Assembly (NCBI GenBank): GCA_029066805.1
Contig: JAIEFT010000022.1
Span: 1-37,291 of the forward strand
Reading direction: 5' to 3'
Source: Clostridiales bacterium
GTDB taxonomy: Bacteria; Bacillota; Clostridia; Christensenellales; Pumilibacteraceae
Length of the DNA: 37,291 nucleotides
Positions within the stretch are counted from its first letter, which is position 1. Every line of letters begins with the position of its first letter. Under the pieces are notes generated by a model, which was given only the letters and a program-made list of their open reading frames with translations, did no database searches and was not told where the DNA came from. This document shows, in pieces, positions 1 through 37,291 of this stretch. The position numbers were made by a program, and so were the translations under genes.

Positions 1-34
1 GCTCTACGCACCAGTAAAAATCGTCAAAGCTCAC
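1..34 (-). CDS. possible start of a further operon gene (partial)
   Basis: After the stop codon of the zinc-ribbon gene a GTG at position 34 opens a frame (M/V-S-F-D-D-F-Y-W-C-V-E) that stays open to the window edge. It would continue the tightly packed operon, because its start lies only 3 bases after the previous stop. Only 11 codons are visible and the ribosome site would overlap the upstream stop, so this is a weak call based mainly on context. Confidence 0.3.
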   Translation of the reverse strand, partial: MSFDDFYWCVE

Positions 35-37
35 CCT

Positions 38-844
38 CTACCCGTCTTGCTCAAAACGCTTACACAAGGCTTCCCGACCTTCGTCGTCGAGCCCGAGATA
101 CTCGCACAGCGCTCCGCTGCGTGCAAGCTCCGCAAAGGACGTACGCTTACCGAATAAATCGAACGTTGCGCCCGCATACGAGTTGGCCTCTATTCTTTGC
201 AAAAGCTGCGCGCGATTATTAGCCATGGGCAAGCCGATTCGAGCGTCGTTAACATGCAACGGCAGGTCGTCGCTCGCGAAAACCGTCCTGTACAATATCC
301 TAAAAAACTTGCGCTCGCGCGAAAGCATAGACAGATTAGGTACGCTCTTCCCCATTGCGGACAGCAGCCGCCGCGCCGTTTCGGTTACGCCGCCGTTCAC
401 GTCTATAACCTCTGCTATCAGCCCTTTGCGAAGAATAAACTTGAACGCGTCTTTCTCTTGTCCCGCATTAAACCGCTCGCCGCGCCACTCGTATGCTATT
501 GCCGACGGCGCATGCGACTGTGCTGCCGAACCCGCAACGCTTCTCGTCATAGTTGCGGACACACTTTTAGGCATCATACTCGGCATGGATTTGGGCATCA
601 TGCGTCTGCTGTTCGCACCTGCCGCGCCCTGCTGCGCGGGCGGAGGCGATTGCGGCGACGGATGTTCATCGGCTACTGCATTGTCGACGGTTTTTGCGCG
701 CGAAAATGCGGCGAGCTGTTTTTTCCATTCGGAAATCTCGTCGCTTTCGAATTCCATATAACAGTGCGGACATGCGATCATCCGCCCGTCATATTCTATT
801 TCCCGACCGCAGTCGATACATTTAACTTTAATCACGTCGCTCAT
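38..844 (-). CDS. zinc-ribbon protein with helical C-terminal domain, function unknown
   Basis: This 268-residue protein opens with a zinc ribbon: C9-x2-C12 and C25-x2-C28, the second pair in the motif ACPHC. Residues about 55-115 form a low-complexity linker rich in Pro, Ala, Gln and Ser, with repeated Met-Pro-Lys-Ser units. Residues about 115-268 form a mixed helical domain that I do not recognise. There is no signal peptide or membrane segment, so it should be cytoplasmic. Its ATG overlaps the stop of the preceding gene by four bases (ATGA), which implies translational coupling. It is the fourth gene of the operon led by the transglutaminase-like gene and the AAA+ ATPase. An adaptor role for the ATPase, with the ribbon binding a partner or nucleic acid, is inference only. 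Confidence 0.85.
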   Translation of the reverse strand: MSDVIKVKCIDCGREIEYDGRMIACPHCYMEFESDEISEWKKQLAAFSRAKTVDNAVADEHPSPQSPPPAQQGAAGANSRRMMPKSMPSMMPKSVSATMTRSVAGSAAQSHAPSAIAYEWRGERFNAGQEKDAFKFILRKGLIAEVIDVNGGVTETARRLLSAMGKSVPNLSMLSRERKFFRILYRTVFASDDLPLHVNDARIGLPMANNRAQLLQRIEANSYAGATFDLFGKRTSFAELARSGALCEYLGLDDEGREALCKRFEQDG

Positions 845-1455
845 AATGCAAAAATAAAATCCGCATTTTTATCAAACGGCACGGAATCGGTAAACGCCGT
901 GCGCCATTTTGTGAACAGATCCTTGGCGTCGATATTGGAAACAAACATGTCGCCGCTTTTAAGCGCAAGCTCTTTCACATTGCGCTCGAATGCGGCTATG
1001 GCCTGCAAGCCCCTATTCCCGTACGGATTTTTGATCCAGTTGAGAAATTCCGCCGCAGGCGGGAACGGACGAGTGGGGAGCTTTTTGGGCGGGTGCTTTT
1101 CGCGGCGAATTTTGCTTCTTACTATATCGGTTACAAACGTCAAATGCAAATAGCTCAGATAGTACGCGCCGAGCACAAACTCCACCGGACCTGAAAAGCT
1201 GTTCAGCGTGGTGTTGTCCGCGGTCATGCCGTACAGCGCGGCAATGCCCGCTCGGTCTATTCCGTCCTTCTTTTTTTCGTGATCAAGCACGTTTTTGATA
1301 AACGCGGAATAGCACTCGGCAGCGGCTCTACCCTCACCGATAGCTTCAAACACCTTGCCCAACGTAAGATAATCGCCGTACTGCTTTACATCGGCTTCGA
1401 GCGTGTTTTTGAACGCATGTTTAAGATCTATTTCTTTTTCGGGCGTTGCCGACAT
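841..1455 (-). CDS. uncharacterised operon protein, possible TPR-like N-terminus
   Basis: This is a 204-residue soluble protein with no family that I recognise. Residues about 25-60 (the stretch around LGKVFEAIGEGRAAAECY) look like a single TPR-type helix pair, and the rest appears mostly helical. A basic Pro-rich stretch (REKHPPKKLPTRPFPP) lies near residue 120. The start is the ATG at 1455, which overlaps the TAA of the AAA+ gene (TAATG) and has a GGAGGAG ribosome site eight bases upstream. A GTG six codons earlier would lie on that ribosome site. The position between the AAA+ ATPase and the zinc-ribbon gene, with overlapping stops and starts on both sides, suggests that the products work together, perhaps in equal amounts. 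Confidence 0.85.
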   Translation of the reverse strand: MSATPEKEIDLKHAFKNTLEADVKQYGDYLTLGKVFEAIGEGRAAAECYSAFIKNVLDHEKKKDGIDRAGIAALYGMTADNTTLNSFSGPVEFVLGAYYLSYLHLTFVTDIVRSKIRREKHPPKKLPTRPFPPAAEFLNWIKNPYGNRGLQAIAAFERNVKELALKSGDMFVSNIDAKDLFTKWRTAFTDSVPFDKNADFIFAL

Positions 1456-3731
1456 TAATTTTGCTCCTCCCACACGACGTTGCCGTCGTCGTCGAGCTTG
1501 GCTTTTACGTTTTTGCCGCGCACGTCATGCGTCAAAAGGAATGTGGACAGCGTGCCTGCGTACGCCGTTTTTACGTGCTCTATAACGCCGCGCGCACCGT
1601 ATTCGCGCACATTGCAGCTTACGCACTCGCGCACTATTTTGTTTTTTACTTCGTCAAACGGAATCTTGTGTGCCTGCCCGTCAGGCTTTTTGCCTACGTC
1701 GCTCTTTTCCATAAATATTTTCATACCGGTGCGCTTTTCCACGTCGGCATTGACCTTGTCTATGTATTGCAAGGCGATGTCGCGCGCCGCGTCAGCCGCT
1801 ATGTAGTTGTAACAAATTATAGACTCCTTGATACGTCCGAAAAGCTCGGGGCGGTGTAGCACCGACCGAAAATGTATTTTAAGATTGTCGTACAAAATCC
1901 CTTTAAGCTCGTTGTCAAGCGCGATATAATCCACGCCGTCGGGATTGCTATCGCACTTTTTGAATACAAGGTTGGTATAGTCGGTATCGTCGCCCGCGCC
2001 TATACGCTCGAGATATGCGTTTTCCTCGTCGCGCATGCGGTCGATGTTGACGGTTGTCATTTTGTCGTCGTCGCTTACCGTAAACATCGGCGAGCCGTCG
2101 CGCGGGTCTTTTATGCCCGCATTAGAGGTCATGATGATTATTGTATTGCTAAAGTCGACCGTTTCGCCCTGACCGTCGGTTAGCCTGCCGTCGCTCAATA
2201 TCTGAAGGAACTTATCCATAATCGAGCCGCACGCCTTTTCTATCTCGTCAAACAGCACAAGCGAAAACGGGTTTTGCTTGACGTACTCGGTGAGCTCGCC
2301 GCCCGCCTCGAATCCGACGTATCCGGGAGGAGCACCGAACAATCGCGCGTCCGAATGGTCCTGACGGAACTCGGACATATCAAACCGCTTCATTCTGTCA
2401 GGGTTTTTAAACACAAGCCGTGTGAGCTGTTTGGCAAGCTCGGTCTTACCCGTGCCGGTAGGTCCTGCCAAAAACAGTACGGCGCGCGGCGCGTCGGGCG
2501 TGAACGAGCGGTTGACCTCGGTTACAGCAAGCGCCATAATGTTTTGCGCTTCGTCCAAAATCCTGTCCTGACCCTTTATTGTCCTGCCGCAGAATTCCTT
2601 TAAATCGCGTATGGAATCCTTGATTTCCGGTGCAGTCCACGGATTGTCGCTCGTGCCCGCCTTAAACCGCGAAACGGAAAGTCCCACGCTGTCAAAGTCG
2701 AACAGGCTGTCTTCCCCGTCCGCAAAACGCTTAAGGTGCTCAAGCTCGCGCATGGAAAATCCGTCCGTACGCCCCGCAAACTCCAAAGCGATATCTTCCT
2801 TTCGCCTGTCGGTAGAGCCGCCCGTACGCTCACAGTAATCCTTAACGTGCTTTTCAAACCTATCCTTTATCTTGCGCCGGCGTAAAAACGCGGTTTCAAA
2901 ATACATGTCGCGGTCGTCCCTGCCGGGCTTTGCCACGTACAGCTTTTTGATCGTGTGGTTGTACTGTTCGTTTTCCACCCATGCCGGAACGTCATTTATC
3001 TTGTTGGCTACTATGACCAGTTTGTTCTTGTTGCGCTCGCCGCCCTTTGCCGTATCCAAAAGATTTGAAATTGCAAACATGACCGCAAACCTGAGCTGCT
3101 CGTCGTCGCTGCCTACATTGCCCGGCGTCATGCTCAACCGCGACGCAGATATTACAAACATATACGGCACATCGTTTTTCAGCCCGCCCGAAACGGCATG
3201 ATGCATGCGAGCAAGGTCAAGCGAAATCCCGCCCGCATTGTGTCCTGCTACAAGCGTATTCTCCGTATGCTCGTCATTGAGCAAATCGAAAAACGCGGCT
3301 TTGGCGGGGTCGGTATCGGTAAACGGATTTTTCGGGCTGTCATCCTGCCCGTTTTGCCCATCATCCCCGTTTTGCGCGCTGTCGGCACAATCAATGTCCG
3401 CAAAAAAGTCAAACCGCTTGCTTGCCGCCTTAGTCGGGTCGTAGCCGATCACGCAATATTTTTCTTCGTTATCGGTCACGTTCATGCCGAGCTCGCCGCG
3501 CTTCGCGTCGGAATACACGGCGTTGAACCACTCCGATATATCGACCAGCTTGAGCGCGTTATTGTTCGGGACTATTGCGCCGCTTTCGTCTTTACCCCAG
3601 TCGTGCTTGTACGATTCGGGCAACGGCTGTAGGTCGTTTACATAACCCTGCACCAAAAAAGTGCTGTATATGTCTAGATATTCGTCAAAGTCGCGCTGCC
3701 ATTTGGGCGCTTTTTTATTCCACATTGCCAT
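1455..3731 (-). CDS. ClpB-like AAA+ ATPase with degenerate N-terminal ATPase half
   Basis: This 758-residue protein has a complete ClpB/ClpA-type second AAA+ module at its C-terminus: Walker A GPTGTGKTE (K429), pore loop GAPPGYVGFEAGG, Walker B LVLFDEIEKA (D495/E496), sensor 1 TSNAG (N537), an arginine-finger region RPELFGRI and sensor 2 YGARG. The GYVG pore loop predicts substrate threading. Residues about 120-310 keep the outline of another AAA domain, with a sensor-1-like VANKIND stretch, but have no usable P-loop. The glycine-rich piece is VAGHNAGG with no Lys-Thr/Ser. The usual Clp N-domain is absent. About 60 extra residues lie between sensor 1 and the arginine finger. The start is the ATG at 3731, with AAAGGAGG eight bases upstream; the frame is open for 26 more codons without a ribosome site. 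It probably acts as an unfoldase or remodelling ATPase; the substrate is unknown. Confidence 0.9.
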   Translation of the reverse strand: MAMWNKKAPKWQRDFDEYLDIYSTFLVQGYVNDLQPLPESYKHDWGKDESGAIVPNNNALKLVDISEWFNAVYSDAKRGELGMNVTDNEEKYCVIGYDPTKAASKRFDFFADIDCADSAQNGDDGQNGQDDSPKNPFTDTDPAKAAFFDLLNDEHTENTLVAGHNAGGISLDLARMHHAVSGGLKNDVPYMFVISASRLSMTPGNVGSDDEQLRFAVMFAISNLLDTAKGGERNKNKLVIVANKINDVPAWVENEQYNHTIKKLYVAKPGRDDRDMYFETAFLRRRKIKDRFEKHVKDYCERTGGSTDRRKEDIALEFAGRTDGFSMRELEHLKRFADGEDSLFDFDSVGLSVSRFKAGTSDNPWTAPEIKDSIRDLKEFCGRTIKGQDRILDEAQNIMALAVTEVNRSFTPDAPRAVLFLAGPTGTGKTELAKQLTRLVFKNPDRMKRFDMSEFRQDHSDARLFGAPPGYVGFEAGGELTEYVKQNPFSLVLFDEIEKACGSIMDKFLQILSDGRLTDGQGETVDFSNTIIIMTSNAGIKDPRDGSPMFTVSDDDKMTTVNIDRMRDEENAYLERIGAGDDTDYTNLVFKKCDSNPDGVDYIALDNELKGILYDNLKIHFRSVLHRPELFGRIKESIICYNYIAADAARDIALQYIDKVNADVEKRTGMKIFMEKSDVGKKPDGQAHKIPFDEVKNKIVRECVSCNVREYGARGVIEHVKTAYAGTLSTFLLTHDVRGKNVKAKLDDDGNVVWEEQN

Positions 3732-3732
3732 G

Positions 3733-4776
3733 TTATATTCCTCCTTTTGTCCGCCGTTTCGGAACGTCGAATTTATTCTTGATAAGCACAAAATATTTGC
3801 CGCCCGCAAACGGATGAATAGCGTATGTGTCGTCGGCTGTGGCGTTGCGCACCGCCGCGGCGGTCAACAACTCCTTTACGTACTTATCGGTGGCATCGCC
3901 TGTGTACTGTACCGCGAGCGTACTACCGTACGCGCCGTCAAGAACATACCGACGCAACGCTTCTATTCGAGTAAACCGCAAGCCGTTGTGCGAGTAGTAG
4001 CTGTCGGACGCGGAATCGCACTTTATCCCGCCGTCATCGTCGGGCGTAAAGTATTCGTACATTTCCGCGTCGGTGGTCAAAAAATAATGGTACGTGCGCT
4101 CGAAGTAGTATTCCTTGCGCACCAAATCGCTTGTGACGTCAAGGTGATAGCACGCATCGCCGATGCTCACGATATTCCAAGAATGCGGATCGCCGCTGCC
4201 TCGCCGCTTGCCGTTTGTAACCACGCACTGCACGCCCAACCGCCGCAACAGATAGCATGCGGCTTTGGCAATGCCGTCGCACGTCGCTTTGCGGTTAACT
4301 ATAGCGCCGTACGCCGTAAACGACTCCGGGGCGTCAAGCCGCTTGCGCTTGCCTTGCAAAAGCTCGCCTGCCTGCTTTACGCAGTCGGAATCGTACAATA
4401 CGTAGTCGCCTAAAAAGTCCTTTACAAACAACGTCTTTTCGTAATCGGTACTTAGATTATTTGCAGACTGTAAGATTTTTTCGACCGCCGCGTTAAACCG
4501 CTTGTCGTTGCAGGATATATACTGCGGAGTGACGGTTGCCCTGCCGTTAGCGCCGACCGATATTTGCGCTCTGCCCACAAAAACGCCGTAAAGACCGGGA
4601 TCGTCGTTCAGCGCCGCTACACATATTCGTCCGAGTGCTGCTACGTCGGTTGTTACGAGCCCGCTTATACCGAAAATTTGTCTGCTAGAAAAACCGGCGC
4701 GCAAACGCTCGTAATCGCCGCGTTCGCTGCCGGAAAGCCGAGCTTTCCAAAATCCGTTATTTAAGTTTACGCCCAC
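3733..4776 (-). CDS. transglutaminase-like (papain-fold) protein, cytoplasmic
   Basis: This is a 347-residue protein of the transglutaminase-like superfamily. The Cys-His-Asp triad is intact and in the normal order: C166 in ATCDGIA, H198 in DPHSWN, D213 in YHLDVT. Proteins of this fold act as peptidases, peptide cyclases or cross-linking enzymes. There is no signal peptide or membrane segment, unlike many secreted members, so it probably acts in the cytoplasm. The start is a GTG at 4776, with GGAGGG eight bases upstream. It is the first gene after a strong promoter, and its stop is one base from the AAA+ start. The pairing with an unfoldase suggests processing of a protein that the ATPase handles, but that is inference. 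The C-terminal 100 residues are not recognised. Confidence 0.85.
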   Translation of the reverse strand: MGVNLNNGFWKARLSGSERGDYERLRAGFSSRQIFGISGLVTTDVAALGRICVAALNDDPGLYGVFVGRAQISVGANGRATVTPQYISCNDKRFNAAVEKILQSANNLSTDYEKTLFVKDFLGDYVLYDSDCVKQAGELLQGKRKRLDAPESFTAYGAIVNRKATCDGIAKAACYLLRRLGVQCVVTNGKRRGSGDPHSWNIVSIGDACYHLDVTSDLVRKEYYFERTYHYFLTTDAEMYEYFTPDDDGGIKCDSASDSYYSHNGLRFTRIEALRRYVLDGAYGSTLAVQYTGDATDKYVKELLTAAAVRNATADDTYAIHPFAGGKYFVLIKNKFDVPKRRTKGGI

Positions 4777-4839
4777 GAACGCCGCCCTCCGTCGCTCAAA
4801 CTACACTATCTACAAAATTCCAAAATATTCGACAATATG

Positions 4840-4868
4840 ATTATATCAAATACTTTTATGTAAATCAA
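4840..4868 (-). promoter_or_regulatory. sigma-A promoter of the transglutaminase/AAA+ operon
   Basis: On the minus strand TTGATT (4868-4863), a 17-base spacer and TATAAT (4845-4840) with an extended TG lie about 65 bases before the GTG of the transglutaminase-like gene. Confidence 0.8.
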
Positions 4869-4907
4869 GTGAAAATATATTTTCCGTAAACTTTTCATAC
4901 ATAAGAT

Positions 4908-4942
4908 AAATCCGAACATGCCGTTTAGTCATGTTCGGATTT
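4908..4942 (-). terminator. terminator after the hybrid sensor kinase gene
   Basis: A perfect 13-base inverted repeat (AAATCCGAACATG and its complement) with a nine-base loop lies just after the kinase stop codon. The following minus-strand sequence is T-rich but interrupted. The flanking A and T runs make it look bidirectional. Confidence 0.75.
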
Positions 4943-4960
4943 TTATTGCTGCATTCGCTT

Positions 4961-7900
4961 TTACTTTAAAATATCGTCCAACGTCTTCATAAGTTTGTCT
5001 ATATCTATCGGTTTAGCCGCATATCCGTTCATGCCGGACTCCATTGCTTCCTTCCTATCCTCATCAAAAGCATTGGCAGTCATTGCAACAATCGGAATAG
5101 CCGCCTTTTTGGGGTCGTCCAATGCGCGAATCGCTCTTGTCGCCTCATAGCCGTTCATAATAGGCATTTGAACGTCCATAAGTATCAAATCGTACGTGCC
5201 TGCCGGCTTTTCCTTCATCATCTCCACTGCCACGCTTCCGTCGTCCGCCGTATCGATTACAAAACCGGCAGTCTCCAAAATGGTCTGCGCAATCTCTTGG
5301 TTAAGCTCATTATCTTCGACAAGCAATATCTTCTTTCCGTCAAAGCGCAGCTCCTCGGGCTCGTCTACTACGTCCTTGCTTTTCTGCTCCATGTACGGTG
5401 CGGCAAGAATACTGCGAAGCTCGGAAAGGAACAGCGGTTTGGAGCAGAACGCCGTCACGCCGGCCTCCTTCGCTTCCTGCTCGATGTCCGACCAATCGTA
5501 GGCTGTAAGTATGATTACCGGAGTCATATCGCCTATCTTTTTGCGGATACGGCGCACAAGCTCAATGCCGTTCATGTCCGGCATTAGCCAGTCGATTATA
5601 TACGCACTGTAGGGCTCGTTTTGCTCGATTGCAAACTCGGTGCGGACTATCGCCTCATGCCCAAGCGTTGTCCAGTCGGGGCGCATGCCTATGGCGGAGA
5701 GCATTTTGCTGACGCTGACGCAGGTATTGACGTCGTCGTCAACCACGAGCGCCCTCAAGTTTTCAAGCTGCTCCAGCCGCTGCGATTCGACAGGAGTGTC
5801 GGCGACTCGGAAACGGAAGGTCACAATAAACTCCGATCCCTTTCCTACCTCGCTTTCTACCGTGATCGTGCCGTTCATCATATCCACGATGTTTTTGGTT
5901 ATGGCAAGTCCGAGACCCGTACCCTGTATGCCGCTCACCGTGGAGGTCTGCTCACGCTCGAATGGTTCAAAAACGTGCTTTAGGAATTCCTTGCTCATGC
6001 CGATGCCGGTGTCTTTGACGTTAAACTGATAGGTTGCATAGCCATCCGACGCTTCGGCAGTTTGGATAACCCTTACGCTTACCATACCGCCGGGCTTATT
6101 ATACTTCATTGCATTGCTCAAAAGATTGAGCAGCACTTGGTTCAAACGCAGCTTATCGCAGATTATAGTCTCGTTTGTCACGTCTAATGTATCGATGTAG
6201 AATTCCAGCTGCTTGGACTTGACGTCGGCCTGAACAATGGTTTTTAGGTCGTGCATAATCTCGGGCAGGCTTGCCTCTTTCTCCTCGATCTTGACCTTGC
6301 CGCTCTCGATTCGGCTCATATCCAACACGTCGTTTATAAGACTGAGCAAATGGTTGCCCGACACCATTATCTTGCTAAGATAATCGCGTATCTGCTGCTT
6401 GTTGTCGATATGCGTCACCGCTAACGACGTAAACCCGATAATGGCGTTCATGGGCGTGCGGATATCATGAGACATGTTGTTAAGGAATGTGGTCTTTGCC
6501 TTGTTGGCGTATTGAGCCTGAGCCAGCGCCTCCGACAGGACGTTCTTCTGCTCCTGTTCCTTGCGAATAACGTCATCAATGTTGCGGAATCCCGCAAGGA
6601 TAAAGCCGCCGCGACCGCTATCGTCATCCGCAATCTTTAAATATGTAAACTGAAAATGATGTATTTCGCCTCTGTCCAGTATGCGGTAGCTGCCGGTATA
6701 TTCGTCACTTTCTTTCAGCTTTTCTTTTACAACATCCAGCGCGAGCGCCTCTGTCAGCTCTTGCCGATCTTCGGGATGAACGCGAACGGGGATATACTTG
6801 TCGAGAATGGAGTTATAGTCGTACTCCTCCACAGATTCCTTGTTCAGCCCCTCGGTTACATAGCCCTCCAGCTTGATTATCCGAGCAGTGGCTTGCGCCT
6901 CGTTGACGGCATAGACATTGGTATATTCGCGGCTGAGCGCTTCCACAATGGCAAGCTGTTCGGCCATCTTCTTGTTTGTCTTTTCCGTTGTTTGCAACAG
7001 CTTTTTGTTCCACCGTCCGCGCAAGTACATCGCAACAATAACGAATACTATCAGCGCAAGTACAACTACGACCGCAATTATTATTCCGGGATGCTGCTCC
7101 AAATACTGCCAAAAGCTGACGTTGCCGGCAGCGTAGGACGTGTACTTCGACGCCAATTGATTGAGCGTATCGTCGGAAATACGCTTAATGCATTTGTTCA
7201 GTATCGTCACCAATTCGTGATCGGTGTTTTCGCTTATGCGCATGCTGATAGGCGTAACCATACCGTTGACCGAACTGTAATACAGCGAATCCGTATGCCC
7301 GTGATTTATAAAATACTGCGCGGTATATGAGTATACATAAGCGACGTCCGCCTCGTTATCGAGCACGGCTTGCAGCGCTTGCTCGCCTGTGGAATACGAT
7401 TTTACGTCGTATCCCTTTAGGGCGTTTTCGATAAGATTTTTACCTTGCGATTCGGATACGGCAACCTTTTTGATCCCGCCGACGTGGTCCATTCGCGTTA
7501 CTCTCGCCATTCGCGCAGTCAAATAGCTGACTGTGTTGAAGCCGCTTACGATCACATCTTCCTTGATTGCGTTGTCGCCCTTGCTGTCAAGCACGATATT
7601 TACTCCGCTTTGGGCAAGACTGTTGTAATCCGCATTGTCGATCGGGGCTTTGATCGTATAGTCGATAGCGTCAACCCCCATCTCTGCGGCGACGATTTTC
7701 ATTACCTCGGCAAAGTAATCAGGCATAATGCCTTTTAGCTCGCCGTTCTCCGTATAGGAATAGGGCTTTCTGTTGCCAAACGCCGTAACAGTGATTGTCT
7801 TTGCGCCCGAAACCACCTGACGGATATATTCCTTTTCACGTTCGGTAAATGACAATGCAGATGAATAACTCGGACCGTAGTACTGATAAAACAACACGTT

Positions 7901-8731
7901 TTGCCAATCGCCCTCGTTTATATCCATCTGCCTGATAGCGTAATTGATTTCTCTGAGCAGCCCCTTCGGGTCGCCGTCTTGAACAATAGCGTAAAAGTCG
8001 TCGTTTCCGATAATATCCAGCGTCTTTTCGTCGTCCGTCGTCTTTCTGAGGTCACTGGAAATTATCGCGTCGATCTCGCCGTTTCGCAAAGCGATTGCAA
8101 GCTCGTCGGCATTGCTGCGATAAACTTCCTCATATTTAAATCCCTTTTTCTTAGAGAACTCTTTTAAGATGTCGTTTTGAGTGTTGTTCTCTATCAGGCC
8201 TACTTTCATATTGTTATATGTGCTGTAGTCTCCGCTGCTGTACCGCGTTTCATCGGCGCGTATGGACAAAATGGTATTTTTTCTGCCGATAGGAAGTGAA
8301 AAATCAAACTTATCCTCCCTTTCCTGAGTCCAACTGGCAGAAGTCACAATGTCAATCTCGCCGCGTGCCAACATATCGAGCATATCGTCCCACGTTTTGT
8401 CATATCCGGTGTACTCGAAATTGAGATGCGAATATTCGGAAACGAGGTTTAAAAATTCAATGCCGTATCCCGTAAGCTTGCCGTCCTCGTCCTTCATGTG
8501 GTAGCCTTCAAAGCCGAAAATGCCCGCCTTAACCGTGCGGTTATTGGACTGCGTTTCTTCTGCGAATGCCGTTGCGGGTTCGGACAATCCTAAAATCAAG
8601 CACGCTATAAGCGCAAAAACTATTATCGCGCACATAATAAAGCGCGCTTTCACTACGGAAAACAGCGAGCGTGTTTGACATGCGCCGTATCCGTTATGAG
8701 ATTTGTTTTTATATTTTGACATGTTTCGCAT
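4961..8731 (-). CDS. hybrid sensor histidine kinase with two periplasmic SBP domains (EvgS/BvgS-like)
   Basis: About 1256 residues. An N-terminal membrane/signal segment (near residue 35-55) is followed by two extracellular solute-binding family 3 domains (about 45-280 and 295-535). Next come a membrane helix (about 548-570), a PAS-like domain (about 600-735) and a HisKA domain with the phospho-acceptor H755 in MSHDIRTPMN. The HATPase (N box NLLSNAMKY, GIGMS, GTGLGLAI) leads into two receiver domains, with aspartates in IIDWLMPDMNG and ILMDVQMPIMNG. This is the EvgS/BvgS plan, but no C-terminal HPt domain is present, and no HPt protein or DNA-binding regulator is encoded nearby. The SBP domains suggest sensing of an amino-acid-like or similar small ligand. 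The start is the ATG at 8731, six bases after GGGAG; the ATG at 8737 touches that site and is less likely. It has its own promoter and terminator. Confidence 0.95.
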   Translation of the reverse strand: MRNMSKYKNKSHNGYGACQTRSLFSVVKARFIMCAIIVFALIACLILGLSEPATAFAEETQSNNRTVKAGIFGFEGYHMKDEDGKLTGYGIEFLNLVSEYSHLNFEYTGYDKTWDDMLDMLARGEIDIVTSASWTQEREDKFDFSLPIGRKNTILSIRADETRYSSGDYSTYNNMKVGLIENNTQNDILKEFSKKKGFKYEEVYRSNADELAIALRNGEIDAIISSDLRKTTDDEKTLDIIGNDDFYAIVQDGDPKGLLREINYAIRQMDINEGDWQNVLFYQYYGPSYSSALSFTEREKEYIRQVVSGAKTITVTAFGNRKPYSYTENGELKGIMPDYFAEVMKIVAAEMGVDAIDYTIKAPIDNADYNSLAQSGVNIVLDSKGDNAIKEDVIVSGFNTVSYLTARMARVTRMDHVGGIKKVAVSESQGKNLIENALKGYDVKSYSTGEQALQAVLDNEADVAYVYSYTAQYFINHGHTDSLYYSSVNGMVTPISMRISENTDHELVTILNKCIKRISDDTLNQLASKYTSYAAGNVSFWQYLEQHPGIIIAVVVVLALIVFVIVAMYLRGRWNKKLLQTTEKTNKKMAEQLAIVEALSREYTNVYAVNEAQATARIIKLEGYVTEGLNKESVEEYDYNSILDKYIPVRVHPEDRQELTEALALDVVKEKLKESDEYTGSYRILDRGEIHHFQFTYLKIADDDSGRGGFILAGFRNIDDVIRKEQEQKNVLSEALAQAQYANKAKTTFLNNMSHDIRTPMNAIIGFTSLAVTHIDNKQQIRDYLSKIMVSGNHLLSLINDVLDMSRIESGKVKIEEKEASLPEIMHDLKTIVQADVKSKQLEFYIDTLDVTNETIICDKLRLNQVLLNLLSNAMKYNKPGGMVSVRVIQTAEASDGYATYQFNVKDTGIGMSKEFLKHVFEPFEREQTSTVSGIQGTGLGLAITKNIVDMMNGTITVESEVGKGSEFIVTFRFRVADTPVESQRLEQLENLRALVVDDDVNTCVSVSKMLSAIGMRPDWTTLGHEAIVRTEFAIEQNEPYSAYIIDWLMPDMNGIELVRRIRKKIGDMTPVIILTAYDWSDIEQEAKEAGVTAFCSKPLFLSELRSILAAPYMEQKSKDVVDEPEELRFDGKKILLVEDNELNQEIAQTILETAGFVIDTADDGSVAVEMMKEKPAGTYDLILMDVQMPIMNGYEATRAIRALDDPKKAAIPIVAMTANAFDEDRKEAMESGMNGYAAKPIDIDKLMKTLDDILK

Positions 8732-8798
8732 AGGCATCTCCCTGTCAGCTCCGAACCGCCGTTTTTAGTATGTGCACAAAAAACAACACTTTGTATTT

Positions 8799-8827
8799 AT
8801 TATGCCATATTTAATTAGTATTGTCAA
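8799..8827 (-). promoter_or_regulatory. promoter of the hybrid sensor kinase gene
   Basis: TTGACA (8827-8822), a 17-base spacer ending in TGG and CATAAT (8804-8799) on the minus strand, about 68 bases before the kinase start. It is close to the sigma-A consensus. Confidence 0.75.
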
Positions 8828-8860
8828 TAGTTTACATCTTTCTGTGTCGGCATAACAAAA

Positions 8861-8878
8861 CCCCCGCTTCCGCGGGGG
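8861..8878 (-). terminator. terminator of the MarR-DegV-activase operon
   Basis: A seven-base GC stem (GCCCCCGC type) closes a four-base loop and is followed on the minus strand by TTTTGTT. It lies 27 bases after the activase stop codon, and is a typical Rho-independent terminator. Confidence 0.9.
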
Positions 8879-8904
8879 CTGTATAGCTTGTCCGAAAATA
8901 TTCT

Positions 8905-9864
8905 TTAAACCCGATTTTTGGATTTTACCGCGCCGTTATCGCACTTGTTTCCCCACGAATCGATAAGCTCGTCCTCTTTGTAAACGCAGATGATTTCGCA
9001 ATGATTGGCACACTTGCCGCACTCAAAGCCGCGCGTTTTAAATTCTATGTCCGCAGTTTCGAATGAGAACGGTTTTTCTTTTCCGCTCCTTCGCGCCAGC
9101 ACAGCAACGCCGAACGCACCCATAAGGTGTCCGTTCTCGTCAACGATAACCTCGCTGCCGACCGCGTCCTCAAACGCGCGCTTCACGCCCACGTTTTTGC
9201 TGACGCCGCCCTGAAAAACTATGGGCGCTTTTATCTTTTTGCCCTTGCCTATATTGTTAAGGTAGTTTGTAACGACCGCCTTGCACAAGCCTGCGATTAT
9301 GTCCTCTTTTTTATGCCCGATCTGCGCCTTGTGCACGAGGTCGCTTTCGGCAAAAACCGTGCACCTGGCGGCAATATTCGTAGGCTTTTTGGAAGTCAGC
9401 GCAAGCTCGCCGAAATCCTCGACCGACACGCCCAGCCTATGCGCCTGACTAGACAAAAACGATCCCGTGCCTGCCGCGCACAGCGTGTTCATCGCATAAT
9501 CGACTACAAAGCCGTTTTCGATGATAATGATTTTGGAATCCTGCCCGCCTATTTCGAAAATAGTGTTTACTTCGGGATGGATAGTAGTAGTGCCGATTGC
9601 GTGCGCCGTTATTTCGTTTTTAACCACGCAAGCGCCCGTCATAACGCCGATCAGCTTTCTGGCGCTTCCCGTCGTTCCCACAGAAACAATATCTGCGTCT
9701 TTTCCGACCAATTGACTTTCCAAGGCTTTCAGCAGTTTTTTAACCGCGCCGGTAGGATCGCCTTCCGTCCACAGATATTCCTTTGCGAGGATATTATTAT
9801 CGCCGTCGATTACGACGCCCTTGGTGGAAATAGAGCCTATGTCTATACCTAAATACGCTTTCAT
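8905..9864 (-). CDS. 2-hydroxyacyl-CoA dehydratase activase-like ATPase (BadF/HgdC family)
   Basis: This 319-residue protein is an ASKHA-fold ATPase of the BadF/BadG/HgdC family. It shows the phosphate-1 motif GIDIGSISTKG, then GTTGSARKL and the FEIGGQDSKI motif. C129 (LCAAGTGSF) and C168 (ARCTVFAESD) match the two cysteines that hold the [4Fe-4S] cluster at the HgdC dimer interface. The family couples ATP hydrolysis to injection of a low-potential electron into a partner iron-sulfur enzyme. A C-terminal extension carries further cysteines (CGKCANHC, CVYK, NKCDNG), as seen in fused or DUF2229-associated activases, and may hold another metal site. Its ATG overlaps the stop of the dehydratase-like gene by four bases. 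It is the last gene before the terminator. The physiological substrate cannot be read from the sequence. Confidence 0.92.
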   Translation of the reverse strand: MKAYLGIDIGSISTKGVVIDGDNNILAKEYLWTEGDPTGAVKKLLKALESQLVGKDADIVSVGTTGSARKLIGVMTGACVVKNEITAHAIGTTTIHPEVNTIFEIGGQDSKIIIIENGFVVDYAMNTLCAAGTGSFLSSQAHRLGVSVEDFGELALTSKKPTNIAARCTVFAESDLVHKAQIGHKKEDIIAGLCKAVVTNYLNNIGKGKKIKAPIVFQGGVSKNVGVKRAFEDAVGSEVIVDENGHLMGAFGVAVLARRSGKEKPFSFETADIEFKTRGFECGKCANHCEIICVYKEDELIDSWGNKCDNGAVKSKNRV

Positions 9865-10946
9865 ACCGCCTTACTCCTTTCGCTGAGCTTTCTGACTTCT
9901 ATCATATCATAAAACGCTTCGAGCCGCGTTTTTACGCCCGTTTCGCTCGTTTGCGAGTCGAAGCTGAAATGTAGAATAGGAATATTCAAATCCTCGCTCA
10001 CACGCTGCAAAATGGGCATTGCGTCGTTTTCCGGCATACACCCGAACGACTTGACCTGTATAACGCCGTCGCAGCCCGACCGAGCAAACTCGATTGCTTC
10101 CGCTATCGTGCTGTTTGCCGTCGCGCCTATATCGAACTTGACGTAGCTTTTGGCATAATCGCGCTTGCGCTTGTTTTCGTTATGAATAAGCGTGCACGAA
10201 AAATTCATTTTTCTGTAAACCTCCATACCGAACTTGGCGAGCTCCTTTTCCATAAAATGATTGGAAAACGGTTCTTGTACGGTATAGTAATCGCCCACAA
10301 ATCCTACCTTTATCGTTTCCTCGGGCTTGTCCACCTTGATGGCGTTTAACGCGTTCCAATACTCCTTGATAAGCCGCTTTACCGCTTTGCCGTCGGGCGC
10401 GGAGGCAAGCTTTGACAAGAACTCGTTATACGTTCTGTCAAACTCGCCGTCGTTTACCTCAAACCCGACGTTGCGGCGAATAAAGTCCTCAAACTTATCA
10501 AGCGCCTGCACTATTTTGGACGCCACAGGTAGCGCCGCAACCACCTTTACGATCGATACGTCGGGATTGATTATTTTAAAATGCTCCATTATGGACTTGG
10601 GTGAAGTCCACTTTATTTCCGACATGTTAAAGAACTCGAATTCATAGCCCATGTCTTGCAATATCTGTTTTTGAAGCTCGCCGTAATAATTCAGTCGGCA
10701 TTCGCCGTAAATCTGCAAAAGACAGTTTGCGCCCAGCTCCAAAACCTCTAGATACGTGCCTAAGCAGTACTTAAACGGCGCACAGACGTAATCGGGACTG
10801 TACTTGCTGCCCAGCTCGAGCGTTTTTTTGGTTATCGGCGGAGGAATGAGATAATTTACCTCAAACCCTTTTTCGAGAATATACCTAAATGCATATGCAT
10901 AGTTCCCTATGTGCGGGAAACAAACGATCCTATCCTTGTGATTCAT
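9861..10946 (-). CDS. 2-hydroxyacyl-CoA dehydratase D-component-like protein
   Basis: This 361-residue protein belongs to the 2-hydroxyacyl-CoA dehydratase / BcrB-HgdB-like superfamily. Cysteines occur at C9, in VCAPFKYC, in GANCLLQIYGEC and, in the C-terminal half, in RSGCDG and SFGCMPEND. These positions are typical of the cluster-binding sites of this fold. Its partner would be the activase encoded immediately downstream. The protein is one piece of what is a single large fused protein in some Clostridia. Known relatives include dehydratases of hydroxyacyl-CoA and the double-cubane cluster proteins, so the reaction could be a dehydration or another low-potential reduction. No CoA-transferase or CoA-ligase gene is nearby to point to a fermentation route. 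It is intact, soluble and in an operon. Confidence 0.88.
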   Translation of the reverse strand: MNHKDRIVCFPHIGNYAYAFRYILEKGFEVNYLIPPPITKKTLELGSKYSPDYVCAPFKYCLGTYLEVLELGANCLLQIYGECRLNYYGELQKQILQDMGYEFEFFNMSEIKWTSPKSIMEHFKIINPDVSIVKVVAALPVASKIVQALDKFEDFIRRNVGFEVNDGEFDRTYNEFLSKLASAPDGKAVKRLIKEYWNALNAIKVDKPEETIKVGFVGDYYTVQEPFSNHFMEKELAKFGMEVYRKMNFSCTLIHNENKRKRDYAKSYVKFDIGATANSTIAEAIEFARSGCDGVIQVKSFGCMPENDAMPILQRVSEDLNIPILHFSFDSQTSETGVKTRLEAFYDMIEVRKLSERSKAV

Positions 10947-10957
10947 AAGCCCCTCCG

Positions 10958-11890
10958 TCAGTCGTAACTCTGTTGTTGCTCTGCTTGCTTTTTCAGCTCG
11001 ATAATATCAACAAAACTCTCTAAACGCGTTTCCATACCGGCAGTGCCGAACTGTGCGTCTACCGTCAAGGCGATCATCGGCTTTTCGGTGTACTTACGTA
11101 TAAGCAGCTCGTCCATCATACTGTCCGTGCCGCACGGAAACGCCGTTACCAATATTATACCGTCAACCTTATCCTTCATCAGCTCTACCGCGCCAACAAG
11201 ATGACGGTTGTACGGCCACTGCATTGTTATTGACACGTCGAGCGATGCGCGAACGCATTCCCGCTCGTCTACGTAATCCGCGATTATCGGCTCGCAGCCC
11301 ATCGCTTTGACGGCGTTAATTATCGGCTCGCCTATGTATTTATCTCCTACGCAATACGAGTGCGCAACAATAAGAATTTTTGTCTTGTTTGAGCTTTCGA
11401 GCACGGCGTTTTGCTTTTGCTCGCGAAGCATATCAAAGTTCATCTGCGCCTGCTTAGCCATTATATACGCATATTTGATTTGCGAACGCTTGACGCCAAG
11501 GAATTTGCCCATTTTAAAAACCGCCTTGCGTTCGCGATAAACCTTTCTGTCGTAAATATCGTAATACAAAAGCTTGACGTTTCTGTCGCGAAACGTCGTG
11601 TTCACAATATCGGGCAGAGCCCAAAATTTAGTGCACATCTCATACTTCATCCAGTACTTTTGCCGCGGCACGAATATGTAATCGCACTTGCCTATAAGCC
11701 ACTCGATATGTCCGAGCATAAGCTTAGACGGCAGACAGGCTTCGTCGATCGCAAGATTTGAACCGTTTGTAACGACTTGCTTGTCGGTTTCGGGGCTGAC
11801 AATATAATCAATGCCTATCTCGTCGAAAAACGTCGTCCAAAATTTATGATGCTTATAATATAAAAGCGCTCTCGGTATTCCTATCTTCAT
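10958..11890 (-). CDS. activase-associated 2-hydroxyacyl-CoA dehydratase-like protein (DUF2229 type)
   Basis: This 310-residue protein starts MKIGIPRALLYYKHHKFW, the typical opening of the DUF2229 family linked to acyl-CoA dehydratase activases. Conserved cysteines lie in DEACLPSK, WLIGKCDY, YEMCTKF, AHSYCVGD and AFPCGTDSMM. The ending, VDAQFGTAGMETRLESFVDI, closely echoes the end of the neighbouring 361-residue protein, which suggests that the two are distant paralogues forming a heterodimer-like pair. The gap to the next gene is 11 bases and the gap to degV is 3 bases. The conserved cysteines make an iron-sulfur role likely, but the substrate is unknown. Confidence 0.88.
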   Translation of the reverse strand: MKIGIPRALLYYKHHKFWTTFFDEIGIDYIVSPETDKQVVTNGSNLAIDEACLPSKLMLGHIEWLIGKCDYIFVPRQKYWMKYEMCTKFWALPDIVNTTFRDRNVKLLYYDIYDRKVYRERKAVFKMGKFLGVKRSQIKYAYIMAKQAQMNFDMLREQKQNAVLESSNKTKILIVAHSYCVGDKYIGEPIINAVKAMGCEPIIADYVDERECVRASLDVSITMQWPYNRHLVGAVELMKDKVDGIILVTAFPCGTDSMMDELLIRKYTEKPMIALTVDAQFGTAGMETRLESFVDIIELKKQAEQQQSYD

Positions 11891-11893
11891 ATT

Positions 11894-12739
11894 TTACTTT
11901 GCAAAGAATGCAACCGCTATTGCATTCGGTCCTACGTGCGTGCCTATCGTACTGCCTATGATATACGAAGGTATATATTCCGTTTTGCCCTTCCAAAGAT
12001 GTTCGCTGTCTTTAAGATACTTTTGCAAATAGTCGTCCGATAAACCCGAATACGCAAGCGCGTACGGCATATCAAAGTCAATGCCTCCGCATTTTTCAAC
12101 AAGCTGATTTAATAGATTGTTGCTCTTTTTTGACCCCATCGCCTTGCCCAATAATTTAATTTCACCTTTAACAACGGAAATAACGGGTTTTATGGAAAGT
12201 ATTTCGCCCGCTATCGCCGCAACGGACGAAATACGCCCGCCTTTACGCAGATACTTTAAAGTATCCAACACTGCAAGCAATTGAATTTTGCTCTTTTTTA
12301 CGTCAAGCTCCTTTGCTATGTCGGCAGCGGACTTGCCTTCCCGTACCAGCCGTAAAGCGTATTGCAGCAATATTCTCTCGCCTATGCTCGCTTCGATGCT
12401 GTCCACTACATGAACCTTGCCCGCAAACTTTTTTGCCGCTTTCACCGCGCCGGAATATGTGCCCGACAGCTTAGAGGAAATAGTAATAGCTATTACGTCG
12501 CTGCCGTCTGCGGTCAGCTGCTTAAAGCTTTCCTCCCAGCTGTATTCGTTGATCTGGCTTGTTTGCGGCAGTTCGGCGCTTTCTATCAGCTTTTCAAAAA
12601 ATTCCCTGTGAGATAAGTCTATGCCGTCCGAATACTCCTCGTCGCCGAAACGCACCTTCAACGGAATCAAAGATATGCCCAATTCTTCCGCCTCGTTTTT
12701 TTCCACGTCGGAAGCCGAGTCCACTATAATTTTAATCAT
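11894..12739 (-). CDS. DegV family fatty-acid-binding protein
   Basis: This 281-residue protein has the DegV signatures: DSASDVEKNEAEELGI at the N-terminus, VRFGDEEYSDG, PQTSQINEY, AITISSKLSGTYSGA, VVDSIEASIGE and LDTLKYLRKGGRIS. DegV proteins bind a fatty acid between two lobes and, as FakB, present it to a fatty-acid kinase. No fakA-like kinase gene is in the window. The gene overlaps the end of marR by eight bases and lies three bases before the DUF2229-type gene. It is therefore co-transcribed with the regulator and the dehydratase-like trio, which links acyl-chain handling with acyl-CoA chemistry. Confidence 0.92.
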   Translation of the reverse strand: MIKIIVDSASDVEKNEAEELGISLIPLKVRFGDEEYSDGIDLSHREFFEKLIESAELPQTSQINEYSWEESFKQLTADGSDVIAITISSKLSGTYSGAVKAAKKFAGKVHVVDSIEASIGERILLQYALRLVREGKSAADIAKELDVKKSKIQLLAVLDTLKYLRKGGRISSVAAIAGEILSIKPVISVVKGEIKLLGKAMGSKKSNNLLNQLVEKCGGIDFDMPYALAYSGLSDDYLQKYLKDSEHLWKGKTEYIPSYIIGSTIGTHVGPNAIAVAFFAK

Positions 12740-13181
12740 TATTTTTTACCAGGTCCTTATAATAGGTTTTTAGATTTTCGACTATCGTCCCAAGCGATTT
12801 GTAAAAGAATATTCTTTCGTCCGCGGTAAAATCCACGCTGCCCGCCGCAACGGCTTTGTCCGCCCTTTCGGAAATATCAGAGGCAATTTCTTTACCTCTG
12901 TCTGTCAATACTATAACGGCGTTGCGGCCGTTAGCGTCATATTCGGCATAACCGTTATCCTGCATAATTTTAAGCGCACGCGAAATCGCCGCCTTATCTT
13001 CCAGCGTCAGCTCAACAAGCGCTTTAGCCGTAAGCCCTTGCGGGTTTTTATATAGATAGTAAAGACACATAACATGAATCGGCTTTAACCCAAACTTCTC
13101 TATCTCGAAAGTCTTGATCTTCTGCACCAGCTTGTTCAGCGCCAGAATGGAAACCGTAAAATCAACGAATAAATCTTCCAT
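12732..13181 (-). CDS. MarR family transcriptional regulator, first gene of the operon
   Basis: About 149 residues with a winged-helix MarR domain: a recognition region around LTAKALVELTLEDKAAISRA and a wing at YAEYDANGRNAVIVLTDRGKEIA. The start is taken as the ATG at 13181, five bases after AAAAGG; a GTG two codons earlier (13187) is possible. Two matching palindromes flank its promoter, so it very likely represses its own operon. The linkage to a fatty-acid-binding DegV protein recalls FabT-type lipid regulators, but the ligand is not known. The stop codon lies inside degV. Confidence 0.9.
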   Translation of the reverse strand: MEDLFVDFTVSILALNKLVQKIKTFEIEKFGLKPIHVMCLYYLYKNPQGLTAKALVELTLEDKAAISRALKIMQDNGYAEYDANGRNAVIVLTDRGKEIASDISERADKAVAAGSVDFTADERIFFYKSLGTIVENLKTYYKDLVKNND

Positions 13182-13190
13182 AATCACCTT

Positions 13191-13210
13191 TTAGTTGATT
13201 AGTCAACTAA
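13191..13210. promoter_or_regulatory. operator 1 of the MarR operon
   Basis: A perfect palindrome with eight-base arms TTAGTTGA and TCAACTAA and a four-base centre TTAG. It lies between the -10 box and the ribosome site of marR, where a bound dimer would block transcription. Confidence 0.8.
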
Positions 13211-13213
13211 CCC

Positions 13214-13242
13214 AGTATATATTATACCAAGCGCATTGTCAA
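13214..13242 (-). promoter_or_regulatory. promoter of the MarR-DegV-activase operon
   Basis: TTGACA (13242-13237), a 17-base spacer and TATACT (13219-13214) on the minus strand. The -35 box overlaps one arm of a further inverted repeat, TCAACC/GGTTGA (13239-13255). Confidence 0.85.
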
Positions 13243-13250
13243 CCGATTTG

Positions 13251-13264
13251 GTTGATTAGTCAAC
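13251..13264. promoter_or_regulatory. operator 2 of the MarR operon
   Basis: A second copy of the operator core, GTTGA-TTAG-TCAAC, just upstream of the -35 box. Its centre is 57 bases from the centre of operator 1, and the four-base centre TTAG is identical in both. Confidence 0.75.
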
Positions 13265-13317
13265 TATTTTATCGGAATTATATTTAATAGTACGTTATAA
13301 AAACAAGCAATAACTCG

Positions 13318-13412
13318 TCGCCCACAAGATTGCTCGCGAGGACGCAACACACTGCCTAATTTGCATGAATAATAAAACCCCCACTTTCGTGGGGAATTTA
13401 CGTTCAATGTAC
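13318..13412. repeat. composite intergenic repeat E1 (degenerate)
   Basis: This is the outermost member of a family of related intergenic elements (E1-E5). It contains an ACAAGATTG plus GC-hairpin motif (13325 onward), a stretch resembling E2 next to the Cs of the hairpin, the terminator hairpin, and an inverted copy of the tail motif (AATTTACGTTCAATGTAC). The remaining bases, 13413-13607, hold no gene or structure that I can support. Confidence 0.55.
13378..13394 (-). terminator. terminator after the restriction endonuclease gene
   Basis: A six-to-seven-base stem (CCCCAC with GTGGGG) with a four-base loop, followed on the minus strand by TTTTATTATT. It lies about 210 bases beyond the stop codon. 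Its core is nearly identical to the terminator at 16060-16077. Confidence 0.8.
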
Positions 13413-13607
13413 AAAATCTAATTTTTCAAAAAGCTAACCAGTCGACGAGTAATCGTGTTACATTCCATTTTTATCAAACGTACACGTCATTGTTCACCTC
13501 TTCCTGCCTGCGCCGTTTTTGTAAACAATCCCCATATTTGTTAAATCATCAAATAATATTTCCGCGAAAATTCACAGGCTTTGCGATGTAACCAAAATTT
13601 GATAGGC

Positions 13608-14279
13608 TTAAATTTCTAAAGTAGTATGATAATAGTTTCGGAAATTCGTCTTTAATTTCTCCAGCCAATCATTCGCATTATTTTCACCACGATACATTTT
13701 TTGAGTTTCATACACTGCTTTCAAAAAATCTTCTTTAGAGGAAAAAACTGAAGGAAGCCCGTTCTTAAAAGAAGAGCTAGGGCGAATGTTGTATATAACA
13801 TTCCTTTTTACTTGCGTATTTAATGGATAGCGTTTGCCTCTCCCTGCAATTTCCCATATCTTTTTCAGCCATAATTTTTTTATGGTAATATCGCCATCAG
13901 CCATTGTATATCCAAATATAAGATAATCGGCATTAAGCCTATACGGTTTTTCCGCCACGGATGAAACATATGATTCATAATTTGCTATATCAAATGCCGG
14001 CGATGCATTATAATTGAAAGCTTTTACCTCCAACATATTATCTTTAGGATTTGATTCCGACAAATAAAAATCAGGGAATTCTTGTGTATTGGTCGGTTCG
14101 CTCTCATAGATATCATTATCGAGAAACCATTGTTGCAACCAGCTTTGTAAACTATTTCCTACAGTATCTGTTGTTTTCATTGTGACTGTTGTATCGCCCA
14201 AACTAAAAACAATCCTACCCACCTGATTGATAACTGTTGATTTCAGTAGTGTGAAAATTTCTTGTGCTGTTTTTTCCAT
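13608..14279 (-). CDS. type II restriction endonuclease (NgoBV/NlaIV-like)
   Basis: This 223-residue protein has a PD-(D/E)XK nuclease core: P69-D70, then E84-V-K86 in LEVKAF. Length and gene order match those of a small type II enzyme encoded right after its methyltransferase. The overall sequence recalls the NgoBV/NlaIV type, which cuts GGNNCC; this is recall from family resemblance and was not checked. AAGGAG lies eight bases before the ATG. The 65-base gap to the methyltransferase stop suggests a shared transcript, with the methyltransferase made first, which would protect the host. The gene is clearly more AT-rich than the flanking metabolic operons, consistent with horizontal gain. Confidence 0.8.
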   Translation of the reverse strand: MEKTAQEIFTLLKSTVINQVGRIVFSLGDTTVTMKTTDTVGNSLQSWLQQWFLDNDIYESEPTNTQEFPDFYLSESNPKDNMLEVKAFNYNASPAFDIANYESYVSSVAEKPYRLNADYLIFGYTMADGDITIKKLWLKKIWEIAGRGKRYPLNTQVKRNVIYNIRPSSSFKNGLPSVFSSKEDFLKAVYETQKMYRGENNANDWLEKLKTNFRNYYHTTLEI

Positions 14280-14344
14280 ATGTATATCTCCTTTGTAAAG
14301 AATAAAATTACCGTCGAGCCGACTAATGTGATTTATTACTATAA

Positions 14345-15673
14345 TTAGTTATCTTTTATGTAGCACTCTAAAAGTCGAGTAGCGACGGCTTTAATAACAG
14401 GAACAACAACTGTGTTCCCCAGCAAGTCGAATGCTTTTGCTAACCCAACATTATTATTTTCAAACATTGATAGGTTATAACTGTCAGGATATCCGAATAA
14501 ACGCAGCCCCTCACGTAGCGTAAGTCGCCGTATTCCATCGCCGTCCACTACGCCAAGTTTTGCCACATCCATTGCGACCAATGTGGGCGCAACCGCATTA
14601 TTATCGAGTATTTTGCTAAACTCAAAGCTTAATTTGCCCGCAACTATATTATATCCTTTTGGCTTAGTAGTATCTTGTACTCTTTCTTCTATATAGCCGC
14701 CGTTAATCTCTTTTTGCACTAATTTCTTAGGATGTTCCAATACTAGATATCCCTTATTGACCAAATCATCTAATATTTCTTTTAAGTTATCGCTTTTAAA
14801 GAATGTGGAAATTTGCTCTGCCGTCAGTGGCATCCCATCCATCCATTCTATCCCTATTTCATCTGCCCAATGATGCTTTCTTCTTTCCTTGAAGAGCTTT
14901 TCGATCAATTGGGTTTGTTCTGACGTAATCTCCCCTTTAAGACCTATAGTCCAACTATGGATATTGTTATCCCCACCGCGTTTGTCCTTAATAGATTTTC
15001 CATATAACTCTTGTGGCCGATAATGGCGCAACAAACATTTGGTAAAGTGACTTTCTATGCATGGTTTTCCGTGTTCAATAATCTCCCCAAATAACTTAGT
15101 CTTTTCGGGGAAATCGTCCATATAGACTTTAGTTTTTAATGTGCCAACTATATATACTCTCAATCTTGATTGCGCAACGCCAAATTTCTGCGAATCCAAT
15201 AATCTCCATGTGACACTATATCCAAGCCCATTTAATTTACGAAGAATCGTCGTTAATGTCCGCCCAATCGGATCGGCAGTCTTTTCACGATCATGTAATA
15301 TTAGTCCTTCCACATTTTCTAAAATAAAACCATATGGTTGTTTTTCTCGCAAAATTCTTTCTATCTCAAAAAATAGTGTGCCGCGTGTATCTAAAAAACC
15401 ATGACCTTTCCCTGCCGTACTGAACGCCTGACAAGGGAATCCGCCAAGTAGGATATCAAAGTCAGGAATTGTCGCCGCATCAATATCCCGTATATCTCCA
15501 CGTATGATTTCCTGATTAAAATTCGCATTTAAGGCTTGGATTGCGGACGGTTTTATTTCGGAAGTAAGTACACATTGGGTTTTGAACCCCAACTCGGATG
15601 CTGCTTGCTCAAAACCAATTCTTGTACCGCCCATGCCGGCAAATAAATCTATGAATTTAAGCAGCTTTTTCAT
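14345..15673 (-). CDS. DNA cytosine-5 methyltransferase of a type II R-M system
   Basis: This 442-residue C5-cytosine methyltransferase has its motifs in the standard order: I FIDLFAGMGGTRIGFE (SAM binding), IV GGFPCQAFS with catalytic C81, VI ENVEGL, VIII QSRLRVYIVG, IX RRLTLREGLRLFGYP and X GLAKAFDLLGNTVVVPV. The target-recognition region between VIII and IX is long (about residues 190-385). The product adds a methyl group to cytosine C5 in the site cut by the nuclease encoded downstream. The start is the ATG at 15673. The nearest ribosome-site-like GGAG lies about 14 bases away, so translation may be weak. The gene has its own promoter and is AT-rich like the rest of the accessory region. 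Confidence 0.95.
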   Translation of the reverse strand: MKKLLKFIDLFAGMGGTRIGFEQAASELGFKTQCVLTSEIKPSAIQALNANFNQEIIRGDIRDIDAATIPDFDILLGGFPCQAFSTAGKGHGFLDTRGTLFFEIERILREKQPYGFILENVEGLILHDREKTADPIGRTLTTILRKLNGLGYSVTWRLLDSQKFGVAQSRLRVYIVGTLKTKVYMDDFPEKTKLFGEIIEHGKPCIESHFTKCLLRHYRPQELYGKSIKDKRGGDNNIHSWTIGLKGEITSEQTQLIEKLFKERRKHHWADEIGIEWMDGMPLTAEQISTFFKSDNLKEILDDLVNKGYLVLEHPKKLVQKEINGGYIEERVQDTTKPKGYNIVAGKLSFEFSKILDNNAVAPTLVAMDVAKLGVVDGDGIRRLTLREGLRLFGYPDSYNLSMFENNNVGLAKAFDLLGNTVVVPVIKAVATRLLECYIKDN

Positions 15674-15704
15674 ATGCTTTTATTTAATCTCCATAATATT
15701 TTCT

Positions 15705-15733
15705 ATTATAACATATATCTGGCTTTTTGTAAA
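15705..15733 (-). promoter_or_regulatory. promoter of the restriction-modification operon
   Basis: TTTACA (15733-15728), a 17-base spacer ending in TGT (extended -10) and TATAAT (15710-15705) on the minus strand, 31 bases before the methyltransferase start. Confidence 0.8.
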
Positions 15734-15860
15734 TGAAATGCGTCCTAATTCCAGCATTTCGACATGCCAAACAGTTAATTCCGACCAGTCGAGAGTTTCT
15801 GCACAATTGCGTTAGGAGTTTGTAGCACAAATAATAATTTGTGGTTTTTGCAATAAAAAA

Positions 15861-15891
15861 TGACCGCCCAAAAAATGCAAAAAGTCGGTCA
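15861..15891 (-). terminator. hairpin and T-run upstream of the R-M promoter
   Basis: A TGACCG/CGGTCA stem with a 19-base loop is followed on the minus strand by TTTTTTATT. It would stop transcription arriving from the metallopeptidase side. The loop is long, so efficiency is uncertain. Confidence 0.5.
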
Positions 15892-15921
15892 ATAAGCAAA
15901 CTACTTATAGATTCACTGCCT

Positions 15922-16110
15922 TGGTACACCCAACAAGATTGTGCGCGGACTACGCGCCGAAGAACATTAACTCTTGATTATATTGCGCTTTCTTTTTGTA
16001 TGCATTGATTTGTTTATTCTATTCTACGGCACACTACTCCATTTGCTGGAATAGTAAAACCCCCACTTTCGTGGGGGCTTGGTATACCACATTGAACATA
16101 AATTGAACTT
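15922..16110. repeat. composite intergenic repeat E2 with a 19-base tRNA-Arg 3'-end copy
   Basis: Bases 15922-15940 match the 3' end of tRNA-Arg (21125-21143) at 18 of 19 positions. A GC hairpin, a segment shared with E4 (CTACGGCACACTACTCCATT, from 16024), a terminator hairpin and the tail GGTATACCACATTGAACATA (16081 onward) follow. E2 and E4 are diverged copies of one element of about 190 bases or more. Confidence 0.7.
16060..16077 (-). terminator. terminator of the metallopeptidase gene
   Basis: A perfect seven-base stem (CCCCCAC/GTGGGGG) with a TTTC loop, followed on the minus strand by TTTTACTATT. It is embedded in repeat E2. Confidence 0.85.
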
Positions 16111-16177
16111 AATGGATCATCTAAATAGTAATAGAATGTACTCAATCTAAAACGAATATTCTACGCTAAATTGAAAT

Positions 16178-17818
16178 TTACCGTCCTACAACGCTTAATA
16201 AATCTTTGGGGGCAACGTCTTCAAAACGAGCAAATAAATCTTCTCCCCATTCACGCCAAAGATTATATTGGCTCTGTCCAAACACATTTGTAAACAAACT
16301 CGGTTGTTTGAATACTTTGACTGCGTTATCCCAACCAAACTTATCTACCAAATAATATACGAAAGAGGAATGACGAAAATAATATGTTGTATTATCGTCG
16401 TTCTTTAAATGGTATCCTTCTTTTACCGACCAATATGCTTCCGCATCTTTCCATGCGTGTATATCGTCATTTACGGTTTGTTGCGCTTGTTGGTAGATAT
16501 GCTCAAAATCAAATCCATGTTCCACCGAATAAATAATATCTTCTTGTATTCCGGCATAACCAAACTTACGGTATTCTAACGAATAGGTATATGCCGTATA
16601 TTCTGCAACGCCTTCGCTCAGCCACCGATAAACATAGTAATCGCCATTCAAAAAATAACCGGAAACATGCTCAACGGCGTGTGTAAACTCGTGTGCAAAC
16701 TCTATCAGATTAGAGAGATATATGCGATGGTTAATATAGTCAGTGTAACCGCCTACCTTATCTACATAGTATACGTCCTCGTCAACGAAGTATTGATATT
16801 TGGGTTGCAGATTTTCAAAAGTATAATCAAACGCTCCGAGAATGTTATCTACCGTGACGGACATCTGCTCAAAAAGTTTTTTTTGCGATGGATAAGAAAA
16901 ATCAGACCATTCGATACTAAGCTCACTAATACCACTAGAAAAACCAACTTTATAAGGATTATCGTAATCTTTTTTTATATGCCAAACGCCCCAATCCGTT
17001 TCTATCAATAATGGGGTGGCAACCGTAAAAGGTATATAACGAATTGAATACTGCGCGGGTGCAATCGTTTGCAAAATCCCAAGTGCTTTGAGATATCTGT
17101 TTTTTAAATCGGTAAAAAGATTATTAAAATCTTTAAATGCCGTTCCTGAAATTTCTTCACCAACAGCAAGCAGATTATTTTCAAATAAACTCTCTATATC
17201 GATTCCTTCATCATATAGCCAATTTACAAATGAAACAGCTACTGTTTTCGCATTTTTTACAGTTTCCTTGTCAGAGAAATTAGAAAAAAAGAGCGGCGCT
17301 TCCATATCAAGAAGATACGGCTTTTCGGTTAACAACGATACAACTTTCTTATCTTCCGTTTCAAGAGCTTTGCCGTTTATTTCAGCGCATAAGCGTTCAC
17401 TCACGCCCCATAACAAGCCGTAATTTAATGCCCCACTGCCAAGCGATTGCAATGTAGTATGTAAAAATACCGTAGTATCGTTTGTACCGAGATAAATACG
17501 ACCTCTTTCGTTTTCAGCACGGCTTGAAAACCCCTTACCTATAATATATATCAACGGTATATCGGGCGCCAGCTTACTGAAAGCCACTTCTGCAAAAGAT
17601 ACTATCGCTTGCTTTTCTTTATCCGAATACTGGTCGCTTATGTATAATTTGTTCTCTCCTATAGTAAATTCCTTTCCCGAAAGAGAATAAACAATTTCCG
17701 AATCGGGTTCGGAAAAGCTCAATTCAAAATGTTCATATTTATATGTCAGCGTAGCACAAGCAGACAATACTGAAATGCATAATATTAAAAACGCTAAAAG
17801 TGTAGTATGTTTTTTCAT
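16178..17818 (-). CDS. lipoprotein zinc metallopeptidase (HEXXH, gluzincin-like)
   Basis: This 546-residue protein has a type II signal peptide with lipobox LSAC (Cys about 21), so it should be anchored on the outer face of the membrane. Zinc-peptidase residues are H376-E377-x2-H380 (HEFTH), followed by WLSEGVAEY, whose E402 sits where M1-like gluzincins place the third zinc ligand. The segment before it (YYVDKVGGYTDYINHRIYLS) resembles the edge strand of such domains. Residues 25-370 are not recognised and may bind substrate or the cell wall. It stands alone between a strong promoter and a terminator, inside the AT-rich region. The substrate is unknown; protein or peptide hydrolysis at the cell surface is the likely role. 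Confidence 0.85.
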   Translation of the reverse strand: MKKHTTLLAFLILCISVLSACATLTYKYEHFELSFSEPDSEIVYSLSGKEFTIGENKLYISDQYSDKEKQAIVSFAEVAFSKLAPDIPLIYIIGKGFSSRAENERGRIYLGTNDTTVFLHTTLQSLGSGALNYGLLWGVSERLCAEINGKALETEDKKVVSLLTEKPYLLDMEAPLFFSNFSDKETVKNAKTVAVSFVNWLYDEGIDIESLFENNLLAVGEEISGTAFKDFNNLFTDLKNRYLKALGILQTIAPAQYSIRYIPFTVATPLLIETDWGVWHIKKDYDNPYKVGFSSGISELSIEWSDFSYPSQKKLFEQMSVTVDNILGAFDYTFENLQPKYQYFVDEDVYYVDKVGGYTDYINHRIYLSNLIEFAHEFTHAVEHVSGYFLNGDYYVYRWLSEGVAEYTAYTYSLEYRKFGYAGIQEDIIYSVEHGFDFEHIYQQAQQTVNDDIHAWKDAEAYWSVKEGYHLKNDDNTTYYFRHSSFVYYLVDKFGWDNAVKVFKQPSLFTNVFGQSQYNLWREWGEDLFARFEDVAPKDLLSVVGR

Positions 17819-17849
17819 TTACGCCTCTAAAATATTGCTTATCGTAAAA

Positions 17850-17878
17850 ATTATAACATATCAACACCATAATTGCAA
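17850..17878 (-). promoter_or_regulatory. promoter of the metallopeptidase gene
   Basis: TTGCAA (17878-17873), a 17-base spacer ending in TGT and TATAAT (17855-17850) on the minus strand, with AGAGG five bases before the ATG. Confidence 0.8.
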
Positions 17879-17893
17879 GCGAAAAATACAAAT

Positions 17894-18025
17894 GGCACTA
17901 TGGCGGGCGCTTGATATATAACAAGCGCGCCGCTGCGCGGCGCACTCAAAAAACCTAAATCAAACTTGATTGAAGTTCAATTTAGGCTTAGAGTGATACA
18001 CCGCGACGAACGTAAATTGACACGA
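17894..18025. repeat. composite intergenic repeat E3
   Basis: It contains the block GGCACTATGGCGGGCGCTTG, an ATATATAACAAG link and a GCGC hairpin (to 17943), then an AT-rich terminator hairpin and the tail starting GATACACCGCG (17995). The first two parts match E5 beside the tRNA closely. In tRNA sense the sequence just before the hairpin, GGTGTATCACTCTAAGCC, matches the last bases of tRNA-Arg plus its downstream flank. Confidence 0.75.
17952..17989 (-). terminator. terminator after the AraC-GNAT gene
   Basis: Inverted arms CCTAAATTGAACT and AGTTTGATTTAGG, pairing with one or two mismatches around a short loop, are followed on the minus strand by TTTTTTGAG. The terminator lies about 50 bases after the stop codon, within repeat E3. 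Confidence 0.75.
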
Positions 18026-18041
18026 AAGCAGTCCTTACAAA

Positions 18042-18989
18042 TTATTTATTCAATACATAATAGTCGTAATACTTTGTTCCGTCATGACCGATAAGCGGCT
18101 CTTCAGACTTAGTAAAGCCTAACGCAATCAATGCCGTAATACGCTCCGTAGCGGACATGATTGCCTTTGTTGCTACTATTGCGCAGCCGAACAAATCAAA
18201 CGAAGGCATCGCTATTATTGATAGTATGCTTTGAATTTCAGACGCCTTTTCATAATCGCTACGCAAATCGAGCCTAAGTAGCCCACAGTTTGTAAAAAAG
18301 TCTTTTTCGTCACGACGAAACTCTTCTATTGTGCCTATAACTTCATTTGTTGCTTTATCAATAATAGCAAATCGCACAAACCAGCCGTTTTTATAAGCGT
18401 CCTTCCAGAAAACCAATGCGTCGCGCATACGCTCGGGTGTGGTGTAATGAAAATCGTCACCGTGGCAATTATCGCTGTTAAAAAACGGAACGGCTTTTAT
18501 ATCGCTGTAAACCTTTAATAAATCGTCAGCATCCCCGTCGTCCACCAAACGCAAAATATATCTGTCGTTTTGCAGCGTAGGGCATGTCTTGTAAATATCC
18601 ATAAAATCTCCTGTCAGTGTTTTGTTACACTTAATATCGTAAGGATTAAAAAGCGTTATGGGTTGCGGGCTTATGGCATACTGCTTCGGATTGCACCCGA
18701 ACTCGCGCGCAAAAGCGCGAGTGTATCCGTACGCACTGCCGAACCCCAAATCTAATGCTACGTCCAACACCGTCACCTTCTCGTCGCGCAATCTAAGCGC
18801 CGAGTTGCTTAGCCTCAGCCGCCGAATATAGTCCGACGGCGTTACGCCCAACAGCGAAACAAATATGCGCCTCGCGTACCACGGCGAAAACATAGCGACT
18901 TTTGCTAAATCGTCGAGCGTTATATTCTCCGATAAATGCGCCTTTATGTAGTCCTGCATTCGCTGGACGGCTTCGATTTGTTCCTTCAA
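18042..18989 (-). CDS. AraC-type regulator fused to a GNAT acetyltransferase-like domain
   Basis: The protein has 315 residues. Residues about 5-105 form an AraC/XylS double helix-turn-helix of the short MarA/SoxS type (ENITLDDLAKVAMFSPWYARRIF, then VTVLDVALDLGFGSAYGYTRAF). Residues about 135-315 look like a GNAT N-acetyltransferase domain (YILRLVDDGDADDLLKVY, then RFAIIDKATNEVIGTIEEF, a typical strand pair). Such a fusion could combine gene control with acetylation, or use the GNAT fold as a sensor. The start is a TTG at 18989, six bases after GAGG; no ATG gives a better ribosome site. It is a single gene between two repeat elements. Confidence 0.85.
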   Translation of the reverse strand: MKEQIEAVQRMQDYIKAHLSENITLDDLAKVAMFSPWYARRIFVSLLGVTPSDYIRRLRLSNSALRLRDEKVTVLDVALDLGFGSAYGYTRAFAREFGCNPKQYAISPQPITLFNPYDIKCNKTLTGDFMDIYKTCPTLQNDRYILRLVDDGDADDLLKVYSDIKAVPFFNSDNCHGDDFHYTTPERMRDALVFWKDAYKNGWFVRFAIIDKATNEVIGTIEEFRRDEKDFFTNCGLLRLDLRSDYEKASEIQSILSIIAMPSFDLFGCAIVATKAIMSATERITALIALGFTKSEEPLIGHDGTKYYDYYVLNK

Positions 18990-19013
18990 CGCTTACCTCA
19001 TAAGTGTACATAT

Positions 19014-19044
19014 ATTATATCACGTTAACGTAAAAAAATCTCAA
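19014..19044 (-). promoter_or_regulatory. possible promoter of the AraC-GNAT gene
   Basis: TATAAT (19019-19014) is clear on the minus strand. The best -35, TTGAGA (19044-19039), is 19 bases away, which is longer than ideal. Confidence 0.5.
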
Positions 19045-19171
19045 CTAATTTTGCTTTATTTTGCGCTAATACGATAAGTTTTACAGCTTATAAAAATATG
19101 GAAGCCATATCATAAAATCCGCCGGCGTTTTTTTGATTATATTATAGATAATAAATCGAGCCAATTTAAAT

Positions 19172-19474
19172 GGTACTATGGCGGGTGCAAGATATATAAC
19201 AAGTGCGCCGCTACGCTTGCCGTTTTGCAAGCATAGCGCAAACGACAAGATTGCCCGCGAAAACCGCGGGCGACCTTTGCGCTACGCGCAAGCGGTTAGC
19301 GAACTGCGTGCCGAATGACTTAACTGTTTCTATTATTTTCAAGTCTTTTTGTTGTTTACTATTCGCATTGCCTATCTACGGCACGCTACTCCATTTGCAA
19401 GTATACCAATAGAAATGCCACCGCAATGCAGTGGCATTTCTATTGGTACACCATACTGAACGTAAATTGAACGA
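19172..19474. repeat. composite intergenic repeat E4 (largest copy)
   Basis: It combines all parts of the family: the GGTACTATGGCGGGTGC block (19172), a GC hairpin, ACAAGATTG plus a GC hairpin resembling the tRNA T-arm (19244 onward), the segment shared with E2 (19376-19400), a perfect 18-base inverted repeat (TACCAATAGAAATGCCAC and its complement, about 19403-19446) and the tail GGTACACCATACTGAACGTA (19445 onward). It fills the long gap between the AraC-GNAT gene and its upstream neighbour. No gene is visible in it. Confidence 0.7.
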
Positions 19475-19493
19475 AATATATGTTAGTTTTATT

Positions 19494-19925
19494 TTATAAT
19501 ATCGCCAGCTCTTTATCAGTAAATAATTTAGTTGCTTTTAATATTTTTTTCAAACACTGTTTGAAATTTTCTTTTGCCACGCTTGTTAATGCCTCTTTTG
19601 CATAAATAAAACCTATTACATTCTCAATTTGCTTTCGTATATCATCAATACTGCATTGTTCATAAAAATTTCTGTCCACATTGTATATATAATAACCCGT
19701 AAACACCGTCATTTTATTTATAAAATCTTTATACTCTCTCAAATACAATTGTAGTATGTCCCACATTTCTTTTTTATTAGACAATGTAAGGGCTTTATAT
19801 GCCGTATCGCTTTTTTTACAAGCAGCTCCTGCAATATGGACAGCTTCTGCGGCTTTCTTTATTGAGTCGATGATAATTTCCATTCTCTTATCGTTTGATT
19901 GTTTATCGCTTTTTAAGTATTCCAT
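19494..19925 (-). CDS. hypothetical protein of the XRE/ATPase module
   Basis: This 143-residue protein is AT-rich in its DNA, lysine-rich, and appears all-helical with no signal peptide or membrane segment. I do not recognise a family. GGAG lies eight bases before the ATG. It begins 35 bases after the mini FtsK-like ATPase stop and so forms the third gene of that operon. Its conserved partners would be the best guide to function. Confidence 0.8.
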   Translation of the reverse strand: MEYLKSDKQSNDKRMEIIIDSIKKAAEAVHIAGAACKKSDTAYKALTLSNKKEMWDILQLYLREYKDFINKMTVFTGYYIYNVDRNFYEQCSIDDIRKQIENVIGFIYAKEALTSVAKENFKQCLKKILKATKLFTDKELAIL

Positions 19926-19960
19926 TCTTTTAACTCCATTATTAGACTATTATGTTTGAA

Positions 19961-20476
19961 TTAGAATTTTCTTGTGTCAATATGAATTATCTCGCTTGAA
20001 TTTTTAATCCGAATAATTGCTTCATATTCGGGCACACATATTTTTTTGCCTAAAATTTGTTTTGCGTGTTGCGAATCGCTAACGTGCATACAAATCTTCG
20101 TCGGGAATAATACATCTATTTTATCAAACAATGACTGTTTCATATATTGTGTAGCTAAAATTATGCGAATATTTCTTCGTGCAATATTATACAAATCATA
20201 AATTGCACTATCATTGCTTTTGTGAGGCGGCAACAAGCACTCAAATCCATCTATGATAACTATCTCACCATCATAGACTTCTGGTATATCTGCAAATGTC
20301 GTATATCCTGCATAATCATTTCTTTTAGGATTTACAATACAAATGCCACTTTTGGGCATACTCGATATTAGACGTTGCAATAAATATGTTTTTCCGCTTC
20401 CTGTTGTACCAGATATAAGTATATTTCCAGAATTCTCAAATGTCGTTTTCACGCCACAACCAAAATTTAATTCCAT
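19961..20476 (-). CDS. minimal FtsK/HerA-like P-loop ATPase
   Basis: About 171 residues from the ATG at 20476, which has GGGGTGA as a ribosome site; a GTG nine bases further upstream overlaps the XRE stop and is the alternative. Walker A is ISGTTGSGKTYLLQ and Walker B is EIVIIDGFECL. The following IRIILATQYMKQS and MHVSDSQHAKQILG stretches recall FtsK/SpoIIIE-type DNA pumps, where a related serine-rich segment follows the core. It is far shorter than FtsK or the conjugative coupling ATPases, with no membrane part and no DNA-reading gamma domain. No relaxase or integrase is nearby. It may be a trimmed DNA-handling ATPase of a small mobile or defence module. Confidence 0.75.
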   Translation of the reverse strand: MELNFGCGVKTTFENSGNILISGTTGSGKTYLLQRLISSMPKSGICIVNPKRNDYAGYTTFADIPEVYDGEIVIIDGFECLLPPHKSNDSAIYDLYNIARRNIRIILATQYMKQSLFDKIDVLFPTKICMHVSDSQHAKQILGKKICVPEYEAIIRIKNSSEIIHIDTRKF

Positions 20477-20481
20477 ACTTC

Positions 20482-20919
20482 TCACCCCAAAATTTGTTTA
20501 ATATCAAATCCAAGTTTTGTTGCAACACCACGAATATATCCATAAACTTCCGCACAATACTCGGTCGGTAACACTTTATATAATTTTACAAAATTTACAA
20601 ATCGCTCATCTTGCAAAAGCTCTGAAAATACGGTTGATAAAGTAGACATACAACAATTTGATGTATTTGCTGTTTTGAGTGATGTAGGCTCGTCCGTCAA
20701 GCAAAGCAAGTAGTCAGCTGACACATTAAAAAAGCGGGCAAGGGCAGTTATTGAATCGGCTGACGGATTTGTTTCATAAATAGTTCCGTCCTTGCGTTTT
20801 TTGCCCTTTACCCAAGACTGTATTGTCGCATTAGGCAATCCTACGATTGTTTCTAATTGGTATGCGTTCATTTGACGGTCGTGCATTAGATTTAATATTC
20901 TTCGAGTTGTTTCTGTCAT
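20482..20919 (-). CDS. XRE-type helix-turn-helix regulator
   Basis: The protein has 145 residues. Residues about 5-70 form an XRE (Cro/CI) DNA-binding domain (MNAYQLETIVGLPNATIQSW, then NPSADSITALARFFNVSADYLL). The C-terminal half is a short domain of unknown role. It is the first gene of a three-gene operon; its stop codon overlaps the possible start of the ATPase. A perfect palindrome directly downstream of its -10 box is the obvious self-regulation site. The arrangement of a phage-like repressor ahead of a small ATPase resembles the control cassette of a mobile element. Confidence 0.9.
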   Translation of the reverse strand: MTETTRRILNLMHDRQMNAYQLETIVGLPNATIQSWVKGKKRKDGTIYETNPSADSITALARFFNVSADYLLCLTDEPTSLKTANTSNCCMSTLSTVFSELLQDERFVNFVKLYKVLPTEYCAEVYGYIRGVATKLGFDIKQILG

Positions 20920-20948
20920 TTAATACTCCATTTAATTGACAATTGCCC

Positions 20949-20969
20949 ATATCAAATTGATTTTGATAT
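20949..20969. promoter_or_regulatory. operator of the XRE operon
   Basis: A perfect palindrome with eight-base arms ATATCAAA and TTTGATAT and a five-base centre. It overlaps the -10 box by two bases and covers the likely transcription start. Confidence 0.8.
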
Positions 20970-20996
20970 TATATCACATAATTAAATTTTTTTCAA
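20968..20996 (-). promoter_or_regulatory. promoter of the XRE operon
   Basis: TTGAAA (20996-20991), a 17-base spacer ending in TGA and TATAAT (20973-20968) on the minus strand. Confidence 0.8.
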
Positions 20997-21024
20997 GCGT
21001 ATACTATACGCAAAATATTACTTT

Positions 21025-21124
21025 GGCACTATGGCGGGTGCTTGATATATAACAAGTGCGCCGCTACGCGGCGCAAGCAAAAAGCCTAAACTAAACTTGA
21101 TTATAGTTCAATTTAGGCTTAGAG
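21025..21124. repeat. composite intergenic repeat E5, adjacent to tRNA-Arg
   Basis: It shares the GGCACTATGGCGGGTGCTTG block, ATATATAACAAG and the GCGCCGC/GCGGCGC hairpin (21058-21074) with E3 and E4. It shares its AT-rich terminator hairpin with E3. It runs directly into the 3' end of the tRNA. Confidence 0.8.
21079..21121 (-). terminator. terminator of tRNA-Arg
   Basis: Inverted arms AAGCCTAAA and TTTAGGCTT, extended inward with two mismatches, are followed on the minus strand by TTTTTGC. It begins four bases after the tRNA CCA end. Confidence 0.85.
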
Positions 21125-21201
21125 TGGTACACCCGACAAGATTCGAACTTGCGACCCTCAGAATCGGAATCTGATACTCTATCCAGCTGAGCTACGGGTG
21201 C
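21125..21201 (-). tRNA. tRNA-Arg (anticodon CCG)
   Basis: A 77-base cloverleaf. Acceptor GCACCCG pairs with CGGGTGT (a G-U pair at 1-72). The D-arm is GCTCAGCTGGATAGAGT, the anticodon stem is TCAGA/TCTGA with loop TTCCGAT (anticodon CCG, reading CGG), the T-arm has GTTCGAATC, and CCA is encoded. The sequence resembles known tRNA-Arg(CCG). Parts of its 3' end recur in the intergenic repeats downstream, as expected if the locus has served as an insertion target. Confidence 0.95.
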
Positions 21202-21245
21202 GGATTAATATTTACTTGTGTTATGGTGTTGTCTGGCATTATCGT

Positions 21246-21275
21246 CACCCGACACTGACAGCTGTGCTACGTGCG
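21246..21275 (-). pseudogene. possible tRNA-Arg relic
   Basis: Thirty bases upstream of the tRNA read CACCCGACA, then CAGCTG, then GCTACGTGCG. These match the acceptor/T and D/acceptor ends of the intact tRNA, with the whole middle missing. It could be a collapsed tRNA copy or chance resemblance. Confidence 0.3.
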
Positions 21276-21279
21276 TCGA

Positions 21280-21807
21280 TTATTCCGCGAAATTGGGGAT
21301 TTGGTCTAAGTAGTCCTCATTTATACCGACAAGAGTGTAACCGTACTGACTCTCCGAAAGTAAAACGTTTTCCGACACATTGAGTGTTCTCCACCAGCTT
21401 GTAGACACGTCCTTTTGGTTATCCTTTGCGCCATAGGTCACTTTATCGTAAAAACACGTAACCTGCGTTTTGTTCGCGTTTGAGTAAACATACTTAAAAT
21501 CTATCGTATAATCATCAATCTGCGGAGTTTCATTCTTATACTGATAATAATAATAGCAATAATACTTGCCTGTTCCGTTCTCGCTGAAAATATAGTAACT
21601 ACGCTCTTCAATCGGGGCGTCGCTAAGCCCAGCATAGTATTTCGAATCGAACCGAAGCGTAGGCATCGCTTGAGCGGCATTTGCGGTCGTATCGCCGCCG
21701 TTGCCACCGTTCGGCACGGATAAATCATCGCCGCAACCGACAAGGCAGGTCGCCAAAGCCGTTACGCAAGCTGCCGATAATATAAGCTTTGTCAAGAATT
21801 TTTTCAT
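21280..21807 (-). CDS. small lipoprotein of unknown function
   Basis: This 175-residue protein has a lipoprotein signal peptide (MKKFLTKLILSAACVTALAT, then LVGC lipobox), a short Gly/Asn/Ala-rich linker, and a domain rich in Tyr, Ser and Asp that probably forms beta strands (YYIFSENGTGKYYCYYYY and the following region). It should sit on the outer face of the membrane. No family was recognised. It has a consensus promoter of its own and lies between the amylase terminator and the tRNA. Confidence 0.85.
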   Translation of the reverse strand: MKKFLTKLILSAACVTALATCLVGCGDDLSVPNGGNGGDTTANAAQAMPTLRFDSKYYAGLSDAPIEERSYYIFSENGTGKYYCYYYYQYKNETPQIDDYTIDFKYVYSNANKTQVTCFYDKVTYGAKDNQKDVSTSWWRTLNVSENVLLSESQYGYTLVGINEDYLDQIPNFAE

Positions 21808-21837
21808 AAATTGTTATTCTCCGTTGACTCTACCTAA

Positions 21838-21866
21838 ATTATATCACTTGTATATTTGCGTGTCAA
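21838..21866 (-). promoter_or_regulatory. consensus promoter of the small lipoprotein gene
   Basis: TTGACA (21866-21861), a 17-base spacer ending in TGA and TATAAT (21843-21838) on the minus strand. Both boxes are perfect matches. It may also feed the tRNA, since no terminator is seen between the two genes. Confidence 0.9.
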
Positions 21867-21902
21867 CTTTATGCCGATAGTTTTTCCGCCACATAAAGCA
21901 AA

Positions 21903-21932
21903 ACGCCGTCGGCAAAATAGCCGACGGCGTTA
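21903..21932 (-). terminator. terminator of the amylase-family gene
   Basis: A perfect 12-base stem (AACGCCGTCGGC and its complement) with a six-base loop, followed on the minus strand by TTTTGCTTT. It lies 12 bases after the stop codon. Confidence 0.95.
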
Positions 21933-21944
21933 TCGTTCAATTAA

Positions 21945-23819
21945 TTATTTTTTCTTCTTTTCGGGTTTTACGGGGAAGTTGGTTTTTGCGGTCAACTTAA
22001 CAATAGCGACGCCCTTATCCGCGACCTTGCCGTTAAACGGCTTATACGTGATCAAATCGGTATACTCGCCTTGCGGAAGCTCGGGAATGTACGTACTGCC
22101 GGAGTTGTTGACAACCACGTACACAATGTCGTCGCCCGCTTTTCTCTTGAAGAACATCACGCCGTTATTTGTATCGATTCCGCAGTATCTGCCGTGCGCA
22201 AACACTTCTCTTTCGTTCGTTCTTACCGCGCCGAGCTTTTTGTACCACCTAATCAATTCCTTATCGGCATTGCCCCACGGATAGCACTTTCTGTTGAACG
22301 GGTCTTCAAACCCTTCCATGCCTGCTTCGTCGCCGTAATACACGCACGGCACGCCGGGCAGAGTATACTGCAATGCCGAAGCGAGCTTGACAAGCTTAAC
22401 CGCCTCATCGCGGTTTTTGACCGTCGCTTTCGCCTTGTCGTCCTTGCTATAGACCTCGCCGTTATCGCCGAGCACGGTCAAAAGTCTTGCCGTATCGTGA
22501 TTGCCGAGCACGTTCATCAAGCAATCCACGGCATGCTTGGGATAGTTATTTACAATGACCGCCACGGTGTTGTTGAGTCTGGCGCTGTCGCCGCATCTTA
22601 CGAAATTGAGTATATCTTCCTTGAACGGATAGTTTGTTACGCTGTCCAGTTTTCCATCGGTGATCACGCTGCGAGATCCGTAACCGTAACGCAAGTTAGA
22701 CGCGTCCATGAAGACCTCGCCGTACACCACGGCGTCGTTATTCTCCTTTTTAGCCGCGCCTACGCAATGCTCGATAAACGCATCCGAGAGCTGTTCGCAA
22801 ACGTCCAGCCTCCAGCCTGCAACGCCCATTCTCGTCCAGTATCTGACGACACCCTCCTGTCCGGTTATGAACTCGTCGAACATAGCGTCGTTATCATTGG
22901 TCGCGGGCATGATGTCGATATTATCTCGGCACTCATAATCGTTGTTCCACTGTTTGAACCTGTACCAATTGTAGTACGGGGATTTGACCGAACCGTACGC
23001 ACCGTTACTTTCGTAGTTGCCGTACTTGTTGAAGTAAATACTGTCGTCGCCGGTGTGCGAGAACACGCCGTCGAGAATAATCTTTATGCCGCGCTTGTCG
23101 GCTTTTTTTATCAAGTCCTTAAGGTCGTCGATAGTACCGAAGTCGCTATCTACGCGCATATAGTTGCCGGGGTCGTACTTATGATTGGAATGCGCCTCGA
23201 ATATAGGCATAAGATATATGCATGTGACGCCCAAGTTTTTCAAATATGTAAGCTTTTTCGTTATGCCCTTGAGGTTGCCGCCGAAGAAATCGACGTTTTC
23301 GATCTTTCCATCCGCATTAGGTCTGTATTCGGGCACGCCGTCCCAGTCTTCGCGATATATAGCGTAGTTCTTAGTCTTGTTACGCTCGCCGCCAATGAAG
23401 AACCTATCCGGCATTATCTCGTACATAACTCCGCCGTCGAGCGCGGTGGGCGCGTAGCTGTCCGATGTGACGGTTAGCTGCCAATCGCTGCCCTTGCCGA
23501 GCAGCGCGCGCAAATCAACGTCGCTGCCCACGCGGTAGCACTGCTCCTCGTTTTGTATATCGAAGTGGTAGTAGTATAATCCCGGCGTAGTGACCTTGAC
23601 GGTGATCGCATACGTATACTCACCGTCCTCGTCCTTGACAAAGTTCATAGGATACCTAACGGCGTCCTCGTTCTGCTTAGTCAATACGAGATAGACCTCC
23701 GACGGATTTTGCGGGCGTGTGAACTTGAGCGTAAGGCTGATCGGCTCACCGACGGTAGCCGCGCCCGTAGGCGACTTGCTACTACTGCAATTTGGGAAAA
23801 AGTCTACGGTTTTACTCAT
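21945..23819 (-). CDS. cytoplasmic alpha-amylase-family enzyme (GH13, neopullulanase/cyclomaltodextrinase-like)
   Basis: The protein has 624 residues. An N-terminal beta domain of the kind placed before the catalytic barrel in cyclomaltodextrinases (about 1-130) leads into the GH13 barrel. Its motifs are region I DGVFSH, region II GWRLDVCEQ (nucleophile D339), region III YGEVF (acid/base E368) and region IV LGNHDTARLL. A C-terminal beta domain ends in a lysine-rich stretch. There is no signal peptide, so it should act on internal maltodextrins released from glycogen. The start is the ATG at 23819, with AAAGGAG seven bases upstream; an upstream in-frame extension of 28 codons has no ribosome site and crosses the putative leader element. 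It lies after glgP and ends at a strong terminator. Confidence 0.92.
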   Translation of the reverse strand: MSKTVDFFPNCSSSKSPTGAATVGEPISLTLKFTRPQNPSEVYLVLTKQNEDAVRYPMNFVKDEDGEYTYAITVKVTTPGLYYYHFDIQNEEQCYRVGSDVDLRALLGKGSDWQLTVTSDSYAPTALDGGVMYEIMPDRFFIGGERNKTKNYAIYREDWDGVPEYRPNADGKIENVDFFGGNLKGITKKLTYLKNLGVTCIYLMPIFEAHSNHKYDPGNYMRVDSDFGTIDDLKDLIKKADKRGIKIILDGVFSHTGDDSIYFNKYGNYESNGAYGSVKSPYYNWYRFKQWNNDYECRDNIDIMPATNDNDAMFDEFITGQEGVVRYWTRMGVAGWRLDVCEQLSDAFIEHCVGAAKKENNDAVVYGEVFMDASNLRYGYGSRSVITDGKLDSVTNYPFKEDILNFVRCGDSARLNNTVAVIVNNYPKHAVDCLMNVLGNHDTARLLTVLGDNGEVYSKDDKAKATVKNRDEAVKLVKLASALQYTLPGVPCVYYGDEAGMEGFEDPFNRKCYPWGNADKELIRWYKKLGAVRTNEREVFAHGRYCGIDTNNGVMFFKRKAGDDIVYVVVNNSGSTYIPELPQGEYTDLITYKPFNGKVADKGVAIVKLTAKTNFPVKPEKKKK

Positions 23820-23841
23820 AATATTACTCCTTTTTGACAAC

Positions 23842-23870
23842 GCCGCCGTACATTTATCTCGTGCGGCGGC
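23842..23870 (-). promoter_or_regulatory. GC hairpin in the amylase leader
   Basis: A GCCGCCG/CGGCGGC stem lies between the conserved leader element and the ribosome site. The glgP leader has a hairpin in the equivalent position. Confidence 0.5.
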
Positions 23871-23905
23871 ATCATTGTCGGAAAGTTTAACTAATTTAGA
23901 CACCT

Positions 23906-23948
23906 GATTAAGTGACGCGGCTAGATTGTCGCACGAACTTATTCAGCG
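23906..23948 (-). promoter_or_regulatory. conserved leader element, copy before the amylase gene
   Basis: About 43 bases shared with 26450-26493: GATTAAGTGACGCG, GATTGTCGCAC and AACTTA are identical in both (plus-strand reading), with only short variable links. In the RNA sense TAAGT can pair with ACTTA, and an inner GCG with CGC. It lies between the glgP stop and the amylase start. Confidence 0.5.
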
Positions 23949-23949
23949 G

Positions 23950-26379
23950 TTACTGCGGGCGTTTGACCTTTTTGAGATTCCAGATGTTTTTGGCGTAGTC
24001 GTATATGGAGCGGTCGGACGAGAAAATACCTGCCTGAGCGATATTGACAAGCGCCATTTTGTTCCACTTGGCTTTATCGGCATACGCTTCGCCCATTCTT
24101 GTCGCCGCGGCGATGTAATCGTCGAAGTCGAGCAAGCACATATACGGATCTGCGACTTGGTAGCAGCCGGCGATGAGGTAATCGGCTATGTCGGAGAAGC
24201 TCTCCCCGTCAAAGCCGACGCGAAGCCTGTCTACTACGCGCTTGATATCGTTGTTGTGCGTATAGATGGTAGACGAGTTATAACCTGCGCGCCATGCGCG
24301 TTCAACCTCTTCCGTCTTCAAGCCGAAGATGAATATGTTGTCGTCGCCCACGCGCTCGCCTATCTCAACGTTTGCGCCGTCGAGAGTGCCCAGCGTGACA
24401 GCGCCGTTTATCATGAACTTCATGTTGGACGTGCCCGACGCTTCCTTGCCTGCAAGCGAAATCTGTTCGCTGACTTCGGACGCGGGTATAAGGTGTTCCG
24501 CCTGCGTGACGTTGTAGTTTTCGACGAACATAACGTCGAGCTTCTGCTTGATTTTGGGGTTCTTTTGAATTTCCTGAGACAAGCAGTTGATAAGCTGGAT
24601 TATGCGCTTTGCGTGCATATAGCTACCCGCCGCCTTCGCGCCGAATATAAACGTCTGCGGCGCAACGTCCTTACCCGGATCGTCTAAAAGCTCGAGGTAA
24701 TAATGAACGATCTTGAGTACGTTGAGTAGCTGGCGCTTGTACTCGTGAAGGCGTTTGATTTGCGTATCGAACCTTGATTCGGGATTGAGCACAAAACCGG
24801 TAGTCTTTTTGACATAGTCCGCGTAGTCCCTTTTGTTCGCCTGCTTGATCTGACCGATCTTATCGAGCACCGCCTTATCGCGCGTGAACTTAGCAAGACC
24901 GCTGAGCGTTTCGGGCTTGGTGTAGAAGTCCGGTCCGATAAGCTCTGTGATCAGCGCGGACAGGCGCGGATTGGACTGAATGAGCCAGCGACGGTGAGTA
25001 ATACCGTTGGTTACGTTGGTGAACCTGTCGGGATAGACCTCGCTGAACTCGCTGAAAATGGTGTCCTTAATAATCTCGCTGTGCAGAGCGGACACGCCGT
25101 TAATCTTTTGCGAACCGATCACGCACAGGTTTGCCATTTTGACTTGGTTATTATTGATAATACGCATTGCGTCGATCTTTCTGCCTTCGACCTGCTTTTC
25201 TTCCATTGCCGCAACAAATCTGCGGTTTATTTCGCAAGTGATGGCATAGATACGCGGAAGCACAAGGCGGAATGTATTTTCGTCCCATTTTTCCAAAGCT
25301 TCCGCCATGACGGTGTGGTTTGTGTAGTTGACCGTGCGTGTGGTTATATCCCACGCATCGTCCCACGAATAGCCGTGTTCGTCCATAAGCAAGCGCATAA
25401 GCTCGGGAATGGCGAGCGCGGGATGGGTATCGTTGGCATGAATAACCGCCTTGTCGGGCAGGTTTTTGACGCTCTTATAAAGACGCAGGTGGTCTTTAAT
25501 AATGCTTTGTAACGATGCGGAAACGAGGAAGTATTCTTGCTGGAGTCTGAGCTGTTTGCCCTGCGAATGGTCGTCCGACGGGTACAAAACTTTGGAAATG
25601 AGCTCGGCTTCGTTTTCGCGCTGCATAGCCTTTTCGTAATCGCCCTGCGAGAACGAGTGCATATCGAACTGCGTAGACGATGTAGCCGTCCAAAGCCTGA
25701 GTACGCTCACGCCCGCGTTGTCGCCGTAGCCCGAAATCATAACGTCGTTGGCGAGTGCGTCTACGCTCTCTCCGTCCACATAGCGGACGTGCATTCTGCC
25801 GTCCTGCTCGTACTCCTCTACTCTGCCGCCGAAATTGACGGTAAAGCGTTTATCGGAGCGCGGCATCATCCACACCTCGCCGCTGGGCAGCCACATATCG
25901 GGCAGCTCGACCTGCTGGTTATCTACAATGCGCTGGCGGAACAAGCCGTACTGATAGCGAATGGTAAAGCCCATTGCGGGATAGTTCATGGTGGCAAGGC
26001 TGTCCATAAAGCAGGACGCAAGCCGCCCAAGACCGCCGTTGCCCAGTCCCGCGTCGGACTCTCTCTCTAAAATGCTGTCGAGCGAGAAATTCATCTTTTT
26101 TAGACATTTGTCGAACTGTTCGGTAAGTCCTAAATTGAACAGATTGTTCTTAAGCGACCTGCCGATAAGAAATTCCATACAGATATAATATACGCGCTTG
26201 TACTTGCCTTCCGCAATACGCGCGTTGTTCTCCTGCTTTTTCTGAAGCAAAAGGTCGCGCACGACCAAGGAAATTGCCTTGTACATTTGGTCTTCATTGG
26301 CAAGTTCGGGCGTGATAGCAAAGTAGCGGGCTAACTTATCGAGTATAAGCTCCTGCACTTCATTAGTTGTCTTGTTCAT
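23950..26379 (-). CDS. glgP: glycogen/maltodextrin phosphorylase
   Basis: This 809-residue protein is full length for the GT35 alpha-glucan phosphorylases. Signatures include DAGLGNGGLGRLASCFMDS, RLHEYKRQLLN and EASGTSNMKF with the pyridoxal-phosphate lysine at K654. It cleaves alpha-1,4 ends of glycogen with phosphate to give glucose-1-phosphate in the cytoplasm. GGAGG lies just before the ATG. It has its own promoter, whose -10 region lies beyond the glgA stop. A leader of about 120 bases contains the conserved element. The amylase-family gene follows after 130 bases, so the two may also be co-transcribed. Confidence 0.97.
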   Translation of the reverse strand: MNKTTNEVQELILDKLARYFAITPELANEDQMYKAISLVVRDLLLQKKQENNARIAEGKYKRVYYICMEFLIGRSLKNNLFNLGLTEQFDKCLKKMNFSLDSILERESDAGLGNGGLGRLASCFMDSLATMNYPAMGFTIRYQYGLFRQRIVDNQQVELPDMWLPSGEVWMMPRSDKRFTVNFGGRVEEYEQDGRMHVRYVDGESVDALANDVMISGYGDNAGVSVLRLWTATSSTQFDMHSFSQGDYEKAMQRENEAELISKVLYPSDDHSQGKQLRLQQEYFLVSASLQSIIKDHLRLYKSVKNLPDKAVIHANDTHPALAIPELMRLLMDEHGYSWDDAWDITTRTVNYTNHTVMAEALEKWDENTFRLVLPRIYAITCEINRRFVAAMEEKQVEGRKIDAMRIINNNQVKMANLCVIGSQKINGVSALHSEIIKDTIFSEFSEVYPDRFTNVTNGITHRRWLIQSNPRLSALITELIGPDFYTKPETLSGLAKFTRDKAVLDKIGQIKQANKRDYADYVKKTTGFVLNPESRFDTQIKRLHEYKRQLLNVLKIVHYYLELLDDPGKDVAPQTFIFGAKAAGSYMHAKRIIQLINCLSQEIQKNPKIKQKLDVMFVENYNVTQAEHLIPASEVSEQISLAGKEASGTSNMKFMINGAVTLGTLDGANVEIGERVGDDNIFIFGLKTEEVERAWRAGYNSSTIYTHNNDIKRVVDRLRVGFDGESFSDIADYLIAGCYQVADPYMCLLDFDDYIAAATRMGEAYADKAKWNKMALVNIAQAGIFSSDRSIYDYAKNIWNLKKVKRPQ

Positions 26380-26423
26380 ATATCCTCCGTTTCCGAAAAA
26401 ATGTTTTTGTAAAGTATGTTATG

Positions 26424-26438
26424 GGCGCATTTTGCGCC
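26424..26438 (-). promoter_or_regulatory. small hairpin in the glgP leader
   Basis: A perfect six-base stem GGCGCA/TGCGCC with a three-base loop, between the conserved leader element and the glgP ribosome site. Confidence 0.5.
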
Positions 26439-26449
26439 ACGGACACGCC

Positions 26450-26493
26450 GATTAAGTGACGCGAACATGATTGTCGCACAAACTTAGGCAGCG
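26450..26493 (-). promoter_or_regulatory. conserved leader element, copy before glgP
   Basis: This is the second copy of the element at 23906-23948, here within the predicted untranslated leader of glgP. The potential pairs TAAGT/ACTTA and GCGA/TCGC are kept although the linking bases differ, which fits a folded RNA or a shared protein site. Confidence 0.5.
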
Positions 26494-26506
26494 AGCCACA
26501 ACGTCA

Positions 26507-26536
26507 ATTGTAAATTATGCGCGCGAAAAATGTCAA
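26507..26536 (-). promoter_or_regulatory. promoter of glgP
   Basis: TTGACA (26536-26531), an 18-base spacer and TACAAT (26512-26507) on the minus strand, in the gap after the glgA stop. Confidence 0.75.
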
Positions 26537-26559
26537 GCGTTTTTCCGTCTTTCTTTGCG

Positions 26560-28023
26560 CTATGCCGCGAGCACGCGGTAAAGCACGTTATACTCGAGCG
26601 CCGCTTTACCCCAAGAGAAATCGCATGCCATTGCGCGCTTGACCAGAGCCGTCCACGCCGCCTTGTCGTTGTTGTACATGTCGAGCGCACGGTAAATTGT
26701 TTGATCCATAATGTCCGAGTCGTATTCCTCAAACACGAAGCCGTTGCCTGTATCGCCCTTGCCGCAATCGACAATGGAATCGATAAGTCCGCCCGTGGCG
26801 CGCACTACGGGAACAGCGCCGAACCGACACGCGTACATTTGAGTAAGACCGCACGGCTCTGTGCGCGACGGGATAAGGCATATATCCGCAGCCGCAAGCA
26901 CCTTGCGTGACAAATCCTTGTTGTAGGTAACAAGCGCGCGCACTCTGGGGCTGTACATGTTTTGAATGTACGAAAGGTATCCCTCTATGTCCGCATCGCC
27001 CTTGCCCAAAATTATAAGCTGCATGTTGGTGTCGAGCAGGTTCTTTCCCGCATTGTCGGCGTTGATGGACTTGCGAAGCAGATCGTAGCCCTTGTACGCA
27101 ACCATGTGTCCTATCATGCACACCATGGGAACGTTCTCGTCCTCGGGCAGCGACAGCATGCGCTGAAGCTCGATCTTGTTTTTCTTTTTCGCGCTCAGGT
27201 TGTTCGCGTCGTAGTTGACGAACAGCGATTTGCTGGTCGCTGGGTCGAACTCGTCAACGTCGATTCCGTTGAGTATGCCTACGATCTTTTCGCGGTTTTC
27301 GATCAGCACACCGTCCAGCCCGCCCGCGTATTCGGGCAGTCTGATCTCGCGCGCATACTGCGGGGACATGGTCGTGATTTTATCGCAAGTGACGATGGCG
27401 GCTTTAGCAAGATTGATTTTGCCGTTGTACTCGACAAGCGGAACATTCTCGTCGGCAATGCCGAACACGTCGCCCGCAATCACAAGCGGATATATTCCCT
27501 GATAATTTATGTTGTGAATGGTAAAAACGTTCTTGATACGTCCGTAGCCCTCACGGTTCTTGTACTCTAATTGATAGTACACCGGCACAAGCGCGGTAAG
27601 GTGGTCGTTGGACTGTAAGATCTCCGGCTTGAAGTCGAGGTACGGCAAAAGCTCCAGCGCGGCGCGCGAGAAGAACGCAAACCGCTCCGCGTCGTCGTAG
27701 TAGCCGTAAAGATTGCCGCGCTTAAAGTAGTACTCGTTGTCGACAAAGTAATAGACAACGCCCTCGTATTCCATGCGGAAGAGTCCGCAGTACTGATTGC
27801 GCCAGGCAAGCCCGACGGTAATGTTGCACACAAAGGTCATGCTGTCCTTAAACCTGTATGCCACGTCCTCGTACAGCGGCATCATTACGCGCGCGTCCGT
27901 CTTTTTTGTCTTGTTTAGCGCGCGAGGAAGACTTGAACACACCTCGCCCATGCCGCCCGTGGATGCGAACGGCTCGGCTTCCGTCGTGATAAACAGAACG
28001 CTGTGAATTTTTGCTTTTGCCAT
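26560..28023 (-). CDS. glgA: glycogen synthase (GT5)
   Basis: This 487-residue protein is the normal length for bacterial glycogen synthases. It has VLFITTEAEPF, FTIHNINYQG, NGIDVDEFDP and SRTEPCGLTQMYA (E389, C391), followed by ATGGLIDSIVDC. It transfers glucose from a nucleotide sugar, usually ADP-glucose, to growing alpha-1,4 chains. The first loop, normally K-T-G-G-L, reads S21-T-G-G-M, so the usual nucleotide-phosphate lysine is replaced by serine. An AAAGGAG site lies 12 bases before the ATG, a little far. It lies between glgB and glgP. No ADP-glucose pyrophosphorylase gene is in the window. Confidence 0.95.
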   Translation of the reverse strand: MAKAKIHSVLFITTEAEPFASTGGMGEVCSSLPRALNKTKKTDARVMMPLYEDVAYRFKDSMTFVCNITVGLAWRNQYCGLFRMEYEGVVYYFVDNEYYFKRGNLYGYYDDAERFAFFSRAALELLPYLDFKPEILQSNDHLTALVPVYYQLEYKNREGYGRIKNVFTIHNINYQGIYPLVIAGDVFGIADENVPLVEYNGKINLAKAAIVTCDKITTMSPQYAREIRLPEYAGGLDGVLIENREKIVGILNGIDVDEFDPATSKSLFVNYDANNLSAKKKNKIELQRMLSLPEDENVPMVCMIGHMVAYKGYDLLRKSINADNAGKNLLDTNMQLIILGKGDADIEGYLSYIQNMYSPRVRALVTYNKDLSRKVLAAADICLIPSRTEPCGLTQMYACRFGAVPVVRATGGLIDSIVDCGKGDTGNGFVFEEYDSDIMDQTIYRALDMYNNDKAAWTALVKRAMACDFSWGKAALEYNVLYRVLAA

Positions 28024-28112
28024 ATTGATTGTTTTCTCCTTTTATCAAACCGGATGTTTAACGGACTTATATATGCAAAGGCGTGAAAGCAAGTGAATAT
28101 CCGTTTTGTCTT

Positions 28113-28141
28113 ATTGTAACATATCGGGCGACGTATTTTAA
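28113..28141 (-). promoter_or_regulatory. possible promoter of glgA
   Basis: TACAAT (28118-28113) with an extended TG on the minus strand. The -35 (TTAAAA, 28141-28136) at 17 bases is poor. It lies in the 152-base gap after glgB. Confidence 0.4.
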
Positions 28142-28175
28142 ATTATTTTACAAACCTGCCCGCAAATTTAATTGA

Positions 28176-30218
28176 TTATTTTGTCGTTTTTTTTGCAGGC
28201 GCTTTCTTTGCCGATTTTGCGACTTCCTTGTCCGCAGTCGCCTTTTTAGCCGCAGGCTTTTTCTCCGCCGTTTTTGCGACTTCCTTCTTTGCGGCGGGCT
28301 TTGCCGACGCCGCTTCCGCTGATTTTACTTCCGCTTTGGGCTCTGCTTTAGGCTTTGCGGATTCCGCTTTTTTCTTGCCGCTCGGGCAGTACAGAAGTAT
28401 GCCGCCCATGGGAGGAACGTCTATGGATAGCGACTGATCCTTGCCGTGGCTGGCTATATCGTCGGTCTTGTACACGTCGCCCGACTGATTCCACTTGAAT
28501 ATCTCGGTGCGAAGTAGCTCTGTGTATTCGCCTGCGTGCGCGCCGAAGCGGTAGCCGTCATGCGGCACGGGCGAGAAGTTGATAATCGCTATCATGCGGT
28601 TCTCGTCGCTGTCGCGGCGCTCGTACACAAGAATGTTCTGTTGATAATCGTCGGCGACAAGCCACTCGAAGCCTCTCCAGTCGTAGTCGATTTCGTGCAT
28701 GGCGGGATAGTTTTTGTAAATGCCGTTTAGCACGGACACAAACTTTTGCAGGTCCTTGTGCGCGGGATAGTCGAGAATGTTCCAATCGAGTTCTTTGGAG
28801 AAGTTCCACTCGTTGAACTGACCGAGCTCCGCGCCCATGAACAGAAGCTTTTTGCCGGGGTGCGACCACATATACGTGAGGAAGTTTCTGACGCCCGCGA
28901 ACTTCATGTCGTAGTCGCCGGGCATTTTGTTTATAAGCGAACCCTTGCCGTACACCACCTCGTCGTGCGAAATGGGCAGGATGAAGTTTTCGGTGAACGC
29001 GTATATCATGGAGAATGTTATCGTGTTGTGATGGTACTTGCGGAAAACAGGGTCGACCTTGATGTACGACAATGTATCGTTCATCCAGCCCATGTTCCAC
29101 TTGAAGTTGAACCCGAGACCGCCCATATCGACAGGGCGCGAAACGCCGCCCCAGGCGGTGGATTCTTCGGCTATCATGAGTGCGTTCGGGTACTTAGCAA
29201 ACACCGCCGTATTGAGTCTTCTGAGGAAGTCGACCGCCTCGAGGTTCTCGTTGCCGCCGTAGATGTTGGGACGCCATTCGTATCTGCCGTAATCGAGATA
29301 CAGCATACTTGCCACCGCGTCCACGCGCAAGCCGTCGATGTGGTACTTGTCCAGCCAGTAGAACGCATTGGAGATGAGGAAGTTTCTCACCTCGTTCCTG
29401 CCGTAGTCAAAGCAGCGCGTGCCCCACTCCTTGTGTTCCATGCGGAGCGGATCGGAATGCTCGTACAGCGGACCGCCGTCAAACTCGTAAAGTCCGTCGC
29501 CGTTTTTGGGGAAGTGCCCGGGCACCCAGTCGAGAATGACCGCAATGCCGCAGGAATGCATTTTGTCTACAAGGTACGCAAAGTCCTCCGGCGTGCCGTA
29601 GCGCGACGTGGGCGCGAAGTAGCCCGTAACCTGATAACCCCACGACCCGTCGAACGGGTATTCCGCAATGCCCATAAGCTCGAGGTGGGTGTAGCCGGTT
29701 TCCTTAAGGTACTCGCTCATCTCGTCGGCGAACTTGCGGTAGCTGAACGTGTTGCCGTCGGCGTACCTGCGCCAGGACGCGATGTGCGCCTCGTACACGG
29801 ACATGGGCGCGGAGTACGGGTTTTTCTTGTTCTTGAGGTACTCGCCGTCCGTCCATTTAAAGTTGTCTATATCTACGACCTTGGCGTTTGTGCCCTCAAA
29901 CGTTTCGCGGTGAAAGGCGTACGGATCGCACTTATATATAGGATAAGAGAAGCCGTTCTCTATATAGAATTTATAGTTGTCGTACAGCTTGACGCCGCTG
30001 ACGGTGACTTCCCAGATGCCCGACTCGGTAATCTTGGTCATGCGATGCGCATTGTTATCCCAATTGTTGAAGTCGCCGATTACGGCAATAGATGTGGCGC
30101 GCGTGGACCAAACGCGAAATACGGCCGTGCCCGTCTTGGGATCGAAATGACAGCCCATATATTTGTAAGCGTCAAATAAATCCCCGTGGTGGTACGCGTC
30201 AATCATCTTTATATCCAT
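28176..30218 (-). CDS. glgB: 1,4-alpha-glucan branching enzyme with Lys/Ala-rich C-terminal tail
   Basis: The protein has 680 residues. Residues about 20-130 form the CBM48 early-set domain (AVFRVWSTRATSIAVIGDFN). The GH13 barrel follows, with DWVPGHFP (region I), GLRVDAVASM (nucleophile D300), IAEESTAWG (acid/base about E351) and ISHDEVVYG (region IV), and then the C-terminal beta domain. It moves alpha-1,4 segments to alpha-1,6 positions. After about residue 614 comes an unusual tail of some 66 residues made almost only of Lys, Ala, Glu, Pro, Ser and Thr, with repeated PAAKK and EVAK units like histone-H1-type tails. Such a tail is not part of normal GlgB. The start has TAGGAG six bases upstream and a strong promoter. 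Confidence 0.97.
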   Translation of the reverse strand: MDIKMIDAYHHGDLFDAYKYMGCHFDPKTGTAVFRVWSTRATSIAVIGDFNNWDNNAHRMTKITESGIWEVTVSGVKLYDNYKFYIENGFSYPIYKCDPYAFHRETFEGTNAKVVDIDNFKWTDGEYLKNKKNPYSAPMSVYEAHIASWRRYADGNTFSYRKFADEMSEYLKETGYTHLELMGIAEYPFDGSWGYQVTGYFAPTSRYGTPEDFAYLVDKMHSCGIAVILDWVPGHFPKNGDGLYEFDGGPLYEHSDPLRMEHKEWGTRCFDYGRNEVRNFLISNAFYWLDKYHIDGLRVDAVASMLYLDYGRYEWRPNIYGGNENLEAVDFLRRLNTAVFAKYPNALMIAEESTAWGGVSRPVDMGGLGFNFKWNMGWMNDTLSYIKVDPVFRKYHHNTITFSMIYAFTENFILPISHDEVVYGKGSLINKMPGDYDMKFAGVRNFLTYMWSHPGKKLLFMGAELGQFNEWNFSKELDWNILDYPAHKDLQKFVSVLNGIYKNYPAMHEIDYDWRGFEWLVADDYQQNILVYERRDSDENRMIAIINFSPVPHDGYRFGAHAGEYTELLRTEIFKWNQSGDVYKTDDIASHGKDQSLSIDVPPMGGILLYCPSGKKKAESAKPKAEPKAEVKSAEAASAKPAAKKEVAKTAEKKPAAKKATADKEVAKSAKKAPAKKTTK

Positions 30219-30229
30219 AAATATCTCCT

Positions 30230-30281
30230 AATGGTGTATTGTGATATTGGAATTTTCTCACAACTAAGATTATACACCATT
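30230..30281. promoter_or_regulatory. inverted repeat over the glgB promoter and leader
   Basis: Perfect ten-base arms AATGGTGTAT (30230-30239) and ATACACCATT (30272-30281) are 42 bases apart, which is four helical turns. The upstream arm overlaps the -10 box; the other lies next to the ribosome site. The spacing suits a looped or cooperative repressor site. Confidence 0.5.
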
Positions 30282-30297
30282 CAAAGGCAAATATCAA
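30269..30297 (-). promoter_or_regulatory. promoter of glgB
   Basis: TTGATA (30297-30292), a 17-base spacer and TATAAT (30274-30269) on the minus strand. Confidence 0.85.
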
Positions 30298-30350
30298 GCC
30301 TTTTGCAAAATTAAGAATTAAGAATTTAGAATTTAGAGTTGAAAAGGATG

Positions 30351-30436
30351 GGACTCTTCGCCGTTGGCTCAGAGTGACAAAACATGGTTAACCGATAAAA
30401 GCATGTTTTGTCATACCGAGCGAAGCGACGTATCTC
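30351..30436. repeat. REP/MITE-like long hairpin
   Basis: Imperfect inverted arms have a perfect 12-base inner part (TGACAAAACATG at 30375-30386 and its complement at 30402-30413). The outer part reads TCATACCGAGCGAAGCGACG, a pattern seen in widespread extragenic repeats. AT-rich repeats of the AATTAAGAATT type flank it (30310-30335). It may also end transcription after the HAD gene. Confidence 0.6.
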
Positions 30437-30459
30437 AACCTTATTTAAATTTTGCATTA

Positions 30460-31098
30460 TTATTCAAAACACACAAAATCGTCCGCTGTGCATTTTATCT
30501 CCCGCTCGTCGGCAGCGGAAAATTTGTCGCGCACTCCTACCGTGTAAAACCCCGCGCTTTTTGCAGTCGTAACCGCGCGCAGCGTATCCTCAAACACCGC
30601 GCACTCGGCGGGCGGTAGATTTAACCGCTCGGCGGCAGCAAGGTACACGTCGGGAAACTCCTTGCCCTTGCCTATTTCCAATGTAGTAACAACGGCGTCG
30701 AAAAATTTTTCGACGCCGTTGTTTTTTAGCGCCGGCAAGCACATCTCCGGCGTAGCCGACGTGCACACCGCAAGCTTTACGCTTTTACCCTTAAGCGCAT
30801 TTAATATTTTTTCCGTTTTAGGCTTGAGCTTGAGCTCGGTCGCATACAAGCCGACTGCCATTTCCGACCACTCGGTCATTAAGTCCTCGGGCGTGTCGCT
30901 TAATCCGAACCGCGCTATCGTGTACTCTGCGGCTTGACGGTACGACATTGCGCCTACTTTTCCCATGTAATCGGGCGGCACTTCTATTCCGCGCCTACTT
31001 AAAAACCGCTTGTCTATATCCGCCCAGATCCACATGGAATCTAAAAGCGTTCCGTCCAAATCGAATATAGCGCCTTTTATATTGTCGGGTAATTTCAT
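30460..31098 (-). CDS. HAD-superfamily phosphatase/phosphomutase (beta-phosphoglucomutase-like)
   Basis: This 212-residue protein has the HAD motifs: I FDLDGTLLDS (D13, D15), II VCTSAT, III around the lysine of IGKGKEFPDVY and IV CAVFEDTLRAV. A helical cap at residues 20-80 places it with beta-phosphoglucomutase and related phosphatases. It would remove or move a phosphate on a small sugar phosphate or similar substrate in the cytoplasm. The motif I Asp-Leu-Asp-Gly-Thr sequence fits either phosphatase or mutase. It follows parA after 42 bases and is the last gene of its run. Confidence 0.9.
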   Translation of the reverse strand: MKLPDNIKGAIFDLDGTLLDSMWIWADIDKRFLSRRGIEVPPDYMGKVGAMSYRQAAEYTIARFGLSDTPEDLMTEWSEMAVGLYATELKLKPKTEKILNALKGKSVKLAVCTSATPEMCLPALKNNGVEKFFDAVVTTLEIGKGKEFPDVYLAAAERLNLPPAECAVFEDTLRAVTTAKSAGFYTVGVRDKFSAADEREIKCTADDFVCFE

Positions 31099-31140
31099 GT
31101 CGATTTAATCCTGAATTCCCAATTTTTAATTCCGAATTAT

Positions 31141-31965
31141 CTACTGTACCTTCTTTTTGAGTGCGGACAAATTCTTGATCGGCACGTATACGTCGCGATT
31201 GCGGTTTAGCACTTCTTCCGCCAGGTTCTTGTACGCTATGCCGCCCGCGGACGTCGGGTCGAACTGGCTGATCGGCATGCCGAACGACGGAGCTTCGGCA
31301 AGGCGCACGCTTCTAGGTATGCGCGTTGCAAACGCTTTTTTGCCGAAGTAGTGGGTAATTTCCTCCGCGACCGAGTTGACAAGGTTGGTGCGCGAGTTGA
31401 ACATTGTTACCACAACGCCCTCTATTTCGAGCGACGGATTGAGTATCTTTTTGGCGAGCTTGATCGTGTTCATAAGCTGACTCAAGCCCTCGAGCGCGAA
31501 GTATTCGCCCTGCATGGGAATGAGTATGCTGTTTGCAGCGGTCAGCGCGTTAAGCGTGAGTAGACCTATAAACGGCGGGCAGTCTATAAAGATATAGTCG
31601 TAATTGTTCTTTATGGGCGCAATCGCGCGCTTGAGCGAGCTTTCACGCTTGTCAAGGCTGACAAGCTCGGCTTCCGCGCCCGCAAGGTCTATGTTGGACG
31701 GGATTATATCCAAGTTTTCCACGCCTGTATGCAATAGCGCGTCCTCGGCGGTACAATCGCCTATTATAAGGCTGTACACCGAGTTTTTCACCTTGTGCTT
31801 TTCTATGCCCAGCCCGCTCGACGCATTGCCCTGCGGATCGTTATCGATGATCAGCACCTTTTTGCCGAACGCGGCGAAGTATGCCGCAAGGTTAACACAC
31901 GTGGTGGTTTTGCCCACTCCGCCTTTTTGATTGGCTATAGCTATCGTCTTTGCCATATTTATCAT
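31141..31965 (-). CDS. ParA/Soj-type chromosome-partitioning ATPase
   Basis: This 274-residue protein has the deviant Walker A KGGVGKTTT near the N-terminus, IIDNDPQGNASSGLG, the FIDCPPFIGLLTLNAL switch and a Soj-like ending. Such proteins bind DNA in the ATP-dimer form and work with ParB/Spo0J. No parB lies beside it, which is unusual for a chromosomal Soj. Starts at 31965 (ATG, close to AAAAGGA) and at 31956 (ATG, giving MAKTIAIANQ) are both possible. Neighbours are lipid genes and a HAD phosphatase, so it may be co-transcribed by position rather than by function. Confidence 0.93.
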   Translation of the reverse strand: MINMAKTIAIANQKGGVGKTTTCVNLAAYFAAFGKKVLIIDNDPQGNASSGLGIEKHKVKNSVYSLIIGDCTAEDALLHTGVENLDIIPSNIDLAGAEAELVSLDKRESSLKRAIAPIKNNYDYIFIDCPPFIGLLTLNALTAANSILIPMQGEYFALEGLSQLMNTIKLAKKILNPSLEIEGVVVTMFNSRTNLVNSVAEEITHYFGKKAFATRIPRSVRLAEAPSFGMPISQFDPTSAGGIAYKNLAEEVLNRNRDVYVPIKNLSALKKKVQ

Positions 31966-32001
31966 AAGTCCTTTTCAGTTGAATTATCGTTGTAAATAAG
32001 T

Positions 32002-32937
32002 TTAGTTATCCGCCGCTCCGTTCGTTTCCTCGGGGTCGAGATATTCGAGCGGCACGCCGTAAAACTCCTCGTATAATGCTACAGTTGCGGCATAAGCGCG
32101 CTGTGCCAGATCGGCTTTGCGCTTTGCTGTGGGCAGCTCGGTATTAACGTAAATGGGTTCGCCTATCTTGATCACCGCCTTGGGAAGGTGCAGCAGCTTC
32201 CGTAGTCCTTTCGGCTCTTTAAAGCAGTACAGCATGGGCACGACGGGAAGATTGAGCTTGTCCGCGTAGTAGTATGCGCCGTCCTTGTGCGGACGCGGTT
32301 TTTTATAGCCTATCCACATACTTTTTTCGGCGTAGAAGTGTATCTTTGCCGACTGTTTTTCCGCAACGTACTCCAGCATTTCGTTAAACGGGCGCATGCC
32401 TTTAAAGTTGATAGGAAGCGGAACTTCGCCCGCCGCACAAAGGATTTTTCCGCCGACGGTGTCCTTGCAGTTGTGCGGTGCAGCCACTATGTATCTGCTT
32501 TGCATACCCGTAGCGCGCAGTGAAAGCACGGCGTCCAGGTATCCGACATGATTGGATGTGGTTATGCACGCGCCCAGCTTTTTGAGCTTTTTTCTGCCCT
32601 TGACGTGCCAAACGCCGAACACGACCGCGCCGCCGAAAAAACCTATCAGCTTGAAAGTCGTACTCCAAAACCAATGTGAGATATGCCAGAATGGGTTTTT
32701 TGTACGCTTATACACGTATGTACCGTCGGTCTTGGCGCTTCTTTCCGTGTCGAACGGCGCGCCGTCCACGTCGAATAGTCTGCGCTTTTCCAGCTCGGTC
32801 AGGTAGTAGTCGTATATGTTTTTGGTCATCTTGCCGCGCTCTCGGATTTTGGCGACAAGGCTGTCGTACAGCTCGCGCGGGATTTCCCCGTTCGCGGCAA
32901 GCGCCTCAAACATCTGTAAGTATTTTTCGGTATTCAT
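32002..32937 (-). CDS. 1-acylglycerol-3-phosphate acyltransferase-like (PlsC family)
   Basis: This 311-residue protein has the acyltransferase HX4D motif in TTSNHVGYLDAV, GEVPLPINFKGMRPF as the second block and HFYAEKSMW in place of the usual PEGTRS block. A hydrophobic segment around residues 85-105 (FKLIGFFGGAVVFGVW) suggests membrane contact. It would add a fatty acyl group to a lysophospholipid or related glycerolipid. An N-terminal region of about 80 residues before the acyltransferase domain is not recognised. It overlaps the glycosyltransferase gene by four bases, so the two act in the same lipid pathway. Confidence 0.88.
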   Translation of the reverse strand: MNTEKYLQMFEALAANGEIPRELYDSLVAKIRERGKMTKNIYDYYLTELEKRRLFDVDGAPFDTERSAKTDGTYVYKRTKNPFWHISHWFWSTTFKLIGFFGGAVVFGVWHVKGRKKLKKLGACITTSNHVGYLDAVLSLRATGMQSRYIVAAPHNCKDTVGGKILCAAGEVPLPINFKGMRPFNEMLEYVAEKQSAKIHFYAEKSMWIGYKKPRPHKDGAYYYADKLNLPVVPMLYCFKEPKGLRKLLHLPKAVIKIGEPIYVNTELPTAKRKADLAQRAYAATVALYEEFYGVPLEYLDPEETNGAADN

Positions 32938-34271
32938 CGCAGAATGTCGCCCTCGACTTTCGGCGAATCTTTGTCTTCGGTTATCTTAATATCGATATCG
33001 ACGTCGCCGTCATTCACGCCGTCCGCCGCGTCTGTAAGCAAATGAGCGCCGTCGTCGTCATCGCTGCCGATAACTATACCGCGCGCCTCGTACACAAGCC
33101 GCTGCTTTTGCGCCTCTTCATCCACAATATCGGCAACCGCGCTTATGCCGTTGCCGTCGGCGATGAGCTTGTCTATGTTCTCCTCGTACTGCATGAGCGC
33201 AGACTTGTCCTTGAGAAATGCGCGTATGCGCTTGATCGATTTGCTCCTGCGATACACCGTTTCGCCACAGCCATGCATGCCGATGAACACCTTGACAGTC
33301 CCCGCCTCTATCACGTGCGGGCAATAGTTGATCATGACGGGCGTGTGCATATATATGCTGTCAAGCACGGCGTTTGGTCCGCCCTTAGTCAAAAACACGT
33401 CCGCCGCACCGTACAGCTCGTAGGCGTTTTCCAAAAACTCGTAAGTTCTAAACGTCATGCCGGACGAAACCTTTAGCCTGCCCGTGCCCTGTTCGATTGC
33501 CCTGAAGTAGTCGTACTTCTTTTTGTTGTTCCCGGCTATAACGCACAACGTAATGGGCAGGCCGCTCTTGATCAGCGATTTGGCAAACTTAGGACCTCTG
33601 CCAAGCATGTAGCCGCCGTCGGCTATGACTACGGTAAACTTGTCCTGCGGCAGCCCGAACTTGTCCCTAAGCTGCTCGCGCGTTAACGCGTTATTCTCCA
33701 CGCACTTGCGCACGCACGGCGTAACAAGCCTCAAATTCTCCTTTTTGAACTTGTACTTTTCCGCTTTGGCGTATGCGAGCGGATTATCCACAATGAATAT
33801 GCCGTCGCGCCTATCCCAAAAGGTATGCAGCGTCGGATCGGGGTTGTAGTTGATGACTACCACGTCCGGATCGATGCGCCGCTTGTACTCCACCGCCAAA
33901 AGGTCGGTAAAGTAATGGTTGGATATTATAATGTTCGGCTTGCGCAGCTTTAACGCCTCCAGACCCTGCTTGAACGACTTATGCGCCATTTGGCGGTGGA
34001 AAAACCTTAACAGCTTATGTCCGCCCAATAGCGCGATAATCGGAAATATCAATCTACCGAAGTACGGGATCTTGTTGGTGTTTTGCACCTGCTTGATCAA
34101 AAACTTGTTCATTCTGACAAGATTAGGAAAGCCGTCCTCGGTGAGGATAAAGCTTTTCTGTATATCATAAACGTCGCTGTACCTGTCGATAAGCGCGTCG
34201 TATATGCTGTCCATCGAGGAGATGTGTCCAAATCCCGATTCGACATAGGTCAGAAGAATTTTTTGTTTCAT
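32934..34271 (-). CDS. diacylglycerol glycosyltransferase-like protein (MGDG synthase/UgtP family) with acidic tail
   Basis: The protein has 445 residues. Residues about 5-380 follow the MGDG synthase/UgtP/MurG layout: ILLTYVESGFGHISSMDSIY at the N-terminus, the PNIIISNHYFTDLLA acceptor side, ADGGYMLGRGPKFAKSL, and LTKGGPNAVLDS, the usual nucleotide-sugar-binding block. It would transfer a sugar to diacylglycerol at the inner membrane face to form glycolipid anchors. The last 45 residues are strongly acidic (GSDDDDGAH, then GDVDIDIKITEDKD), which is not typical. It lies directly upstream of the acyltransferase, with an ATGA overlap. Confidence 0.88.
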   Translation of the reverse strand: MKQKILLTYVESGFGHISSMDSIYDALIDRYSDVYDIQKSFILTEDGFPNLVRMNKFLIKQVQNTNKIPYFGRLIFPIIALLGGHKLLRFFHRQMAHKSFKQGLEALKLRKPNIIISNHYFTDLLAVEYKRRIDPDVVVINYNPDPTLHTFWDRRDGIFIVDNPLAYAKAEKYKFKKENLRLVTPCVRKCVENNALTREQLRDKFGLPQDKFTVVIADGGYMLGRGPKFAKSLIKSGLPITLCVIAGNNKKKYDYFRAIEQGTGRLKVSSGMTFRTYEFLENAYELYGAADVFLTKGGPNAVLDSIYMHTPVMINYCPHVIEAGTVKVFIGMHGCGETVYRRSKSIKRIRAFLKDKSALMQYEENIDKLIADGNGISAVADIVDEEAQKQRLVYEARGIVIGSDDDDGAHLLTDAADGVNDGDVDIDIKITEDKDSPKVEGDILR

Positions 34272-34315
34272 TGTGGCTTAAAAATTATTTCCTTACGAGC
34301 TTATTCGCAAACGCT

Positions 34316-36487
34316 CTACACACTAAACTTGTTCTTGCCCTTGTTGAGCACGATCGTGCGGCGCTCGACAGGTCTGCCGATACGCTCGGGTGCGATATCG
34401 AGCTCGACCTTGGCGGTAGTTCTGTTGTCGATGATTATATCCGCCTTGGTCGGAGAATATTTGTACCGCACTTCCAGCGTGCCGACGGCGAGCTTTAGCT
34501 CGGTGCGGAAGTCCTTGATCGCCGTAAAGTCGGGCGTGATCCGTATCTTGCTCGCGCCGTCCTTGACCGAAACGCCGCCGAACAGCTCTATCGCCTCGAA
34601 TATAACCGCGGATTGGTAGCTTTGGCACTGCGTGCCGTAGCCGTTGAAGTCCTCGCCAAGCGTAGTCTTGCCGTCTGTCGCGGCGCACGAATAGCGCGTA
34701 TCAAACCTAAGTCGCGCCGCGTCTCTCCTATCCAATGCGGTAAGCGCGGAGAGTACCGCCCATTCAAGGTACGGCGAGGCGTTGACCGTGGCGGACAGCA
34801 ATCTTGCAACCGCCGACCTGCGATCGTCCGGCACAAGCCCCGTAAGCACGACAAAGGCATTGGCGCGATCGTCGTAGCAGTCCTCGCGAGTGGTGTAGCC
34901 CAGTCCGTCCCATGTGCTTTCTATAAATTCGGCAATGTTGACCATGCGGTCGTCAAACTCTTCCTCGTAGTCGTTGTTGCCCACAACCGAGCCGAGCTCC
35001 TTCATGAACGCGCACGCATTGTAATACAGCGCGTTCTCGAGCAATACTTCGTCCACGTTGTACAGATTGTCGTACCAACGGCGAGTGCCGTCGCGCAAGG
35101 CAACGCCGTGCTCGGTCATCTCCCATTGCATAAGGTAGTCGCACAGTTTTTCGTAGTTAAGGCGGAAAAACTCGATATCCGTGGTATAGTTGCGGTATGC
35201 GCCGAAAATACCGTAATCGCTTAGCGCAATCAGCCCGTGCGACGGAATGTCCACCGGCACGTTGCCCGGCACACACGAATACAGAATGTTATCCTGCGAG
35301 TATTCCATAATGTCGTCCAACACTTTCTTTACAAGCGGCATAGCGTCGTAGTAAGTAAGCAGCAGCGCGCGCGACGCGATGGATGCATCGCCCAGCCACA
35401 TAGTGCGCTCGCGCTCGGGCGTATCCATTATGGTCGAGCCCATGCTCAGATACAGCGTGTTGACCGCCTTGCCGAACAGCGCGTCAAGCTTGTCACCGTC
35501 CGACGTGAACGTGCATGTGGGCATTGTGTTAAACCCGAGCTCGCGGTAGCCAAGCTTGACCACTTTAACGGAGCGCGGCATAGTAAAGTACAGCACGCTT
35601 CCCATCATGGGCAGCATACCCTCGTAAATGTTTAGCGTGGGTTTGGTCGTGTACGTTACCGAATGCGCCTTGTACGTGCTGACCTCGTCGCCGAAACAGC
35701 CCATTACCTCGGTGCGGTCGGTGGTAATGGTGATCACTTCCTGACCGTTACCCGCCACTTCCATGTACGGCGTGACGCGCATCTCGCGCGGCAGATTGAT
35801 AATATACGTGTCCCCGTCGAACTGATCGGTAATCTTTTTGGGTTTGACGATTATCGGCTGAGCGGAAAACTTGTCCAACGGAACAGGGCGAAGCGTCACG
35901 TTGCCCATAACGTCGTCCGGATAGCTTGCAAGCACCGTTGCGGGCTTGAACTGCGTAATGTTATATGCGGGGTCGTACACGTTCTGTATAGGACCTTCGT
36001 GCGCGGCATCGTAGTTGACGTTCCATCCTGCGTAACAGCAGTTTGTAGTGCGCGGCGTGCGGAACGCCTCGTTCTCGTACACCATAAAGCTGCCGTCGCT
36101 GTAGATTTCCAGGTCGTTGCATTCGAATATAAATCCGGCGCGCGGCGAGCAAACAAGATCGCGCCCGTCGTTGCCGTAGTACTGGCAGAACACGACAATA
36201 ATATTGTCGCCTTTGGTAAGGTACGAACCGATATCGAACTCGTCGTAATAAGCTCGACCGTTACTGCGGTTGAGCCCGCCGTTCCACACAACCGCGTTGC
36301 CGTTGACAAACAGATAGTAGTGCGAATCGCACGCGGCACGGCAAAACGCGCGAGCTGGCGGCTTGTTTTGCCCGAACGAGAATGTACGGCGCATGATCAC
36401 GTTAGAATTCTTTTTGGCAGCGTCGGGCGACCAAATCCACTTGGACTTACCAAACAATATTGTAGGCTGTTCTTCTGTCTTTTCCAT
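34316..36487 (-). CDS. alpha-L-rhamnosidase-like glycoside hydrolase (GH78 family)
   Basis: About 723 residues. N-terminal beta domains (SKWIWSPDAAKKNSNVIMRR, then YYLFVNGNAVVWNGG) precede an (alpha/alpha)6 barrel with MDTPERERTMWLGDA (D355, the family's DxPxRER acid block) and AVLSALTALDR. It ends in a beta domain. There is no signal peptide, so it is probably cytoplasmic and acts on imported oligosaccharides. The start is the ATG at 36487, with GGAG six bases upstream; an in-frame extension of 49 codons has no ribosome site. The true substrate of GH78 relatives varies, so rhamnosidase activity is a family-level guess. It heads the lipid/ParA gene run, 44 bases before the glycosyltransferase. 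Confidence 0.85.
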   Translation of the reverse strand: MEKTEEQPTILFGKSKWIWSPDAAKKNSNVIMRRTFSFGQNKPPARAFCRAACDSHYYLFVNGNAVVWNGGLNRSNGRAYYDEFDIGSYLTKGDNIIVVFCQYYGNDGRDLVCSPRAGFIFECNDLEIYSDGSFMVYENEAFRTPRTTNCCYAGWNVNYDAAHEGPIQNVYDPAYNITQFKPATVLASYPDDVMGNVTLRPVPLDKFSAQPIIVKPKKITDQFDGDTYIINLPREMRVTPYMEVAGNGQEVITITTDRTEVMGCFGDEVSTYKAHSVTYTTKPTLNIYEGMLPMMGSVLYFTMPRSVKVVKLGYRELGFNTMPTCTFTSDGDKLDALFGKAVNTLYLSMGSTIMDTPERERTMWLGDASIASRALLLTYYDAMPLVKKVLDDIMEYSQDNILYSCVPGNVPVDIPSHGLIALSDYGIFGAYRNYTTDIEFFRLNYEKLCDYLMQWEMTEHGVALRDGTRRWYDNLYNVDEVLLENALYYNACAFMKELGSVVGNNDYEEEFDDRMVNIAEFIESTWDGLGYTTREDCYDDRANAFVVLTGLVPDDRRSAVARLLSATVNASPYLEWAVLSALTALDRRDAARLRFDTRYSCAATDGKTTLGEDFNGYGTQCQSYQSAVIFEAIELFGGVSVKDGASKIRITPDFTAIKDFRTELKLAVGTLEVRYKYSPTKADIIIDNRTTAKVELDIAPERIGRPVERRTIVLNKGKNKFSV

Positions 36488-36581
36488 AAAAAACTCCACA
36501 AGGGCACAAAACCGCAGATCAAGATAATGCTGCGGCCGCGCGCCGTACGGGCGATCAACTCCCGATAGACACACCCATAAT

Positions 36582-36610
36582 AGTTTACCACACCGAAAAA
36601 GCTTTTGCAA
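36582..36610 (-). promoter_or_regulatory. promoter of the GH78-led gene run
   Basis: TTGCAA (36610-36605), a 17-base spacer ending in TGG and TAAACT (36587-36582) on the minus strand. Confidence 0.65.
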
Positions 36611-36652
36611 CCTTTTAGGCAAAGGTTTTGACAAAACGCCCGCTCCGCAACA

Positions 36653-36716
36653 AAATTACCCCGTGATAGTGGGACTTGCGATTACCTATCGCAAGTCTCA
36701 CTAAGCGGGGTAATTT
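36653..36716 (-). terminator. terminator of the pullulanase gene
   Basis: A long inverted repeat with outer arms AAATTACCCCG and CGGGGTAATTT and inner arms GACTTGCGAT and ATCGCAAGTC, followed on the minus strand by TTTTGTT. It lies 28 bases after the pullulanase stop. Confidence 0.9.
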
Positions 36717-36744
36717 ATGATCGATTGAAAATCAGCGCCTCGCC

Positions 36745-37291
36745 TTACCTTATGGTCAACGTCGTGTTGCCTATTCTGACCGTGCCGCAAACTCCGCCTT
36801 GCGTAACCTTGGACGGTTCGAGCGTAAGGGCAAGCGTTGCGCCGTTTTGCGTGCGGGTAAACGTTATTTTACCCGTGGCGTTGTCCTCGTTGCCGCCGAA
36901 GTTACCCCAGCAGTACGAAGCGTCGGTTGACTTGCTGTAAGAGAACAGCTGCGCCGAGTACTGTCTGCGCAAAGCTATCAGTTGTTTGAAATAACCATGT
37001 AAGTCGGCAAAATCGGCTTGGCGCGACCATACTATTTGGTTGAGCTTTGGCGGCGAGTTGTACGAGTCTTCGTTGCCGTACTTGGTTCTGCCCATTTCGT
37101 CGCCTGCGAGTATAAAGCTCATGCCCGGGCTCATCATGTACACCGAGGCGACAAGCTTGCACCGCTTTACGTCGTCCGCTACGGGGTCGTCGTAGAACAA
37201 TGCGCTTTCGTCGCCGTGCTTTGCGCCGCGGATTTGATCCCAAAGCGTGTAGTTGTCATGCGCCGCCGCGTACGCAACGTTGCGCGAACCT
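36745..37291 (-). CDS. C-terminal part of a type I pullulanase-like GH13 enzyme (partial)
   Basis: The frame is open to the window edge, so the N-terminal part is missing. The visible 181 residues include the conserved region IV, VAYAAAHDNYTLWDQ. After it come MMSPGMSFILAGDEMGRTKY and SYNSPPKLNQIVWS, which are typical of pullulanases (GH13_14-like) and place it among debranching enzymes. The final beta domain follows. It would split alpha-1,6 links in glycogen or pullulan. Whether it is secreted cannot be seen. It precedes a strong terminator, so it is transcribed apart from the GH78 gene. Confidence 0.88.
   Translation of the reverse strand, partial: GSRNVAYAAAHDNYTLWDQIRGAKHGDESALFYDDPVADDVKRCKLVASVYMMSPGMSFILAGDEMGRTKYGNEDSYNSPPKLNQIVWSRQADFADLHGYFKQLIALRRQYSAQLFSYSKSTDASYCWGNFGGNEDNATGKITFTRTQNGATLALTLEPSKVTQGGVCGTVRIGNTTLTIR

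Follow-up and report, generated by a model that had tools for sequence, protein, structure and literature searches.

The window, that is, the whole 37,291-nucleotide stretch of DNA analyzed here, carries a tRNA-Arg(CCG) gene at 21125..21201, found by ARAGORN and the Rfam tRNA model, whose 3′ end is the insertion site and anchor of a 7.8-kb region. The gene and all window features described below are on the minus strand. As the original prediction had stated, the genes between the repeats of this region are AT-rich (GC 33–45% vs. 49–51% in the flanks) and belong to unrelated families. The repeats themselves, E1 to E5, had been regarded as one family, which was not borne out: they are mosaics built from four parts, namely a left-end hairpin (L), a structured 195-nt unit (H1–H4), an origin-like core, and a right end (R). 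The array reads in the order CCA, L or H1–H4, core, genes, R, and then the tRNA tail again. E5 and E3 hold L and core, preceded in E3 by an R end; E4 is composed of R, H1–H4, half a tRNA tail, and core; E2 of R, an H unit without H3, a tRNA tail, and the left end of another element class; and E1 of a decayed H1/H4 and a tRNA tail.

Cassettes and their ends in the window

Directly 3′ of the CCA, the L site of cassette 1 is seen in the sequence as the CTCTAAGCCTAAATTGAACT hairpin/terminator (21080..21124), next to core 1 of E5, an origin-like hairpin (21025..21069). The cargo (19494..20919) comprises an XRE-type regulator, an AAA/FtsK-like ATPase with a partial mad8 match (E 2e-14), and a 143-aa protein, and the R end at 19444..19471 consists of TTCAATTTACGTTCAGTAT followed by GGTGTACCA. 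In E4, the H1 terminator hairpin (19395..19451; inverted repeat 19401–19451) extends into the tRNA-tail copy, and the H2-H3-H4 structured unit occupies 19249..19394. One copy of the tRNA-Arg tail is split, with its left half, AATCTTGTCG, at 19243..19252 and its right half, GGTGTATCA, at E3. Cassette 2 has core 2 of E4 (19168..19216), an AraC-type regulator with a C-terminal extension as cargo (18042..18989), and the R end GTCAATTTACGTTCGTCGC followed by GGTGTATCA (17994..18022), which lies at E3. Cassette 3 begins with its L site (17951..17993) and core 3 of E3 (17890..17938). Its cargo (16178..17818) is a protein of 546 aa that has no Pfam match but in whose sequence an HExxH motif can be read, and its R end is TTCAATTTATGTTCAATGT followed by GGTATACCA (16080..16107). 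The expected GGTGTAYCA-type ends are thus present, and the tRNA's downstream terminator does recur in E3, where 110 nt are 90% identical to E5 (17893–18002 vs. 21024–21133).

A second H unit, in E2, has lost H3 (15937..16042), and beside it is the previously noted copy of the tRNA-Arg 3′ end, which matches at 18 of 19 positions (15922..15940 vs. 21125–21143). The last module (13608..15921) has a different left end, ...ATAAGTAGTTTGCTTAT..., and represents another class of element that uses this tRNA-Arg as well. It bears a type II R-M pair, a C5 methylase (14345–15673) and an NgoBV-type endonuclease (13608–14279), so that one array module carries an anti-phage restriction system. The distal end of the array is E1 (13321..13394), the decayed H1/H4 with a further tRNA-tail piece, AATCTTGTGGG (13321–13331). 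No recombinase was found among the array ORFs (13608–20919), in keeping with the earlier statement that no integrase is left. In particular, the array lacks a tyrosine integrase, and all three PF00589 matches of the window's genome (G000) are on other contigs.

Recurrence of the parts behind other tRNA genes

The original prediction could not see that other tRNAs also have arrays behind them, nor that in relatives a serine recombinase and a Rep stand between L and core. A 146-nt query from E3 (L plus core) matched 17 of 31 genomes, all of them among the 19 genus members and none among the other 12, and a covariance model of the H2–H4 fold (R1), built without window sequences, scored 131 bits in E4 (E 1e-27) and 37.9 bits in E2 (E 2e-6). 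Because the query is concentrated in the genus and the model scores in both repeats, the shared parts are not due to chance. In the genus, tRNAs for Ser, Val, Ala, Tyr, and Ile are followed by cassettes or arrays with the same parts, and the parts recur behind other tRNAs within G000, too. The R motif (up to two mismatches) has 63 sites in 19 of 20 genus genomes and occurs across the order in 29 of 200 genomes and 19 of 102 genera, while the reversed pattern gave none in either set. The fetched loci contain 40 core-like positions, ten of which overlap another on the opposite strand as the core is palindromic; 21 of the 40 have an R motif within the following 6 kb, with an ORF between in 20. 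An exact-pattern search for the core in viral contigs gave no match.

The even spread that would have spoken against the original prediction is not found, as the parts are concentrated behind tRNA genes: of 72 H units in fetched loci, 52 lie downstream of a tRNA on the same strand of the locus, at 170–235 nt in 34 cases, and 13 tRNA species are represented. In one tRNA-locus count, 17 of 85 distinct loci closely trailed by another tRNA were dropped and 68 kept. The locus itself also varies: in the drafts compared, which represent different species of the genus, the sequence 3′ of tRNA-Arg(CCG) is readable in 18 of 20 genomes, has an H unit within ~350 nt in seven of the 18 and other sequence in the rest, and its order is not uniformly shared.

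A chromosomal integron, with attC-like separators and an integron integrase acting at the tRNA, is an extremely improbable source of this pattern. Small, mostly one-gene cassettes stand in an array with palindromic separators, as in an integron, but by eye R and L do not seem to follow the attC consensus with its R′/R″ boxes, and the integron integrase TIGR02249 is above cut-off in none of the 20 genus genomes, for which the reading was rejected.

The H1–H4 unit shows strong covariation, is nearly restricted to the genus, and carries copies of whichever tRNA precedes it. In a search of six loci and the window stretch against Rfam, only tRNA exceeded the gathering score. The alignment A1 contains 30 of the 34 H units lying 170–235 nt behind a tRNA (L086, a duplicate of L022, and the atypical L078, L107, and L138 were dropped), and A2, the basis of R1, contains 25 (L106, L111, L117, L118, and L143 were also dropped). 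Loops of H units behind different tRNAs have a mean similarity of 0.629 within one genome and 0.622 between genomes; for loops behind the same tRNA, compared between genomes, it is 0.651. The similarity within a genome is that of the background, which lends no support to a recent transposition of the units from one tRNA to another. The fold holds an inverted and a direct copy (about 6–20 nt) of its tRNA, and cassettes sit inside the direct copy, between AATCTTGTCG and GGTGTAYCA in the window and between GTCCACTCATT and CCTACCA behind tRNA-Ile of G009, where no gene lies between the halves. It is puzzling that a conserved fold behind at least 13 tRNA species keeps each tRNA's own tail copies. 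H1–H4 might be a tRNA-addressed landing platform whose built-in, tRNA-specific guide directs or permits cassette insertion there, as folded ssDNA or RNA, an idea that we regard as improbable.

Relatives with a serine recombinase and a Rep

In L184, a relative of another family, an element is present end to end, reading tRNA-Ala, L, large serine recombinase (LSR), rolling-circle Rep, core, cargo, and R. The full layout, complete in this one locus only and partial in others, is the tRNA CCA, ~5 nt, an L arm near A[AG]CCTAAAWCGAAC within a terminator hairpin, an LSR of ~500 aa convergent to the tRNA, a rolling-circle-type Rep of ~300 aa, core, cargo, and R (ATTCGTTTTAGGTT..CTCCACCA). For example, L204 in the window's own genus has tRNA-Glu, an L-type hairpin, LSR, Rep, core, and cargo, with R not located. 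The 14-mer AGCCTAAATTGAAC of the window's L arm also stands 3′ of CCA at an LSR+Rep element of a further family (L235). The LSRs of L183, L184, and L188 contain PF00239, PF07508, and PF13408 (resolvase, recombinase, and zinc ribbon), and these three loci have the R motif; the core is present in L184, L188, and L204, and none was detected in L183. HFH and YxxK motifs can be read in the Rep sequence, which has no match in PHROGs or NCBIfam.

Across the order, a Rep neighbor is present at 16 of 19 LSR loci and a tRNA (Ala, Tyr, Ser, Lys, Met, Arg, or Val) at 13, to which the LSR is convergent in 13 of 13 cases (P 1.5e-9 for the association if the chance of finding a tRNA is assumed to be 10%). 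All seven genomes with a full-length LSR of at least 70% identity, a threshold set after the list was seen, have the R motif, vs. 29 of 200 (hypergeometric 7e-7), and R is within 7 kb of that LSR in five of them. Against this, 22 of the 29 order genomes that have the R motif are without a close (70%) LSR, and an LSR is found in three of 20 fetched R-motif regions, 18 of them outside the genus. Likewise, 13 of 20 genus regions around resolvase-domain matches, some picked for nearness to arrays, have no tRNA beside the LSR, three of the 13 being without a similar LSR. The L arms of the tRNA-adjoining LSRs of G000 (L217 and L218) differ from those of the window, which contains neither an LSR nor a Rep, so that G000 offers no helper with fitting ends among the LSRs recognized.

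Could the array instead be successive phage- or ICE-type islands, inserted at tRNA-Arg by separate tyrosine integrases and decayed to end fragments? Such enzymes are described as the known users of tRNA genes (PMC4383910), and every one of the 20 genus genomes encodes PF00589 proteins. In L017, a tyrosine recombinase in an ICE-like element lies between the tRNA-Ser tail and the cassette, beside a core (a tmRNA called there overlaps this displaced tail and the core and is taken as spurious), and the R-M class behind tRNA-Arg may be of the tyrosine-integrase type. However, a single R motif serves several tRNAs, and elements with the same ends carry an LSR. Furthermore, G010, G014, G017, and G031 have one PF00589 match each, yet 9–16 H units each; this match is of ~367-aa, XerS-like size in three and a 185-aa frame at a contig start in G010. 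On these four genomes a tyrosine integrase was rejected as the common mover, and we think the island explanation unlikely.

Cassettes appear to have been exchanged between tRNAs. Homologous cassettes (77% at the amino acid level) are located behind tRNA-Ser in G001 and behind tRNA-Ala in G015, a different species, and their DNA alignment spans from the core to GCTCC and stops there; GACA and ACCA then follow. Since more than two bases at the end of R are shared with the local tRNA, the crossover can be placed only to within this overlap. A second pair is less clear, as identity starts left of the core and the tRNA of one partner is outside the stretch compared. Excised circles were not observed in these draft genomes. 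Old arrays without any dedicated mobility now, shuffled by homologous recombination between core, R, and H sequences, would fit the near-background similarity of the H-unit loops and the MarR-DegV block of the window, which is located elsewhere in relatives with a break near E1. But cassette boundaries are sharp in the comparison across species and tRNAs, and the LSR+Rep elements share the same ends, which makes such shuffling very unlikely.

In the 7.8-kb region, small mobile gene cassettes are stacked by serial insertion at the end of the tRNA gene. Repeated insertion and a cassette-like array, posed earlier as alternatives, are both supported as two sides of one thing. We consider it probable that it is a tandem array of non-autonomous cassettes behind tRNA-Arg(CCG); confidence is held at this level because only one element is complete end to end and only one cross-tRNA cassette pair is clean. 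The core cassettes of the window retain core, cargo, and R, plus L or an H unit, without LSR and Rep. Since no recombinase is in the array, the claim is one of derivation and trans-mobilization, not of membership in the autonomous LSR elements. The relatives suggest that an LSR able to use many different tRNA genes moves cassettes, and we infer an LSR as mover of those in the window. They would derive from small integrative elements that occur in several families of the order and target many tRNA 3′ ends, with L and R as putative attachment half-sites for the LSR and the tRNA tail as attB. For serine recombinases, very short core identity suffices, so one LSR could serve many tRNAs. Each insertion would restore the CCA and leave the old tail downstream, by which arrays would grow. 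The core probably serves as the origin for Rep; this would account for the start of exchanged cassettes at the core.

Comparison with known systems

Staphylococcal cassette chromosome (SCC) elements insert at the 3′ end of a gene that is kept intact, and form tandem arrays, including recombinase-less members, with R-M or defense cargo. The present elements resemble them in all of these features and in the LSR family (CcrA/CcrB). In contrast, the target here is many tRNA 3′ ends, not rlmH (the elements read lie behind tRNA genes), the neighbor gene is a rolling-circle-type Rep, the units are smaller, and the LSRs match NCBIfam CcrB/CcrA below cut-off, at 95–141 bits vs. 700 and 900. The best reading of the sequences is that LSR/Rep-less cassettes are mobilized in trans, SCC-like but aimed at tRNA 3′ ends.

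The phiRSM filamentous phages of Ralstonia also combine a serine recombinase with integration at a tRNA gene, tRNA-Ser, through a 13-bp tRNA sequence placed at the 5′ end in the text and at the 3′ end in the table of the report (PMC4471427). However, their enzyme is of the resolvase/invertase type and serves one tRNA in a phage, whereas here an LSR, many tRNAs, and cargo cassettes are involved. Multi-targeting LSRs accept numerous attB sites that share a short conserved core, but the target motif quoted is AT-rich and tRNA is unmentioned in the main text (PMC10083194). Serine-recombinase IMEs of Firmicutes are similar in that one serine recombinase acts at specific sites and the ends bear very short direct repeats, but those reported disrupt dispensable genes (PMC5704250). 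The tDNA islands of Islander share tRNA-gene insertion, tRNA-tail copies, and tandem arrays, and there tyrosine recombinases are given as the only known tDNA targeters and an integrase is required per island (PMC4383910).

The literature searched, which covered few subscription papers, contained no description of an LSR family that uses many tRNA genes. If our reading is right, a serine-recombinase family would land at many tRNA genes, a niche ascribed to tyrosine integrases (PMC4383910), and one recombinase family for many sites would also be relevant to genome engineering. Integron cassettes are similar as small units in ordered arrays behind a fixed anchor, but here many tRNA genes are the anchors and no integron integrase is above cut-off. 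On our reading, uncultured Clostridia would gain a distributed, integron-like store of accessory and defense genes.

Modular organization of the array behind tRNA-Arg

The window spans the whole of contig G000:C15, from a draft genome of 1.9 Mb. In it, tRNA-Arg(CCG) is located at 21125–21201 on the minus strand, along which the array is read in the same direction as the tRNA. The original prediction had regarded the separators E1–E5 as a single repeat family: the repeats are real but mosaic in structure, each drawing on up to four parts (L, core, R and an H unit). L is a hairpin, CTCTAAGCCTAAATTGAACT, located directly 3′ of CCA or of a tRNA-tail copy (21105–21124 and 17974–17993, minus), and core is CTTGTTATATATCWWGCRCCCGCCATAGTRCC (21025–21056, 19172–19203 and 17894–17925, minus). 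R is TTCAATTTAYGTTC..GGTRTACCA (19444–19471 and 16080–16107, minus), with a variant at 17994–18022 (minus). The genes separating the repeats are, as predicted, lower in GC than the flanks.

From the tRNA outward, the first module comprises L, core, the genes for XRE and an AAA ATPase, a 143-aa gene and R, followed by H1–H4 of an H unit and half a tRNA tail, AATCTTGTCG. The second consists of core, an AraC gene and R with the other tail half, GGTGTATCA, and the third of L, core, an HExxH protein and R, followed by an H unit without H3. A tRNA-tail copy (18/19) stands between this H3-less unit and the R-M pair, which belongs to a different element class from the core cassettes. Beyond the pair, E1 consists of a decayed H unit and the tRNA tail AATCTTGTGGG, adjoined outward by MarR-DegV.

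In several species, tRNA-Arg or its tail copy is followed by a second class of element, whose left-end hairpin is of the GTTCAGTTGGTCGATA type (window 13608–15921; fetched loci L081, L084, L085, L087, L088 and L089). Methylase-like genes adjoin it in L081, L084 and L085 (partly by reading), and no PF00589 or PF00239 match is listed within 20 kb of these elements. Near the tRNA-Arg locus of two relatives (G012, L088 3716–14986; G004, L089 5565–16835), an open frame of 3756 aa reads as repetitive and lipoprotein-like.

In G000, the genome of the window, a g8905-DegV-MarR block (8905–13187) lies beside the tRNA-Arg array. By coordinates, DegV is within about 5 kb of a XerS-like gene in four relatives (G004, G008, G012 and G015) and near tRNA-Trp in three (G005, G008 and G015). 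Because it is never beside tRNA-Arg in these relatives, G000 has probably been rearranged, one breakpoint lying near E1.

Cassettes and H units behind other tRNAs

With E3 (L and core) as query, 17 of 31 genomes matched at the sensitivity used, all from the same genus as G000. Records with the core pattern (14 stretches) are MAGs named uncultured Clostridia, Clostridiales or uncultured bacterium, and Roseburia in two cases. In the fetched loci, nine cores follow various tRNA genes at a distance of ~80–620 nt, and the remaining ones are more distant or on stretches that include no tRNA; the genomes are mostly in many contigs, with arrays often at contig ends. In G000 itself, tRNA-Val(CAC) and tRNA-Ser(TGA) also have arrays behind them, the one at tRNA-Val(CAC) including an AbiD gene. 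The R motif occurs at 63 sites in 19 of the 20 genus genomes (up to two mismatches; none with the reversed control) and within 6 kb of 21/40 core-like positions in the fetched loci; 20 of these 21 core-R intervals hold an open frame, often nearly filling the interval.

Comparison of 26 cassette proteins yielded two homologous cassette pairs. The clear pair sets G001 behind tRNA-Ser(TGA) against G015 behind tRNA-Ala(GGC): DNA identity extends from GCGGCRCACTTG in core to GCTCC in R, after which GACA faces ACCA; the left neighbours are unlike, one being an L type and the other an H unit. The second pair is G000 tRNA-Tyr versus a G008 stretch without tRNA, where identity starts left of core. In G008 (L017, 2923–7630), a displaced tRNA-Ser tail and a cassette come after a VirB4-like gene (by reading) and a tyrosine integrase, as would result from insertion of an ICE between tRNA and cassette. 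G000 encodes a 367-aa XerS-like tyrosine recombinase (L053, 1057–2160) scoring under the XerS cut-off, next to a gene that reads like thrS; most genus genomes have matches of similar size.

The H unit, about 195 nt, follows the tRNA in the order terminator hairpin H1, H2, H3, H4, then a direct copy, ~6–20 nt long, from the tail of the upstream tRNA; H1 is often lengthened by an inverted tail copy, which is weak at tRNA-Arg(CCG). Among 72 matches, 34 sit 170–235 nt behind a tRNA, covering 13 tRNA species. Pairing cells amount to 90.3% versus 75.7% in shuffles (25 sequences, from which the structure was also drawn, favouring it somewhat) and to 32–46% when the structure is slid; 18 pairs are changed on both sides, which none of 500 shuffles reaches. 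The own-tRNA copy outscores 95% or more of the other tails at 36/68 (direct) and 29/68 (inverted) tRNA loci, largely picked for bearing an H unit, so that these counts are not genome-wide rates. R1, a covariance model of the H2–H4 fold built without window sequences, detects H units in 17/20 genus genomes (up to 16 each; none in G001, G003 or G007) and, with stricter filters, in a single further genome among the 200 of the order sample. Since their loops are near background similarity, H units look old and linked to their tRNA. Tandem H units, often near-identical, stand behind tRNA-Leu, Trp, Ile and Glu (L171 3600–4500, L121, L172, L113).

Elements with a serine recombinase and a putative mechanism

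Outside the genus, another 27 genomes in the order sample carry the R motif (29/200 including two genus members; 19/102 genera). Around R motifs, 20 regions were fetched, 18 of them outside the genus, and five show the order tRNA-L-R over 1.7–9.4 kb, the tRNA being Val in two of them and Tyr, Ala or Ser in one each. Three of the 20 (L183, L184 and L188) encode a large serine recombinase (LSR) of ~502 aa and a ~300-aa rolling-circle-type protein (Rep) of the REP_ORF2-G2P family, both absent from the window array; no such LSR was found on the other 17 fetched stretches. In L184, L188 and L204, core precedes Rep by ~0.9 kb; it was not detected in L183. L204 is an own-genus element (G006, tRNA-Glu) with an HKD+Snf2 defence-type gene, in which no R was located. 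L184 alone is complete from tRNA through to R; in L188, at a contig start, the tRNA end is missing. The L arms differ from element to element, and the window arm AGCCTAAATTGAAC recurs unchanged in L235, which carries LSR and Rep behind tRNA-Met and comes from another family.

Of the 200 order genomes, 79 have LSR relatives (E up to 1e-60). Full-length matches of at least 70% identity occur in seven genomes (G033, G043, G069, G141, G185, G196 and G212), and every one of these has the R motif (hypergeometric 7e-7, for a threshold picked once the list had been seen), in five of them less than 7 kb from the LSR on one contig. The LSR is accompanied by Rep in 16 and by a tRNA in 13 of 19 loci from the order search, three of the 19 being repeats (L223, L226 and L227 = L184, L188 and L183); by coordinates, LSR and tRNA are convergent in all 13. 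Of 20 own-genus PF00239 regions, some picked for nearness to arrays, seven have an LSR no more than about 160 nt from the 3′ end of a tRNA (Glu or Ser).

Shared ends, one complete and several partial elements, and one clean comparison of cassette boundaries are what the sequences have shown. In the proposed mechanism, LSR would recombine L/R half-sites with tRNA tails, with a predicted crossover probably within the last nine or so tRNA nucleotides. Rep may replicate or process excised circles at core, whose complementary strand contains CTTGATA, as in a pC194-type origin, and the window cassettes would be mobilised in trans.

Comparison with known systems

In behaviour, SCC elements are the nearest to these cassettes; by score and by target the LSR elements fall outside SCC. 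No family of LSRs acting at many tRNAs with trans-mobilised cassettes was found in the literature searched. Tyrosine recombinases are stated to be the only known tDNA targeters in the Islander paper (PMC4383910), whereas a resolvase-type serine recombinase acts at tRNA-Ser in phiRSM phages, according to PMC4471427. These phages are therefore a precedent for serine recombinases acting at a tRNA.
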